A stretch of DNA of 64,000 nt from Massilia antarctica. Its GTDB lineage: Bacteria > Pseudomonadota > Gammaproteobacteria > Burkholderiales > Burkholderiaceae_D. The DNA lies in assembly GCF_015689335.1 (NCBI RefSeq), contig NZ_CP065053.1, positions 7,006,001 to 7,070,000 on the forward strand, written 5' to 3'. The notes under the pieces were generated by a model. That model was not told where the DNA came from, did not search any database, and saw nothing but the letters and a program-made list of their open reading frames with translations. Positions 1 to 64,000 of this stretch are shown here, piece after piece; positions within the stretch are counted from its first letter, which is position 1, and each line of letters opens with the position of its first letter. The translations under genes and the position numbers were made by a program.

Positions 1-231
1 ATGCAGCGCGCCGTGGCCGGCACCCTGGCCAACAACTGGCTGGTCGGGCTGCCGCCGGAATTCCTCGGCCAATATGTGCCGCTGATCCAGAAAGTCACCT
101 CGGCGCAGGTGCGCGAGATGGGCAAGAAATATTTTGCCCCTGAGCTGCAATCGGTGATCGTGGTGGGCGACAATGCCGCCGTGGCCGAACAATTGAAGCA
201 ATACGGGGAGTTCACCATTCAGCAGAAGTAA
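1..231 (+). CDS. M16 (insulinase-type) peptidase, C-terminal fragment
   Basis: Only the last 76 residues of a protein that begins before the window are present. The piece contains the pattern FLGQYVPLIQKVTSAQV followed by a KYF.PELQSVIVVGD strand. This is typical of the final strand-helix element of M16 zinc peptidase domains, where the C-terminal non-catalytic domain helps enclose the substrate. No zinc-binding motif is visible, as expected for this end of the protein. The reading frame is open to base 1, so the ATG at base 1 is probably an internal methionine. A hairpin follows about 55 bases after the stop. Family assignment rests on this short stretch alone. Confidence 0.7.
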   Translation: MQRAVAGTLANNWLVGLPPEFLGQYVPLIQKVTSAQVREMGKKYFAPELQSVIVVGDNAAVAEQLKQYGEFTIQQK

Positions 232-286
232 GTCCGGGACGGCAGGAAAGCCCGCCAGGGCGCCTGTACCGGATCGATTCGCCCGC

Positions 287-322
287 AAGCCGCCGCTGCG
301 CAAGCACCGGCGGCTTGTTGTT
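287..322 (+). terminator. Rho-independent terminator after M16 peptidase gene
   Basis: The arms AAGCCGCC (287-294) and GGCGGCTT (309-316) form a perfect 8-bp GC-rich stem, followed by a GTTGTT tail. It sits 55 bases after the peptidase stop and before the next gene, so it probably ends that transcript. Confidence 0.6.
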
Positions 323-368
323 GCCCGCTTCTCCACACAATATCCGCCGGCCCGGCCGGCTACCTGCC

Positions 369-920
369 ATGACCACCAAAACCTGCGCTTTGCCCTTCCT
401 GCTGGCGTCCTTGACCGGTTGCATTACCTATGCGCCGCCAAGCGGCCCGACCGCTTCCCTGGGGATGTACTTCGATAACGATTCTGCCGGGCGCATGCGT
501 ACCGGAACGGCAAACGTGTTTGCCAATCCGGCCTGCGCCAGCCCGCCGTCCGGCGGACGCATCGGTACCCGCATGGGCATGGACGAGCGTGACGAATTGC
601 CGACCCAGAAAATCGCAGCGGGCCAAGAGTTCACCTTCGACCTGGCAACGATCGAGGTACAGGGCCAGGCCAATGCAGGCTGTTCCGTGACTGCGACATT
701 CCTGCCGGAACCCGGCGCAAGCTACGAAGCGCGCCTATATATTCGCGGCAACTCGGCACGTTGCGAGATGGTGATCGTCGACGGCCAGAACCTCGCTGTT
801 CCGTTCACGATGCCGGATTTTTCCTGCACGGGGGGCATGGAAGGTAAAACCAGGAATGGCGTGGGCTGGTTCGCCTACTACGACATTTCAAAAGTGCTCC
901 TGAATGTCCCTCTGAAATAG
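369..920 (+). CDS. Predicted outer-membrane lipoprotein, unknown function
   Basis: This encodes 183 residues starting at the ATG at 369. The start was chosen because it begins a clean lipoprotein signal: a short basic N-terminus (MTTKT), a hydrophobic core and the lipobox L-T-G-C with the lipid-acceptor Cys at residue 18. An upstream in-frame start at 315 would add a charged leader that spoils the signal. The mature part has several cysteines and looks beta-rich, but I recognise no named domain. It stands alone between a terminator and non-coding DNA. No function can be assigned beyond probable membrane anchoring. Confidence 0.6.
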   Translation: MTTKTCALPFLLASLTGCITYAPPSGPTASLGMYFDNDSAGRMRTGTANVFANPACASPPSGGRIGTRMGMDERDELPTQKIAAGQEFTFDLATIEVQGQANAGCSVTATFLPEPGASYEARLYIRGNSARCEMVIVDGQNLAVPFTMPDFSCTGGMEGKTRNGVGWFAYYDISKVLLNVPLK

Positions 921-1350
921 GCGTCATTTAAATAAGCGTCTCTTAAGACATTGTTTTAGGAATCCTCCGCGTCGTCCCCATCGTGCTCATTGCCGCCTTG
1001 GCCGGGCTTGGCGCGCGCCACCCTGTACCTGAACGGGAAGGTCTCTGCCTACAGAGCGCCCCACCTATTTGAAGGAGGCCGATGTCGAGGCGTTCTGACG
1101 CTCGAGGTCCGTCTCGACCGGCAAATTTGAGCGATGCGGCCTGAAAAAGCGGCCGAGAAATGGCTCCGTTCGCGCATTCCCAGCCACATTCAAACACTCA
1201 GCTCGCCATCGAGCCCGACATCACCGGTTATGCCAGGTGCCCGACAGATCAGCCTGTGTATCCTCACCGTAAATACCCACAGCGTGGCTACCCCGTTACG
1301 GATGGCGATTGCCGGAACTGCCCCACGCTTTCTGGCCTCGCCAATATATT
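921..1350. other. Gene-free stretch with possible decayed coding remnant
   Basis: No intact gene is seen over 430 bases. Between about 970 and 1100 the plus strand gives protein-like pieces in three successive frames: VVPIVLIAALAGLGA (hydrophobic), then RATLYLNGKVSAYRAP, then PTYLKEADVEAF followed by a stop. This is what a small membrane-anchored protein gene would look like after two frameshifts. The pieces are short, so chance cannot be excluded. Confidence 0.3.
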
Positions 1351-1758
1351 TCACCACGCTTGAATTTTCAAAACCTGCAAGATATGCATTGCTTTCACCT
1401 CGGACGGACAAACAATCATCATTTCACCGGTTTCTGTTACGCCTGAAATATCAAATCGCAACACGGCTCCGTTCTCGGGAACAGCAACATGCACAACCTT
1501 TCCACGCCGTGCCGCTTGCCAAATATCATGCGCCTCAGCCGGCCACGGCGCTGGGGTAATCCCAAGCAACAGTACAAATCTCATATCGCGAATTTGCAGG
1601 ATTTTTATGCCCGGTCCTGGTCCTGTAAAAGTCTCATGGCTGGTAGTTACCGAAACCTCTCGTTCCCAAGGGCTGGTTTTAAAAACCCAGATCGAAAGGA
1701 TAATTATCGATACGAGTGCGGCATAGATTGCCAAGCGAATTAAAACGCCTTTTTTCAC
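1351..1758 (-). CDS. Small single-pass membrane protein, unknown
   Basis: This encodes about 135 residues if it starts at the GTG at 1758, which directly precedes a KKG basic end and a hydrophobic segment at residues 5-26. An in-frame ATG further upstream (1851) would put some 30 unlikely residues before the membrane segment. After the anchor the protein has a second hydrophobic patch and the motif MMIVCPSEV near the C-terminus. No family is recognised. Base composition is lower in GC than the flanking genes, in keeping with the accessory patch it lies in. The gene is plausible but not certain. Confidence 0.45.
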   Translation of the reverse strand: MKKGVLIRLAIYAALVSIIILSIWVFKTSPWEREVSVTTSHETFTGPGPGIKILQIRDMRFVLLLGITPAPWPAEAHDIWQAARRGKVVHVAVPENGAVLRFDISGVTETGEMMIVCPSEVKAMHILQVLKIQAW

Positions 1759-2011
1759 GCGACCATCCCAAAATTTATGATTCCAGTAGCGCGCTTCCGC
1801 GCACTCACATCGACCAACCGCTCGCTTCGCTTCGCCCCCGACGAAAGCCAAACAGGCCTCAAGCTACCTTAGATGCATTGTTATCAGCAGATATGCCCCT
1901 CTTATATGTTACTACGATACCGTGCATGCCGAATAACCTTCCTGCGAGCGTTAAGCCCCCCAAATACCCCGTCGATCAACCAAGCCCGCAAATGAATTTA
2001 CGTTCACTATA

Positions 2012-2410
2012 TTATTCTCTTTTTATAACCATATCGATCGAGCGTGATGACGTACTACCATCGATCACGTTCCAATACCAACGACTATGGAATGAATAGA
2101 TTTCTGCGTCCTTGGGATACGCAACCTCTACTAGATCGGCACTTATCCAGCGTATGCTGCGAACGTTAAGGGATGAGCTAACAACGGATGGGTAAATTTC
2201 ATTCCCAAGCGGCTTGCCGTGCTCGACAAGAACCACTCCAAATGAAAATCCACCCGCTGCCCCCGACACCCACTCCACAAGCACAGCATCGATACCCCCG
2301 TTTTTCGACATAACTCTGCCGCGCTCGACGGGATGACTCTTATCGCATGCGCCTAGTGTTATCAAGACACATAAAAGCATAATCATTCGACACACAGCAT
2401 GTCCTCTCAT
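2012..2410 (-). CDS. Small lipoprotein, unknown function
   Basis: This encodes 132 residues with an N-terminal hydrophobic stretch ending in the lipobox L-G-A-C (Cys22), so the product is expected to be exported and lipid-anchored. The mature region includes WYWNVIDGS and a basic C-terminus. The pattern resembles small immunity-like or stress lipoproteins, but no family is recognised. The start could also be the internal Met9, which keeps the signal peptide intact. Codon use and local composition are less GC-rich than in the rest of the window, suggesting acquisition by transfer. Confidence 0.55.
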   Translation of the reverse strand: MRGHAVCRMIMLLCVLITLGACDKSHPVERGRVMSKNGGIDAVLVEWVSGAAGGFSFGVVLVEHGKPLGNEIYPSVVSSSLNVRSIRWISADLVEVAYPKDAEIYSFHSRWYWNVIDGSTSSRSIDMVIKRE

Positions 2411-2884
2411 TCAAAGTTTTTCCCCACAGCCGTACTTGGCATACTTAATATCTTTTCGATCCATTCTCCCATGGAATATTGCCGCAGGAATATTTTCGCG
2501 TAAAAATGGCCGCTTCCTGGCACGTAGTTTTCAGGAGTCCTATATTTTGACAATACTCCGCCTATCTTATCAGGCACTCTGATGGCAGCGCGAAGCCGCC
2601 GTAACTAGCCGAAACAGCACGGTAGTTGAAATTTTCGTAGTTGTCGCGATCTGTTTTTTCCGGCCCGCTTGTGTCTCTTTTGCACTCCCAATCAGCCCTT
2701 GGCGCATGGGTTCTTTATCCCAATCTGGAGCATATCCCCCTCTTCCCTCACACATGTTTTTATGTAACTGTTCAGCCCCTATGACAGCTCGGGAAAAAGT
2801 CTGATTTTTCGCTGGAAAATTGAGCAAATATCGGCATTTTTTTGCACATTTTTTAAGCAAAACTTGCTGGTTTTTGATAGCTCT
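2411..2884. other. AT-richer non-coding stretch
   Basis: About 470 bases hold no open frame that I would call a gene. The composition is clearly lower in GC than the rest of the window, with runs such as TTTTTTTGCACATTTTTTAAG near 2838-2858. A minus-strand frame of 96 residues exists here (2570-2860) but shows no signal, domain or codon bias that would support it. Confidence 0.4.
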
Positions 2885-3136
2885 TCATAGGGGTTGAACG
2901 GTTACGTTTTTATCAACACTCCCCGTGGTGGTGCAGGCGGAGGTTTGAGAAAATTCCACTGTTCCATTGGAAAAACCGGCATAAAGATAGCTGGTGGCCG
3001 TTACCTCGCTAGGCGCCATGCCTGTCACTGTCTGGGTCAGCACCGTCAGAGGCAGGTCGCCCAGGACCAATGTCTCCCGCATCCGTGTGCCGCTCCTGAC
3101 GTTGTACTCCCCAAGCAAATGCGCGCGTCCGACCAC
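2885..3136 (-). pseudogene. Possible gene remnant, unknown
   Basis: An open frame of up to 83 residues reads like the C-terminal part of an exported beta-rich protein (LTVLTQTVTGMAP, GFSNGTVEFSQTSACTTTG). Only a GTG directly after an in-frame stop is available as a start, and neither a ribosome site nor a signal peptide precedes it. This suggests that the front of the gene is missing. No family is recognised. It lies back to back with another decayed stretch. Confidence 0.3.
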
Positions 3137-3164
3137 TCAGCCGACGACGTCACCGGCTGCTCGC

Positions 3165-3386
3165 GCGGCGCCCTACGGCTCGGTCGACTACCACGCCAAC
3201 GGCGGCGACCTGTTCATGGTCAACCTGCGCACCGGCATGCGCAACAACCTGGTACGTTAATCTGGTCACCAGCATCGATGGTCTCAAGCACAGCAAGGCG
3301 CCGACGCTCGGCTCGATCGCCGCGCAGACCGTGTATGCCGTCTGCAAATCGGACAGCCAAGGCACCGAAAAGGAACAGCCATCCTC
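3165..3386 (+). pseudogene. Frameshifted remnant of a larger protein gene
   Basis: Protein-like sequence runs on the plus strand in three successive frames. The first is PYGSVDYHANGGDLFMVNL up to about 3255, then VNLVTSIDGLKHSKAPTLG up to about 3370, then GTAILLK followed by TAA at 3384-3386. The pieces read smoothly if two single-base shifts are repaired. The DLFMVNLRTG motif is reminiscent of blades in PD40 or WD40-like propellers, but the fragment is too short to name. There is no start codon or signal, so the 5' end is missing. Confidence 0.35.
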
Positions 3387-3446
3387 CTCAAGTAAGTGTT
3401 CTGGCAAGCGCGCCTGCGAAGCTGTAACCGGCCCTGCGGGGCCGAT

Positions 3447-3749
3447 TCAAGCGTAGACGTCGATGATATTGGCGGAGGGGGTGGCGGATGGCGCGCTGGG
3501 AGTGGCCGCCGCCGGCGTGGCGGCGCTGCCGCTTTCCTGGGCGATGCGCCCCTGCACCTCGGCGATGCGCGCCGCGATGGCCTGGATATCGGATTTGCCT
3601 TTCGGCGTGTCGGCGCTCGCGCAGTTCACGCAGTCGGACAACTGCTGCTGGTAGCGCTGCAATTGCGCTTGCAGGGTCACGGGCGAGGGTTTCGCGGCGC
3701 CGTAGGCATACGCGGCGCTGCTGGTACTGCTGGCGATGGCTTGCGTCAT
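3447..3749 (-). CDS. Small FlxA-like coiled protein
   Basis: This encodes 100 residues with a strong ribosome site (AGGAGG, seven bases before the ATG at 3749). The middle contains DCVNCASADTPKGK followed by the amphipathic helix IQAIAARIAEVQGRI. That arrangement, a CxxC-like loop between two helices, resembles the FlxA-like family of small proteins with no firm function. The C-terminal third is a low-complexity Ala-Pro-Ser-Thr stretch. There is no signal peptide. It lies just past the mrpX terminator and is probably transcribed separately. Confidence 0.6.
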   Translation of the reverse strand: MTQAIASSTSSAAYAYGAAKPSPVTLQAQLQRYQQQLSDCVNCASADTPKGKSDIQAIAARIAEVQGRIAQESGSAATPAAATPSAPSATPSANIIDVYA

Positions 3750-3760
3750 AATGCCTCCTG

Positions 3761-3785
3761 AAAACGCCCGGCACTACGGCCGGGC
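3761..3785 (-). terminator. Terminator after mrpX
   Basis: On the minus strand the stem GCCCGGC / GCCGGGC (3779-3785 with 3766-3772) has a six-base loop and is followed by CGTTTT. It begins seven bases after the mrpX stop and would end the yedZ1-yedY1-mrpX transcript. Confidence 0.65.
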
Positions 3786-3792
3786 ACCACGA

Positions 3793-4116
3793 TTACTTCT
3801 TCATCTCGTCCTTGGCCATGGCATCTTTTTTCATGTCATCCTTGGCCATCGCGTCTTGCTTCATGCCATCTTTTGCCATCGCATCCTTACCCATGGCATC
3901 CTTCTTCATCCCATCCTTGCCCATCGCATCCTTGCCCATGGCATCTTTCTTCATGCCATCCTTGGCCATGTGGTCCTTCTGCATGGCTGGCTTGTGCATG
4001 GCATCTTTGCCCATGCCATCCTTGGCCATCTCGTCTTTCTTCATGGAATCTTGAGCATACACCGAAGCGGACAGTGTCAGGCATGCGGCGATCAGGGCGG
4101 TGGTAACGTTTTTCAT
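3793..4116 (-). CDS. mrpX: Periplasmic Met-rich MXKDX-repeat protein (MrpX-like)
   Basis: This encodes 107 residues from the ATG at 4116, preceded by AAAGGA. Residues 1-22 form a cleavable signal peptide ending in YAQ. The rest is about 17 tandem pentapeptides of the form (A/G/E)MxKD, so nearly every fifth residue is Met. The family is known as pentapeptide MXKDX repeat proteins. In Azospira suillum a similar peptide, MrpX, is a sacrificial scavenger: hypochlorite oxidises its methionines and the YedY1 molybdoenzyme reduces them again. The same neighbours are present here (yedY1 and yedZ1 upstream, sigF and nrsF divergent), which supports that role. Function in this organism is inferred. Confidence 0.85.
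   Translation of the reverse strand: MKNVTTALIAACLTLSASVYAQDSMKKDEMAKDGMGKDAMHKPAMQKDHMAKDGMKKDAMGKDAMGKDGMKKDAMGKDAMAKDGMKQDAMAKDDMKKDAMAKDEMKK
3796..4053 (-). repeat. Tandem 15-bp repeats encoding MXKDX pentapeptides
   Basis: A block of about 17 imperfect 15-bp units makes up most of mrpX. On the plus strand it reads as repeated CATxxC(A/T)TCCTT-like words. Such a block can gain or lose units by slippage, which would change peptide length without shifting the frame. Confidence 0.85.
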
Positions 4117-4189
4117 GGTATTTCCTTTAAAGTGAGTGAACACGACAAGTACTGCGTGTGGGCGGTGCGGGACAGCGATCGGTGACCGG

Positions 4190-4972
4190 TCAACTGCCGC
4201 CGAACCAGTTATACCCCTGGTTTTCCCAGTAGCCGCCAGGGTAGGTATTGGTGACGAAAATGGCCTGGATATGCTTCGGATTCTTGTAGCCGAGCTTGGT
4301 CGGCATGCGCAGCTTCATCGGAAAGCCGTAGCGCGGCGGCAAGGGCTGGTCGTCATACGTCAGCGCCATCAGGGTTTGCGGATGCAGCGCCGTGGCCATG
4401 TCGATGCTCGTAAAATAATCGTCGGCGCATTGGAAGCCCACGTATTTGGCGCTCAGGTCGGCGCCCACATGGCGCAGGAAGTGCCCGAACGACACCCCGC
4501 CCCATTTGCCGATCGCGCTCCAGCCTTCCACGCAGATATGGCGCGTGATCTGGTCCTGCTGCGGCAGCGCGCGCAGCCGCGCCAGGGTCCACGGCTTGCG
4601 GTCGGCCACCATGCCGCTCAGCTCCAGGCGCCAGGCCTCGCCATCGATCTGGCGCACCTCCTCCTCGCCATAAAAGGCATTGAACGGAAACGGCCGCGTG
4701 ATCATGCTGGCCGGATAGGTGGGCGCCAGCCGCGCCGGGTCGAACAGCAAGCCCTGGACCCGGTCGTTGAGGCGCGAGATACCGGACAGCGCCTGCTCGA
4801 TGCTGTCCTGGTCGCCCGTGGAGCAGCCGGTCAGCAAACTCAGGCCGCCCAGGGTCAGGCTGCGCTCCAGGAAGGCCCGGCGCGATGGCTGGGCGATGCG
4901 TTTGACGGCGTCGGCCAGCATGGCGGCGCCCTCGGCGTGAACGACGATGTCGCGTGGTTTGAACAGTTTCAT
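4190..4972 (-). CDS. yedY1: Molybdopterin-dependent sulfoxide reductase, YedY/MsrP type
   Basis: This encodes 260 residues of the sulfite-oxidase fold, carrying the molybdopterin-binding domain over roughly residues 95-255. The conserved Cys ligand of molybdenum lies in RHICVEGWSAIG, and the C-terminal part has the typical KNPKHIQAIFVTNTYPGGYW. The N-terminus has an RRAF motif and a hydrophobic run ending in LLTGC, resembling a Tat-type or lipoprotein signal, so the enzyme acts in the periplasm. Family members reduce protein methionine sulfoxide using electrons from a membrane cytochrome b. Here that partner lies 26 bases upstream and the Met-rich substrate protein follows 73 bases downstream. 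The start at 4972 was chosen for the MKLFKPRD end; a longer frame has no signal. Confidence 0.85.
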   Translation of the reverse strand: MKLFKPRDIVVHAEGAAMLADAVKRIAQPSRRAFLERSLTLGGLSLLTGCSTGDQDSIEQALSGISRLNDRVQGLLFDPARLAPTYPASMITRPFPFNAFYGEEEVRQIDGEAWRLELSGMVADRKPWTLARLRALPQQDQITRHICVEGWSAIGKWGGVSFGHFLRHVGADLSAKYVGFQCADDYFTSIDMATALHPQTLMALTYDDQPLPPRYGFPMKLRMPTKLGYKNPKHIQAIFVTNTYPGGYWENQGYNWFGGS

Positions 4973-4998
4973 GATGGAGCTTTCCTGAACCGTGATTG

Positions 4999-5595
4999 TT
5001 AGCGGCCGCGCAGCATGGCCAGCAGGGTGCGCGGCACCAGGGCCACCATCGCCACATGCACGACGATGAAGGCGCACAGGCCCGTCATCGCAAAAAAGTG
5101 CACCAGGCGCGCGCCTTCGTAGCCCCCCATCAGCACCCGCAGCAGAGGGAACTGCACCGATTTCCACAGCACCAGACCGGACAGCACCAGCACGATGCTG
5201 TCGAGCATGACGAACAGGTAAGCGACGCGCTGCACGCTGTTGTAGTGGCGCGGATCGGCATGGGCCAGCTTGCCTTTCAGCGCAGCGCCCATGTCGAGCA
5301 GCAACTGGCGCGGCGAAATCGGAAAGAACTGGCGCCGCAGCCGTCCCGAGGCCAGGTTGAGCAGCAAATACAGGATGCCGTTGGCCAGCAGCAGCCACAT
5401 CGCGGCAAAATGCCATTGCAGCGCGCCGCCCAGCCAGCCGCCCAGGGTCACGCCGGGAGGAATCGCAAAGCCGAGAAAGCCGGTCGCGTTGTAGATGCGC
5501 CAGCCGCTGGCCACCAGCAGCAGCACGGCGAGCGCATTGAGCCAGTGCGTCAGGCGCAGCCAGAGCGGGTGGATGGTGCGCGCATCGCGGCTCAT
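4999..5595 (-). CDS. yedZ1: Membrane cytochrome b partner of YedY (YedZ1/b561-like)
   Basis: This encodes 198 residues starting at the ATG at 5595. Several hydrophobic segments and conserved His residues (RLTHWLNAL, LQWHFAAMW, RLVHFFAMTG, VVHVAMV) match a four-helix di-haem cytochrome b561 fold. Such proteins pass electrons from the quinol pool to a periplasmic oxidoreductase. Directly downstream lies the molybdoenzyme gene, so this is its likely membrane anchor and electron donor. A SigF-type promoter element lies about 145 bases upstream. A longer start at 5634 would add a basic, proline-rich leader without support. Confidence 0.85.
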   Translation of the reverse strand: MSRDARTIHPLWLRLTHWLNALAVLLLVASGWRIYNATGFLGFAIPPGVTLGGWLGGALQWHFAAMWLLLANGILYLLLNLASGRLRRQFFPISPRQLLLDMGAALKGKLAHADPRHYNSVQRVAYLFVMLDSIVLVLSGLVLWKSVQFPLLRVLMGGYEGARLVHFFAMTGLCAFIVVHVAMVALVPRTLLAMLRGR

Positions 5596-5738
5596 CGCGC
5601 GCCCCCGGCGGCGGCCGTTTTGACTTGGCGGCAATAAGCGGCATATGATGCCGGCGCGGTGCCGGTCGCTGTCAATACGGTGAACGCGGGAAACGGTTTC
5701 ATGGGCTTGGCCTGTTTATGAGTGACACTGACAGGTAG

Positions 5739-5764
5739 TTCGCAACGCGCACGGGATTGGTTAC
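5739..5764 (-). promoter_or_regulatory. SigF-type ECF promoter for yedZ1-yedY1-mrpX
   Basis: On the minus strand the element reads GTAACC (5759-5764), 16 bases, then CGAA (5739-5742). This equals the GTAACC-N16-CGAA element described for the SigF regulon of Caulobacter. It points toward yedZ1 and lies in the divergent region next to the sigF gene. The match is seen directly; its use is inferred. Confidence 0.7.
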
Positions 5765-5827
5765 AGCCCAGGACAAATATTTTGCAAAATAATTTATATC
5801 GATCAAACCTTGTTACTAAAGGCCCCG

Positions 5828-6400
5828 ATGGAACGAATACCTGAGGTAAGCGTGTTGCGCGGCACCGAATTGCGCTTGCACGCCCTGTTCTTGCAAGGCC
5901 TCGACGGCGACACCCAGGCCTACCGTGCCTTTCTGCAGGCGACGGCGTCGCATTTGCGCGCCTTCCTGCGGCGGCGCCTGAACCGCTGGCCGGACGAGGT
6001 GGAAGATTTGGTGCAGGAATCGTTGCTGGCGATCCACAACCAGCGGCTCAGTTACGATACCGCCGTGCCGCTGACGGCGTGGATGGTGGCGATTGCTCGC
6101 TACAAGCTGGTCGACTGGCTGCGCCGCCATGCGCGCCGCGACGCCCTGACCGAGCCCTTGCCCGACGAAGACGCCTTCTTTTCCAGCGCCGACGCCGATG
6201 CCGGCGAGGCGCGGCGCGACTTGGGCAAGCTGCTGGCCACCCTGCCGGTCAAGCAGCGCGAGGCGATCGTCTACACCAAGCTCGACGGCCTGTCGGTGCG
6301 CGAAGCGGCCGATGCCCTGCAGATGAGCGAAGCGGCGGTCAAGGTCTCCGTCCACCGCGGCTTGAAAACCCTGGCAACCCTCTTGAAGGATGCGCTATGA
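5828..6400 (+). CDS. sigF: ECF sigma factor, SigF type
   Basis: This encodes 190 residues from the ATG at 5828. Region 2 is seen in DEVEDLVQESLLAIH and the following helix (PLTAWMVAIARYKLVDWLRR). Region 4 is seen in LPVKQREAIVYTKLDGLSVRE with the recognition helix AAVKVSVHRGLKTL. It overlaps the next gene by four bases (ATGA), and that gene encodes an NrsF-type membrane protein, the usual partner. In Caulobacter and Azospira this sigma/anti-sigma pair controls YedY-type oxidoreductase genes in response to oxidants or metals. The divergent promoter element and neighbours support the same assignment here. Confidence 0.88.
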   Translation: MERIPEVSVLRGTELRLHALFLQGLDGDTQAYRAFLQATASHLRAFLRRRLNRWPDEVEDLVQESLLAIHNQRLSYDTAVPLTAWMVAIARYKLVDWLRRHARRDALTEPLPDEDAFFSSADADAGEARRDLGKLLATLPVKQREAIVYTKLDGLSVREAADALQMSEAAVKVSVHRGLKTLATLLKDAL

Positions 6401-7038
6401 ACACCGATGACTTGATTGACATGCTCTCCAGCGGCCCGGACGTGCGCGTGCAGGCCGCCCCGGCCCGGACCGTCCTGCTGCCGCTGGGCGCCGGCTTGCT
6501 CGCCAGCACCATCATCGTGCTGGCCGGGCTGGGCCTGCGCCCGGACCTGGCCCAGGCGGCCACCCTGGCGCCGTTCTGGACCAAGCTCGCCTTCTCGCTC
6601 GCGCTGGCCGCGGCCGGGGCGCTGGCGCTCAAACGCCTGGCGACCCCGGGCGCGCGCAGCGCCGCGCTGCCGTTTCTGCTGAGCGCGCCCATCCTGCTGA
6701 TCTGGTGCCTGGCGGCAACGATGCTGTGGCAAGCGGCGCCCGAGCTGCGCGCCGAGCTGTTCTGGGGCCGCACCTGGCGCACGTGCCCGCTGCTGATCGC
6801 CTTGATCGCGCTGCCGCTGTTCGGCGCCGCGCTGCACGTCGTGCGCGGCCTGGCGCCAACCCGCCTGCGCCTGGCGGGCGCGGCCGCCGGATTCGGCGCC
6901 GGCGCCGCGGCAGCCGCCGTGTATTGCCTGCATTGCCCGGAGGCAAGCGCCGCATTCGTCGGCTTTTGGTATCTGCTCGGCATGCTGATCCCGGCGGCAG
7001 TCGGCGCCCTGATCGGCCCGCGCGTGCTGGCATGGTAG
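6397..7038 (+). CDS. nrsF: Anti-sigma factor NrsF (DUF1109), six-pass membrane protein
   Basis: This encodes 213 residues whose ATG overlaps the sigF stop codon, so translation is coupled. The short N-terminal part begins MNTDDLIDMLSS. Six hydrophobic segments then occur at roughly residues 28-48, 63-82, 92-112, 126-146, 158-180 and 188-208. This is the DUF1109/NrsF architecture, in which the membrane protein holds the sigma factor inactive. A pair of cysteines near YCLHCPE (about residues 176-179) lies in a late segment; conserved Cys residues take part in signal sensing in characterised NrsF proteins. There is no other membrane gene nearby that could be the partner of SigF. Confidence 0.85.
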   Translation: MNTDDLIDMLSSGPDVRVQAAPARTVLLPLGAGLLASTIIVLAGLGLRPDLAQAATLAPFWTKLAFSLALAAAGALALKRLATPGARSAALPFLLSAPILLIWCLAATMLWQAAPELRAELFWGRTWRTCPLLIALIALPLFGAALHVVRGLAPTRLRLAGAAAGFGAGAAAAAVYCLHCPEASAAFVGFWYLLGMLIPAAVGALIGPRVLAW

Positions 7039-7210
7039 TTTGCATTTTCCATGCCATGTGGCGAGCTTGTGCGCAACAAAATCAGCATTGAGCTAGATCA
7101 AAGTTCGTGCAGATAGGAGCACGTATAGTGGTTAATATCCATCCGGGCTCACCGAACATTTGAGCCTTGTCAAACATTGTGCAACTTTCTTTGACCGGAG
7201 AATGACGCGC

Positions 7211-8575
7211 ATGCAAGCCCGACTGGCCCTCCCGCTCTGGATCCACGCGTTCGAACCGGTCAGTGCGGCAGTGCGCACCAAGGTGGCGGCGGCGCTGGAA
7301 CAGGCCGGGCTGGAGCTGGAAGCGGGTGGTGCTCTTGCGGCCGGCTTCGGCCTGGTCTTGATCGACGGCGTCGATGGCACCGTGCTGGAGCGGGTGCGGA
7401 CCCTGGCCGCGAGCGCCAAGGTGCTGGCCATCGCGGTCGGCGCGCGCGCTCCGGCCACGGCCGACATGTGGGCCCTGCTGGAAGCCGGCGCCTTCGATGT
7501 GCTCAGCTGGACAGACGCCAGCGGCGACGCCGCCCAGGTGCGGGCCCGGCTGGAGCGGCGCGACGCCCTGCAACGCCTGGCCGACTCGCCCGCCGTGTGC
7601 AACTGCCTGGTCGGGGTCAGCCCGGCCTGGCGCGCGCTGGTGCACAGCGTGGTCGAAGTAGCCGCCTTCACCGAGTCGCCGGTACTCATCACCGGCGAAA
7701 CCGGTACCGGCAAGGACCAGATCGCGCAACTGATCCACCGCCTGGGCGGACGCGGCGAACTCACCGTGCTCGACTGCACCACCCTCACGCCCGAGCTGGC
7801 CGGCAGCGAACTGTTCGGCCACGAGCGCGGCGCCTTTACCGGGGCCGCCAACGCGCGCGACGGCGCCTTCGCGCTGGCCGACGGCGGCGTGCTCTTTCTC
7901 GACGAAGTGGGCGAACTGCCGCTGCCGCTGCAGGCGCAATTGCTGCGCGTGCTGCAGGAGCATGCCTATAAACGGGTCGGCAGCAATACCTGGCAACACT
8001 CGCACTTCCGGCTGGTGTGCGCCACCAACCGCAGCCTGGAAGACGACGTCGCCAACGGGCGCTTCCGGGCCGACCTGTACCACCGCATCGCCGCCTGGCG
8101 CTGCCGCACCCCGCCCCTGCGCGAACGCAGCGACGACGTGCTGCCGCTGGCGCGTCATTTTCTGGCGCTGCTGGCCGGACCGGGCGTGGCCTGCGAATTC
8201 GACGACGCCGTGCGCGAATTCCTGCTGCTGCGCCAGTATCCCGGCAATGTGCGCGAACTGCGCCAGACAGTGGCGCGCCTGTGGTACCGCCACAGCGGCC
8301 CCGGTCCGATCACCATCGGCGACCTCGCGCCCGACGAGCGGCCCGCGCGCGGCGCTACGCCGGCCTGCTGGCCCGATGTGCGCTTCGAGAGCGCGATCCG
8401 CGCAGCCATCGATTTGCGCATCGGCCTGGCGCGCATCAGCCAGGCCGCGGCCGACATCGCGATCCAGCTGGTGCTCGAGCAGGAAGGCGACAACAACCAG
8501 CGCGCCGCGCTGCGCCTGGGCGTGACCGACCGCGCGCTGCAAATCCGGCGCAAGGCCTGGGCCGAGGCCCACTGA
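7211..8575 (+). CDS. Sigma-54 enhancer-binding transcriptional activator
   Basis: This encodes about 454 residues. Residues 1-130 look like a reduced receiver-type alpha/beta domain with LIDGVDG where the acceptor Asp would lie. The AAA+ domain follows, with Walker A GETGTGKD (from about 161), the sigma-54 contact loop GAFTGA (about 207) and Walker B VLFLDEVGELP (about 226). The C-terminal 40 residues form a Fis-type helix-turn-helix. The start at 7211 has GGAG ten bases upstream; an ATG at 7202 is too close to it. The gene converges on the eight-gene operon at 8588-16596, which has a sigma-54 promoter and paired dyads, so it is the likely activator. No sensor kinase is adjacent. Confidence 0.88.
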   Translation: MQARLALPLWIHAFEPVSAAVRTKVAAALEQAGLELEAGGALAAGFGLVLIDGVDGTVLERVRTLAASAKVLAIAVGARAPATADMWALLEAGAFDVLSWTDASGDAAQVRARLERRDALQRLADSPAVCNCLVGVSPAWRALVHSVVEVAAFTESPVLITGETGTGKDQIAQLIHRLGGRGELTVLDCTTLTPELAGSELFGHERGAFTGAANARDGAFALADGGVLFLDEVGELPLPLQAQLLRVLQEHAYKRVGSNTWQHSHFRLVCATNRSLEDDVANGRFRADLYHRIAAWRCRTPPLRERSDDVLPLARHFLALLAGPGVACEFDDAVREFLLLRQYPGNVRELRQTVARLWYRHSGPGPITIGDLAPDERPARGATPACWPDVRFESAIRAAIDLRIGLARISQAAADIAIQLVLEQEGDNNQRAALRLGVTDRALQIRRKAWAEAH

Positions 8576-8587
8576 CGCCGACGCGCC

Positions 8588-9313
8588 TCAATGCCCGATC
8601 AGGCGCAGCAGGTTTTGGCCCAGCACCAGCGCCTCGTCATCCGGCGCCAGGCCCAGCATGCCGATCTTGGCCAGCTCCACGCCAGGATGCAGCCACGGAC
8701 CGTCGGAGCCGAACAGCAGCTTGTGCGGGCCGGCGCGGCGCACCGCCATCTCCAGCAGGTCGAAGCGGCGCACGCCGGCGCTGTCGGCGTGGATGTTGCG
8801 GTGGCGCGCCAGATGGTCGATCAGCGCCAGCTGCGCGCTCCAGTCGTCGGCAAAACTGCCCAGGTGCGGCAGGATGAAGTTCACGTCGGGGAACTGGCTG
8901 GCCAGCAGTTCGGCCACCGCCACCTCGCCCGTCACGTCGTACAGCACCGGCAGGCGGAAGAAGCGCGCCGTCTCGCACACCTCGCGCGAAATGCGCGCGT
9001 CGTGCCGGTGCAGCTTGATGCCCACGAAGCCGTATTCCTCCACCGCCACCCGCACCAGCGCGTGCACCCGCCCGCGGTCGCGCTGCGCATGGACGAAAGC
9101 GAAGCCGTAGAAGCGGCCCGGATCGGCGGCCACGATGCGCGCCACGCTGCGGTTGGCCTGCGCATAGTCGGAGTGAAAAGCGGCCAGCAGCACCGTGCGC
9201 GCGATGCCCGCCTGGCGCGCCCGCGCCAGATAGCGTTCGAGGCCGGCGTCGCTGTCCCACGGGCCGGAAAAGCCGTCGCCCTCGCCCGCATGGCAGTGGC
9301 AGTCGATGATCAT
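8588..9313 (-). CDS. Amidohydrolase family 2 metal-dependent hydrolase
   Basis: This encodes 241 residues of the TIM-barrel amidohydrolase-2 family. The N-terminus MIIDCHCHAGEG carries the metal-binding His-x-His. Further ligands appear in GIKLHRHDARI, FILPHLGSF and the late Asp of LLFGSDGPWLHP. The substrate is unknown; relatives act as decarboxylases or hydrolases on small carboxylates or lactones. The start at 9313 gives the motif directly at the N-terminus. It is the last gene of the sigma-54 operon and overlaps the stop of the glycine-zipper gene upstream by four bases, so it is co-translated. This suggests a chemical step in the pathway and not a chance neighbour. Confidence 0.8.
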   Translation of the reverse strand: MIIDCHCHAGEGDGFSGPWDSDAGLERYLARARQAGIARTVLLAAFHSDYAQANRSVARIVAADPGRFYGFAFVHAQRDRGRVHALVRVAVEEYGFVGIKLHRHDARISREVCETARFFRLPVLYDVTGEVAVAELLASQFPDVNFILPHLGSFADDWSAQLALIDHLARHRNIHADSAGVRRFDLLEMAVRRAGPHKLLFGSDGPWLHPGVELAKIGMLGLAPDDEALVLGQNLLRLIGH

Positions 9314-9960
9314 AGATCGAGCACGATGCGGCCACCGCCCTGGCGCCGCCACGTGCCGCTGCTGCCGCCACTGCTGCTTCTGCCTGCGAGAGCGGATGAG
9401 GACTCGCGCAGTTGCGGCATGTGGCAGCGCAGCGCCGCATCGAGCGCGTGGCGCGCGGCGCGCTGCGGATCGGCGCCCTGCCCCGCCAGGCCGGCCTGCT
9501 GCGCCGCGGTGCCGGCGATGCGCACGAAGCGGCGCGCCATTTCCAGCTCGCGCTCCTCGCCTTCCAGGCCGACAGTCTCCATCTCCAGGGCCTTGGCCAG
9601 GGCGCCGCCGAGCGCGCCGCCGATGGCCGTGCCCACGCCAGGAATCGGAATGAAGGACCCGAGCGCGCTGCCCACGAACGGCAGCGCGGTCTTGGCCAGG
9701 CCCTTGAGCATGCCGCCGAGCGGCTTGGCGACCTTGCCGATGAAGGAGCCGACCTTCTTGACGCCCTTCCAGATTCCCTTGAACATATTGCCGAGGAACT
9801 GTTCGAGTTCTTCCTCGCTGGCGACCGACATCAGTTCCATCGCCAGCGCGATTTCTTCCTGCTCCCCGAAGGGACCGGGCGCTTCGAATTCGAGCATTTC
9901 CAGTTCACCCATTTCGGCCTGCTGGCGGCATTTGGCGCAACCACATCCTGACTCTTGCAT
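9310..9960 (-). CDS. Glycine-zipper protein A of sigma-54 operon
   Basis: This encodes 216 residues of no named family. The order is a Cys-bearing leader (SGCGCAKC), an acidic/aromatic motif ELEMLEFE at about 19-26, a helix with ELMSVASEEELEQFLG, then a glycine-zipper core at about 60-125 (GSFIGKVAKPLGGMLKG, PGVGTAIGGALGGALAK). Next comes an acidic helix GLEGEERELEMARRFVRIA and a tail ending GTWRRQGGGRIVLDL. Two proteins at the other end of the operon share the helix, core, FVR(I/L)A and W-x-R-Q tail. Glycine zippers often insert in or line membranes. Toxin, pore-former, carrier or structural roles are all possible. Confidence 0.7.
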   Translation of the reverse strand: MQESGCGCAKCRQQAEMGELEMLEFEAPGPFGEQEEIALAMELMSVASEEELEQFLGNMFKGIWKGVKKVGSFIGKVAKPLGGMLKGLAKTALPFVGSALGSFIPIPGVGTAIGGALGGALAKALEMETVGLEGEERELEMARRFVRIAGTAAQQAGLAGQGADPQRAARHALDAALRCHMPQLRESSSALAGRSSSGGSSGTWRRQGGGRIVLDL

Positions 9961-9996
9961 GATGATCTCCTTGGGTTGATGAAGGGTTGGCGAACC

Positions 9997-10638
9997 TTAG
10001 CGCCAGGATTCGCCGAACAACTCGGCTTCGAACTCGGTGCGCGTGTTGGTCAGCGTCGGTTTTTTCGTGCCGGTCGGGTTCGGCTTGACACCCATATTTT
10101 TGTGCACTTTCTTTTCCAGGGCGCGCCGCTGGTCGTCCGTCAGGGCGGTTTTGGCGACGAAGACCGTATGTTTGGCCACGTCCAGTCCCAGTATGGTGGC
10201 GCACAGCAGATGCTGCTGGAGGCGGCGCTTCACGCTCTCGCTCTGGCCGCTGTAGGCGCGCTTGCCTGTCGGAGCATCGAACTCGATCAGGTAGAGACCC
10301 GCCACATCGGCGTCCGGCGAGCGCACCGCATCGCGCAGCGAACCAATGCGTTTGTACTGTGGCGCCCCGCCCCCCATCTTGTCGAGTGCCGGTTTGATGG
10401 TCTTGGGTGTTTCATCCTGCGGTTCGTCGGCGTCTGGCGCAGCGTCGTACCCATACGGTTCCGGCCACGGCGCCAGCACCGGGTAACGCCAGCCGCCCCA
10501 CGCCGGCCAGCGCGGCCCCGGCGGCCTGGCCGACCAGGTGCGCCCCATCGGGGGCCGTGGCGCGCGCGCCGGCATCCCACGGCGTGCGCCGCGCTCTTGT
10601 TCCATCCCGAACTCCAGCATTTCAAATTCCGTATTCAT
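9997..10638 (-). CDS. GIY-YIG-like domain protein with shared leader
   Basis: This encodes 213 residues. The N-terminus MNTEFEMLEFGMEQE repeats the EMLEF motif of the neighbouring glycine-zipper protein A. A Pro/Trp/Arg-rich linker (residues 20-75) follows. From about 108 the sequence reads AGLYLIEF, then KRAYSGQSESVKRRLQQHL. This fits the GIY-YIG layout: G-(I/L)-Y, a second Tyr-x-G, then Arg and His on the next helix. The second motif is YSG and not YIG. Whether it cuts nucleic acid is unknown. Its ATG lies inside the end of the PLP-enzyme gene (17-base overlap). Confidence 0.65.
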   Translation of the reverse strand: MNTEFEMLEFGMEQERGARRGMPARAPRPPMGRTWSARPPGPRWPAWGGWRYPVLAPWPEPYGYDAAPDADEPQDETPKTIKPALDKMGGGAPQYKRIGSLRDAVRSPDADVAGLYLIEFDAPTGKRAYSGQSESVKRRLQQHLLCATILGLDVAKHTVFVAKTALTDDQRRALEKKVHKNMGVKPNPTGTKKPTLTNTRTEFEAELFGESWR

Positions 10639-11695
10639 ACTCCCTCCTTGTATCTGCGACTGAACCTGCCTGCGCGCGCAGGCAGGCCGCCAGCAGCACC
10701 AGCGCGCGTTCGATGTCGTCCGGCGCATGGCGCGCAGTGACGATGAAACTGAGCGTGGCCTGAGTGCCCGCCCGCTGCAGCACCGCATCGACGCCGGCGC
10801 TGCGCAGGCAGGCGTGCAGCGCCACGCCATCGGTATTGCGTCCCAGCGCCAAGGTCTGCACCGGAAACGCGCTGGCACGCAGCCCGATGCCATGCCTGGC
10901 CGCGCCGGCGCGCCACTGCGCCACGCGGCACCACAGGCGCCGCCGCAACTGGTCGCCGTGCGCGCGGTTGATGCGCAGCGCCGCCAGCGCGGCCCGGATC
11001 GAGGCCACCGACGGCGGGCTGGAATGCACGCGCGCCTGGCTCGATTGCCCGAAGCGCCGCACCAGGTCCGCGCTGGCGCACAGCACCGCAAGCGGCGCGC
11101 CGAAGGCTTTCGACAGCGAACTGCCGACCACCACGTGCGGCCCTTTGATGCCGTGCCGGCGCAGCGAACCGCCACCGCCGCTGCCAAACAGGCCGATGAC
11201 CTGGGTGTCGTCCAGCACCAGCCAGCCGCCCGCCTCGCGCGCCAGCGCGGCGTAGGCCGCCAGCGGCGGCGCCTGGGCCGCGCCGGGCGAGTAGCCGTCG
11301 GCCAGGATCAGCGGTCGCCTCCCCTGTCGCCGCGCCGCCTGCGCCAGCCGGCGCGCCGCGCCCACGTCGCCATGCCCGAACACCGTCAACGGAGTGCCCT
11401 TTGCCGCCGCGCGTTCGGCGCCGATCCGCGCAATCGGGTAGCTGGCGCCGTCGACCAGGATCGCCACCGGGGTCTGCGCCATCAACTCGAACAGGTCGCA
11501 GAACAGGTGCAGGGTCGATGGCAGCAGGGTCGCCGCCTCGCAGCCGCACAGCAGCGCCAGCGCCGCCGCCAATTGCGCCGCGCCCGGCGGCTCGCCGCTG
11601 GCCGCCGGCCGTCCCAGGGTCAGCGCATCCCACTCGCCCAGCGCCGTGCTGGGATGGCGCAGGCCGAGGTACAGGGCGTTGGCGAAGTCCAGCAT
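10622..11695 (-). CDS. PLP-dependent acyltransferase/aminotransferase, AONS-like
   Basis: This encodes 357 residues of fold-type I. The PLP lysine is in GSSLSKAFGAPLAVL (Lys196), preceded by the cofactor-binding Asp in WLVLDDTQVIGLFG. The layout matches the alpha-oxoamine synthase group (8-amino-7-oxononanoate, 2-amino-3-ketobutyrate and sphingoid-base synthases), though it is shorter and the usual DxAH is D-D-T-Q here. It might condense an amino acid with an acyl thioester. It is not next to bio or kbl/tdh genes, so a dedicated role in this operon is more likely. The start at 11695 gives the LDFANALYLGL opening, 13 bases after the upstream stop. Confidence 0.75.
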   Translation of the reverse strand: MLDFANALYLGLRHPSTALGEWDALTLGRPAASGEPPGAAQLAAALALLCGCEAATLLPSTLHLFCDLFELMAQTPVAILVDGASYPIARIGAERAAAKGTPLTVFGHGDVGAARRLAQAARRQGRRPLILADGYSPGAAQAPPLAAYAALAREAGGWLVLDDTQVIGLFGSGGGGSLRRHGIKGPHVVVGSSLSKAFGAPLAVLCASADLVRRFGQSSQARVHSSPPSVASIRAALAALRINRAHGDQLRRRLWCRVAQWRAGAARHGIGLRASAFPVQTLALGRNTDGVALHACLRSAGVDAVLQRAGTQATLSFIVTARHAPDDIERALVLLAACLRAQAGSVADTRREYEYGI

Positions 11696-11708
11696 GCCGC
11701 GCTCTTGC

Positions 11709-13862
11709 TCAGGCCATCCGCGCCTGCTGGTCCAGGCGCTGGCGCAACAGGATCGAGGGCAAGGTGCCTTCCGCCTTGGGATCGCGTGCATCGACCGTCA
11801 GATCGACCCCGGTGGCGGCGCGGTAGGCGTGGATATAGCCCTGGATCTGCGGACGCCAGAAGCGCGCCCAGTTGAAGGCCTGGGTCGGCTCGTAGATATC
11901 GCTCCAGGCGCCGTAGCGCACCGACAGCAGCACCTGTTCGCCGAACATGGCCAGGCTGCGGAAGTGCATCACGCTGGTGTCGGACCATCCCTGCAGCTTC
12001 TTCATGGCGTCGACCCGGTCCATCCACGGTTCCGGATAGGCGACCATGATGCGGGTCGGGAGGAACTCGCGGAACTCGGGCCGCGCCAGCATCCACTGCT
12101 GCATCAGCATTTCGATACGTGCCGTCGACGGCAGGTCGCCGAACTGGTTGTGCGCGCCCTGCGACAGGATCAGGTGCACTTCCTTGAGGCCGTTCAAGAC
12201 CGGGAAGGCGTCGGCCTTGACGGTGGTGTCGTCGTCCTGGCGGTAGAAGGAGGTGCACAGGCGCAGCAGGTAGTGGAAGGCTTCCAGGAACTTCGAACGC
12301 GTGTCGGCCGGGCGGAAATGCTGGACCGCCTTGCCGTCGAGCCGCACCCCGTAATGGTGGTCGTACTCGTAATTGCGCCGCACCACGGTGAGGCGATGTT
12401 GTTCGTCCTGCGTGTAGCCCCAGATCAGGTTATTCAGTGGGCGCAGCGGATCGATTTCAAGGTTCGCCAGCGGGTCGGCGCGGCCCAGCGCGCGCACGTT
12501 CTGGAAGCGCTGGGTGATCGCATTCATGGTCTGCACCAGCATCCCCTCTTCGTGCCAGTAAGACCAGATCAGCTCCAGCAGGCACGGATTGGCCAGCTTT
12601 TGCTGAACGATGCCGAAGCACAGATCGGCCTCGCCCTCCTGCCCGCGCAAGAGGTGGATCGGCACGTCGGGCAGCTTGCGCCGGATGATCGCAAGGTAAG
12701 GCAGCACCTTGGTGCCGTCGACCGTCTCTTCGAGATAGTCGGTGTTGAAGGTCCGTTCCAGGTCGCGCGTGGCGGGGATGTCGCGCCGGTCCAGGTAAGC
12801 CTGGTCCTCGACCGGATTGAAATGCGTCGGCTGGCTGAGCACCCCGCAGTTGACCATCACGAACGCCTCGGTGGCGACCTTGAGCACGCGGTAGGCTTCC
12901 GAATCGTTGAAGGGCAGCGCGCGGCGCTGGCGCAGCTGCTCGAACAACGCGCTCTTGGCCTCGAAACCGGGGCCGCGATTGCCGGGGGTGCAGAACAGCG
13001 CATCCATGAAGTTCAGGTAGTTCGTAAACGACATCGCATCGGTGCTGTTGCGGATCAGGGTCCACAGCGGCAGGTCGTCGGTCGGCTCGGTCTCGGTACG
13101 CGTCATCGACACGCCGATGTTGCCCGAGATCGGGCTTGGCGTGCGCTCGTCGGCGACAAAACCCTGGCGGATGCCGATCAGGGCCGGCGGCGCCAGCGCC
13201 AGGTCCATTTCCGATGCCGGCACGACCACCGCGCCAGCCGCGGCGGCGGCGACGGCGCCGGGAGCGGGGACGGCGAGGGAGCGGCGCGCGAACCCCAGCA
13301 CCGCCTCGAACTGCTGCGGGCCGGCATAGTTCACCACGCGCGAGAATTCGTACTGGTCTTTCTCGCTCACGTTCCATCCGGACGAGGACACTACCCGCAC
13401 ATGCGGCTTGAGGGCGCTGTTCTGGTTGTTGCTGAAGCAGATCTTCGCCACCGCCCGGTCCGACACGCGCGCCGCGTTGCAGGGGGTGGAGTGGCAGTCG
13501 ACCGCCTCGAACCTGAGTTCGGCTTTCAGCTCCAGCGCCAGCTGGAAGCAGACCACGGCGCGGCAGCCGCCATCGACCTGCACCAGGCGCGGCGCGACCA
13601 CGGGGTAGTGTTCGTACGCCACCACGTAGCTGCCCGGCGCCAGGTTGGCGACGGTGACCTCGCCGGCGCTGCCGGTGACGGCCAGCGCTTCCAGGTTGGC
13701 CGCCGACGCGGTCCAGGTGGACGCATCGAATCCTTTGTCGCTCGGCGCCAGACGGTAGATACCGACCGTCGCGTTCGACACCGGCGCGCCGCTCTGGGCC
13801 TCGTGCACGGTCACCTCGAGCGACCCCGCGCGGGCTTCCTTCACATTGTTCTTGCTGCTCAT
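11709..13862 (-). CDS. Large operon protein with carboxypeptidase-regulatory-like N-domain
   Basis: This encodes 717 residues. Residues 12-105 look like a carboxypeptidase regulatory-like or transthyretin-type beta sandwich: SLEVTVHEAQSGAPVSNATV, then GEVTVANLAPGSYVVAYEHY. A cysteine-containing beta region with an Ala/Pro linker follows to about 225. The rest, about 490 residues, is unknown and has many Trp, Tyr and Phe residues (WSYWHEEGMLVQTMNAI, NLIWGYTQDEQHRLTV, FNWARFWRPQIQGYIHAY). No signal peptide is seen. It sits ten bases after the metallopeptidase gene and 13 before the PLP enzyme. A catalytic or scaffold role cannot be chosen from sequence. Confidence 0.65.
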   Translation of the reverse strand: MSSKNNVKEARAGSLEVTVHEAQSGAPVSNATVGIYRLAPSDKGFDASTWTASAANLEALAVTGSAGEVTVANLAPGSYVVAYEHYPVVAPRLVQVDGGCRAVVCFQLALELKAELRFEAVDCHSTPCNAARVSDRAVAKICFSNNQNSALKPHVRVVSSSGWNVSEKDQYEFSRVVNYAGPQQFEAVLGFARRSLAVPAPGAVAAAAAGAVVVPASEMDLALAPPALIGIRQGFVADERTPSPISGNIGVSMTRTETEPTDDLPLWTLIRNSTDAMSFTNYLNFMDALFCTPGNRGPGFEAKSALFEQLRQRRALPFNDSEAYRVLKVATEAFVMVNCGVLSQPTHFNPVEDQAYLDRRDIPATRDLERTFNTDYLEETVDGTKVLPYLAIIRRKLPDVPIHLLRGQEGEADLCFGIVQQKLANPCLLELIWSYWHEEGMLVQTMNAITQRFQNVRALGRADPLANLEIDPLRPLNNLIWGYTQDEQHRLTVVRRNYEYDHHYGVRLDGKAVQHFRPADTRSKFLEAFHYLLRLCTSFYRQDDDTTVKADAFPVLNGLKEVHLILSQGAHNQFGDLPSTARIEMLMQQWMLARPEFREFLPTRIMVAYPEPWMDRVDAMKKLQGWSDTSVMHFRSLAMFGEQVLLSVRYGAWSDIYEPTQAFNWARFWRPQIQGYIHAYRAATGVDLTVDARDPKAEGTLPSILLRQRLDQQARMA

Positions 13863-13872
13863 GTCAATCTCC

Positions 13873-15192
13873 TTAGTGGAAAGTCAAAGGTGCCCGGGGA
13901 AGCGCCGGCGCTCGCGCGTCCAGCGAGGCGCACAGGAAGCTCGTATCGAGTGTGCTGCGCAGCGCCCAGTGCGTCAGCAGCTTGGCCAGCAGGACGTTTT
14001 CGTCTTCCGGCCCGACCAGGCCATCGGCGCGCGCCTGGCCCAGCACCGCGAACACCAGCGATGGCGGGGCGCGGTACATCTGCGCGGGCGCGCCCTCCCA
14101 GCGCCGGTACAGGGCCACCAGCGCGGCCGGCTGGCGCCGCGCCACATCGAGCACCGCGGGCAAGGTTTTCCCGCGCAGCGCGGCCGGCTGGTGCCGGATC
14201 AGGAGCGCGACAAAGTCCGGCATGCCGCGCCGCAGCCGCCCCAGGAGATCGACCGTCTCCGGCGCCAGGGTCGCGCTCGGGTAGTAGTCGTGCCACACCT
14301 TGGCCAGGCGCTCCCACTGCGGATGGGGATACAGGGCCTGGCCCATCGCGCAACTAAGCATCACGCGGATCCATGGGATCGGATGGGGATCGTCGGGACT
14401 CAAGCGAAACACGAACACGCGCGGCAGGCTGACCACGCCGATCAGGCCCAGGGTCGACACCACGCCAACCCGCGCCACCGACCAGAAATCGGCCACGATC
14501 TCGGAAATCCAGCGCTCCCACCACTGCCACACCTCGCGCTGCGCCGGGTCGCTGCGCTGCCTGGCCTGCAGTTCGGGGCGCAGCGAGTTGACCAGGTCGA
14601 GCAGGGCCGCGCCCTGGTGTCCGACCTCGTGGATCAGCGACGAGGCGATGCCGCTGCCGATCATGCGTTCGCGCGGCACCCGCACCACCGCCACCGGGTT
14701 TTCGCCGCCGCCCGGCAGGCGGGTGCGCGCGCGCCGGATCGCCGCACCCGGCCCGCGGTCGAGATAACAGACCACCGGCGGCAGGCGGTAATAGTCGCCC
14801 GACAGGGTCAGGGCGTCGGCCGCGACCGCGTCCAGGCCCGACAGCCAGACCCCGTTTTCGTGCTCGCTACGCTGGGTGATGACGTCGTTGAACAGGTCGA
14901 ACTGGGTCAAGGTCGCATTGAACTTGAGGCGCAAGAACGTGAAGCGGCGCTGCGCCTCGGCCGCGCTGGCGGTCTCGCGCGCACCGGCCAGCCAGTGCTG
15001 GAAGGCCGCGATCAGCGCCTGCAGTTCGCGCCGCCCCGTGACCAGGTAGCGCTCAAGCGCCGACTGGGCCGACGGCAGCAGCGCGGCCGCCGGTACCATG
15101 GGCTCGATCAGGGCAAACGGGCGGACCCGCGCCAGCCTGGTTTGCAGGGAGCGCGCCTCCTGTTCGAGCAGCGCCGAGGCATAGGGGCTCAT
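13873..15192 (-). CDS. Putative zinc metallopeptidase (HEVGH...EIVAD)
   Basis: This encodes 439 residues. The central motif SSLIHEVGHQ gives an HEXXH zinc site (His188, Glu189, His192). Forty-three residues after the first His comes SEIVADFW, an ExxAD helix (Glu231, Asp235) like the third-ligand helix of gluzincin peptidases such as M48. A hydrophobic segment VVSTLGLIGVVSLPRVFVF follows, and the rest is helical. I know no named family with this overall layout. It could process the glycine-zipper proteins encoded by the same operon. It is six bases downstream of glycine-zipper protein B. Confidence 0.65.
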   Translation of the reverse strand: MSPYASALLEQEARSLQTRLARVRPFALIEPMVPAAALLPSAQSALERYLVTGRRELQALIAAFQHWLAGARETASAAEAQRRFTFLRLKFNATLTQFDLFNDVITQRSEHENGVWLSGLDAVAADALTLSGDYYRLPPVVCYLDRGPGAAIRRARTRLPGGGENPVAVVRVPRERMIGSGIASSLIHEVGHQGAALLDLVNSLRPELQARQRSDPAQREVWQWWERWISEIVADFWSVARVGVVSTLGLIGVVSLPRVFVFRLSPDDPHPIPWIRVMLSCAMGQALYPHPQWERLAKVWHDYYPSATLAPETVDLLGRLRRGMPDFVALLIRHQPAALRGKTLPAVLDVARRQPAALVALYRRWEGAPAQMYRAPPSLVFAVLGQARADGLVGPEDENVLLAKLLTHWALRSTLDTSFLCASLDARAPALPRAPLTFH

Positions 15193-15197
15193 GGCTG

Positions 15198-15935
15198 TCA
15201 GGCGCCGTAGAGGACGATCTTGTTGCCCTGGCGGCTCCAGCGGCCGCTGGCGCCACGCCCGCCGCCGGCCGCCATGCCCGTGCCCGACGACATACCCGTG
15301 CCGTTGGCGCCGAAGCCCGCACCGCCCCCAGCCGCGGCACCGCCGCAGCTGCCGCAGCCGCCGCCGGCGCCGCGTCCGAGCAAGCCTGGCGCATGCTGGC
15401 GCGCGGCCGCCGTTGCCGCATTCTGGGCGATCATGCGCGGGTCGCCCGAGGCGGGTGCCTGCGATGCCTTGTGCACCGTGTCGGCGGCCAGGCGCACGAA
15501 CTGGCGCGCGCCTTCGAACTCGCGGTCCTCGCCGCTCATTTCCCCTTCCAGCCCGAGCGCGCCGCCGGCCGCCGAGGCCAGGCCGCTGCCGATCTTGGCG
15601 CCCAGCGGGCCGCCGAAATAGCCGCCGATGGCGCCGCCGGCGAGCGGCAGGGCTTTTTTGGCCACGCCTTTGAGCACGCCGCCGATGGCCTGCCCGATCG
15701 GCGAGCGAATCACGCGGCCGGCCGTGGCGCCGACCTTGCGAATGAAGTCGCCCAGGAAGCGGTCCAGCTCCGCTTCGTTATTCACGTTCAGCAGCTCCTG
15801 GGCGAATTCGGCTTCCTGCTGTTCGTTCAGGCCCGCTTCGCCACTCCACTCTCCCTGGCCGAATTCGAACTGTTCGCCCTCGTAGCTGGAGGTTTCCTGG
15901 CCATATTCCATGGTGGTGCGGTCGATGTCATGCAT
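15198..15935 (-). CDS. Glycine-zipper protein B of sigma-54 operon
   Basis: This encodes 245 residues, paralogous to proteins A and C. The acidic/aromatic leader has EYGQE and QFEFGQGEW. A helix ELLNVNNEAELDRFLGDF precedes a long Gly/Ala zipper (about 80-150: QAIGGVLKGVAKKALPLAGG, then GYFGGPLGAKIGSGL). Next come EDREFEGARQFVRLA and AARQHAPGLL, a very Gly-rich stretch with a CGSCGG pair, and the tail GRWSRQGNKIVLYGA. The start at 15935 avoids an unrelated upstream extension. It lies 58 bases after protein C and 5 before the metallopeptidase gene. There is no Sec signal; the leader may be a dedicated sorting or cleavage region. Confidence 0.7.
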   Translation of the reverse strand: MHDIDRTTMEYGQETSSYEGEQFEFGQGEWSGEAGLNEQQEAEFAQELLNVNNEAELDRFLGDFIRKVGATAGRVIRSPIGQAIGGVLKGVAKKALPLAGGAIGGYFGGPLGAKIGSGLASAAGGALGLEGEMSGEDREFEGARQFVRLAADTVHKASQAPASGDPRMIAQNAATAAARQHAPGLLGRGAGGGCGSCGGAAAGGGAGFGANGTGMSSGTGMAAGGGRGASGRWSRQGNKIVLYGA

Positions 15936-15993
15936 GATGGACTCCCAAAGAAGAGTGAAACAACAAAATGCCCGGATGGACCATCCGTCCGGA

Positions 15994-16596
15994 TCAGCAA
16001 TCGTGAACAATCAGCCGGCCCGCCTGGCGGGTCCAGCGTCCGTGCGCGGCCTGCGGCAGCGCGATGCGCGGCAGCAGGCCGGGTGCATGTTGACGCGCGG
16101 CGGCTTGCACGGCGGCGCGCGCGTTCTGCGGCGAGGCGCTGCCGGCCTTGCCGGCATGGCGCGCCGCTTCGTCGGCAAGGCGTACCAGTTGGCGCGCCAG
16201 GATGAATTCCTTGTCCTCGGGGCTGAGGCCTTCGAGTTCGAGGCCGAGCATGCGTGCGCCGAGGTTGACGTGGGCCGCCTTGGAGCGCGCACCGGACATG
16301 CTGGGACGCAGGGGAGCGAGCAGCGGCTCGAGGGCGTGCATCAGTTGCGCGACCAGCAGTGGGCCCATGGGCGAACGCGCTACCCGCGCACCGAGCACGC
16401 CGGCGCCGCCGATGGCGCGGCCCAGCACGCGGCGCAGATCGGCGGGCTGGTTCGCTTCGAGCAGTTCGGCGGCCAGCGCCAGGTCGGCGCTGTCGTCGGA
16501 GAGCGGGCCGGCTTCGCCTTCCTGCTCGTTCGCGCGCGGCGCGGCGTCGGTAAAGATGTCGAAGACCGGACTGTATTCAAGCAGGCGACGGTTCAC
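15994..16596 (-). CDS. Glycine-zipper protein C, first gene of sigma-54 operon
   Basis: This encodes 200 residues from a GTG at 16596 with AAGGGG seven bases upstream. It shares with A and B the helix ELLEANQPADLRRVLG, a shorter and less glycine-rich central region (GRAIGGAGVLGARVARSP), the stretch LELEGLSPEDKEF followed by ARQLVRLADEA, the motif ARQHAPGLL, and a tail GRWTRQAGRLIVHDC. The leader MNRRLLEYSPVFDIF is shorter and lacks the ELEF string. It is the promoter-proximal gene; the predicted sigma-54 start site is about 65 bases before the GTG. Function is unknown. Confidence 0.7.
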   Translation of the reverse strand: MNRRLLEYSPVFDIFTDAAPRANEQEGEAGPLSDDSADLALAAELLEANQPADLRRVLGRAIGGAGVLGARVARSPMGPLLVAQLMHALEPLLAPLRPSMSGARSKAAHVNLGARMLGLELEGLSPEDKEFILARQLVRLADEAARHAGKAGSASPQNARAAVQAAARQHAPGLLPRIALPQAAHGRWTRQAGRLIVHDC

Positions 16597-16671
16597 GGGC
16601 GACCCCTTATTTTTAACGGTGGATGCGCCTGGAAGAAAGGGTGTTGCGGCTGCGCGTCCTGATCCATCTAT

Positions 16672-16687
16672 TGCAAGGGCTGTGCCA
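16672..16687 (-). promoter_or_regulatory. Sigma-54 (RpoN) promoter of the glycine-zipper operon
   Basis: On the minus strand the site reads TGGCACAGCCCTTGCA, matching the TGGCACG-N4-TTGC(A/T) consensus at every key position including the -24 GG and -12 GC. It faces the operon and would start transcription about 65 bases before protein C. The opposing regulator gene encodes an activator with an intact GAFTGA loop. Confidence 0.8.
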
Positions 16688-16729
16688 GCGCGCGCAAGGG
16701 GCAAAAGGCCAGGTTGGTGCGAGTGGCGG

Positions 16730-16785
16730 CGAAATGCATTTCGTACATGCCGTTGTTTGAGGCCGGGGTGGCGAAAAGCGTTTCG
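16730..16785. promoter_or_regulatory. Paired upstream activator sites CGAAA-N4-TTTCG
   Basis: Two dyads of the same form occur: CGAAATGCATTTCG at 16730-16743 and CGAAAAGCGTTTCG at 16772-16785. Their centres are 42 bases apart, four DNA turns. Measured from the predicted start site they lie near -77 and -119, where enhancer sites for sigma-54 activators usually sit. They are probably bound by the Fis-type domain of the regulator at 7211-8575. Confidence 0.7.
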
Positions 16786-16917
16786 CACGCGCGCATGGGC
16801 CCCTCCCTGCGAGGGGCATGCCGAACCTGTTTTCGTGAAATCGGTATAGTGATATGAATAGCGCAACAGGCATGCTGTGAGTGCGCTACCCCGTTTGACG
16901 TCCATAAAGGAGAAACG

Positions 16918-17730
16918 ATGCAAGTCAGTAACGATGTTCTGTTCCACGCGCTGCACACCGATGGTTTGCTGATGCTGCCCAATTGCTGGGATGCGGGCAG
17001 CGCGCGCATTGCCGCCGCAGCCGGCTCAAAAGCGCTGGCCACCAGCAGCGCCGCCGTGGCCTGGTCGCACGGCTACCCCGACGGCAGCAGCTTGCCGTCC
17101 GAACTGCTGATGGCCAACGTGAGGGGCATCCTGCGGGTCAGTTCCCTGCCGCTGACGGTGGATATGGAAGATGGCTACAGCGACGATCCGGCGCAGGTGG
17201 CCCAACTGGCTGGCGAACTGATCGATGCGGGTGTGGTCGGGATCAATATTGAAGATGGCAGCGGCGCTCCCGCGCTGCTGGCGGACAAGATCAGGGCGAT
17301 CCGGGCGGTGGCCGGCGCGCGCGGCGTGAACCTGTTCATCAATGCGCGCGCCGATGTGTATCTGCTCGGCGAGGCCGGCGGCTTCGGTGCCGCAGTGCGG
17401 GTTGCCGAGACCATCAAGCGCGCCGCGCTGTACGAGGCAGCCGGCGCCAGCGGCCTGTTCGTGCCCGGCATGACCACCGAGGACGACATTGCGGCCATGG
17501 TCAAGGCGACCCGCCTGCCGCTGAACCTGATCGCGCTCGATAGCTTGCCGGCGCCGGCGCGCCTGGCGCAGCTTGGCGTGCGCCGCCTGAGCGCGGGCGC
17601 GGCCCTTTCCAAGGCGGTGTTCGGCTGCATCGATACCCTGGCCCGGCAATTTTTCGACAGCGGCAAGGTCGACCCGGCGGCGTATCCGCAGATCGACTAC
17701 GCGGCGCTGAACCGGATGATGGCCCAGTAA
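16918..17730 (+). CDS. Isocitrate lyase/PEP mutase family protein
   Basis: This encodes 270 residues with AAAGGAG before the ATG. The TIM-barrel family signature is seen in LPNCWDAGSARIAAAAG near the start, the metal-binding acidic motif VDMEDGYSDDP (about 80-90), NIEDGSG, and LFINARADVY. Family members make or break C-C or C-P bonds next to a carboxylate; the exact substrate cannot be read. The lyase-specific KKCGH motif is absent, so it is not isocitrate lyase proper. It is a single gene, convergent with the NmrA-like gene. Confidence 0.8.
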   Translation: MQVSNDVLFHALHTDGLLMLPNCWDAGSARIAAAAGSKALATSSAAVAWSHGYPDGSSLPSELLMANVRGILRVSSLPLTVDMEDGYSDDPAQVAQLAGELIDAGVVGINIEDGSGAPALLADKIRAIRAVAGARGVNLFINARADVYLLGEAGGFGAAVRVAETIKRAALYEAAGASGLFVPGMTTEDDIAAMVKATRLPLNLIALDSLPAPARLAQLGVRRLSAGAALSKAVFGCIDTLARQFFDSGKVDPAAYPQIDYAALNRMMAQ

Positions 17731-17785
17731 CGCCGACGTGGCGCACCGACCGGTTAGCGCAAGCGCAATTGGGCATGATCCCGGG

Positions 17786-18664
17786 CTATCTGGCGCCCAG
17801 CGCCAGGCATGCGGCCAGCGCCGCTTCAAGCCCGACCACGCCGCGCAGGGTGTCGCCAGCGCCCTCGAACGCGATATGGCCACTGTTAAAGCCGTCATAC
17901 ATCTCGCAAAAGGCAGCCGCCGTGAGTTGTGGAAAGCCCTTATCGGCAAACATGGCGGCCCAGCGCTCGCGCGGTGCGCCGACCGCCGTCACTGGCTTGC
18001 CGAGCAGGCGGCCGAACGCGGCTGCGGCATCGGCCGGCGACACATCGCACGGACCGCGCAGTTCGACCAGCCGGTGCGTGGCCGCCTGCTCCACCAGCAA
18101 GTGCGCGGCGGTGCGCCCGATATCGGCCACCGACACCATCGGCAGCGCGCGTTCAAGCGGCAGGAACATCGACGGCAGGATGGACTGTTGCAGGACCGGC
18201 GCCAGGGACCATGCCCAGTTTTCCATGAAATTGGCCGCGCGCAGCACCGTGCGCACGCCGTCGAAACCGCGCAGCTGGCACTCCAGATCGTGGGTGGTGC
18301 CGATATTGCCCGTACCGTTGGCGTGCTGCGCACCGACCGAGGACAGCGCGACCATGCGCGGCAGCCCGGCTGCGTTTGCTGCGGCGATCAGCTTGGCATG
18401 AACGCGGCGCGCTTGCGCAAACATGTCGCTCGCCTGATAGTTTGGCGGCCCCATCACGTAAGCGCTGTGCGCGCCGTCGAAGGCGCGCACCATCGACTGC
18501 TGGTCTTCGAGATCGGCAACGCAGATATGCGCCCCCTTCCTGCGCCAGCTTGCGGCCTGGGCATCGTCGCGGCGGACGATCATGCGCACGGGATGGCCGG
18601 CCGCAAGCAGGGTTTCTGAAATGACGGAGCCGGTCTGGCCCATGGCGCCTACGATTGCGAACAT
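17786..18664 (-). CDS. NmrA-like NAD(P)-binding oxidoreductase
   Basis: This encodes 292 residues with an atypical short-chain dehydrogenase fold. The N-terminal Rossmann motif is VGAMGQTGSVISETL, followed by the cofactor-selecting Arg-rich strand MIVRRDD. Downstream come MVALSSVGA and a segment FMENWAW, as in NmrA and quinone-oxidoreductase-like proteins. These act as redox sensors or as oxidoreductases for quinones or small electrophiles. It is divergent from a LysR gene 73 bases away, a common arrangement in which the regulator controls the enzyme. AGGA precedes the ATG at 18664. Confidence 0.8.
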   Translation of the reverse strand: MFAIVGAMGQTGSVISETLLAAGHPVRMIVRRDDAQAASWRRKGAHICVADLEDQQSMVRAFDGAHSAYVMGPPNYQASDMFAQARRVHAKLIAAANAAGLPRMVALSSVGAQHANGTGNIGTTHDLECQLRGFDGVRTVLRAANFMENWAWSLAPVLQQSILPSMFLPLERALPMVSVADIGRTAAHLLVEQAATHRLVELRGPCDVSPADAAAAFGRLLGKPVTAVGAPRERWAAMFADKGFPQLTAAAFCEMYDGFNSGHIAFEGAGDTLRGVVGLEAALAACLALGAR

Positions 18665-18737
18665 ATGTTTTCCTGGGAGGTGATGAACTGGCGCCAGTGT
18701 AGGGCCCGCCACGTCGTTGCGGAATGCATGGGATAGA

Positions 18738-19694
18738 ATGTCCGGCATGCATGAACTGGATGATCTCACCGATGCCGCGCGCTTCGACCTGAACCTGCTG
18801 CCCTTCCTGGGCGCGGTGCTCGAGTGTGCCAGCATCACGCGGGCAGGCGAACAGTCGGGCATGAGCCAGCCGGCAGCGTCGCGGGCAATGGCCAAGCTGC
18901 GCAAGCGCTTCGGCGACCCCTTCCTTGTCCGTACCGGGCGCGGCTACGTATTGACGCCGCTCGCCCTGCAACTGGCACCGCTGGTCAGAACAGCCTTGCA
19001 ATCGACTGCGGCGCTGTTCGAGCTGGCGCATTTCGAGCCATCGAGTTCGAGCCACGTTTTCCGCATGGCCAGCACCGATTACGGCATGCTGGCGATCCTT
19101 GGCGACCTGCTGCCGCGCATCGGCTTGCTCGCGCCGCACGCCAGCTTGCGCATCGATCCCTGGAGCGGCGAGACCTTGGCCCGGCTCGAGCGCGGCGACC
19201 TGGACTGCGCGCTATATGCCGATGACGAGCTGCCCGACGATTTTCATTACCGTACGCTGTTCAGCGACGGCTACGGGCTGATTTGCCGGCGCGGCCATCC
19301 GATTCTCGCGCAAGCGGCGCTGCCGGCGCTTGAGCTGCTGCGCCAGGCCGCCACCCATCCGCATTTCGCGGTCCGCTATCCGGGCAAGGGCGCTTACGTC
19401 ACCGACAATGTCTACGAACGTTTGGATTTGCCACAACCACAGCTGTCCGTCGAGCTGCCCTACTTCCATGCCGGCAGTGCCGCCGTCGAGGCCAGCGACC
19501 TGCTGGCCGTGGTACCGCTGCGCGCGGCCCGGGCATGGTCGACCAAGCGCCAGATCGTCGTGGTGCCATTGGAATTAGCGGCCTTGCAATTTGAATACCG
19601 CCTGATCTGGCATGCGCGCGCACACCGCGATCCGGCGTTCATGTGGCTGCGCGCGCACTTTATCCACGCCGAGGCGCGGGCGCGGCGCGCGTAG
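18738..19694 (+). CDS. LysR-family transcriptional regulator
   Basis: This encodes 318 residues. The N-terminal winged helix-turn-helix is clear: FDLNLLPFLGAVLECASITR, then MSQPAASRAMAKLRKRFGDP, of the NodD/PcpR-like subclass. The effector domain follows from about residue 100. The start at 18738 was preferred to the TTG at 18717; the ATG at 18747 is also possible. It is divergent from the NmrA-like gene and probably controls it in response to an unknown aromatic or electrophilic ligand. Confidence 0.85.
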   Translation: MSGMHELDDLTDAARFDLNLLPFLGAVLECASITRAGEQSGMSQPAASRAMAKLRKRFGDPFLVRTGRGYVLTPLALQLAPLVRTALQSTAALFELAHFEPSSSSHVFRMASTDYGMLAILGDLLPRIGLLAPHASLRIDPWSGETLARLERGDLDCALYADDELPDDFHYRTLFSDGYGLICRRGHPILAQAALPALELLRQAATHPHFAVRYPGKGAYVTDNVYERLDLPQPQLSVELPYFHAGSAAVEASDLLAVVPLRAARAWSTKRQIVVVPLELAALQFEYRLIWHARAHRDPAFMWLRAHFIHAEARARRA

Positions 19695-19725
19695 CACGGC
19701 AGCGGCCGCTGGTGCGCCAGGGTCG

Positions 19726-20121
19726 TTAGAAAGCCGACTTGCCGAAGCGCGCCACGCCCTGGTTCACGCCGGGCGGGTCCAGGGTTTCCAGCTTGAGCGG
19801 CAGCGGCTCGCCGATCCAGTGCGCCAGGGTGGTATGGTCGGCCACGTCGTCATCGGTCAGCGGGTGCACCAGGGCACGCAGGCCGGATGCTTCGAGCAGC
19901 GCAATGACGGCCGGCAGCATGGCGGCGCTGTAGTGGATCTCGTATTCGGGCAGCGGATGCGGGCCGACCGCGTGGTCGCTCAATTCGCCGACAAAAAACA
20001 GTTCGCGGATCGTACCGGACTGTTTGGCGTCGAGCAGGCGCTGGCGCAAGGCCAGTGCCTGCGGGCGAGTGGCGTCGTCATAGTAAATGTGGGCGTGGTA
20101 GGGGGCGTTGAGGTCATCCAT
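19726..20121 (-). CDS. DOPA 4,5-dioxygenase family protein
   Basis: This encodes 131 residues of the small DOPA-dioxygenase-like family (ferredoxin-like fold). Recognisable are YHAHIYYDD near the start with the metal-ligand His, VGPHPLPEYEIHY, and HPLTDDDVADHTTLAHW. The fungal enzymes open catechol rings; bacterial members are largely untested. It lies between the convergent LysR gene and the pnp terminator, in the same direction as pnp but separated from it by that terminator. Confidence 0.8.
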   Translation of the reverse strand: MDDLNAPYHAHIYYDDATRPQALALRQRLLDAKQSGTIRELFFVGELSDHAVGPHPLPEYEIHYSAAMLPAVIALLEASGLRALVHPLTDDDVADHTTLAHWIGEPLPLKLETLDPPGVNQGVARFGKSAF

Positions 20122-20151
20122 GTGCTTTATCCTGTTTAATGTGATGGCCTT

Positions 20152-20186
20152 AAAAAAACCGCCAGGGCTTGCGCGCTGGCGGTTTT
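20152..20186 (-). terminator. Rho-independent terminator after pnp
   Basis: On the minus strand a 10-bp perfect stem AAACCGCCAG / CTGGCGGTTT (20176-20185 with 20156-20165) is followed by a run of T. It starts 23 bases after the pnp stop. This is the clearest intrinsic terminator in the window. Confidence 0.9.
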
Positions 20187-20208
20187 CAAAGGCGTTGCTT
20201 GACAACGA

Positions 20209-22326
20209 TTACTGAGCAGCCGCTTCCGCGCCTTCAGCAGCTTTCATCGACAGCTTGAGGCGGCCGCGGTCATCGGTCTCGAGAACCTTGACGCGCACTT
20301 GCTGGCCTTCTTTCAGGTAGTCGGCAACGGCGTTCACACGCTCGTTGGCGATCTGCGAGATGTGCAGCAGGCCATCCTTGCCTGGCATGACCTGGACGAT
20401 CGCGCCGAAGTCGAGCAGTTTCAGCACGACGCCGTCGTAGGTCTTGCCTACTTCGACCGAGGCGGTCAGTTCTTCGATGCGGCGCTTGGCTTCCTGGCCG
20501 GCGGCGGCGTCGACCGACGCGATGGTGACGATACCTTCATCGCTGATATCGATCTGGGTGCCGGTTTCTTCGGTCAGCGCGCGAATGACGGCGCCGCCCT
20601 TGCCGATGACGTCACGGATTTTTTCAGGATTGATCTTGATGGTGATCAGGCGCGGTGCGAAATCCGACAGTTCGGTTTTCACGTGCGGCATGGCCTTCTG
20701 CATTTCGCCGAGGATGTGCTGGCGGCCTTCTTTGGCTTGCGCCAGTGCCACTTGCATGATTTCCTTGGTGATGCCCATGATCTTGATGTCCATCTGCAGC
20801 GCGGTAATGCCATTGGCGGTACCGGCTACCTTGAAGTCCATGTCGCCCAGGTGATCTTCGTCGCCCAGAATGTCGGACAGGACGGCGAACTTGCCGCCTT
20901 CCTTGATCAGGCCCATGGCGATACCGGCCACGTGCGCTTTCATCGGCACGCCGGCATCCATCAGCGCCAGGCAGCCGCCGCAGACGGAAGCCATCGACGA
21001 GGAACCGTTCGATTCGGTGATTTCCGATACCAGGCGGACCGAGTAGCTGAAGTCTTCAGGGTTGGGCAAGGCGGCGATCAGCGCGCGCTTGGCCAGGCGG
21101 CCGTGGCCGATTTCGCGACGCTTCGGGGTGCCGACACGGCCGGTTTCGCCGGTGGCGAACGGAGGCATGTTGTAGTGCATCATGAAGTCATCGGTGTACT
21201 CGCCCATCAGCGCATCGATCTTCTGGCTGTCGCGCGCGGTGCCGAGGGTGGCCACGACCAGCGCTTGCGTTTCGCCGCGGGTGAACAGGGCCGAACCGTG
21301 GGTACGTGGCAGGATGCTGGTGCGGATCGCGATCGGACGCACGGTGCGGGTGTCGCGGCCGTCGATGCGTGGCTCGCCGTTGAGGATCTGCGAACGCACG
21401 ACTTTGGCTTCGATGTCGAACAGGACGTTGCCGACGTCGACATTGTCCGGCTGAGGTATGCCGGTGGCGGCAGCGTCGGCGGCCAGGGCGGCGTAGACTT
21501 CCTGGAACGAGGCTTTCAGCTTGGCGGTACGGGCAACCTTGTCCTTGATCTGGTAGGTTTCGTTGATGTTCGTTTCAGCCAGTTCCTTGACGCGGGCGAT
21601 CAGCGCTTCGTTCTTGGCCGGGGCGGTCCATTCAACTTCCGGCTTGCCGCCGTCGCGCACCAGTTCGTGGATCGCATCGATCACGACTTTCATCTGGTCG
21701 TGGCCGTAGACGACGGCGCCGAGCATGATTTCTTCGGACAGTTGCTTGGCTTCCGATTCGACCATCAGCACGGCCGTTTCGGTACCGGCGACGACCAGGT
21801 CCATCTCGGATGTTTTCAGTTGTGTCGTGGTCGGGTTCAGGATGAACTGGCCGTTGGCGTAGCCGACGCGCGCGGCGCCGATCGGGCCGCTGAACGGGAT
21901 GCCGGAGACGCACAGCGCGGCGGACGCGCCGATCATGGCGGCGATGTCCGGATCGATCTCAGGATTGACCGACAGCACGTGGATGATGATCTGAACTTCG
22001 TTCAGGTAGCCTTCCGGGAACAGCGGGCGGATCGGACGATCGATCAGGCGGCTGGTCAGGGTTTCTTTTTCGGAAGGACGGCCTTCGCGCTTGAAGAAAC
22101 CGCCTGGGATTTTACCGGCTGCGTACGTTTTCTCGACGTAGTCGACCGTCAGCGGGAAGAAATCCTGGCCTGGCTTGGCGTCTTTGCGCGCAACCACGGT
22201 AGCCAGGACAACGGTGTCTTCGATCGACACCATGACGGCGCCGGAGGCTTGACGGGCGATTTCGCCGGTTTCCAGGGTCACTTGGTGTTGGCCGTACTGG
22301 AAGGTTTTCGTAACTTTATTAAACAT
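20209..22326 (-). CDS. pnp: Polyribonucleotide nucleotidyltransferase (PNPase)
   Basis: This encodes 705 residues, the normal length. Two RNase PH-like domains (about 1-230 and 310-545) flank an all-helical domain. A KH domain ([20 protein letters not shown], about 555-615) and an S1 domain ([20 protein letters not shown], about 622-690) complete the set. The enzyme degrades RNA from the 3' end using phosphate and joins the degradosome in many bacteria. It lies 164 bases downstream of rpsO, the conserved bacterial order, with a hairpin between them. The start at 22326 ([10 protein letters not shown]) matches known PNPases. Confidence 0.97.
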
Positions 22327-22432
22327 GGGTAATCCCTTTCTATTTGCCGACAGATTTTCAGGCGCTGTCGTCCACCTCACCACAGGCAACATTGCTTGCT
22401 GCCTTTACTACTTTTTTGGGGCTAGAAATGCA

Positions 22433-22465
22433 AAATGCCCGCAACAGCAAGCTGTGCAGGCATTT
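22433..22465 (-). terminator. rpsO-pnp intergenic hairpin
   Basis: The arms at 22433-22443 and 22455-22465 form an 11-position stem with one mismatch (on the minus strand AAATGCCTGCA pairs with TGCGGGCATTT). It starts 25 bases after the rpsO stop. A T-rich tail is lacking, so it may act as a partial terminator or an RNase III site, as known between rpsO and pnp in enteric bacteria. Confidence 0.6.
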
Positions 22466-22490
22466 CTTGATCAACTTGAATCGGCAAAAA

Positions 22491-22760
22491 TTACTTGCGC
22501 AGGCCGAGTTTAGCGATCAGATCGCGATAACGGGTTGCGTCTTTGCTTTTCAGGTAGGACAGCAGGCTCTTACGACGGTTGACCATCATGATCAGACCAC
22601 GGCGCGAGTGGTGATCTTTAGCGTGAGCTTTGAAGTGGCCGTTCAGTTCGTTGATGCGTGCGGTCAGCAGAGCGACCTGAACTTCAGGGGAGCCGGTGTC
22701 GTTTTGCGCACGGGCGTTATCCGCGATGATCGCGGCTTTGTTGATGTTTTCTACGGTCAT
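22491..22760 (-). CDS. rpsO: 30S ribosomal protein S15
   Basis: This encodes 89 residues, exactly the family length. Typical segments are [30 protein letters not shown] and [15 protein letters not shown]15 binds the 16S rRNA three-way junction early in 30S assembly. The gene precedes pnp. A plus-strand lipoprotein gene starts divergently 174 bases away, so the rpsO promoter lies in that gap. Confidence 0.98.
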
Positions 22761-22934
22761 GATAGTACCTTTCACATGCGGTGCACGAGTCGCAACCCGA
22801 TACACCGTGAACTTCGATTAAACCGGCCAAAACGGCCAGACCGGCTAGTATATGCGAAAATCCGGCGTGCTGCCAGTGAAGCTTGGCGCAAGCTGGTGCA
22901 TGATGGTGTTTTGGTCCTGTCAAAGGTGGTTTTT

Positions 22935-23438
22935 ATGCAAAAAATAGTCAAAATGGCAATCCTGAGCGCCCTGCTGGCCCTGGGCGGCTGCGCGGCGATG
23001 ATGCGCACGCCGCCGCTGCCGGGCGACACCTTCGAGGCGGTGCGCGCCAAGTTCGGCGAGCCGACCGCAGTCCACTCCCTGCCCTCGGGCCAGGTGCTGG
23101 AATACGCCACCGGGCCGTTCGGCCAGTTCACCTGGATGGCGCGCATGGGGCCGGACGGCAGGCTGATTGCCTTCGAGCAGGTGCTGGGCGATGTCGGTTT
23201 CGGGCGCATCAAGATCGACAAGGCGACCAGGGCCGATGTGATGGCGACCGTGGGACGTCCGGCCGAGCGGTCCTACCTGGCGCTGTCGGACCTGGAGGTG
23301 TGGTCGTACCGATATAAAGAGAGCGGCGTGTGGAATTCGATGATGCATGTGCACTTCGACCGCGCCGGCATCGTCAGGAAGATGATCAGCGGGCCGGACC
23401 CGATGTATGAGGAGAAGCGCGGGTTTTTCAGGGATTGA
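22935..23438 (+). CDS. SmpA/OmlA-like outer-membrane lipoprotein
   Basis: This encodes 167 residues. A lipoprotein signal ends in the lipobox A-L-G-G-C (Cys19). The mature part has two similar modules (GDTFEAVRAKFGEPTAV and ATRADVMATVGRPAE), each a helix-strand unit like that of BamE/SmpA/OmlA proteins. In this group the modules stabilise outer-membrane complexes or bind other proteins. It is a single gene, divergent from rpsO. Its precise role is unknown; it is not the main bamE by position. Confidence 0.7.
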   Translation: MQKIVKMAILSALLALGGCAAMMRTPPLPGDTFEAVRAKFGEPTAVHSLPSGQVLEYATGPFGQFTWMARMGPDGRLIAFEQVLGDVGFGRIKIDKATRADVMATVGRPAERSYLALSDLEVWSYRYKESGVWNSMMHVHFDRAGIVRKMISGPDPMYEEKRGFFRD

Positions 23439-23668
23439 GCAAGGGGCGGCTGAGAATTATTTGTCTCAGCGAAGGTCGAGGACGGGGCCGCGCTACATGG
23501 ACCCAGATTGAATTCAAACGCGCGCATTCCCCCAGCCGGGTCTTGTACCGAAAGAACCGCCGTGGCCTTGCCTTCGGCGATGCCGATCTTCGGTACCGGT
23601 TCCTTGTACCGGTTCAACCGCATTGAGGCAGCGCGCACGGCCATCGTTGGCAGGCGCCGGCGTCACGC

Positions 23669-24445
23669 TTACCTGTCAGCCGGCGCAGCCTGGTGTTCCG
23701 ATGAACGCCGATGCGGCGCCAGCCAATTCCTGTCATTCCTTAGCGCATCGACCGCTCCCTGCAGAAAGCGGTACAGCTCGGGTTTGTCGAGCGGCACCAG
23801 CATGCTGCGCTCGTACGAGGCCGTCCTCGGCCGGCTGGCCACGTGCAGCAGCGCTGCATCCATGAAGGGATCGTTCCTGAGCGCGTCCAGGGTGGAACGG
23901 TCGACAATGGTAAAGTCCAGGCGCCGGTTCAAGACAATCATTTGCAGCGCATTCTTGATCTGCGGCACATCGATGCGCGTGATGGCGCCGGCGGCAATCA
24001 GTGGGTCCAGGTCGGGAAAACGGTGCCCGCTCGGGGCACCGAAGCGCTTGCCGCGCAGGGAGTCCGGCCCATCGTACTCCAGCGGCGCCGCGCGTGACGA
24101 CACCACCAGCGATTCGTCGTCCATCAGGGCCGCCGTCCAGAGATAGCGCGTGCGCCCGGGATCGTCGAAAAAGCGCGGATGCACCCAGGGAACGACGATG
24201 CTCGCCTTCCCCTCATGCAAAAGCACATCGAGCCGCCGGCGCGGAATGTAGACCGATTCAAAATGGTAACGCCCGCCGGACATGCCGTTCAGCTTGCTCG
24301 CCAGGAGGGCATTGAACCCGGCCGATGGCTGGCCCGGCACGAACCAGGGCACATAGTCGTAATAGGTCGCCAGTTGCACGGTTTCGGCGCCATGCGCCAG
24401 GCGCAGTGCCAGCACCAGCGCCAGCGCCAGATATCTCAGTCGCAT
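23669..24445 (-). CDS. Periplasmic solute-binding protein (PBP type 2-like)
   Basis: This encodes 258 residues with a signal peptide (residues 1-19, ending LAHGA). The remainder reads as a small amino-acid-type periplasmic binding protein: ATYYDYVPWFVP at the start of lobe 1, LRGKRFGAPSGHRFPDLD at the hinge, and LDFTIVDRSTLDAL. There is no adjacent transporter gene, so it may act as a stand-alone sensor or an orphan binding protein. Similar orphans are common in Oxalobacteraceae. Confidence 0.75.
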   Translation of the reverse strand: MRLRYLALALVLALRLAHGAETVQLATYYDYVPWFVPGQPSAGFNALLASKLNGMSGGRYHFESVYIPRRRLDVLLHEGKASIVVPWVHPRFFDDPGRTRYLWTAALMDDESLVVSSRAAPLEYDGPDSLRGKRFGAPSGHRFPDLDPLIAAGAITRIDVPQIKNALQMIVLNRRLDFTIVDRSTLDALRNDPFMDAALLHVASRPRTASYERSMLVPLDKPELYRFLQGAVDALRNDRNWLAPHRRSSEHQAAPADR

Positions 24446-24717
24446 GACTGCGCCGTCATCGATATACTCATCCGTTCGCCACTCCCCAGGCAGGGTTCAA
24501 GGAACACCTCATCAGTGCACCATTTAACCACGATCGGTCCAGGAGCAGCGTCGGCTTGATCGCGGCCCGAGCGCGTGGGCGATCGCCGCCGACTGCGCCG
24601 CAGCGCGGGTTCGGCTGGCGGCCCCCAAGGTACCGCCGCGCGCCACTTTTGCAAAGAGATAAAAAGAGGCAAGGGCGCTTCTGTTACGCCACCGAAACCG
24701 TGTTTATACTCGCGCCC

Positions 24718-25431
24718 ATGAACCTCACTTTCACGCCACCGCCACCACAACGCCACACTGCGGCATTGGCGTTGACAGTGCTCGTGCACGGCTTGCTGAT
24801 TGTTGGCTGGCAATATGCGCGACGCCTCCCGCCCGTCGATCACGATCCGGACCAGCGCATCCAGTGGGTCACGATCACGCCGCAGGCCAAGCCGAAGGTG
24901 CCGGCGCCGCCACCGCCGCCACGGCCTGAGGTGAGAAAAACGGCTGGCGCAAGTAGCGCGGCACTCCGCCCCGCCCGCGCCGCGCCGGCGCCGGCACAGC
25001 CAGCCACCGAACAGCCGGCCGAGGCGGTGACGGCCGAGGCGCCATCGACACTGGCGCCGAGCGCGGCCGACATCATGCAGCAAGCCAGGCGCAGCATCGG
25101 AAAAATCGACCAGGATTTGCGCAAGGCCCATCCAGGGCAGCCGATCACCGCACCCGTGACCAACGGGGCAAGCCGGCTGGCGCAGGGCATGCAGGCGGCC
25201 GCCGACGCCGCGCCCAACCGCTGGTACGAGGCGCCCAAGGTCACCGAGATCATCGATCCCGGCCCATACAGCCGGCGGCGCTACCGGGTGGTCGGCGCCA
25301 ACGGCACCTACTGCATCACGGTCGAATCGAATCACGCGCCCGATGGGCTGGACATCATGAAAAACGGCATCCAGCACAAGAAGACCACCTGCGAAAAGAG
25401 CGAACAGGCGGCCACCGAGCAGAAATGGTAA
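24718..25431 (+). CDS. Membrane-anchored periplasmic protein, TonB-like layout
   Basis: This encodes 237 residues. A short cytoplasmic end is followed by one membrane helix (about 14-32), a Pro-rich linker with APPPPPPRPE, and an Ala/Pro-rich stretch. The C-terminal domain (about 155-225) has SRRRYRVVGANGTYCITVES and a second Cys near the end, possibly a disulfide pair. The front half has the TonB or energy-transducer layout, but the C-terminal domain is not TonB and no exbBD genes are adjacent. Function unknown. Confidence 0.6.
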   Translation: MNLTFTPPPPQRHTAALALTVLVHGLLIVGWQYARRLPPVDHDPDQRIQWVTITPQAKPKVPAPPPPPRPEVRKTAGASSAALRPARAAPAPAQPATEQPAEAVTAEAPSTLAPSAADIMQQARRSIGKIDQDLRKAHPGQPITAPVTNGASRLAQGMQAAADAAPNRWYEAPKVTEIIDPGPYSRRRYRVVGANGTYCITVESNHAPDGLDIMKNGIQHKKTTCEKSEQAATEQKW

Positions 25432-25474
25432 GCGCGCCTCAGGTCCAGGTAGCGGCAGACGCGCACGCACGCCC

Positions 25475-26155
25475 TCACATACTCACTTTGTAGCACGTCC
25501 TCCAGGGCCGGCTGGTCAGGGACTGCCCTTCGATCCGGGTCCAGCCGGCACCTGCCGCAAAGCTGACCCACAGCTGATTGGGGCCGGCATAGGCCATGCT
25601 GCCGTCGCCGGCGAGGAAGAATGGATACGCGCCTTCGCGCACGGATTGATCAAGGTCGGCCAGCTTCTCGGCCTTGCCCGCCGTGGCGCGGTACAAGGCG
25701 ACGGGCAGCACCGGCCATCCGTACGAATCGGCACCGCCGATGAAGTACAGGGTGCGCCCGTTCCCGCCCACCAGGACGGCGCTGGAGGGAGCATCGGCGG
25801 CGTCGAATCGCAGTGGCAGCCGGGTCCAGCGCGCGCCTTTGCCGGCCTTGCGCACCAGATGGCGGCGACGGCGGTCGGCGCGGGTGGCGTACTGCACGCC
25901 GTCGGCGTCGGTATGCACGAACGACTCCTGCGGGGCGGTGGCCACGGGAGCGGGATGCCCGGCTTCCTCGGCGTCCGCGTCCAGCCAGGTCTTGCCCCCA
26001 TCGAGGCTGCGCAGCGTGCCGAAGCTCGCGCCGACCACGATCTCGCCGGTCGCGCTGGTGCGGGCCCAGTCGATATGCTCGTAGGAGCAGGAGCTTGCGC
26101 GCGCGGCGCCGGCGACCAACAACACACCGGCGAAGCACAGTAAGGACCGTCGCAT
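25475..26155 (-). CDS. Exported propeller-like protein, unknown
   Basis: This encodes 226 residues with a signal peptide (1-20, ending ARAS). Repeated short blades of the type GTLRSLDGGKTWLDAD, WTRLPLRFDAAD and AGWTRIEGQSL look like BNR/sortilin-type propeller repeats, in which SxDGGxTW is the hallmark. It is too short for a full propeller. It starts five bases after the leuA stop, so it is probably translated from the leuA mRNA, though a link to leucine synthesis is not obvious. Confidence 0.65.
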   Translation of the reverse strand: MRRSLLCFAGVLLVAGAARASSCSYEHIDWARTSATGEIVVGASFGTLRSLDGGKTWLDADAEEAGHPAPVATAPQESFVHTDADGVQYATRADRRRRHLVRKAGKGARWTRLPLRFDAADAPSSAVLVGGNGRTLYFIGGADSYGWPVLPVALYRATAGKAEKLADLDQSVREGAYPFFLAGDGSMAYAGPNQLWVSFAAGAGWTRIEGQSLTSRPWRTCYKVSM

Positions 26156-26160
26156 GCCGC

Positions 26161-27705
26161 CTACTGCTGCGGGTTGACGCGCTCGATCTTCGAGTGCAGC
26201 TTGTTCAGGCCCGACAAATAGGCCTTGGCCGAGGCGACGATGATGTCCGGGTCCGAGCCGACGCCGTTGACGATGCGGCCCGAACGCGACAGGCGCATCG
26301 TGACCTCGCCCTGGGACTGGGTACCGTTGCTGATCGCGTTGATCGAAAACAGCACCAGTTCGGCGCCGCTGGCCGCTTCCTTTTCGATGGCGTTGACGGT
26401 GGCGTCGACCGGGCCGTCGCCCTCGCCTTCGCACGAAAACTCCTTGCCGCCGATCGCGAACACCACCCTGGCGGTCGGGATTTCGCCGGTTTCGGAGCGC
26501 TGCGCCAGCGACACGAAGCGGTAATGTTCGTTTTCCTGGGCGTGTTCCTCGTCCGAGACGAGCGCCATGATGTCTTCATCGAAGATCTCGGACTTGCGGT
26601 CGGCCAGTTCCTTGAAGCGGGCAAAGGCGGCATTGACTTCGGCTTCGGATTCGAGCTCGATGCCCAATTCCCGCAGGCGTTCCTTGAACGCGTTGCGGCC
26701 CGACAGTTTGCCCAACACGATCTTGTTGGCGGCCCAGCCCACGTCTTCGGCGCGCATGATCTCGTACGTTTCGCGCGCCTTCAGGATGCCGTCCTGGTGG
26801 ATGCCGGAGGCGTGCGCGAAGGCGTTGGCGCCCACCACGGCCTTATTCGGCTGCACGGCGAAGCCGGTGATCTGCGACACCATTTTCGAGGCCGCCACGA
26901 TCTGCGTAGTGTCGATGCCCAGTTCCAGGCCGAAGTAGTCGCTGCGGGTGCGCAGCGCCATCACGACTTCTTCGAGCGCGGTGTTGCCGGCGCGTTCGCC
27001 CAGGCCATTGATGGTGCATTCGATCTGGCGCGCGCCGCCGATCATCACGCCGGCCAGCGAGTTGGCCACCGCCAGCCCAAGGTCGTTGTGGCAGTGGACC
27101 GACCAGATGGCCTTGTCGGAGTTGGGGATGCGTTCGCGCAGGCGCAAGATGGTGGCGCCGAATACGTCGGGCACCGCATAGCCGACCGTGTCGGGGAAGT
27201 TGATGGTGGTGGCGCCTTCGGCGATCACCGCTTCGAGCACGCGGCACAGAAAATCTTCGTCGGAGCGGCTGCCGTCTTCAGGCGAGAACTCGATGTCGTC
27301 GGTGTACTGGCGCGCGCAGCGGATGGCGATTTTCGCCTGTTCCAGGACCTGCTCCGGCTCCATGCGCAGCTTCATCTTCATGTGCAGGGGCGAGGTGGCG
27401 ATGAAGGTGTGGATGCGTTTGCGTTCGGCCGGCGCCAGCGCTTCGGCGGCGCGCGCGATGTCGCGGTCGTTGGCGCGCGAGAGCGAGCAGATGGTCGATT
27501 CGCGCACCGCGCCGGCAATGGCGCGGATGGCTTCGAAGTCGCCCGGCGAGGCGGCCGCGAAGCCGGCCTCGATGACGTCGACGCGCATGCGCTCGAGCTG
27601 GCGCGCAATGCGGACCTTTTCATCCTTGGTCATCGAGGCGCCGGGCGATTGCTCGCCGTCGCGCAGGGTGGTGTCAAAAATGATCAGGCGATTCGAATTC
27701 GTCAT
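26161..27705 (-). CDS. leuA: 2-isopropylmalate synthase
   Basis: This encodes 514 residues. It condenses acetyl-CoA with 2-oxoisovalerate, the first committed step of leucine synthesis. The catalytic barrel begins [15 protein letters not shown], with the metal site in [14 protein letters not shown] (about residue 205) and [18 protein letters not shown]. The C-terminal regulatory LeuA dimer domain (about 370-505), which binds leucine, is present, so feedback inhibition is expected. It lies 60 bases after pssA, an arrangement frequent in Burkholderiales, with the ilv genes a few kb upstream. Confidence 0.97.
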
Positions 27706-27765
27706 GGCGGCTCCATTGGGCTAGTGTAAGGGCGTGCGCCGGCTGCCATCGAATCGCATCGATGG

Positions 27766-28632
27766 TCAGCGGCGTTCGCTCGGGTCGACAGGGTCGTCGT
27801 CGGTCTGCACGATGCTCACCGGCTTGCCTTTCGCAAGGCGCCACGCGTACACGGCATAGCCGGACAAACCATAAATAACAAACAGCGGCATCAGTACTTT
27901 TGGCGGGTCGATCGAGACCAGCGCCAGCGCCAGCGCGATCAGGAACACGGCGATGAACGGGACCGATTTGCGGAAGTTGACATCCTTGAAGCTGTAGAAC
28001 GGGACGTTGGTGACCATGGTCAGGCCGGCGAACAGCGCGATGCCCCACGAGAGCCACGGCAGCTCGGCGCCGGAAAAACCGAGGTCGCTCATCATCAGCA
28101 CGAAGCCGGCCACCATGGCGGCGGCAGCCGGGCTGGGCAAGCCCTGGAAGAAGCGCTTGTCGACCACTTCGATATTGGTGTTGAAGCGCGCCAGGCGCAA
28201 GGCGGCGCCGGCGCAATAGACAAAGGCGGCCAGCCAGCCGAATTTGCCAAGGCCGCGCAGCGACCATTCGTAGATCACCAGCGCCGGCGCGGCGCCGAAG
28301 GAAACCATGTCGGCCAGGCTGTCGTACTGGGCGCCGAATTCGGATTGGGTGTTGGTCAGGCGGGCGATGCGCCCGTCGAGGCCATCGAGGACCATGGCGA
28401 TGAAAATGGCCCAGCCGGCGTGTTCGAAGCGCTGGTTCATGGCCATGACGATGGCGTAAAAACCGCAGAACAGCGCGGCGGTGGTGAAGGCATTCGGTAA
28501 CAGGTAGATTCCACGGCGCCGCATCGGGTTGCCGTCGGCATCGACCCGGCGGCCAATCTTGCTAAAGCGGGATAGCTTGCCACCCTTCGCTTTCGGGACT
28601 GAGGGCTTTCTGCGGCGTGGGAAGGTGGCCAT
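27766..28632 (-). CDS. pssA: CDP-diacylglycerol-serine O-phosphatidyltransferase
   Basis: This encodes 288 residues. It makes phosphatidylserine from CDP-diacylglycerol and serine, leading to phosphatidylethanolamine. The CDP-alcohol phosphatidyltransferase motif is seen as DGLDGRIARL, followed by FGAQYDSLADMVSFG, which supplies the conserved Asp residues (about 80-110). Seven or eight membrane segments follow. The N-terminus is very basic (RRRKPSVPKAKGGK). The gene sits upstream of leuA. The start at 28632 was taken for MATFPRRR; a start five codons earlier is possible. Confidence 0.93.
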   Translation of the reverse strand: MATFPRRRKPSVPKAKGGKLSRFSKIGRRVDADGNPMRRRGIYLLPNAFTTAALFCGFYAIVMAMNQRFEHAGWAIFIAMVLDGLDGRIARLTNTQSEFGAQYDSLADMVSFGAAPALVIYEWSLRGLGKFGWLAAFVYCAGAALRLARFNTNIEVVDKRFFQGLPSPAAAAMVAGFVLMMSDLGFSGAELPWLSWGIALFAGLTMVTNVPFYSFKDVNFRKSVPFIAVFLIALALALVSIDPPKVLMPLFVIYGLSGYAVYAWRLAKGKPVSIVQTDDDPVDPSERR

Positions 28633-28745
28633 ATGTTTCCGTTTCAAGTAATTGGATCGCTTGCTGCGGCCGCGTCCGAAAGTGGACGCGGCTGGTTTGC
28701 CACTTATTATAGTGGGAGCACCGTCAACTTAGCGATCAGATACTT

Positions 28746-29495
28746 TTACCTGAATTTCACCTTTCCAACAAGACGCATCTGCAGGGTGGTTTCGCCCGGT
28801 TCGAAGCTCGGTTCGGCCACTTCGGTCGATTCCGCCTTGGCGGCGCGCATCAGCATCGGGGCGGAGTCTTGCTGGCCACCATAGTTGCCGGACCCCTCAA
28901 AGTCCACCGTATCGACCACTGCTTCGGCCAGGGTGCGGCCCATGGCGCTGGCGATCGCGGCGACCCTTTCGTTCAGGTTCTTGTAGGTGGCGATGAGGCG
29001 CTGGGCGTCGAGCTTGCGGGTGGTGTCGGGCGAGAGGCCGAAATTGAGGCCGTTCAGGGCCAGGATTTTTTGCACGGCGGCCGTCATCTTCGGCAGGTTA
29101 GCCAGGTTGGTGGTTTTCACTTCCAGATACTGGCCGACTCTCCAGCCGGTCGGCACGAGCGGACGAGGCTGCGGTTGGCCATCCGGACGCGGCACCACTT
29201 CCGGATAGATCGGGTAGGTATAGTAGCCGACCGTCTTGAGGATTGCTTTCGGATCTTCGCGGCGCACGATCTCGGTGCCCTGCTTCATCTTCTGGTTCAC
29301 GCGCGAGGCGGCGGCGGCCTTGTCCTTGTCCTGCTCTTCGATAAAGAAGGTGGCGACGACCTGGTCGTTCGGATGGGTGACTTCACCGTAGGCGGGAACA
29401 ATCACCATCGCGCCGGCGGTCGCAAGCTGCGTTTGGGCGTGCGCTTGGGTGGCGAGGGTCAGGGCGGCGATTAATGCAATTTTTTTGAGGGACAT
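28746..29495 (-). CDS. SIMPL domain (DUF541) periplasmic protein
   Basis: This encodes 249 residues with a signal peptide (1-20, ending AHA). The SIMPL/DUF541 domain covers most of the rest, with EVTHPNDQVVATFFIEEQ near the start and the typical RKLDAQRLIATYKNLNER helix in the second half. Members are periplasmic or outer-membrane proteins; some are linked to oxidative stress, others to signalling, and most are untested. It lies upstream of pssA in the same direction with 113 bases between. Confidence 0.85.
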   Translation of the reverse strand: MSLKKIALIAALTLATQAHAQTQLATAGAMVIVPAYGEVTHPNDQVVATFFIEEQDKDKAAAASRVNQKMKQGTEIVRREDPKAILKTVGYYTYPIYPEVVPRPDGQPQPRPLVPTGWRVGQYLEVKTTNLANLPKMTAAVQKILALNGLNFGLSPDTTRKLDAQRLIATYKNLNERVAAIASAMGRTLAEAVVDTVDFEGSGNYGGQQDSAPMLMRAAKAESTEVAEPSFEPGETTLQMRLVGKVKFR

Positions 29496-29980
29496 GATTT
29501 TCTCCAGGTGAATGACAAGCACACGAGGCATTTCTACCTCATCAGCTTGGTTAACCCGGACGATACCCGGAATCGGAAGGACCACGTACCGTTGTAATCA
29601 AAATTTGCAAATTTGAGAAGGTTGATTACATCTCATCACGCGTCGTTCCCGCGCAGCGCCCAGTTTCAAGGAAACTCCTCAAATCTCTTGGAACTGTGCA
29701 AAGCCAGAGGCCGGTTCCAAATGGCGCTAACTTATGCTCCGTCTTTCCCGCGCAGGCGGGAATCCAAGTTCGTCGAGCCGCCTGTGACTGCGCTACGGAA
29801 TTGGATTCCCGCCTGCGCGGGAAAGACGGTCTTGGAGTTTGTGGTCGGAAAAATGCTGAACCTAACGCCATCGAGTCCAAAAGCCAGTTCCTGGAGAGGC
29901 GGGAACCCAAGTCCGTAGCTCAGTCACTCGTTACTCAACTAACTTGGGTTCCCGCCTGCGCGGGAACGACGAGGGGACGC
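29496..29980. other. Intergenic region filled by nested inverted repeats
   Basis: The 485 bases between the SIMPL gene and ilvC hold no gene. Most of the stretch is made of inverted repeats built on the word TTCCCGC(C/G)TGCGCGGGAA, given separately. The first 100 bases hold the presumed promoter of the SIMPL gene. Confidence 0.7.
29642..29970. repeat. Nested palindromic repeats, betaproteobacterial intergenic type
   Basis: Three layers are visible. A perfect 27-base inverted pair, 29741-29767 against 29801-29827, is separated by 33 bases. A second, 16-base pair is at 29897-29912 and 29942-29957 (AGGCGGGAACCCAAGT and its complement). The outermost 15 bases, GTCGTTCCCGCGCAG at 29642-29656 and its complement at 29956-29970, also pair. 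The core word is of the extragenic type often found scattered in Burkholderiales genomes. Fold-back RNA here would also act as a bidirectional 3' structure next to the ilvC stop. Confidence 0.85.
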
Positions 29981-31535
<1,555 letters not shown>

Positions 31536-31536
<1 letters not shown>

Positions 31537-33263
31537 TACAGGTCCTCCGAGCCGAGCAGCATTTCGGACAAGCCCTTGCCGGCCTTGACCATCGGCCAGA
31601 CATTTTCGGACTGGTCAGTGATGAAGTTCATGAACACGAGGCGGTCTTTCATGCCGAAGGCTTCTTTCAGTGCACCGTCGACGTCGCCCGGCTTGTCGAT
31701 CTTCATGCCGACGTGGCCGAACGATTCGGCCAGCATCGAGAAGTCCGGCAGCGAATCCATGTAGGACTCGGAATAGCGCGAACCGTAATCGATCTGTTGC
31801 CACTGGCGCACCATGCCGAGGAAGCGGTTGTTGAGCAAAATGATTTTCGGCGTCAGGTGGTACTGCTTGCAGGTAGCCAGTTCCTGGATGCACATCTGGA
31901 TCGAGCCTTCGCCGGTGATGCAGGCGACCGTGGCGTCGGGATTGGCCATCTGCACGCCCATGGCGTACGGCAAGCCCACACCCATCGTGCCCAGGCCGCC
32001 GGAATTGATCCAGCGGCGCGGCTTGTCGAACGGGTAGTACTGGGCCGCCCACATCTGGTGCTGGCCGACGTCGGACGTAATAAAAGCGTCGCCCTTGGTG
32101 ATTTCCCACACCTTTTGCACCACCGATTGCGGCTTGATGACGAGGTCGGAATCGGCGTATTTCAGGCAGTCGCGGCCACGCCATTCGCCAATCTGCTTCC
32201 ACCAGTCTTTCAGCGGGGCGGCATTGACCTTGGCGTCGGCGGCGTCGAGCTGCGCCAGGAATTCGATCAGCACGTCCTTGACGTTGCCGACGATGGGAAT
32301 ATCGACCTTGACCCGCTTGGAAATCGACGATGGATCGATGTCCACGTGGATGATCTTGCGCGGGTTGGAGGCGAAGTGTTTCGGGTTGCCGATCACACGG
32401 TCGTCGAAGCGGGCGCCGATGGCGATCAGGACGTCGCAGTGCTGCATCGCCATGTTCGCTTCGTAGGTGCCGTGCATGCCGGGCATGCCGAGGAACTTGT
32501 CGCTCGATGCGCGGTAGGCGCCCAGGCCCATCAGGGTGTTGGTGACCGGAAAACCCAGCTTGTCGACCAGCTTGTTCAGCTCGGGCGAGGCATTGGCCAG
32601 GATCACGCCGCCGCCGGTGTAGATCATCGGCCGTTCCGCTTGCAGCAGCAATTGCACGGCCTTGCGGATCTGGCCCGAATGGCCCTTGTCGATCGGCTTG
32701 TACGAGCGCATCTCGATATCCTTCGGATAGTCGTAGACGCATTTGTGCATGCTGATGTCTTTGGGAATATCGACCAGGACCGGACCGGGACGGCCGGTGC
32801 GCGCAATGAAGAACGCTTTCTTGATTGTGGCGGCCAGGTCTTTCACATCCTTCACGAGGAAATTGTGCTTGACGCAGGGGCGCGTGATGCCGACGGTATC
32901 GCATTCCTGGAAGGCATCCTGGCCGATCGCGGTGCTGGGCACCTGGCCGGAAATGACGACCATCGGAATCGAATCCATGTACGCCGTCGCCAGGCCGGTG
33001 ACGGCATTGGTGACACCCGGACCGGAGGTGACCAGGGCCACGCCGACGGTGTTCGAGCTGCGCGAATAGGCATCTGCCGCATGCACGGCGGCCTGCTCAT
33101 GGCGTACCAGGACGTGTTGGAATTTGTCTTGCTTGAAGATGGCGTCGTAGATGTAGAGTACGGCGCCGCCTGGATAACCGAAAACGTGTTTGACGCCTTC
33201 TTCCGCCAGACAACGGACAAGTATTTCGGACCCCGTGATGGTGGCCGATGATTCGTTGTTCAT
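31536..33263 (-). CDS. ilvI: Acetolactate synthase large subunit
   Basis: This encodes 575 residues. It is the thiamine-diphosphate enzyme that joins two pyruvates, or pyruvate and 2-oxobutyrate. The N-terminal PYR domain has the catalytic Glu region VFGYPGGAVLYIYDA; the PP domain has GEGSIQMCIQELATC, the Mg/ThDP motif. AAAGGA lies seven bases before the ATG. It is the first gene of the operon. Whether it should be called ilvB or ilvI cannot be settled from one locus. About 510 bases upstream carry no gene. Confidence 0.96.
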
Positions 33264-33774
33264 GATACATTCCTTTCAAGACCCATTGGGAGGTGATCGG
33301 ATGCTCTTTCCTAACGAGATACACGTGTCGCGACAGTGCTCAGGCTTCCCTTCTTTCTGCGGTCACGTCGATCTTTCACGTACCCATAGATACGTTACGA
33401 ACCGGCGCTAAACGCAACTCGTTTGGCGTGAGTTTCTGTAGCGATTACTGCGAACCTCTCGCGCTTGTGGCGCGGGTTAGAGCAAACTGCCTACATATGA
33501 AAGCGCGTCACGTCGATGTTGGCCTTGTGTGGCGTTCTCGACTTGACCATACAGCTTCGGGGTTGCAAAGCGTCATATACCTTACTGCGTTGCACCATTG
33601 CGGTCAAGTTAAATCGGCCCGGTCCGGCTGCTTTCGTGGCGTTGCGCAGGGCAATCACCGTAAATATCATGCAAAAAGACGCATTCTTTGCTAGCATGCG
33701 TCAGTTTTCTCCAATGCCCACAGGCTATGTACCTGAGGTGCTTCAAGGTTTCGTCACATCCCACCCCTGTTCGC
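33264..33774. other. Divergent upstream region of ilvI and ECF sigma gene
   Basis: About 510 bases carry no supportable gene. I looked on the minus strand for a branched-chain leader peptide with an attenuator and found none. An inverted GCGC-rich stretch (CTCGCGCTTGTGGCGCGGG near 33459-33477) is present. Promoters for ilvI and for the sigma factor must lie here. Confidence 0.4.
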
Positions 33775-34344
33775 ATGGCCACAGACAAAGAGTTATCCGA
33801 TTTTCTTGAGAATGTCGAGCGGCGCGCTTTCAAGCAAGCCGTGTACGCCGTCCGCAAGGATGAAGCGGCCCTGGATATCGTGCAGGACGCGATGATCAAG
33901 CTCGCCGAAAAATACGGAGACAAGCCGGCGGCCGAGCTGCCGATGCTGTTCCAGCGCATTCTCCAAAACACCATCCTCGATTACTTCCGGCGTGAAAAGG
34001 TGCGCAATACCTGGGTCAGCCTCTTCTCGGGCATGGGCAAGCGCGATGGAGAAGACGAAGAATTTGATATACTTGAGTCGCTTGAGGCGGAACAAGGTTC
34101 GGCCTCGGCGGAGTCGAGCGCCGACCAGGTCGAGCGCCAGCAAACCTTGACCCTGATCGATGCCGAAGTACAAAAACTGCCGGCGCGTCAACGGGAAGCC
34201 TTCCTCATGCGTTACTGGCAAGACATGGACGTGGCTGAAACAGCCGAAGCGATGGGGTGTTCCGAGGGAAGTGTCAAAACGCACTGCTCGCGAGCGACCC
34301 ATACCCTCGCTGAAGCGCTGAAAGCCAAGGGAATAAAATTATGA
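33775..34344 (+). CDS. ECF-type RNA polymerase sigma factor
   Basis: This encodes 189 residues. Region 2 is seen in FKQAVYAVRKDEAALDIVQD and MLFQRILQNTILDYFRREKV; region 4 in LPARQREAFLMRYWQDMDV and GCSEGSVKTHCSRATHTL. An acidic spacer (EDEEFDILESLEAEQ) joins them. It overlaps the next gene by four bases. Together with DUF3619, DUF3106 and RDD genes it forms a block conserved in Burkholderiales. The signal is unknown. The start at 33775 was chosen because the upstream extension is poor. Confidence 0.88.
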   Translation: MATDKELSDFLENVERRAFKQAVYAVRKDEAALDIVQDAMIKLAEKYGDKPAAELPMLFQRILQNTILDYFRREKVRNTWVSLFSGMGKRDGEDEEFDILESLEAEQGSASAESSADQVERQQTLTLIDAEVQKLPARQREAFLMRYWQDMDVAETAEAMGCSEGSVKTHCSRATHTLAEALKAKGIKL

Positions 34345-34733
34345 ATACCGACGATCTGAATTTTGCGTACAAGGTACGCCATGCCCTGAACGAACACCTC
34401 GACGACATGCCCGTGTCGACCAGCGAGCGCCTGGCCGCCGCGCGCGCCGCCGCGATGGCGCGCAAGAAGCCGCACGCGCCCGTCAAGGCGGCGCAAACCC
34501 AGCTGGCTGGCAATATCGGCGCCCTGTTTTCGTTTTCCTCGCTCGGCCGCATGGGCGTGGCGCTTCCCCTGATGGCGCTGGTGGCGGGCCTGGCCGGCGT
34601 GTATCAGTACGAAGAACAGCAGCGCATCGCTGAAATCGCCGAGCTCGACGCGGCAGTCCTGTCCGACGAGTTACCGCTGACGGCGTATCTGGACCAGGGT
34701 TTCAACGCCTACCTCGCGCAGCGCGGCCAATAA
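34341..34733 (+). CDS. DUF3619 membrane protein, possible anti-sigma factor
   Basis: This encodes 130 residues and overlaps the sigma factor stop (ATGA). A cytoplasmic part of about 70 residues (NFAYKVRHALNEHLDDMPVS) is followed by one membrane helix (about 74-90: VALPLMALVAGLAGVYQY) and a short acidic periplasmic tail. A one-helix protein coupled to an ECF sigma gene is the usual form of an anti-sigma factor. The family itself has no proven function, so this is inference from position and topology. Confidence 0.8.
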   Translation: MNTDDLNFAYKVRHALNEHLDDMPVSTSERLAAARAAAMARKKPHAPVKAAQTQLAGNIGALFSFSSLGRMGVALPLMALVAGLAGVYQYEEQQRIAEIAELDAAVLSDELPLTAYLDQGFNAYLAQRGQ

Positions 34734-34735
34734 GG

Positions 34736-35563
34736 ATGACCTACGCGACCCCGTCGTTGACGTCCCTGGCGCTCGCCCTTGCCTTGTTGGCAGCAACTGG
34801 CGCGGCGGGTAGCGCCGCAGCCCAGAGCGGTGCGCCCGCGCCCGCCGGCGCTCCCCTGCAAGCCCCGGCCGCCGTTCCAGGGCAGACGCCGGCGCCAGCC
34901 ACCGCCCCCATTTCCAAGCCCGCGCCGGTCCTGGCGCCCGTCGTCAAGCCCGCGCCAGCCACGGCCGCGCCTGGCACTGTCAAAGCGGCGCCCCTGGGCG
35001 ACAAACTCTTGTGGAAAGACCTCTCGCGCCCGCAGCAGCTCGCGCTCGACCCGCTCAAGGGCGAGTGGGACAACATGGAAACGGCGCGCAAGCAAAAGTG
35101 GGTCGATATCGCCAACCGCTATTCCTCGATGAAACCCGATGAGCAGTTGCGGGTGCAGGAGCGCATGCGCGACTGGATCAAGCTCACGCCTGCGGAGCGG
35201 CGCCTGGCGCGCGAAAACTATACCCTGAGCAAAAAACTCGACAAGAGCAAGAAGTCGGTCGAATGGGAAAAATACCAGCAATTGCCCGACGAAGAAAAGA
35301 AAAAGCTGGCACTTGACGCCGCTGTCGCGAAAAAGCAGGTTACCAACCTGCCGCCGACCACCCAGACCAAGCCGGTTGCACCGACCAAGCCGCCTGCCGC
35401 CTGTCCGCCCGGCACGATCCGCAATGCCCCGGCCGCCGTGCCGCGCTGCATCGCCAGCCCGTCCGCGGGCGCACCGCTGGCCGTGCCGGCCACGCCGCCG
35501 GCCACCATTTCACCTATCACACCGCCGGCCCCCCCGGCTGCTCCCGTATCCAATGCAAAATAG
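34736..35563 (+). CDS. DUF3106 exported protein
   Basis: This encodes 275 residues. A signal peptide (1-29) precedes an Ala/Pro-rich linker. The DUF3106 core spans about 85-180 (LLWKDLSRPQQLALDPLKGE and MKPDEQLRVQERMRDWIKL). Its pattern of W..LsP.Q...L.PL repeats and (M/L)(K/T)P(D/A)E(Q/R) repeats is reminiscent of periplasmic heavy-metal-resistance or Spy-like helical proteins. A second low-complexity Pro-rich tail ends the protein. It starts three bases after the DUF3619 stop and is clearly in the same operon. Confidence 0.82.
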   Translation: MTYATPSLTSLALALALLAATGAAGSAAAQSGAPAPAGAPLQAPAAVPGQTPAPATAPISKPAPVLAPVVKPAPATAAPGTVKAAPLGDKLLWKDLSRPQQLALDPLKGEWDNMETARKQKWVDIANRYSSMKPDEQLRVQERMRDWIKLTPAERRLARENYTLSKKLDKSKKSVEWEKYQQLPDEEKKKLALDAAVAKKQVTNLPPTTQTKPVAPTKPPAACPPGTIRNAPAAVPRCIASPSAGAPLAVPATPPATISPITPPAPPAAPVSNAK

Positions 35564-36101
35564 CACGACCCCGATTGCCACGCCTACCCTGAAACGTCGT
35601 CTGATCTGCATGGTGTACGAGCTGTTCCTGCTGGCCGCCGTGGTCATGTTCGGCCTGCTCGTCTTCCTGCTGGTCACCCAGAAAATGAGCCAGAGCATTA
35701 TCGAACATGGCCGCACTGTCGTGCTGTTCCTGGTGCCGGGCGCCTATTTCATCTATTCGTGGACCGACAAGGGATACACCTTGGCCATGAAAACCTGGCG
35801 TATCAAGCTGGTCAAGGTCGGCTATGCGAGCGTGCCGCTCAAGGCGGCCGTGGTGCGCTACCTGCTGGCATGGGGCTGGGTGTTGCCGGCATTGGTGATT
35901 TGCTGGCGTTTTCATCTGACCAGCAAGACCGAGGTGGCGATCGCGCTGGCGATCAATGTCGCACTGTGGGCGATGACAGCGTTTATCTACGAGGACCGCC
36001 AGTTCTTGCACGACAGGCTGGCTGGCACCCGGCTGATTCTCCTGCCCAAGCCGGTCAAGGCCGGCAAGGCTGAGCAGGCAGCCAAGCCCGCAGAGGCCTG
36101 A
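35553..36101 (+). CDS. RDD family membrane protein
   Basis: This encodes 182 residues. The RDD hallmarks are present: an Arg in LKRRLICMVYELFLLA, a Tyr/Trp stretch before KTWRIKLVK, and the Asp pair near DRQFLHDRLAGTRLI. Three or four hydrophobic segments are seen. Members of the family have been linked to ion or substrate transport, but most have no known substrate. Its ATG lies inside the end of the DUF3106 gene, so translation is coupled. Last gene of the sigma-factor operon. Confidence 0.85.
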   Translation: MQNSTTPIATPTLKRRLICMVYELFLLAAVVMFGLLVFLLVTQKMSQSIIEHGRTVVLFLVPGAYFIYSWTDKGYTLAMKTWRIKLVKVGYASVPLKAAVVRYLLAWGWVLPALVICWRFHLTSKTEVAIALAINVALWAMTAFIYEDRQFLHDRLAGTRLILLPKPVKAGKAEQAAKPAEA

Positions 36102-36130
36102 TTTTCGAAGCTGGCAGCAGTGAGGAGGTC

Positions 36131-36424
36131 ATGATGAGCGACGCCTTATGCCCCTTGTGCGGCCGCCCTCTGGGCAAGGCCCACGTCGACCGCCATCATC
36201 TCATTCCCAAGACGTACAAGGGACGCGAGCAGTTCGACATTCACAAGATCTGCCACCAGAAAATCCATTCGACCTTCACCGAGCATGAACTGTTCAAGTC
36301 CTTCCATACCTGGGAGGCTTTGCGGGAGCACGACGATATTCGCGCGTTTATCGCCTGGGTCGCGAAAAAGGAGCCCGGGTATTTTTCGCGCAACGTGCGC
36401 TCGAATCAAAAGACGAAGCGATAG
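36131..36424 (+). CDS. Small HNH-type zinc protein
   Basis: This encodes 97 residues and is complete. The order CPLCGRPL, DRHHLIPKTYKG, then ICHQKIHSTF gives a Cys2 pair, the HH and the final Cys/His group of HNH nucleases. AGGAGG lies just upstream; either ATG at 36131 or 36134 could be used. Stand-alone HNH proteins of this size occur widely; some cut DNA, others may not. It follows the RDD gene by 29 bases. No toxin-antitoxin or restriction partner is seen. Confidence 0.75.
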   Translation: MMSDALCPLCGRPLGKAHVDRHHLIPKTYKGREQFDIHKICHQKIHSTFTEHELFKSFHTWEALREHDDIRAFIAWVAKKEPGYFSRNVRSNQKTKR

Positions 36425-36446
36425 GCGCGCACTTGCCGGCATACCG

Positions 36447-37177
36447 TCAGAAGCGCTCGTAGTCGTGCAGATAGCGCCACTGCCCTGGCGCCAGGCTGGC
36501 CATCGGCACGCGGCCGATGCGCAGGCGCTTGACGCTGACGATGCTCAGGCCCACCAGCCGGCACATGTGCATCAGCTGGCCGGGCTTGACGCCCTTGAGC
36601 GCGAAGCGCAGCCGCGTTTCGTTCTGCCAGCTGACCTTCATCGGTGCGATTTCCTTGCCGTTGAACGTGAGGCCGTGATTGAGCAGCGCCAGGCCGCCTT
36701 CACGGATAGTCCCTTTGACTTCGACCACGAATTCCTGCTCGACCCTCGCGCCTTCGTCGACCAGCTTGCGCGCCACGCGGAAGTCCTGGGTGAACACCAC
36801 CAGGCCGCTGGCCTTGGCCTCCAGGGGCGACGTCAAGGTCAGATTGGCCAGGTGGCGCTTGAGGAAGCGCTGCTTGCCGTGTTCCGCCACCAGCAGGTTC
36901 TCTTGCGTGAGCAGGTTGACGGCCGGTTCGGCGTCGGTGTCCGCCCCGGCGCTGTAGCCGGCCGGCTTGTGGAACAGGATGGTGACGGGTGCCAGTTCGA
37001 CCAGGGTAGCCTCGGGATGGATGACGACGTCCTGCTCGTCGGCCACGCGGGCGCCGGCCTCCTCGACGACGACGCCGTCAACCTTGATCCAGCCCCCGGC
37101 GATGTACTTGTCGGCTTCCGCGCGCGAGCACGGCATCATTTCGGAAACGCGCTTGGCGAGGCGGATGGTGGAATCAT

Positions 37178-37181
<4 letters not shown>
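36447..37181 (-). CDS. RluF-like S4-domain pseudouridine synthase with altered active site
   Basis: This encodes 244 residues. An N-terminal S4 RNA-binding domain (IRLAKRVSEMMPCSRAEADK) is followed by the RsuA/RluF-type catalytic domain (LFHKPAGYSAGAD, LKGVKPGQLMHMCRLVGL). In active enzymes the catalytic loop reads G-R-L-D-x-D-x-x-G-L; here the aligned stretch is TSPLEAKASGLVVFTQD, so the Asp is replaced by Glu and the Arg is lost. It may be an RNA-binding protein without isomerase activity. It overlaps the end of ltaE's coding partner by four bases (ATGA). Confidence 0.8.
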
Positions 37182-38211
<1,030 letters not shown>

Positions 38212-38215
<4 letters not shown>

Positions 38216-39108
38216 GTCGTCAATTCGGCTTCCGCTACATGTTGAGTGTAGAAACGCTCGCCCATTTCTTCCAGGCCGAGCGTGGCGAGGACTTCCTGCA
38301 AGCGGTCGGTGGGACGCTTGCGCGGCAGGTTCTTGTAGCTGGCGATGATCAGCTCATTTTTCATCGAATGCTCCCAGCCCACCAGCTCCGTCACGTTGAC
38401 CTGGTAACCGTGCGCTTCGAGCTGCAGGCAGCGCAGCACGTTGGTGACCTGGCTGCCGAATTCGCGCGTGTGCAGCGGGTGGCGCCAGATTTCGGTCAGC
38501 GCGCTCTTGCCCAGGTCCTTGCCCTTGTTCTTCTTGAGGACCGTGGCCACTTCGGCCTGGCAGCACGGCACCAGCACCATGAATTTGGCGCGCTTCTTGA
38601 GCGCGAAATCGATGGCGTCATCGGTCGCCGTGTTGCAGGCGTGGAGCGCGGTGACGATATCGATTTGGTCCGGCAGCTTGTCGGAGCGGGTCGATTCGGC
38701 CACCGACAGGTTCAGGAAGGACATGCCGGGAAAGCCCAGCTTGTGCGCCAGCGCGGTCGACTTTTGCACCAGTTCTTCGCGCGTTTCGATGCCGTAGATG
38801 CGCGAGCCATCGTCCAGGCCCTTGAAGAACAGGTCGTACAGGATGAAACCCAGGTAGGACTTGCCGGCGCCATGGTCGACCAGCGAAATGGCGGCGTGGT
38901 CCTGCTGGACTTCCTTGAGCAGCGGCTCGATGAACTGGTACAGGTGATACACCTGCTTGAGTTTGCGGCGGCTGTCCTGATTGAGTTTGCCGTCGCGCGT
39001 GAGGATGTGCAGTTCCTGCAGCAGCGCGATCGACTGGCCCGGACGGATTTCGGGCGCCAAGGTTTCAGCCGGCCTGGCCTTGTCGGCGGACGTGTCAGCG
39101 CGCTTCAT
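38212..39108 (-). CDS. SAM-dependent methyltransferase, METTL25/RRNAD1-like
   Basis: This encodes 298 residues. The S-adenosylmethionine site is seen in [18 protein letters not shown]. Later motifs [17 protein letters not shown] and [10 protein letters not shown] match the methyltransferase-32 group (METTL25/RRNAD1-like). The substrate in bacteria is unknown; related proteins act on RNA or on ribosomal components. It overlaps iscX by 14 bases and ltaE by four, sitting at the junction between the isc operon and the ltaE trio, and may be read through from isc. Confidence 0.78.
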
Positions 39109-39289
39109 CGATCCACGCCATCTGAATCGCTTCCAGTACCTTCTCGCCGCCGCGGGTGCGGTCGTCGTCGAAGCCGTCGAGTTCAACTACCCAGTTGTGC
39201 AGGTCGACGAAACGCACGGTGGCCGGATCGACCTCGGGGTGTTTGTCGAACAGCGCCTCGGCGATGGCCGTGATGTCGCTCCATTTCAT
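39095..39289 (-). CDS. iscX: Fe-S cluster assembly protein IscX
   Basis: This encodes 64 residues. The family motif MKWSDITAIAEALFDKHPEV and the acidic iron-binding face (FVDLHNWVVELDGFDDD) are present. IscX tunes IscS activity and may donate or sense iron. It is the last isc gene, 13 bases after fdx, as in enteric operons. Its end overlaps the start of the following methyltransferase gene. Confidence 0.95.
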   Translation of the reverse strand: MKWSDITAIAEALFDKHPEVDPATVRFVDLHNWVVELDGFDDDRTRGGEKVLEAIQMAWIDEAR

Positions 39290-39302
39290 GGCGCTCTCCT
39301 GA

Positions 39303-39644
39303 TCAATGGTTCTTTTCGGCCGCGTGATTGATCGTGTACTTCGGAATCTCGACCACCAGGTCTTCGGTTCCCACGATCGCCTGGCACGACAGGCGCGATA
39401 CGGGCTCCAGGCCCCACGCGCGGTCGAGCAGGTCTTCTTCTTTTTCCTCGGGCTCGTTGAGCGAGGCGTAGCCTTCGCGCACCAGCACGTGGCAGGTGGT
39501 GCAGGCGCACACGCGGTCGCAGGCGTGCTCGATTTCGATATCGTTTTCGAGCATGACGTCGCACACCGACTTGCCGGCGGGCGCCTCGATGACGGCGCCT
39601 TCAGGGCAGAAAACGGGATGGGGAAGGAATACGATTTGTGGCAC
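39303..39644 (-). CDS. fdx: ISC-system [2Fe-2S] ferredoxin
   Basis: This encodes 113 residues. The cluster ligands lie in ACDRVCACTTCHVLV (Cys x5 Cys x2 Cys in the order of isc ferredoxins), with a fourth in LSCQAIVG. It supplies electrons for cluster formation on IscU. It is 36 bases after hscA and in the same operon. Its length and the C-terminal AAEKNH match adrenodoxin-type isc ferredoxins. Confidence 0.96.
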   Translation of the reverse strand: MPQIVFLPHPVFCPEGAVIEAPAGKSVCDVMLENDIEIEHACDRVCACTTCHVLVREGYASLNEPEEKEEDLLDRAWGLEPVSRLSCQAIVGTEDLVVEIPKYTINHAAEKNH

Positions 39645-39680
39645 GGTGATTGTCCTGGTAGCGTTGCTTAAGTTTCTTGC

Positions 39681-41570
<1,890 letters not shown>

Positions 41571-41643
41571 GTGATTACCGATTTCTTTTTATACGCGAGT
41601 GCCCGCGTCGCGGGCACGCCTGGCGCAAGCGTCCAAGCTGTTC

Positions 41644-42159
41644 TTATTGTTCGAGCGCGTCGAATGCGAAGCTGAGTTCTTCACCAAATTTTTCCAGAAA
41701 CATCAGCGCCCTCACCCCTTGCGCCGCTCGCTCGTAATCACCCGCATCGAGCTGTTCGCCGATCTGGACCAGGCGCGAGGTGCGCTCCAGCTTGACCTGC
41801 TCGTCGAGCGCTTCGAGCGCGTCCAGATCCTTGGCCGCACGCGCGTCGCCGAGCGAATCGCGCCACTCCATCTGCTGCATCAGGAATGCCATCGGCATGG
41901 CCGTGTTGGACTCGGTTTGCAGGTCGACGCCGTTCTGCTCGCACAAATACTGCGCGCGCTTTTGCGGGTTTTTCAGGGTCTGGTAGGCTTCGTTGGCGCG
42001 CGTCGCCCACTGCATGGCGACCCGTTTTTCGGCGTCGGTTGCATTGACGAAGCGGTCGGGATGCACCTGCCCCTGGACGTCGCGGTAAGCCGTATCGAGG
42101 GCGCCCATATCGAGCGAGAAACGGGGCGGCAGGTTGAAGAGATCGAAGTGATTCTGCAT
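41644..42159 (-). CDS. hscB: J-domain co-chaperone HscB
   Basis: This encodes 171 residues. The J domain (1-75) has the required HPD in QVHPDRFVNATD and the NEAYQTLKNPQKRAQYL helix. The C-terminal domain binds IscU. HscB stimulates the HscA ATPase and delivers IscU. The start at 42159 gives MQNHFDLFNLP, as in known HscB proteins. Confidence 0.96.
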   Translation of the reverse strand: MQNHFDLFNLPPRFSLDMGALDTAYRDVQGQVHPDRFVNATDAEKRVAMQWATRANEAYQTLKNPQKRAQYLCEQNGVDLQTESNTAMPMAFLMQQMEWRDSLGDARAAKDLDALEALDEQVKLERTSRLVQIGEQLDAGDYERAAQGVRALMFLEKFGEELSFAFDALEQ

Positions 42160-42181
42160 GGGTGCGGCTATCCGACCGAGG

Positions 42182-42505
42182 TCAGATGCGGAAGCTTTCG
42201 CCGCAACCGCACTCATCCTTGACGTGCGGATTGTTGAAGCGGAAGCCTTCGTTCAAGCCCTCGCGCGTGAAGTCGAGCTCGGTGCCATCGATGTACGGCA
42301 AGCTTTTCGGGTCGACAAAGACCTTCACGCCGTGCGACTCGAAGACATTGTCCTCGGCCGCCGCTTCATCGACATATTCGAGCTTGTAGGCCAGGCCCGA
42401 GCAGCCCGTGGTGCGCACGCCAAAACGCAAGCCGACACCCTTGCCGCGACGTTCGATGTAGCGGTTGATGTGCTTGGCTGCTTTTTCGGTCAGTGTGATT
42501 GCCAT
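42182..42505 (-). CDS. iscA: A-type Fe-S carrier IscA
   Basis: This encodes 107 residues, the normal length. The three cluster-binding Cys are in TTGCSGLAY and DECGCGESF. IscA passes clusters or iron to targets, mainly [4Fe-4S] proteins. It lies 34 bases after iscU and 22 bases before hscB. Confidence 0.97.
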
Positions 42506-42539
42506 GTTTCCCTCCGCGAGTACAACGCTTATATCAACT

Positions 42540-42929
42540 TCAGGCAACAGCCGGATGCTTGGTCTTGTAGTCCAGTACGGCCGCCTTGATCGCGTCTTCC
42601 GCCAGGATCGAGCAGTGAATCTTGACCGGTGGCAGTGCCAGTTCTTCGGCGATCTGGGTATTCTTGATCGACAGCGCCTGGTCCAGGGTCTTGCCCTTGA
42701 CCCATTCGGTCACCAGCGACGACGAGGCAATCGCCGAGCCGCAGCCGTAGGTCTTGAACTTCGCATCTTCGATCAGGCCATCGGCGCCGACCTTGATCTG
42801 CAGCTTCATCACGTCGCCGCAGGCCGGCGCGCCGACCATGCCGGTGCCGATGGTGTCGTCGCCCTTGTCGAAGGCGCCGACGTTACGTGGATTTTCGTAG
42901 TGGTCCAACACTTTGTCCGAGTATGCCAT
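42540..42929 (-). CDS. iscU: Fe-S cluster scaffold IscU
   Basis: This encodes 129 residues. The scaffold Cys residues are in [23 protein letters not shown] and [11 protein letters not shown]. The chaperone-recognition motif LPPVK is present near residue 99. IscU assembles clusters with sulfur from IscS. It starts 27 bases after iscS. Confidence 0.98.
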
Positions 42930-42956
42930 GGTAAAACTCCTGAATAGTCAATACGG

Positions 42957-44216
42957 TTAGTGGGCTGCCCATTGGATCGAACTGATGTCGATGCCTTCTT
43001 TGAACATATCCCACAGCGGCGACAGTTCGCGCAGCTTGTGGACTTTCGACTTGAGCAGGTCCACTGCGAAGTCGATGTCGGCTTCGGTCGAAAAACGGCC
43101 GATGGTAAAGCGGATCGAGCTGTGCGCCAGCTCATCGCTGCGGCCCAGGGCGCGCAGCACATACGATGGCTCCAGGCTGGCCGAGGTACAGGCCGAACCG
43201 GACGACACGGCGATATCCTTGATCGCCATGATCAGCGACTCGCCCTCGACGTAATTGAAGCTCACGTTCAGGTTGTGCGGCACGCGGTGTTCCATGTCGC
43301 CATTGATATAGACTTCCTCGATCTCTTGCAAGCCCTTGGCCAGACGGTCGCGCAGCGCGGTGATGCGGACGATTTCGCTGTCCATCTCTTCCTTGGCGAT
43401 GCGGAAGGCTTCGCCCATGCCGGCAATCTGATGGGTCGCCAGGGTGCCCGAGCGCAAGCCGCGCTCGTGACCGCCGCCATGCATCTGCGCTTCGAGGCGC
43501 ACGCGCGGCTTGCGGCGCACGTACAGGGCGCCGATCCCTTTCGGACCGTAGGTCTTGTGCGCGGTGAAGGTCATCAGGTCGACCTTGCTGTTGGCCAGGT
43601 CGATATGCACCTTGCCGGTCGCCTGGGCGGCGTCGCAATGGAAAATGATGCCTTTCGAACGGCACAGCGCGGCCAGCTCTTCGATCGGCTGGATCACGCC
43701 GATTTCGTTGTTGACCAGCATGACCGACACCAGGATCGTGTCCGGACGGATCGCCGCTTCGAGCTGGGCGACCGTGATCAGGCCGTTATCCTGGGGGTCG
43801 AGGTAGGTGGCGTCGAAACCGACCCGTTCGAGTTCGCGCACGGTGTCGAGCACGGCTTTATGCTCGGTCTTGACGGTGATGATGTGCTTGCCCTTGGTCT
43901 TGTAGAACTGGGCCGCGCCCTTGAGCGCGAGGTTGTTGCTTTCGGTCGCGCCGGAGGTCCAGATGATTTCGCGCGGATCGGCGCCGACCAGGGCGGCCAC
44001 GTGGGCGCGCGCTTCCTCGACTGCCGCTTCGGCGGTCCAGCCGTACATGTGGCTGCGCGATGCCGGATTGCCGAACTGCTCGCGCAGGTAAGGAATCATC
44101 TTGTCCGCGACCCGCGGATCGATCGGCGTCGTCGCCGAATAATCCATGTAGATCGGGAAATGCGGGGCAGTCACGAAAGTCTGCTCGAGGTTTTTGTCCA
44201 AAGGCGCGTTCATCAA
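42957..44216 (-). CDS. iscS: Cysteine desulfurase IscS
   Basis: This encodes 419 residues (IscS is usually about 405; the N-terminus here carries a short extra leader, [14 protein letters not shown]). The PLP lysine is in [17 protein letters not shown] and the persulfide-forming Cys in [13 protein letters not shown]. It takes sulfur from cysteine for Fe-S clusters and tRNA thiolation. It follows iscR by 16 bases. Confidence 0.97.
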
Positions 44217-44232
44217 ATCACTCCAATATGCT

Positions 44233-44712
44233 TCAATTTTGTCCGGCGGCGTGCGGGCGGTGTACGTGCACGACGTTTTGTTCAGAATTCTTTTGTTTCT
44301 GCTGGTCGACCAGATCTTGCAGCGACACTGAATCGAGATAGTCGACCATTTTTTCGTTCAGGGTGGCCCACAGCTCGTGGGTCATGCAGCGGGTGCCGGT
44401 GGCCGCATCGGCGCCATGGCAATTTTCCTTGCCGCCGCACTGGGTCGCGTCGAGCGGCTCATCGACCGCGATGATGATATCGGCCACGGTCACCTTGTCG
44501 GCGCGGCGCGCCAGACTATAGCCGCCGCCGGGGCCGCGGATCGACTCGACGATTTCATGGCGGCGCAGCTTGCCGAACAATTGCTCCAGATACGAGAGCG
44601 AAATGGCCTGGCGCTGGCTGATGCCCGACAGCGTGACAGGACCCTTGCCCTGTCGCAGGGCAAGATCGATCATCGCAGTTACAGCAAAACGGCCTTTTGT
44701 GGTCAGACGCAT
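44233..44712 (-). CDS. iscR: Fe-S-sensing repressor IscR
   Basis: This encodes 159 residues of the Rrf2 family. The winged helix starts [19 protein letters not shown]. The [2Fe-2S] ligands are the three Cys in [19 protein letters not shown], with the spacing of enteric IscR. With a cluster it represses the isc operon; without it, it binds a second set of targets. The start at 44712 matches IscR. The first gene of the operon; an operator lies about 80 bases upstream. Confidence 0.96.
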
Positions 44713-44790
44713 CACAATCCCGGGTACGGTGGTAAAATATTGCCTCAATTCAATCAACAAGGTCGATGCATCCTGCCATCAATGACCGTA

Positions 44791-44815
44791 TTAGTTGATC
44801 GAATTAGTCAAGTAT
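44791..44815 (-). promoter_or_regulatory. IscR type 1 operator
   Basis: On the minus strand the site begins ATACTTGACTAATTCGATC and continues AACTAA, matching the 25-base type 1 IscR consensus (ATASYYGACTRWWWYAGTCRRSTAT) at all but a few positions. It lies about 80-100 bases before the iscR start, where it would overlap the promoter and give autorepression. Confidence 0.8.
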
Positions 44816-44822
44816 ATCAAAG

Positions 44823-44855
44823 ACGGGGCATCTTGTCTTGGGACGCCCCGTTTTC
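44823..44855 (-). terminator. Possible terminator after UDG-like gene
   Basis: The 7-bp perfect stem ACGGGGC / GCCCCGT (44823-44829, 44845-44851) lies about 175 bases past the stop of the UDG-like gene. On the minus strand the tail is CTTTGATA, on the plus strand TTTCC. It may separate that transcript from the isc promoter. Confidence 0.4.
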
Positions 44856-45026
44856 CCCCAACGGCTGCCAGGCCGGACTTCGGGGCACGAGCCCGGCATT
44901 GCACCGGGCAAGGAAGGCATCCACTCATCCACCATGCATGGACTGATGCCACGGCGTGTCGATGATCGCCCTTGCCGCCCTCTGCCGTCTGGTGGCTTAT
45001 TCGCCAGCGCGATGAAACCCGGCAGG

Positions 45027-45803
45027 TCAAAGACCAGCGGCGCGCAACAAGTGCATCGGCCCGAACAGGGCTTGCATGCCGGCATGCCGGATGAATGACA
45101 AATTATACGGATGCTCGGAGCTCAGCTGCGGAAAATTCTTAGTTTCTGGCAATTTTTGTAATTGTTCCGCAATTTTCCCCCATAACACCAGGGTGGGAGC
45201 CTGGTCCCGGGCAGCCAGGGCCGCCATCACCGTTTGCAGGAAGGGCAGCCAGGCGCGCGCATCGATCACCGGTGCCACATGGGAACGGAACACCAGCGAG
45301 GCATTGAGCAGCAAAAACCCGTGCCGAGTCAGGTTGTGCTGCAACTCGGCCAGGGTCTGGATGCTGCCGTTGCCCGCTGCGGCGGCCGCGACCGGCGCCA
45401 AGGCGGCGCCGCCGGTGTCGCCCGCTTGCAACTGCCCATCGGCCACCAGCAGCATTTTCATGAAATTGCGCAAGGATGTCGCCTTGTTGACCGGCTTGGA
45501 CAGCCCGCTCTCGCACCACAACTTGCCGACCGCCCCATCCATGAAGCAGACGCCGGTGGCGCTCTCGGCGCGCGGGTATGGCCCCTCGCCCACCAGCACA
45601 TAGCGGACCTGGTCGAGCGGCAAGGCAAAGGCGGCGAACAGGCGCTGTTCCGTGGGCAGGTAAGTATCGGCGGCCAGGGTCGGCAGGTACAGGGGCTCGG
45701 CGCGCATGACCGCTTCCAATCCCTGGCGCAGGATCGGCTGCCAGGACGGGTCGGCACGCGACACGGCGTCGAGAATGGCGGGAGGAATGGGTTGGACGGA
45801 CAT
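45027..45803 (-). CDS. Uracil-DNA glycosylase-like protein with altered active site
   Basis: This encodes 258 residues with the UDG fold markers in the right order: VLVGEGPYPRAESATGVCF (about 70-88), FLLLNASLVF (about 160), PTLVLWGKIAEQL, and SEHPYNLSFIRHAGM near the end. In active family 1 enzymes the first motif is GQDPYHG; here the Gln, the catalytic Asp and the His are Glu, Gly and Pro. The final HPS motif is HPY. It may have lost glycosylase activity or act on another base. It is a single gene, divergent from the CBS protein gene. Confidence 0.65.
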   Translation of the reverse strand: MSVQPIPPAILDAVSRADPSWQPILRQGLEAVMRAEPLYLPTLAADTYLPTEQRLFAAFALPLDQVRYVLVGEGPYPRAESATGVCFMDGAVGKLWCESGLSKPVNKATSLRNFMKMLLVADGQLQAGDTGGAALAPVAAAAAGNGSIQTLAELQHNLTRHGFLLLNASLVFRSHVAPVIDARAWLPFLQTVMAALAARDQAPTLVLWGKIAEQLQKLPETKNFPQLSSEHPYNLSFIRHAGMQALFGPMHLLRAAGL

Positions 45804-45975
45804 CGGAGCCTGCCGGTAAAAAAGGGAGGATTGTAGCCGACCGGGCTTGCTCGCAGCACGCCGGATGATGCAATTTCAACCACGCGGCCCGTTTTTGGGA
45901 AAACGTGCATGATGCTGCCAACCCGATTGGGATGATGTAGTAACAACTAAACTATTCAGCTTTGGAGATTCATAT

Positions 45976-46416
45976 ATGCAAACCATTCAAAATGTCATGA
46001 CCCGCGATGTGCAACGCGTTTCGCCGGAAGACAGCGTTCACCGCGCAGCCCAGATCATGAAAGAATTCAATATCGGCTCCGTTCCCGTCGTTGACGGCGA
46101 CAAGCTGGTCGGCATGATCACCGACCGCGACATCACCGTGCGCTCCACCGCTGCCGGCAAGGCGCCGGAAAGCCACCGCGTCGGCGACGTGATGAGCACC
46201 GAAGTGCGCACCTGCTTCGCGACCCAGCCGGTCGATGAAGTACTGGCCCAGATGGGCGACGTGCAGATCCGCCGCGTGCCGGTCGTGGACCAGCAATCGC
46301 ATTCGCTGGTCGGCATCGTGTCGCTGGGCGACATGGCAACCAAGCAAACCACTGGCGTCGGCGAGGCCTTGCAGGAAATTTCGTCGCCAACCGACGGTGC
46401 CGCAAAAGCGAAATAA
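45976..46416 (+). CDS. Two-CBS-domain protein
   Basis: This encodes 146 residues. Two CBS modules cover about 8-60 (VSPEDSVHRAAQIMKEFNIG and VGMITDRDIT) and 74-130 (TCFATQPVDEVLAQMGDVQI and VGIVSLGDMA). Paired CBS modules form a cleft that binds adenine nucleotides and signals energy or redox state to a partner. No effector domain is attached, so it acts with another protein. GGAG lies just before the ATG. A GC-rich hairpin (46435-46461) follows the stop. Confidence 0.92.
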   Translation: MQTIQNVMTRDVQRVSPEDSVHRAAQIMKEFNIGSVPVVDGDKLVGMITDRDITVRSTAAGKAPESHRVGDVMSTEVRTCFATQPVDEVLAQMGDVQIRRVPVVDQQSHSLVGIVSLGDMATKQTTGVGEALQEISSPTDGAAKAK

Positions 46417-46585
46417 ACACTGCGGAAGATCGCCGCAGGCGGGGCCATCCGCCTCGCCTGCAACCATGCGGGGGGCCACGCCGGGCCTATAGCAAAGCCT
46501 GCCATCTCGGCGCCGCAAACCCATTGCGGGCCGTCAGGGCGCAATCAGACCCATCGCTTCGCGCCTGCCAACCCCTTCCAGATCA

Positions 46586-47173
46586 TCAAGCCGCACTGCG
46601 CCCCATCGCTTCGAGTGCGCCAACCCATTTGTCCACCGCCTGCCGTTCCGGATCGCCAACCATGCCGATCAAGGTAGCGCGCACGGGCGCCACACCGACA
46701 AACCCTAATATATTGCGCTTGAGCGACTTGATGCTGTGCGCCCGGAAATACCAGCGATACAACAGCGCCGGCATGCCCATCGTGACCACCACCCGCGCCG
46801 AGCGCCCGGACAAGCCCTTTTTGGCGAGGGGATGCATGCGGTCGTCCGGAAAGGCAAACCCCGGCCGCGCCACCTGCTCCAGGAAGCCTTTGAGCAGGGC
46901 CGGCATGTCCCCCAGCCAGAGCGGGAAGAAAAACACCATGTGCTGGGCCCAGCGGATATCTTCCTGCGCCTGCTGCAAGCCGGGTGGCAACGGGCCGCGC
47001 TCCCATTCGTCCTGGCTGCGCAGGATGGGAAAGTCGAGCGCGGCGACCTGCGTTTGCCGCACATCGTGCCCCGCCTTTGCCGCGCCAGCCCGGTACGCAG
47101 CCGCAAGCGCGTGGCACAAGTGTCCCTGTGCGGCGTCAGGATGGCCCTGGATTAACAAAATGCGCTTATGCAT
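46586..47173 (-). CDS. Flavodoxin-fold NAD(P)H oxidoreductase
   Basis: This encodes 195 residues of the NQO1/KefF/MdaB group. The FMN-binding start is RILLIQGHPDAAQGHLCHAL, and the typical middle motif is HMVFFFPLWLGDMPALLKGF. Such enzymes reduce quinones with two electrons or regulate KefC-type potassium channels. No kef gene is adjacent. It is a single gene in the minus direction. Confidence 0.88.
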   Translation of the reverse strand: MHKRILLIQGHPDAAQGHLCHALAAAYRAGAAKAGHDVRQTQVAALDFPILRSQDEWERGPLPPGLQQAQEDIRWAQHMVFFFPLWLGDMPALLKGFLEQVARPGFAFPDDRMHPLAKKGLSGRSARVVVTMGMPALLYRWYFRAHSIKSLKRNILGFVGVAPVRATLIGMVGDPERQAVDKWVGALEAMGRSAA

Positions 47174-47389
47174 GGCATGCCTTCCGACACAATCGCAGCC
47201 TCATACGTTCCCCTCAGCACGGCGAGCGCAGATGGCTTACCTGTTTATATGACAGGCCAGCGCCGGCATGGTTCCCCGCTTTGATATGGTATTGCGCATG
47301 GGTCTGCTCCTGTTTTGTGCGTACCAGGGCGGCTATGCTCAGGGGAATCGGGGCGTGTGCCCTGCCGGATAGATCGAAAGAGGAACAGC

Positions 47390-47602
47390 ATGTCTGACAA
47401 GAATCGCGCTCAAGGCGCGCAACGATCGTTTTTTTCGACATTGGCGGCGATCGCCTGGTCGTTCGTCGGCCTGCGCCGCAAATCCGACTTCGACCGCGAC
47501 GTCACGGCCCTCAATCCCATTGACGTGATCATGGCCGGGCTGATCGGCGTGGCGGTGCTGATCGCCACCCTGCTCGGCGTGGTGGCTTTCGCGACCCGCT
47601 GA
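47390..47602 (+). CDS. DUF2970 small membrane protein
   Basis: This encodes 70 residues from the ATG at 47390 (AGGAA nine bases upstream). The family signature is FFSTLAAIAWSFVGLRRKSD, followed by HP-like NPIDVIMAGLIGVAVLIATL, one membrane helix. Common in betaproteobacteria and of unknown role. It converges on maiA. Confidence 0.85.
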   Translation: MSDKNRAQGAQRSFFSTLAAIAWSFVGLRRKSDFDRDVTALNPIDVIMAGLIGVAVLIATLLGVVAFATR

Positions 47603-47607
47603 GGGCC

Positions 47608-47624
47608 TGCTCCATGGAGGAGCA
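47608..47624. terminator. Small hairpin between convergent genes
   Basis: The stem TGCTCC / GGAGCA with the loop ATGGA lies between the DUF2970 stop and the maiA stop. It has no T-run on either strand. It may contribute to ending both transcripts, but support is modest. Confidence 0.35.
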
Positions 47625-47640
47625 AGCTTCGGGCACGCGC

Positions 47641-48285
47641 TTATTCGGCGTCGGGCTGGCGCGATGGATGCGCCTCGGCAAAGGCCGGCAGCGCGGCGCA
47701 TACGGCGTCGATACGGGCAATGGTCGGATACGGCGCCAGGTCCACATGAAAGCGGCGCGCATTGAACACCTGCGGCACCAGGCAGCAGTCCGCCATGGTC
47801 GGCATGTCGCCGTGACAGAAGCGGCCTGTGTCGGGCGAATGCGCGAGGTGCGCTTCCAGGGCGGCCATTCCTTCGCGCAACCAGTGCACATACCATGCGG
47901 TCTTGGCCTCTTCCGACAAACCGACCTCATCCACCAGATGGCGCAGCACGCGCAGATTGGTCAGCGGATGGGTATCGCAGGCCACCATCAGCGCCAAGGA
48001 GCGCACCCGTGCCCGTCCGAGCGCATCGCGCGGCAGCAAGGCTACCTGCGGATGCACCTCTTCCAGGTATTCGAGGATCGCAATCGACTGCGTCAAGGTG
48101 GCGCCCTTGTCCTGCAAGCTGGGCACCAGGGCGCTGGGGTTGATGGCCAGATACTCGGGCGCCAGCTGCTCGCCGCCATTGCGCAGCAGATGCACGGGCA
48201 CGGATTCGTAGCCCACCCCCTTCAGGTTGAGCCCGATGCGCACCCGGTACGCGGCGGAACTGCGGAAATAGGTGTACAGCTTCAT
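47641..48285 (-). CDS. maiA: Maleylacetoacetate isomerase (zeta-class GST)
   Basis: This encodes 214 residues. The GST fold has the zeta-class start MKLYTYFRSSAAYRVRIGLN with the catalytic SSAAYRVRI. The helical domain has CHGDMPTMADCCLVPQV. It turns maleylacetoacetate (or maleylpyruvate) into the fumaryl isomer using glutathione, the step before FAH in tyrosine/homogentisate or gentisate breakdown. Its ATG overlaps the fahA stop, so the two enzymes are made together. Confidence 0.92.
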   Translation of the reverse strand: MKLYTYFRSSAAYRVRIGLNLKGVGYESVPVHLLRNGGEQLAPEYLAINPSALVPSLQDKGATLTQSIAILEYLEEVHPQVALLPRDALGRARVRSLALMVACDTHPLTNLRVLRHLVDEVGLSEEAKTAWYVHWLREGMAALEAHLAHSPDTGRFCHGDMPTMADCCLVPQVFNARRFHVDLAPYPTIARIDAVCAALPAFAEAHPSRQPDAE

Positions 48286-49307
48286 GGACGGCGCTCCTCA
48301 TAGACAGCAACGGTCTGGTCGATGGCGCCGAAGATGCTGGCCCCGGCGGCATCGACCATCTCGATGCGCACCTTGTCGCCGAATTTCAGGAACGGCGTTT
48401 TCGGCGCGCCATGCTCGATCGTTTCATACATGCGCACTTCGGCCAGGCAGCAGTAGCCGACGCCGCCGTTGTCGATGCTCGACCCGTGCAAGTTCCCCTG
48501 CTTGTTCGACACCGTGCCGGAACCGATGATGGTGCCCGCCGCGAGTTCGCGCGTTTTGGCCGCATGCGCGACCAGTTGCGCGAAGTTGAATGTCATGTCG
48601 TCGCCCGCGTTCGGCTTGCCGAAAGGGCGCGCATTGATCTGTACATGCAACGGCAGGCGCAGCTTGGTATCCTGCCATGCGTCGCCCAGTTCGTCTGGCG
48701 TGACGCACACCGGCGAAAACGCGCTGGCCGCCTTCGACTGGAAGAAACCGAAGCCCTTGAGCAACTCGTTCGGAATCAGGTTGCGCAGCGAAACGTCGTT
48801 CACCAGCATGACCAGGCGCACGGCCGCGGCGCTGCGCTCGACGCTGGCACCCATCGGCACGTCGCCGGTGATGACAGCCACTTCCGCTTCCAGGTCGATG
48901 CCCCATTCTTCCGACAGCGCATAGATCGGATCGCGCGGGCCGATGAAGGAATCGGAGCCGCCCTGGTACATCAGCGGATCGGTGTAGAACGACGCGGGAA
49001 CTTCGGCATTGCGCGCTTTTCGCACCAGCTCGACGTGGTTGATGTAAGCCGATCCATCGGCCCACTGATAGGCGCGCGGCAGCGGCGAGTGGCACAATTC
49101 CTGGTCAAAGGGTTGCGCGTCCCAGGTGCCGCTATCGTTCAGGGCGAGGTAGACGGCTTGCAGGCGTTCGACGACATCGTCCCAGTTGTCGAGCGCAAAC
49201 TGCAAGGTCGCGGCAATCTTGGGAACCTTCTGGTAACGCGACAGGTCGCGGCTGACCACGACCAGCGAGCCATCACGCCCGCCTGATTTCAATGTTGCAA
49301 GTTTCAT
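48282..49307 (-). CDS. fahA: Fumarylacetoacetate hydrolase family enzyme
   Basis: This encodes 341 residues, the length of bacterial FAH-type hydrolases. The metal-binding motif is WGIDLEAEVAVITGDVPMG, followed by FGFFQSKAASAFSPV and GTIIGSGTVSNKQG. It hydrolyses fumarylacetoacetate (or fumarylpyruvate) to fumarate and acetoacetate (or pyruvate). It is seven bases after the VOC gene and overlaps maiA, giving a complete ring-cleavage-product pathway. The dioxygenase itself is not seen nearby. Confidence 0.9.
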   Translation of the reverse strand: MKLATLKSGGRDGSLVVVSRDLSRYQKVPKIAATLQFALDNWDDVVERLQAVYLALNDSGTWDAQPFDQELCHSPLPRAYQWADGSAYINHVELVRKARNAEVPASFYTDPLMYQGGSDSFIGPRDPIYALSEEWGIDLEAEVAVITGDVPMGASVERSAAAVRLVMLVNDVSLRNLIPNELLKGFGFFQSKAASAFSPVCVTPDELGDAWQDTKLRLPLHVQINARPFGKPNAGDDMTFNFAQLVAHAAKTRELAAGTIIGSGTVSNKQGNLHGSSIDNGGVGYCCLAEVRMYETIEHGAPKTPFLKFGDKVRIEMVDAAGASIFGAIDQTVAVYEERRP

Positions 49308-49314
49308 GTGTGCC

Positions 49315-49857
49315 TTAGTGTTGGTCCGCTCGGGGGTTCTCGTGCATCCAGGCCGCGTGTTTCGGCGCCTTGCGCGTCTCGGACCACTCGTTGAGCATGT
49401 CCCATTTGACGGCGTCGAGCTTTTGCCGCATTTCCGGCGTGGCCGTGTTGACGGCCAGTTCGAGGCGGTGACCATTGGGATCGAAGAAATAGATCGACTT
49501 GAAGATGGTGTGGTTGGTCGGGCCGATGACCTCGATTCCATCCGCTTCAAGACGCGCCTTGGCCGCCAGCAGCTCGTCCATGGAGCCGACTTCCATCGCC
49601 AGATGCTGGACCCAGGCCGGGGTATTCTCGTCGCGGCCCATCGGCGCCTGGCTCGGCAGCTCGAAAAATGCCAGCACATTGCCCATGCCGGCATCGAGGA
49701 AAACGTGCATGTACGGGTCGGGCGCGCCGGTCGACGGCACCTGGTCTTCGGCGATGGCCAGCACGAAGTCCATGTTGAGGTATTTGACGTACCACTCGAC
49801 CGTCTCTTTGGCATCCTTGCAGCGGTAGGCTACGTGGTGAATCCTGGTGATTTTCAT
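49315..49857 (-). CDS. VOC-fold metalloenzyme (glyoxalase/dioxygenase type)
   Basis: This encodes 180 residues. Two beta-alpha-beta-beta-beta units are seen: RIHHVAYRCKDAKETVEWYV and WVQHLAMEVGSMDELLAAK. The metal-ligand His and Glu (HHVAY, GHRLELAV) are present. It may be a glyoxalase or an extradiol-type dioxygenase; next to fahA and maiA the latter, or a detoxification role in the same pathway, is reasonable. First gene of the minus-strand cluster, 88 bases from the divergent LysR start. Confidence 0.85.
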   Translation of the reverse strand: MKITRIHHVAYRCKDAKETVEWYVKYLNMDFVLAIAEDQVPSTGAPDPYMHVFLDAGMGNVLAFFELPSQAPMGRDENTPAWVQHLAMEVGSMDELLAAKARLEADGIEVIGPTNHTIFKSIYFFDPNGHRLELAVNTATPEMRQKLDAVKWDMLNEWSETRKAPKHAAWMHENPRADQH

Positions 49858-49945
49858 GCTGTGCTCCCCTGTTGATTCCCCTATTAGAGTGCAAAACGAA
49901 CTATCATTCAAACAATATTTTCAACGCGACTTATTAGATTAAGCT

Positions 49946-50905
49946 ATGAATCCCACCCTGCGCCAGATGCGCGCCCTCGTCGCGCTCGCCAAGACCGGCA
50001 GTTTTACCCTGGCCGCCGAGTATCTGCACGTGACCCAGGCGGCGCTGTCGGGCCTGATCAAGGAACTCGAACTGACCCTCGGCGTGCGGGTGGTCGACCG
50101 CAGCACGCGCCGGATCGCCCTGACCGAGGTCGGGCGCGAGCTGACGCCCCTGTTTTCCAAGATGATCGACGACCTCGACGGCGCACTGCTCGACATCGCC
50201 AGCCAGACACGGCTGAAAAAAGGCGTGGTCCGGATTGCCGCCCCACAGTTGATGTCGTGCACCCTGCTGCCGCAGGTTATCGCCGCCTACCGCACGGTGT
50301 ATCCGGAAATCCAGGTCCGCCTGGTCGATTGCGCGGTCGAAAACGTGACGGCGCGCGTGTTCAGCGGCGAGGTCGACTGCGGCATCGGTCCCGAACGCGA
50401 TCCTGCCGCCCAGATCGAGGCTGCGGTGCTGTTCGAGATGCCCTTCGTGCTGGTATTCCCGCAGCAGCACCCGCTGGAACAGCGCGAGCGCCTGACATGG
50501 TCGGACCTGGCGGCCTACCCCTTCATCTCGCTGCAGGGACAGTTCACCGAGCGCCTGCTGAGCGACATGCACCATGCGCTGCGCGATGTACCGCTCAATC
50601 CCGTCAACGAAGTCACGTTCATGACGACCGCGCTGGCGATGGTGAGCGCGGGACTGGGCGTGACCGTCTGCCTGCCGTATGCCGAACCGCTGGTGCGCCT
50701 GCACCAGTTGCACATGCGCCAGCTGCACGAGCCGGAACTGACGCGGCGTTTTTTTGTGTACACGCGCGACAAGCGCTCGCTCTCGCCGGCGGCGGCGAGC
50801 TTCATGGCCTTCCTGTTCAAGTTCGTCGAATCGCATGACTGGAACATTCCGGTCGCCGCCAATCACAAGCCTGCGCTATCGGCAGGCGATCACGTCGCGC
50901 CGTAG
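49946..50905 (+). CDS. LysR-family regulator of the VOC-fahA-maiA cluster
   Basis: This encodes 319 residues. The DNA-binding domain is clear: LRQMRALVALAKTGSFTLAA, then HVTQAALSGLIKELELTLGV. The effector domain starts near residue 92 (VVRIAAPQLMSCTLLPQVIA). It is divergent from the VOC gene with an 88-base intergenic region, the standard LysR layout, so it probably controls aromatic catabolism there. Confidence 0.9.
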   Translation: MNPTLRQMRALVALAKTGSFTLAAEYLHVTQAALSGLIKELELTLGVRVVDRSTRRIALTEVGRELTPLFSKMIDDLDGALLDIASQTRLKKGVVRIAAPQLMSCTLLPQVIAAYRTVYPEIQVRLVDCAVENVTARVFSGEVDCGIGPERDPAAQIEAAVLFEMPFVLVFPQQHPLEQRERLTWSDLAAYPFISLQGQFTERLLSDMHHALRDVPLNPVNEVTFMTTALAMVSAGLGVTVCLPYAEPLVRLHQLHMRQLHEPELTRRFFVYTRDKRSLSPAAASFMAFLFKFVESHDWNIPVAANHKPALSAGDHVAP

Positions 50906-50981
50906 GCTGCGCGCTTTGCCTGCGCTGCGCCGATCACGCGCCGCCCCTATAATTGATGCTCGCTTCCAACGGACACTGCCC

Positions 50982-51569
50982 ATGTCACACAACACCATCG
51001 CCATCAACCAGCGCATGGATCAATTCGACGGTCACCATCGCGTGTGGCTGTTCGGCTACGGCTCGCTGATCTTCAAGGCGGACTTTCCCTTCATCGAACG
51101 ACAACCGGCGACCATCCGCAATTGGACCCGGCGCTTCTGGCAAGGTTCACACGATCACCGCGGCACGCCGGCTGCCCCGGGCCGGGTGGCCACATTGATT
51201 GCGCAGCCCGGCGCCCTTACCGCGGGCATGGCTTACCTGATCACACCAGAAGTGTTCGCCCATCTGGACCACCGCGAAAAAAACGGCTATCTGCGCCTGG
51301 CGATCGACATCCACTTCGAGGATGGCGGCAGTGAACTCGGGCTGGTGTACATTGCAAGCAACGACAATGCCGCCTTCCTTGGCGAGGCAAGCGAGCTCGA
51401 TATTGCCCGCCAAATCGCGCGCTCGCACGGCCCGAGCGGCGCCAACCGCGATTACCTGATCGACCTGGCGCACGCGCTACGCGAGCTGGGCATGGAAGAC
51501 GCGCACGTGTTTGAAATCGAGCGGCATTTAAGCGACATGCGTGACGAAGGAACGCAAGCGAGCCGCTAA
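50982..51569 (+). CDS. chaC: Glutathione-specific gamma-glutamylcyclotransferase, ChaC-type
   Basis: This encodes 195 residues. The GGCT motif is VWLFGYGSLIFKADF. The catalytic Glu is expected in the REKNGYLRLAI segment. ChaC proteins split glutathione into 5-oxoproline and Cys-Gly. It is a single gene, convergent with the radical SAM gene by 24 bases. The start at 50982 was taken; upstream in-frame sequence belongs to the LysR region. Confidence 0.92.
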   Translation: MSHNTIAINQRMDQFDGHHRVWLFGYGSLIFKADFPFIERQPATIRNWTRRFWQGSHDHRGTPAAPGRVATLIAQPGALTAGMAYLITPEVFAHLDHREKNGYLRLAIDIHFEDGGSELGLVYIASNDNAAFLGEASELDIARQIARSHGPSGANRDYLIDLAHALRELGMEDAHVFEIERHLSDMRDEGTQASR

Positions 51570-51593
51570 AAATACTTCATCGGGCAAACGCCC

Positions 51594-52763
51594 CTATCCG
51601 AACAAATCAAGCTGCCCCGTCGCATTGCCGCATTGTTTGGTTGGCGCCGTCGGCACCACCAGCGGCCGCTTGAACCGTGAGGCATCAAGTTGCGCGAAGC
51701 GCCCGCTGGTCGCATTCATGCCCAAGCGCTCCACCGCCTTGACGAAACGCTGGCGTATCAAATCCGCCCAGACGCCCTCCCCGTGCATGCGCTTGCTGAA
51801 GTCGCTGTCGTAGTCCTTGCCGCCGCGCAGATCGCGCACCCGGTTCATGACCCGTTGCGCCCGTTCTGGAAAGTGCGCCTGCAGCCATTCCTGGAACAGC
51901 GGATTGACTTCCCAAGGCAGGCGCAGCACGACGTAGTGCGCGCTCACCGCCCCGGCGTCGCGCGCCGCTTCCAGCACCCGTTCGAGCTCGGGCTCGGTGA
52001 TGAAGGGAATCACCGGCGCGACGCTGACCCGCACCGGGATGCCGGCATCCGTCAGGCGCCGGATGGTGCGCAGGCGCCGCGCCGGTGCCGCGGCGCGCGG
52101 CTCCAGGGTGCGCGAAATATCCGGGTCGAGCGTGGTGATGGTGACCGCCGCAATCGCCTGGTTTTTCGCCGCCATGGCCGCGATGAGATCGATGTCGCGC
52201 TCGATCAAGGAGGACTTGCTGATCAACGCCACCGGATGCTCGCAATCGTGCAGCACCTCCAGCACGCGCCGGGTGATGCCCAGAGCGCGCTCGCACGGCT
52301 GGTAGGCGTCGGTATTGACGCCCAGGGCGATCGGCTCGGGCACGTAGGATGGCCTGGCCAGCTCGCGCCGCAGCAGGTCGGGCGCGTTGACCTTGGCGAA
52401 CAGGCGGCTCTCGAAGTCCAGCCCCGGCGACAGCCCCAGGTAACTGTGCGACGGCCGCGCAAAACAATAAATGCAGCCGTGCTCGCACCCACGATAGGGA
52501 TTGAGCGACACATTAAAAGGAATGTCGGGCGAACTGTTGCGGCTCAAGATCGTTTTGGCGAATTCGTCCGTGACCTGGGTGCGGAAGGGCGCCGGCGCCT
52601 CATCCTCGTCATCTTCATGCACCCAGCCATCGTCGAAGCGCTCGCGCGCGTTGACTTCGTAGCGGCCCTGCAGGTTGCTCACCGCGCCCCGCCCCTTCTG
52701 CGCCGCCAGCGGACGCGGCGGAAGCATGACGCTTTCTTCAACATTCTTGTCGCGATCAGTCAC
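51594..52763 (-). CDS. PA0069-type radical SAM protein
   Basis: This encodes 389 residues. The Fe-S ligands are in YRGCEHGCIYCFARPSHSY (C-x3-C-x2-C). The family opens with RGAVSNLQGRYEVNARERFD and is related to spore photoproduct lyase-like proteins. Its substrate is unknown. The 5' region before the ATG is AT-rich (TGTATAAACATACAGTA), with a palindromic ACTGTATAAACATACAGT element at 52777-52794 that resembles a LexA-type operator. Confidence 0.9.
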   Translation of the reverse strand: MTDRDKNVEESVMLPPRPLAAQKGRGAVSNLQGRYEVNARERFDDGWVHEDDEDEAPAPFRTQVTDEFAKTILSRNSSPDIPFNVSLNPYRGCEHGCIYCFARPSHSYLGLSPGLDFESRLFAKVNAPDLLRRELARPSYVPEPIALGVNTDAYQPCERALGITRRVLEVLHDCEHPVALISKSSLIERDIDLIAAMAAKNQAIAAVTITTLDPDISRTLEPRAAAPARRLRTIRRLTDAGIPVRVSVAPVIPFITEPELERVLEAARDAGAVSAHYVVLRLPWEVNPLFQEWLQAHFPERAQRVMNRVRDLRGGKDYDSDFSKRMHGEGVWADLIRQRFVKAVERLGMNATSGRFAQLDASRFKRPLVVPTAPTKQCGNATGQLDLFG

Positions 52764-52776
52764 CGCAGCACCTATT

Positions 52777-52794
52777 TAACTGTATAAACATACA
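52777..52794. promoter_or_regulatory. LexA-like SOS box upstream of radical SAM gene
   Basis: The sequence ACTGTATAAACATACAGT is an imperfect dyad (ACTGTAT / ATACAGT with four bases between). It matches CTGT-N8-ACAG, the SOS box core, exactly. It lies 14 bases before the ATG of the PA0069-type radical SAM gene. Regulation by DNA damage is therefore likely. Confidence 0.7.
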
Positions 52795-52831
52795 GTATTC
52801 TACGTCGCTGCCGCCGCGTGTCAAGCAGCGT

Positions 52832-53581
52832 TCAAAGCCGGCCTTGATGCAGCACAAACGCATCGATCAAGTCATCGAAAGCGCGGCTCAGCGGGAGGAA
52901 CTTCTCATGGTCGCCTTCGATCTCACCCAAGGCATGGCAAGTCGCTTCCAGGGTCGAGAGCTGGTCGGGCGCGTGCGCCTTGCGAATGCGGTAGCGCGAT
53001 GGCGGCATGCCGTTCAGCGGCAGGCGGGGCAGCGCATGCAGCAAGGGGTTCAGATACAGCATCTTGCGGCTCTTGCGCCAGGTGCCGTCGAGCACCACCA
53101 GCAGCAGTTGCCCGGGCGAATGCAACAGTTCCGGCGGTAGTGGCGGCGGCGCCGGCATGCCCAGCGACCTGTCGTCCGGCGTGTCCGGATACAGCAGCAC
53201 CGCGCGCCGGCCCTCGGCCGCCAGCAGGTCGCCGAGCTGGGCCGGATCGAACACCTCGCCCGCGACCAGCCTGCTGCCCGCCACGCTCAGGTGCAGCAGG
53301 CGCGCGCTGCCCTTGGCGTTGCTCACTTCCATGGGATGCTGCAGGATCAGCAGCCGCACCGCGCTCTCGACCGGACTGATCCAGCGGCAGATGCAGGCCG
53401 CGGCCGGCCGCGCGCAGTGCGCACAGACCTTGCGCCGCGCCGGCCCGGCTTGTTCTTGCTGCGCGCAGCCGTTCACCGGGCCAGCCGCCGTGCGGGCGCG
53501 CCCGCCCTCGCCGACCGGATCGCCGACCAGTTCCCTGGATTGCCCGTCCAGCGCCAAAGTGCGCACTTCCGGCCTCAGCAT
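52832..53581 (-). CDS. tapT: DTW-domain tRNA-uridine aminocarboxypropyltransferase
   Basis: This encodes about 249 residues if it starts at 53581; an ATG at 53623 is also possible. A zinc motif CAHCARPAAACIC opens the domain (about 55). The signature D-x-T-W is DGTWRKSRKM (about 170), with HPMEVSNAKGSARLLHL upstream. TapT/YfiP enzymes add the 3-amino-3-carboxypropyl group of SAM to U47 of tRNA. The first 45 residues are not conserved-looking, so the start is uncertain. Confidence 0.82.
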   Translation of the reverse strand: MLRPEVRTLALDGQSRELVGDPVGEGGRARTAAGPVNGCAQQEQAGPARRKVCAHCARPAAACICRWISPVESAVRLLILQHPMEVSNAKGSARLLHLSVAGSRLVAGEVFDPAQLGDLLAAEGRRAVLLYPDTPDDRSLGMPAPPPLPPELLHSPGQLLLVVLDGTWRKSRKMLYLNPLLHALPRLPLNGMPPSRYRIRKAHAPDQLSTLEATCHALGEIEGDHEKFLPLSRAFDDLIDAFVLHQGRL

Positions 53582-54051
53582 GGCGTGGCCGCGGTCCTGA
53601 CGCACGGCGATCCCGGTCGCCACACGCCGGCGCGGGTGCGCGCACGGACGATGGCAAAAGCGAACGTCAGGCGGGTTCCAATAGTGAGATGTTTCATGAT
53701 GATGAAGGGCGCAAGGCTTGAATGTGACGGCGCGCCCATGCTAACACCGGCAATCCGGGTTGGCGAGAACACATTTCCCCGCACGACATGACTCTCTGAC
53801 CGATGACGCCCACGCACGCCCGACCCGCGTTGCCAGCCTGGCACGACCTGCCCCGGCACGGCGCTAAAACACCGCATGCCACTGCGCCTTCCTGTTTTCG
53901 ATAGCACGTCCATTAAGGAAATAAAACGTGCGATCCGTAATTTTTTTTCGCGCGGGCTCCAGCAAATTGGCATTCCGATATTGCCCACAGGCATTTACCT
54001 GCTTAGAATCGGATTATTCCTTTAGGCAATCCAATCCATCGGGAGCCCCTC
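53582..54051. other. Intergenic stretch with chemoreceptor remnant
   Basis: About 470 bases carry no intact gene. A truncated chemoreceptor start lies at 53647-53697 (listed). The rest includes possible promoter DNA for the plus-strand hydrolase. Confidence 0.45.
53647..53697 (-). pseudogene. Truncated methyl-accepting chemotaxis protein start
   Basis: From the ATG at 53697 the minus strand encodes MKHLTIGTRLTFAFAIV, the typical first residues and first membrane helix of a chemoreceptor. The sequence then changes to unrelated Arg/Thr-rich residues and a stop follows, with the rest of the gene missing. This suggests a deletion that joined the receptor start to the DTW gene region. Confidence 0.5.
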
Positions 54052-55254
54052 ATCGCTACCGTTTTTCCCCGCGCCCTGCGCCTGCTCCTGAGCGCCCTGG
54101 TGAGCGCCTTCACCTTGCTGCCGTCGGTGGCGATCGAGCGGGAATTGCCGCTCGACTACCGGCTCAACGAACAGGTGATCGCCGTTCCCGCCGGACCGTC
54201 CAGGCAGTCGGAATTGCAGACGACCGTGTTCCGTCCCAACGGCGCCGGCCCGTTTCCCTTGCTGATCATCAACCACGGCAAGGAATCGGGCGAGCCGCGC
54301 AAGCAGACGCGCGAGCGCTTCATCTACATGGCCACCGCCTTCGTCAAGCGCGGCTATGCCGTGCTGGTGCCGATGCGGCGCGGCTTCGCCGGCTCCACCG
54401 GCATCTACGCCGACCATGGCTGCAACATGACCGCCAACGGCTACGCCCAGGCCAGCGATGTGCAGGACACCATCGACTTCGCGCGCCGCCAGGACTGGAT
54501 CGACCCCGGGCGCATCGTCGTCGCCGGCCAGTCCTACGGCGGCCTGGCCACCATTGCCCTCGGCACGCGCGAGGTGCCCGGCGTGCGCGGCCTGATCAAT
54601 TTCGCCGGCGGCCTGCGCGACGACGCCGGCCAGTGCGACTGGCGCACGCAACTGGTGCGCGCCTTCGCCAACTACGGCGCCGGCAACAAGATTCCCAGCC
54701 TGTGGATGTATGGCGTGAACGATTCCTTGTTCGCGCCGGAGCTGGTGGCGCGCATGCACGCCGCCTTCGAGCGTGCCGGCGGCAAGGCGCGCCTGGTCGA
54801 ATTCGACGCCTTCAAGCGCGACGCGCACGGCATGATCGCCAGCCGCGACGGCGCCGCCATCTGGTGGCGCGAGACCGAACGCTTCCTCCAGCAAATCGGC
54901 ATGCCGACCAGCGAAGTGGTGGCGGTGGCCGACGCCCCCAGCGTGCCGAAAACCGATTTCGCCCGCGTCGACGACATCGCCGCCGTGCCCTACCTGAGCG
55001 AAAACGGGCGCGCCGCCTACCGCGAGTATCTGCACAAGCTGACCCCGCGCGCCTTTGCCGTCTCGCCCAGCGGGGCCTGGTGCTGGGCCGAGGAAGGAGA
55101 AGACCCGCACGTGCGCGCGCTGGCCGCCTGCGCCCGCACCAGCGGCCAGCCCTGCCAGCTGTACTCGGTCGACGACGACGTGGTGTGGCAAGGAAAACTG
55201 GCCGCCGGCGGCGCGATTGCCGACAGCGGCGGCGCGGGCACCGGCAGTCTCTGA
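54052..55254 (+). CDS. Exported alpha/beta hydrolase, dienelactone hydrolase-like
   Basis: This encodes about 400 residues. The hydrolase core has LLIINHGKESGEPR (oxyanion strand), VVAGQSYGGLATIAL (nucleophile Ser), an acid in YGVNDSLF and a His in RDAHGMIASRD. The frame has no ATG: the first conventional start is GTG at 54100, which would cut the signal peptide. Read from the ATC at 54052, the N-terminus is ATVFPRALRLLLSALVSAF, a good signal peptide, with GGGAG seven bases upstream. An ATC start or a sequence error is possible. A possible esterase; substrate unknown. Confidence 0.7.
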   Translation: MATVFPRALRLLLSALVSAFTLLPSVAIERELPLDYRLNEQVIAVPAGPSRQSELQTTVFRPNGAGPFPLLIINHGKESGEPRKQTRERFIYMATAFVKRGYAVLVPMRRGFAGSTGIYADHGCNMTANGYAQASDVQDTIDFARRQDWIDPGRIVVAGQSYGGLATIALGTREVPGVRGLINFAGGLRDDAGQCDWRTQLVRAFANYGAGNKIPSLWMYGVNDSLFAPELVARMHAAFERAGGKARLVEFDAFKRDAHGMIASRDGAAIWWRETERFLQQIGMPTSEVVAVADAPSVPKTDFARVDDIAAVPYLSENGRAAYREYLHKLTPRAFAVSPSGAWCWAEEGEDPHVRALAACARTSGQPCQLYSVDDDVVWQGKLAAGGAIADSGGAGTGSL

Positions 55255-55351
55255 TGTGACCGCGCAGCCACGCGGCGCGCACACGACGAACACGTGCGCG
55301 CGTAAAATGCATATACACTGTGCCGACGTTTTTTCTCGTCTGGAGAGAATC

Positions 55352-56686
55352 ATGTTGCCACCGATCCTGCGCGCAGTCCTCGCCCCCGCCCTCTTCCTGT
55401 CCTGCGCCTTCCAAGCGGCCTCAGCCGCAAACAACTATCCGATCGTCCTGGTGCACGGCTTCCTCGGCTTCGGGCCCGAGCAGTACAGCAACACCGGTTT
55501 CAAATACTGGGGCGGCTTCGACGATATCGTCGGCCACATGCGCTCGCACCAGGGCCAGCATCAGGTATGGGCCGCGTCGGTCGGGGCGATCAGCTCGAAC
55601 TGGGACCGCGCGGCCGAGCTGTACTACCAGATCAAGGGCGGCTGCGTCGACTACGGCAGCAGCCACACGGCCAGCTTCGCCAGCTTTGGCGCCGTGCGCC
55701 AGCCCGAAGGCAAATGCTGGGCCGCCGACCCGGCCAACAATCCGCAAGGCTATCCGGCCGCGCTGTATCCGGCCTGGGATGCGCGCCACCCGATCCACCT
55801 GATCGGCCACAGCCAGGGCGGCCAGACCATCCGCGCCCTGATCGAACTGCTCGAACACGGCTCGCCGCACGGCGACGAAGGCGGTGGCGAGCTGTACAAG
55901 GGCGGCAAGACCGGCTGGGTCGTCAGCGCCACCACCATGTCCTCGCCCAACGACGGCACCAGCCTGCGCGACGCCATGGGCCAGTCGGGATCGGCGCTCA
56001 CGCAACTGGCGAGCGGCATCGCGGCCATGGCCAGCATCGGCAACGCGGTCCAGCCGGTGCACGATTTCGGACTCGAACAATTCGGCCTGCGCAGCAGCGC
56101 GGCCGAACCGTCGGCGGCCTATCAGCAGCGGGTGATGTCCGCGCCGTTCTCGAGCCAGGACAACTTCGACTCGGCCCAGGCCGAAATGACACCCGACGGC
56201 GCGCGCACCTTCAATGACTGGGCCAAGACCTCGCCTTCGGTGTATTACTTCTCGATGAGCAACCAGGCGACCGAGGCCGGCAGCATTTGCTGCAACGACA
56301 CCGACCGCCTGCTGTTCCCGGTCCAGAACCCGGCCTTCCAGTATCCGCGCGCCGACATGGCGGGTCTGACCCGGCCGTATGCGGGCGAATGGGTGATCCC
56401 GTCGGCCGGCCTGCGCGGCATGGGCTCCTACACACTGGCGGCGTTGGGCAGGGTTCCGGTCGACCGCACTTGGTTCGTCAACGATGGCGTGGTCAACACG
56501 GTCAGCATGCGTGCGCCCTCCGGCCATCCGGCGCGCGACTACGATGGCGCGCCCGTGCGCGGCAGCTGGAACTTCCTGGGCAACTACAAGGCCTACGACC
56601 ACTTCGACATGATCGGCTGGCCCAAATCGGGGCCGCGCGTGTATCCGATCTACGACAGGGTCGCGGCCATTGTGTACGGCTTATGA
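55352..56686 (+). CDS. Secreted lipase, family I type
   Basis: This encodes 444 residues with a signal peptide (1-26, ending ASA). The oxyanion segment is YPIVLVHGFLGFGPEQY, the nucleophile elbow HLIGHSQGGQTIRAL, and the Asp and His lie in the second half (ADMAGLTRPYAGEWV; AYDHFDMIGW). The length and layout match large staphylococcal/Geobacillus-type family I lipases with zinc and calcium sites. It acts outside the cell on triglycerides. GGAGAG precedes the ATG. It overlaps the convergent PLP gene by six bases. Confidence 0.87.
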   Translation: MLPPILRAVLAPALFLSCAFQAASAANNYPIVLVHGFLGFGPEQYSNTGFKYWGGFDDIVGHMRSHQGQHQVWAASVGAISSNWDRAAELYYQIKGGCVDYGSSHTASFASFGAVRQPEGKCWAADPANNPQGYPAALYPAWDARHPIHLIGHSQGGQTIRALIELLEHGSPHGDEGGGELYKGGKTGWVVSATTMSSPNDGTSLRDAMGQSGSALTQLASGIAAMASIGNAVQPVHDFGLEQFGLRSSAAEPSAAYQQRVMSAPFSSQDNFDSAQAEMTPDGARTFNDWAKTSPSVYYFSMSNQATEAGSICCNDTDRLLFPVQNPAFQYPRADMAGLTRPYAGEWVIPSAGLRGMGSYTLAALGRVPVDRTWFVNDGVVNTVSMRAPSGHPARDYDGAPVRGSWNFLGNYKAYDHFDMIGWPKSGPRVYPIYDRVAAIVYGL

Positions 56687-57607
56687 GAGGCTGAGGGTGC
56701 GCGACCAGGCTTGCAGCTGGGCCACGGTCGCCGTCACGCCGCCGCACACGATCACCAGCACGTTCTTGAACGCGCTCAACTCCGGGCGGCCGGCGTAGGC
56801 CACCGCCAAGGAGGCGCCGCAGGCCGGCTCGACCACCACCCGGTGGTCGTCCATGAAGCGGATGCAGGCCGCCACCGCCGCCTGGTCGGTGACCACCATG
56901 CTGCTCATCGGATGCACCCGGGTCCAGTCGAACGCGGCCTGCGACACCTGGCGCGAACCGAGGGTGGTGGCGATGCTGGCGATGCGCGGCAGTTCGATGC
57001 GAGAGTCGGCCTCGATCGACTGCGCCAGCGAATCGGTGCCATCGGTCTCGACGGCGAACAGCGGCACCTGGTCCCAGCCATTGCGGCGCAATCCTTCGAT
57101 CACGCCGCACATCAGCCCGCCCCCACCCACCGACAGCACCACTGCGTCGGGAATCACGCCGGCATGCGCCACTTCATCGATCATGGTCGCGTGCCCGGTC
57201 CACAGCAGGGGATCGTCGTAGGCGTGGATGAAGGCGTCGTGCTCGCCCACCATCGACAGCGCCAGGTCATTGGCTTCGTGAAAGGAAGCGCCGTGCACGA
57301 TCACCTCGGCCTGCTCGCGCCGCATCAGCTCGCGGGCGCGCTCGCTGGTCGTTTCCGGCGCCACCACCAGCACCGGCAAGCCCAGCTTGTGTCCCGCGTA
57401 CGCGGCGGCCAGGCCGGCATTGCCGCCGGACGAAGAGATGAAGCGTTTCGCCCCGCGCCGCGCGTACTCTTCGCAGGCGTAGCCGATGCCGCGCAGCTTG
57501 AACGAGCCGGTCGGCTGCAAGGCTTCCATCTTGAGCCAGATCGTCTGGCCCGGCTTGTTGCTCATGGCCGAGGAAGCAAGAAGCGGAGTGTCGATATGTA
57601 GTGTCAT
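56681..57607 (-). CDS. Serine/threonine dehydratase-like PLP enzyme
   Basis: This encodes 308 residues of PLP fold-type II. The cofactor lysine is Lys37 in PTGSFKLRGIGYA. The phosphate loop is SVGGGGLMCG, and the Asn in SSSGGNAGLAAAYAG binds the ring. It resembles L-serine dehydratase (animal SDS-like), which forms pyruvate and ammonia. There is no ACT regulatory domain. Single gene; the stop overlaps the end of the lipase gene. Confidence 0.85.
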   Translation of the reverse strand: MTLHIDTPLLASSAMSNKPGQTIWLKMEALQPTGSFKLRGIGYACEEYARRGAKRFISSSGGNAGLAAAYAGHKLGLPVLVVAPETTSERARELMRREQAEVIVHGASFHEANDLALSMVGEHDAFIHAYDDPLLWTGHATMIDEVAHAGVIPDAVVLSVGGGGLMCGVIEGLRRNGWDQVPLFAVETDGTDSLAQSIEADSRIELPRIASIATTLGSRQVSQAAFDWTRVHPMSSMVVTDQAAVAACIRFMDDHRVVVEPACGASLAVAYAGRPELSAFKNVLVIVCGGVTATVAQLQAWSRTLSLS

Positions 57608-57924
57608 CGTAAGGTCGTGATCCCGTAAAGTTGTAGAACGTCGTCAAAGTTCCCGAGCCGCGCGCGCAGCGCACTGGCAGGGTTCGAGTCGCGCCAGCAG
57701 GGAAAAGTTCCCGATGATAATCAGGCGCTGGAGAGGGTGGGCGTGCGCCTCAAGCGACTGGCCGGCGGCGTGCCGCAGGCAACGCGGTTTTGTCTTGCCG
57801 TCCCAAAACCAGGACGGTATCCGGTGGCCGCAGCGGATGAAGCTGGTCGCCCAGAATCAGGCGCAAGGTTGTCGTCGATGGCGGCATGGTCGGCGCGCAG
57901 GTCGTATCGGGGAAAGTCAGTCTA
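57608..57924. other. Intergenic stretch, no gene seen
   Basis: 317 bases between the dehydratase-like gene and the hybrid kinase stop. A small stem CCGTCC / GGACGG (57798-57803 with 57812-57817) lacks a T-run. The promoter of the dehydratase-like gene should lie near 57610-57700. No coding frame is supported. Confidence 0.4.
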
Positions 57925-60342
<2,418 letters not shown>

Positions 60343-60461
60343 ACGGAATTGTCGCACGCGCACCCGCTGCGCAAGCCGTGTGCGCGTTGCCGAACGGCAC
60401 AGCTGGAAAATTTCTGTACGTACAGCTAACGTGCGCGGCAAGACATGGTGTAAGCAGCCAA

Positions 60462-64000
<3,539 letters not shown>

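What the first reader, a model, noticed from the sequence alone, without database searches (positions are those of the whole stretch)
7211..16596. Undescribed sigma-54-controlled operon of glycine-zipper proteins, metallopeptidase, PLP enzyme and amidohydrolase
Eight minus-strand genes (8588-16596) are packed with overlaps or gaps under 60 bases and face a sigma-54 activator gene. The set combines three paralogous zipper proteins, a HEXXH peptidase, an AONS-like enzyme, a GIY-YIG-like protein, an amidohydrolase and a 717-residue unknown. I know of no described system with this composition. A membrane-active peptide or protein made, modified and processed by operon enzymes is one possibility; an envelope stress or contact-dependent system is another.
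Basis: partly seen in the sequence, partly recalled or inferred. Interest (0 to 1): 0.85.

Follow-up and report, generated by a model that had tools for sequence, protein, structure and literature searches.

The report
Sigma-54 cassette with interchangeable envelope-attacking cargo
This stretch of a bacterial chromosome carries an apparently undescribed gene cassette, found in distant bacteria, in which unknown but strongly conserved core proteins sit beside swappable cell-wall-cutting, DNA-cutting or protein-cutting proteins that often share a short end tag, so it may be a new kind of bacterial weapon or lysis machine.

Summary
The eight-gene minus-strand operon (8588-16596) and the convergent sigma-54 activator gene are real; gene starts need small corrections and the first zipper paralogue lacks a clear zipper. 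The operon is one copy of a widespread cassette. Its HEXXH protein and the conserved half of its 717-residue protein match no Pfam, NCBIfam or PDB family significantly. Both hit the same 4 of 300 order genomes and the same 4 of 398 phylum genomes (own included), and the HEXXH protein is 64-69% identical in loci labelled as other phyla. Among 61 named loci with enough downstream sequence, the 717 gene is in 61, PLP in 60, amidohydrolase in 57, the activator in 56. A -24/-12 site (10 or 11 of 11) precedes 47 of 74 operons versus 3.7% of control windows. Between PLP and amidohydrolase lies variable cargo: peptidoglycan-binding modules, cell-wall hydrolases, nucleases, trypsins. Of 65 first cargo proteins 53 share an N-terminal FExxPF-like tag; zipper proteins end in GRWxRxGxxIxL. 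In some hosts nuclease and zipper are fused. Best reading: a sigma-54-switched effector cassette working like a polymorphic toxin system. Delivery, target and core biochemistry are unknown; no structure was predicted.

The parts
16672..16687 (-). Sigma-54 -24/-12 promoter element TGGCACAGCCCTTGCA (11 of 11 consensus positions)
   Evidence: Read directly; the identical element precedes the operon in L012, L013 and L016; at least 10 of 11 in 47 of 74 loci vs 3.7% of random windows (that scan missed the window's own site because it used the long ORF start)
15994..16596 (-). zipA, 200 aa, degenerate zipper paralogue, C-terminal tag HGRWTRQAGRLIVHDC
   Evidence: no GxxxG enrichment
15198..15935 (-). 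zipB, 245 aa, glycine-zipper protein, N-terminal MHDIDRT, C-terminal tag SGRWSRQGNKIVLYGA
15201..15248 (-). C-terminal GRW tag of zipB
   Evidence: Read; tag conserved in relatives
13873..15192 (-). HEXXH protein, 439 aa, predicted gluzincin-type metallopeptidase; HEVGH at 14617-14631, third-ligand candidate E231 at 14500-14502
   Evidence: No Pfam, NCBIfam, PADLOC, PHROGs or PDB match at the limits used; H188, E189, H192, E231 invariant in 46 sequences
11709..13862 (-). 717-aa core protein: variable N-terminal part with weak Ig/prealbumin-like matches, conserved C-terminal ~460 aa of unknown fold
   Evidence: CarboxypepD_reg match to residues 15-84 (E 0.0012, below its cut-off)
10622..11695 (-). 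PLP enzyme of the alpha-oxoamine synthase (BioF-like) family; Schiff-base lysine (K228 of the long ORF) at 11108-11110
   Evidence: that lysine and DDTQ invariant in 21 sequences; role of the lysine by family knowledge
9997..10638 (-). Cargo position: GIY-YIG protein with N-terminal tag MNTEFEMLEF, acidic-to-basic leader and GIY-YIG domain (about 10000-10299)
   Evidence: Pfam E 0.023 only, below cut-off; GLY/YSG, arginine and TN motifs recur across cassettes
9310..9960 (-). zipC, 216 aa, glycine-zipper protein with N-terminal CxCxxC; fused to cargo domains in other hosts
8588..9313 (-). Amidohydrolase_2 family enzyme
   Evidence: Pfam E 8.2e-18; HxH and other candidate metal-site residues conserved in 51 of 51 aligned
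7160..8575 (+). Sigma-54 activator: AAA+ with GAFTGA loop, C-terminal HTH; diverged receiver-like N-terminal domain
   Evidence: HTH by weak Pfam match (E 0.24) and by eye

Best explanation
A sigma-54-switched effector (toxin or lytic protein) cassette. Shown by sequence: a sigma-54 activator gene beside the operon, a conserved -24/-12 element, conserved core genes, and interchangeable cargo most of which carries a shared leader. Inferred: when the activator senses an unknown signal, sigma-54 polymerase makes zipper proteins, the core pair and the cargo together. The cargo's acidic FExxPF-type N-terminal tag and the zipper proteins' C-terminal GRW tag are recognised by the core (HEXXH peptidase and/or the 717 protein), which matures or loads cargo. 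Zipper modules insert into or permeabilise a membrane, letting cell-wall hydrolases and nucleases reach peptidoglycan and DNA of another cell (or of lysing siblings). The PLP enzyme and amidohydrolase are accessory tailoring or protective functions. Here the cargo is a GIY-YIG nuclease plus its zipper partner zipC.
For: Same cassette in loci labelled as several phyla (best identities to other groups 65-71%, close to the between-genus median of 72% inside the home family group), with co-occurring parts. Of 48 cargo proteins scanned (of 86 candidates; E up to 0.01, not curated cut-offs): PG_binding_1 in 19, OmpA 5, Amidase_2 4, trypsins 3, GIY-YIG 2, VanY, M74, M23, SLT, HNH and pre-toxin VENN 1 each. 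FExxPF-like leader in 53 of 65 first cargo proteins vs 6.7 after shuffling. GRW C-terminus in 122 of 7591 ORFs, all on the operon strand. GIY-YIG and zipper module in one ORF in at least 8 of 30 GIY rows; by eye a 793-aa protein with peptidoglycan-binding, GIY-like, zipper and amidase regions (L047, L068). Cargo evolves faster than core: GIY 55% vs HEXXH 93% between window and L014. GxxxG 137 vs 51 expected in 24 zipper proteins. A glycine zipper is needed for target-cell entry of the T6SS DNase Tde1 (PMC10240207, abstract). Sigma-54 site, rpoN in 22 of 22 hosts.
Against: No experiment and no structure. No separate immunity gene fits in the window operon, and none is conserved (a cargo-specific one would not show there). 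No transporter among the nine proteins and no evident signal peptides (by eye). T6SS sheath gene in 13 of 22 host genomes tested, phage-type sheath in 8 of 22, neither in 7 of 22, so no contractile machine is common to all; the window's own genome has both, so a T6SS or eCIS route is not excluded for it. Zipper hydrophobicity is moderate (19-residue maximum 1.59). The window's zipA has no zipper. The 717 core has no assigned function. Tag patterns were written after seeing sequences, the first-cargo choice favoured acidic starts, and loci are not independent.
Confidence: 0.42

Rival explanations
1. Self-directed programme: a sigma-54-triggered lysis or envelope-remodelling module in which cargo hydrolases open the producer's own wall and nucleases degrade its DNA, for altruistic lysis, vesicle or DNA release.
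For: No separate immunity gene and no transporter in the window operon, no evident signal peptides (by eye); peptidoglycan hydrolases and nucleases together; sigma-54 control.
Against: Cargo diversity and faster cargo evolution fit conflict with others better; spread of a suicide module needs kin benefit; nuclease fused to a zipper module suggests membrane crossing.
Confidence: 0.2
2. Peptide or small-molecule antimicrobial pathway: zipper proteins are precursors matured by the HEXXH peptidase, with the PLP enzyme and amidohydrolase as tailoring or resistance enzymes.
For: Leader-like acidic N-termini; ERG junction in 24 of 65 vs 7.7 after shuffling; active-site residues of PLP enzyme and amidohydrolase conserved.
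Against: Much cargo consists of large folded enzyme domains; no PLP match in L094, L098, L099 and no amidohydrolase match in L098 while zipper, HEXXH and 717 stay; no ABC exporter among the window's nine proteins.
Confidence: 0.14
3. Envelope stress or maintenance operon: tagged peptidoglycan-binding enzymes and zipper proteins repair or anchor the producer's own envelope.
For: PG_binding_1 in 19 of 48 cargo proteins and OmpA in 5; PspF-type sigma-54 activators control envelope stress (established knowledge).
Against: Nuclease domains (GIY-YIG, HNH) in the same slot; presence in about 1% of sampled genomes (4 of 300, 4 of 398) and cross-phylum similarity do not suggest housekeeping.
Confidence: 0.1
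4. Anti-phage defence cassette with nuclease effectors.
For: Patchy distribution; nuclease domains; weak match of the GIY protein to PADLOC candidate PDC-S14 (E 6.7e-5) and of the activator's AAA part to RtcR/PspF models.
Against: No PADLOC match (E up to 0.1) for HEXXH, 717, PLP, zipper or amidohydrolase proteins; cell-wall hydrolases and trypsins as cargo are atypical (own knowledge).
Confidence: 0.05

Closest known systems
Cdz contact-dependent killing by glycine-zipper proteins (Caulobacter; PMC5380434, passages seen)
   Same: Paralogous glycine-zipper proteins as proposed membrane-active agents; many copies thought horizontally acquired; induced under special conditions
   Different: [quoted passage not shown] here the window's zipper proteins are 200-245 aa, the operon has no transporter or evident immunity gene, and it has HEXXH, 717, PLP, amidohydrolase and enzyme cargo
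T6SS effector Tde1 with glycine zipper and DNase domain (PMC10240207, abstract and outline seen)
   Same: Glycine zipper combined with a nuclease; proposed membrane crossing
   Different: T6SS-dependent with an adaptor; 9 of 22 cassette genomes show no T6SS sheath gene, though the window's own genome does
PVC/eCIS toxins with PVC-metallopeptidase (PMC3482391, passages seen)
   Same: HEXXH metallopeptidase linked to varied toxin domains; OmpA-type domain among toxins; described as lacking adjacent immunity genes
   Different: There the peptidase is a domain inside the toxin with an HExxHxxQ-E signature; here it is a separate 439-aa protein without Pfam match; phage-type sheath in 8 of 22 hosts, the own genome included
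Polymorphic toxin systems in general (PMC3482391, passages)
   Same: Constant N-terminal targeting part with interchangeable enzymatic domains
   Different: Own sigma-54 activator and unique core pair; no immunity gene seen in the window; tags differ from those described in the passages seen
RtcR/PspF/NorR-type sigma-54 activators
   Same: AAA+ domain with GAFTGA, C-terminal HTH
   Different: Below the cut-off of each of the 25 NCBIfam models shown (of 35 matched); RtcR similarity covers only residues 133-375, not the sensor part

Membership tests
Sigma-54-dependent operon | -24/-12 promoter element upstream | tested here: met
   Window 16687-16672, 11 of 11; at least 10 of 11 in 47 of 74 loci vs 3.7% of control windows
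Sigma-54-dependent operon | Adjacent activator with GAFTGA and rpoN in the genome | tested here: met
   GAFTGA in the alignment of 19 activators, GAYTGA in one of them; rpoN in 22 of 22 hosts; actual transcription not tested
Cdz glycine-zipper bacteriocin system | Type I secretion genes in the cluster | tested here: not met
   No transporter match among the window's nine proteins; for other loci only the clusters, which were not searched family by family
Cdz glycine-zipper bacteriocin system | Small immunity membrane protein in the cluster | tested here: inconclusive
   None among the window's nine genes; ORFs under 60-70 aa and cargo-specific genes elsewhere not examined
T6SS effector set | T6SS present in every host genome | tested here: not met
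   VipA in 13 of 22 cassette genomes, own genome included with 3 matches; several of the 22 are MAGs
PVC/eCIS toxin | Contractile sheath in every host genome | tested here: not met
   PF04984 in 8 of 22, own genome included with 4 matches; the family also covers phage sheaths
PVC/eCIS toxin | PVC-metallopeptidase domain | tested here: not met
   No Pfam match of the HEXXH protein at E up to 1; that Pfam holds this domain as DUF4157 is recalled
Polymorphic toxin system | Shared targeting region with varied enzymatic domains | tested here: met
   Leader in 53 of 65 first cargo proteins; varied Pfam domains
Polymorphic toxin system | Adjacent immunity proteins | tested here: inconclusive
   None evident in the window and none conserved across genera, but cargo-specific immunity genes would not show in that test
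Polymorphic toxin system | Toxicity to target cells | not testable with these tools
   Needs experiment
Gluzincin metallopeptidase | HEXXH plus downstream glutamate ligand | tested here: met
   H188, E189, H192, E231 invariant in 46 sequences; fold and activity not tested
Alpha-oxoamine synthase (BioF family) | PLP lysine and family similarity | tested here: met
   bioF E 1.5e-23, below the equivalog cut-off; lysine invariant in 21
GIY-YIG nuclease | GIY and YIG motifs with arginine and asparagine | tested here: met
   GLY...YSG, R and TN present in the window copy; Pfam score below cut-off; motif roles recalled
Phage-borne cassette | Present in phage or viral records | tested here: not met
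   No tblastn match in 50,697 phage records; 8 pattern matches in viral contigs, none confirmed

The most novel reading that the evidence does not exclude
A new class of bacterial effector-delivery system without a dedicated transporter: a cytoplasmic core (HEXXH peptidase plus 717 protein) recognises FExxPF and GRW terminal tags, builds cargo-loaded glycine-zipper complexes, and these complexes themselves carry cell-wall hydrolases and nucleases across the membranes of other cells, under a dedicated sigma-54 switch, and the whole cassette spreads between phyla.
Probability: 0.22. Interest if true: 0.92.

Novelty: categorically new. Interest (0 to 1): 0.72.

Why it matters
The HEXXH protein and the conserved half of the 717 protein have no significant relatives in Pfam, NCBIfam, PADLOC, PHROGs or the PDB by sequence at the limits used, yet the HEXXH protein stays 64-69% identical to the window's in loci labelled Nitrospira, Planctomycetia, Chloracidobacterium and others, and the two genes were never found apart in the two genome samples searched. 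The terminal tags give a handle for predicting cargo by sequence and make the system testable: tag a reporter, switch on the activator, and see where it goes. If it is an effector system it would add a delivery principle with no recognised secretion machine.

Tried and rejected
Rejected: phage origin (no match in phages; 8 pattern matches in viral contigs, none confirmed). Rejected as a general rule, but not for the window's own genome, which has both gene families: T6SS or eCIS effector set. Rejected: RtcR RNA-repair regulator (similarity only over residues 133-375, below cut-off). Led nowhere: profile searches of the HEXXH and 717 families against the PDB at E up to 5 (none for HEXXH, best E 0.16 to a surface-anchor protein for the N-terminal part of 717), Pfam and NCBIfam on remote members, a proteomics paper on ammonia oxidisers (PMC5960693, passages; nothing tied to these genes in the passages seen). 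Structure prediction was asked for 25 times and never ran, so no fold search was made. The literature searches cover open-licence PubMed Central only; absence of a description is limited to them.

Results against the reading: no immunity gene or transporter evident in the window operon; zipA not a zipper; the looser acid-RG junction pattern is barely above shuffles (29 of 65 vs 20.7) and the ERG form is in 24 of 65 (vs 7.7); 12 of 65 first cargo proteins lack the leader pattern; PLP or amidohydrolase without a match in some cassettes, and L089 also without an activator match. In one search the window itself scored only 8 because of the ORF start used; the true site lies outside the scanned stretch. 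In one search the first cargo ORF was picked as the most acidic of the four longest candidates, which favours acidic leaders; shuffles keep composition but not relatedness. Tag patterns were written after seeing examples. Loci are the best 80 of 222. For one search I passed on 48 of the 86 candidates (itself at most three loci per genus label), leaving out likely shadow ORFs, stand-alone zipper proteins and near duplicates. Gene-to-gene distance correlations were moderate, 0.53-0.73 over 51 loci, so parts have also been exchanged or evolve at different rates. In some searches only the best 2-5 first-look places per genome were scored.


Full report
What was checked. The window lies in a 7.43 Mb single-contig genome. 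Coordinates with corrected starts: zipA 15994-16596, zipB 15198-15935, HEXXH 13873-15192, 717 11709-13862, PLP 10622-11695 (most homologues start at MLDF or a close variant), GIY-YIG 9997-10638, zipC 9310-9960, amidohydrolase 8588-9313, activator 7160-8575 on the plus strand. Neighbours in the operon overlap by up to 17 bases or are less than 60 bases apart. The activator is convergent with the operon. A -24/-12 element, TGGCACAGCCCTTGCA, lies at 16687-16672, about 75 bases before zipA.

The core is widespread. Protein searches gave 2803 relatives of the 717 protein, 5627 of the HEXXH protein and 1224 of zipB, each among the 8000 candidates scored. A scan of one genome per species with a HEXXH alignment found 222 places encoding a relative; the best 80 were kept. 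They come from Massilia, Janthinobacterium, Duganella, Variovorax, Nitrosomonas, methanotrophs, Bradyrhizobium, Methylocapsa, Cellvibrio and others, and from MAGs labelled Nitrospira, Planctomycetia (on a 1.57 Mb contig), Gemmataceae, Chloracidobacterium, Methylomirabilis and Chloroflexi (a 5 kb contig). These non-Pseudomonadota copies are 64-69% identical to the window's HEXXH protein. Their best identities to loci of other groups, 65-71%, are close to the between-genus median inside the home family group, 72%, which suggests horizontal transfer; no tree was made. Plasmid records: four with a copy at 52-64% identity (Ensifer, two Rhizobium, Paraburkholderia phymatum) and one remote relative at 26%.

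Co-occurrence. Among the 80 named loci HEXXH is present in 80 by construction, 717 in 78, PLP in 70, amidohydrolase in 58 and the activator in 56; among the 61 with at least 9 kb downstream the counts are 61, 61, 60, 57 and 56. Two of the five activator absences (L047, L053) fall at the end of the fetched stretch. Independent of that selection, profiles of HEXXH and 717 were run over the same samples: in 300 genomes of the order both hit the same 4, and in 398 genomes of the phylum both hit the same 4, the own genome included each time. That makes six distinct genomes; in each the two matches lie within 0.8 kb, and none has one without the other. Among 100 near relatives, own genome included, 10 carry the 717 gene. 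All 56 activators found lie on the strand opposite to the operon genes; in L078 the activator lies upstream instead of downstream. Clustering of all ORFs of at least 70 aa showed the cassette families in 21-32 of 32 genus labels; the largest family outside, by position, reached 7, and the printed examples are from the home family group. An M20-type peptidase sits inside the cassette in 12 loci of 7 genus labels (M20 Pfam matches in 2 of 48). A remote relative in Paraburkholderia sp. PGU19 keeps zipper-like genes, a 26% identical HEXXH protein, an M20-like peptidase (by eye) and a 60% identical amidohydrolase but replaces the rest (L092).

Regulation. Scanning upstream of the first zipper gene in 74 loci (73 fetched loci and the window) gave a site with at least 10 of 11 matches in 47, against 3.7% of random windows of the same length from the same loci (at least 9: 86% vs 14%). 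The window's own 11-of-11 site was outside the scanned stretch. Nineteen activators were aligned; the GAFTGA loop is kept (GAYTGA in one). The N-terminal ~120 residues vary; a GAxDVL stretch with invariant D113 recalls a receiver domain, but by eye no aspartate is conserved at the expected phosphorylation place. All 22 cassette genomes tested (own and 21 others) encode sigma-54.

Enzymes. The HEXXH family has H188, E189, H192 and E231 invariant in 46 sequences, the pattern of a gluzincin; no library matched it. The PLP enzyme resembles BioF (E 1.5e-23, below the equivalog cut-off) and keeps the lysine and DDTQ in 21 of 21. The amidohydrolase keeps HxH and other candidate metal-site residues in 51 of 51. 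The 717 protein has a variable N-terminal part with weak Ig-like matches and a conserved C-terminal half of unknown fold.

Cargo. The space between PLP and amidohydrolase is variable in length and content. Of 86 candidate ORFs there, 48 were scanned singly against Pfam at E up to 0.01: PG_binding_1 in 19, PG_binding_3 in 8, OmpA in 5, Amidase_2 in 4, trypsin families in 3, M20 in 2, GIY-YIG in 2, Extensin-like_C in 2, and VanY, M74, M23, SLT, HNH and pre-toxin VENN in 1 each, besides Aspzincin_M35, TrAA12 and Metallothio_Euk in 1 each. Pfam under-detects the GIY-YIG domain: 30 of the 31 rows show it, the window included (the L062 row is spurious). The first cargo protein usually starts with a short acidic-aromatic tag of the type FExxPF: 53 of 65 by a pattern that gives 6.7 after shuffling, followed by a switch from net negative (mean -3.9 in residues 1-35) to net positive (+6.5 in residues 36-100). 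Zipper proteins, and at least one cargo protein that seems to lack a zipper (L060), end in GRWxRxGxxIxLxG: 122 of 7591 ORFs, all on the operon strand. GIY-YIG and the start of a zipper module share one ORF in at least 8 of those 30 rows, and Nitrosomonas-type loci have a 793-residue protein with, by eye, leader, peptidoglycan-binding module, GIY-like region, zipper and amidase. These fusions tie the window's separate GIY and zipC genes together. The zipper family was found only at the cassette in 8 of 8 genomes searched. Between the window and L014 the GIY protein is 55% identical while the HEXXH protein is 93%.

Interpretation. Varied cell-wall, DNA and protein-cutting domains behind a common tag, coupled to a membrane-type zipper module, is how polymorphic effectors are built, so the best reading is a sigma-54-switched effector or lytic cassette. 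Shown: the anatomy, the promoter element, the conservation, the tags and the fusions. Inferred: processing by the HEXXH protein, loading by the 717 protein, membrane passage by zipper modules, and the target. It did not pass as a member of the systems tested: the T6SS sheath gene is missing in 9 of 22 hosts and phage-type sheaths in 14 of 22; 7 have neither, although the window's own genome has 3 and 4 matches, so these routes are open for it. There is no type I exporter among the window's nine proteins, unlike Cdz (PMC5380434, passages). PVC toxins, described as lacking adjacent immunity genes and carrying a HEXXH domain, differ in architecture (PMC3482391, passages). Tde1 shows that a glycine zipper can carry a DNase into target cells (PMC10240207, abstract). 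No immunity gene is evident in the window; whether other cassettes have cargo-specific ones was not tested. Without exporter or immunity gene, programmed self-lysis stays a serious rival.

Limits. No structure prediction ran. The pattern statistics were made after looking at the data and the loci are related. The named loci are the best 80 of 222. Several hosts are MAGs. The claim that the system is undescribed rests on six searches of open-licence papers.

Noticed in passing
L013:16724-19561 (also L014 and L015): In three Massilia species a 3 kb insert between the amidohydrolase and the sigma-54 gene holds an ORF of tandem HHPSLA repeats, a 172-aa protein (199 in L014), a SagB-like nitroreductase and a GNAT-like acetyltransferase; it looks like a repeat-core modified-peptide cluster. 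Names are by eye, not from a search; not present in the window.
   Followed up: partly
window 5810-7038: ECF-type sigma factor gene followed by a probable NrsF-like anti-sigma gene, upstream of the activator; names by eye.
   Followed up: no
window 4190-5634: Genes resembling a molybdopterin oxidoreductase with a cytochrome b561-type membrane partner, on the minus strand; names by eye.
   Followed up: no
L092:6496-15952: Remote cassette subtype on a Paraburkholderia megaplasmid: two zipper-like proteins with long acidic stretches, a remote HEXXH protein, 652-aa and 388-aa proteins without a significant family match, M20-like peptidase, amidohydrolase; a LuxR-type HTH protein is encoded on the opposite strand (by eye).
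   Followed up: partly
   Followed up: no
L069, zipper region 8436-9072: A Planctomycetia zipper gene is split over two overlapping frames, a frameshift in the gene or in the assembly.
   Followed up: no
L031:16819-17979 and L045:7847-8977: An acyltransferase-3-like membrane protein gene lies between amidohydrolase and activator in a Janthinobacterium and a Rugamonas; name by eye.
   Followed up: no
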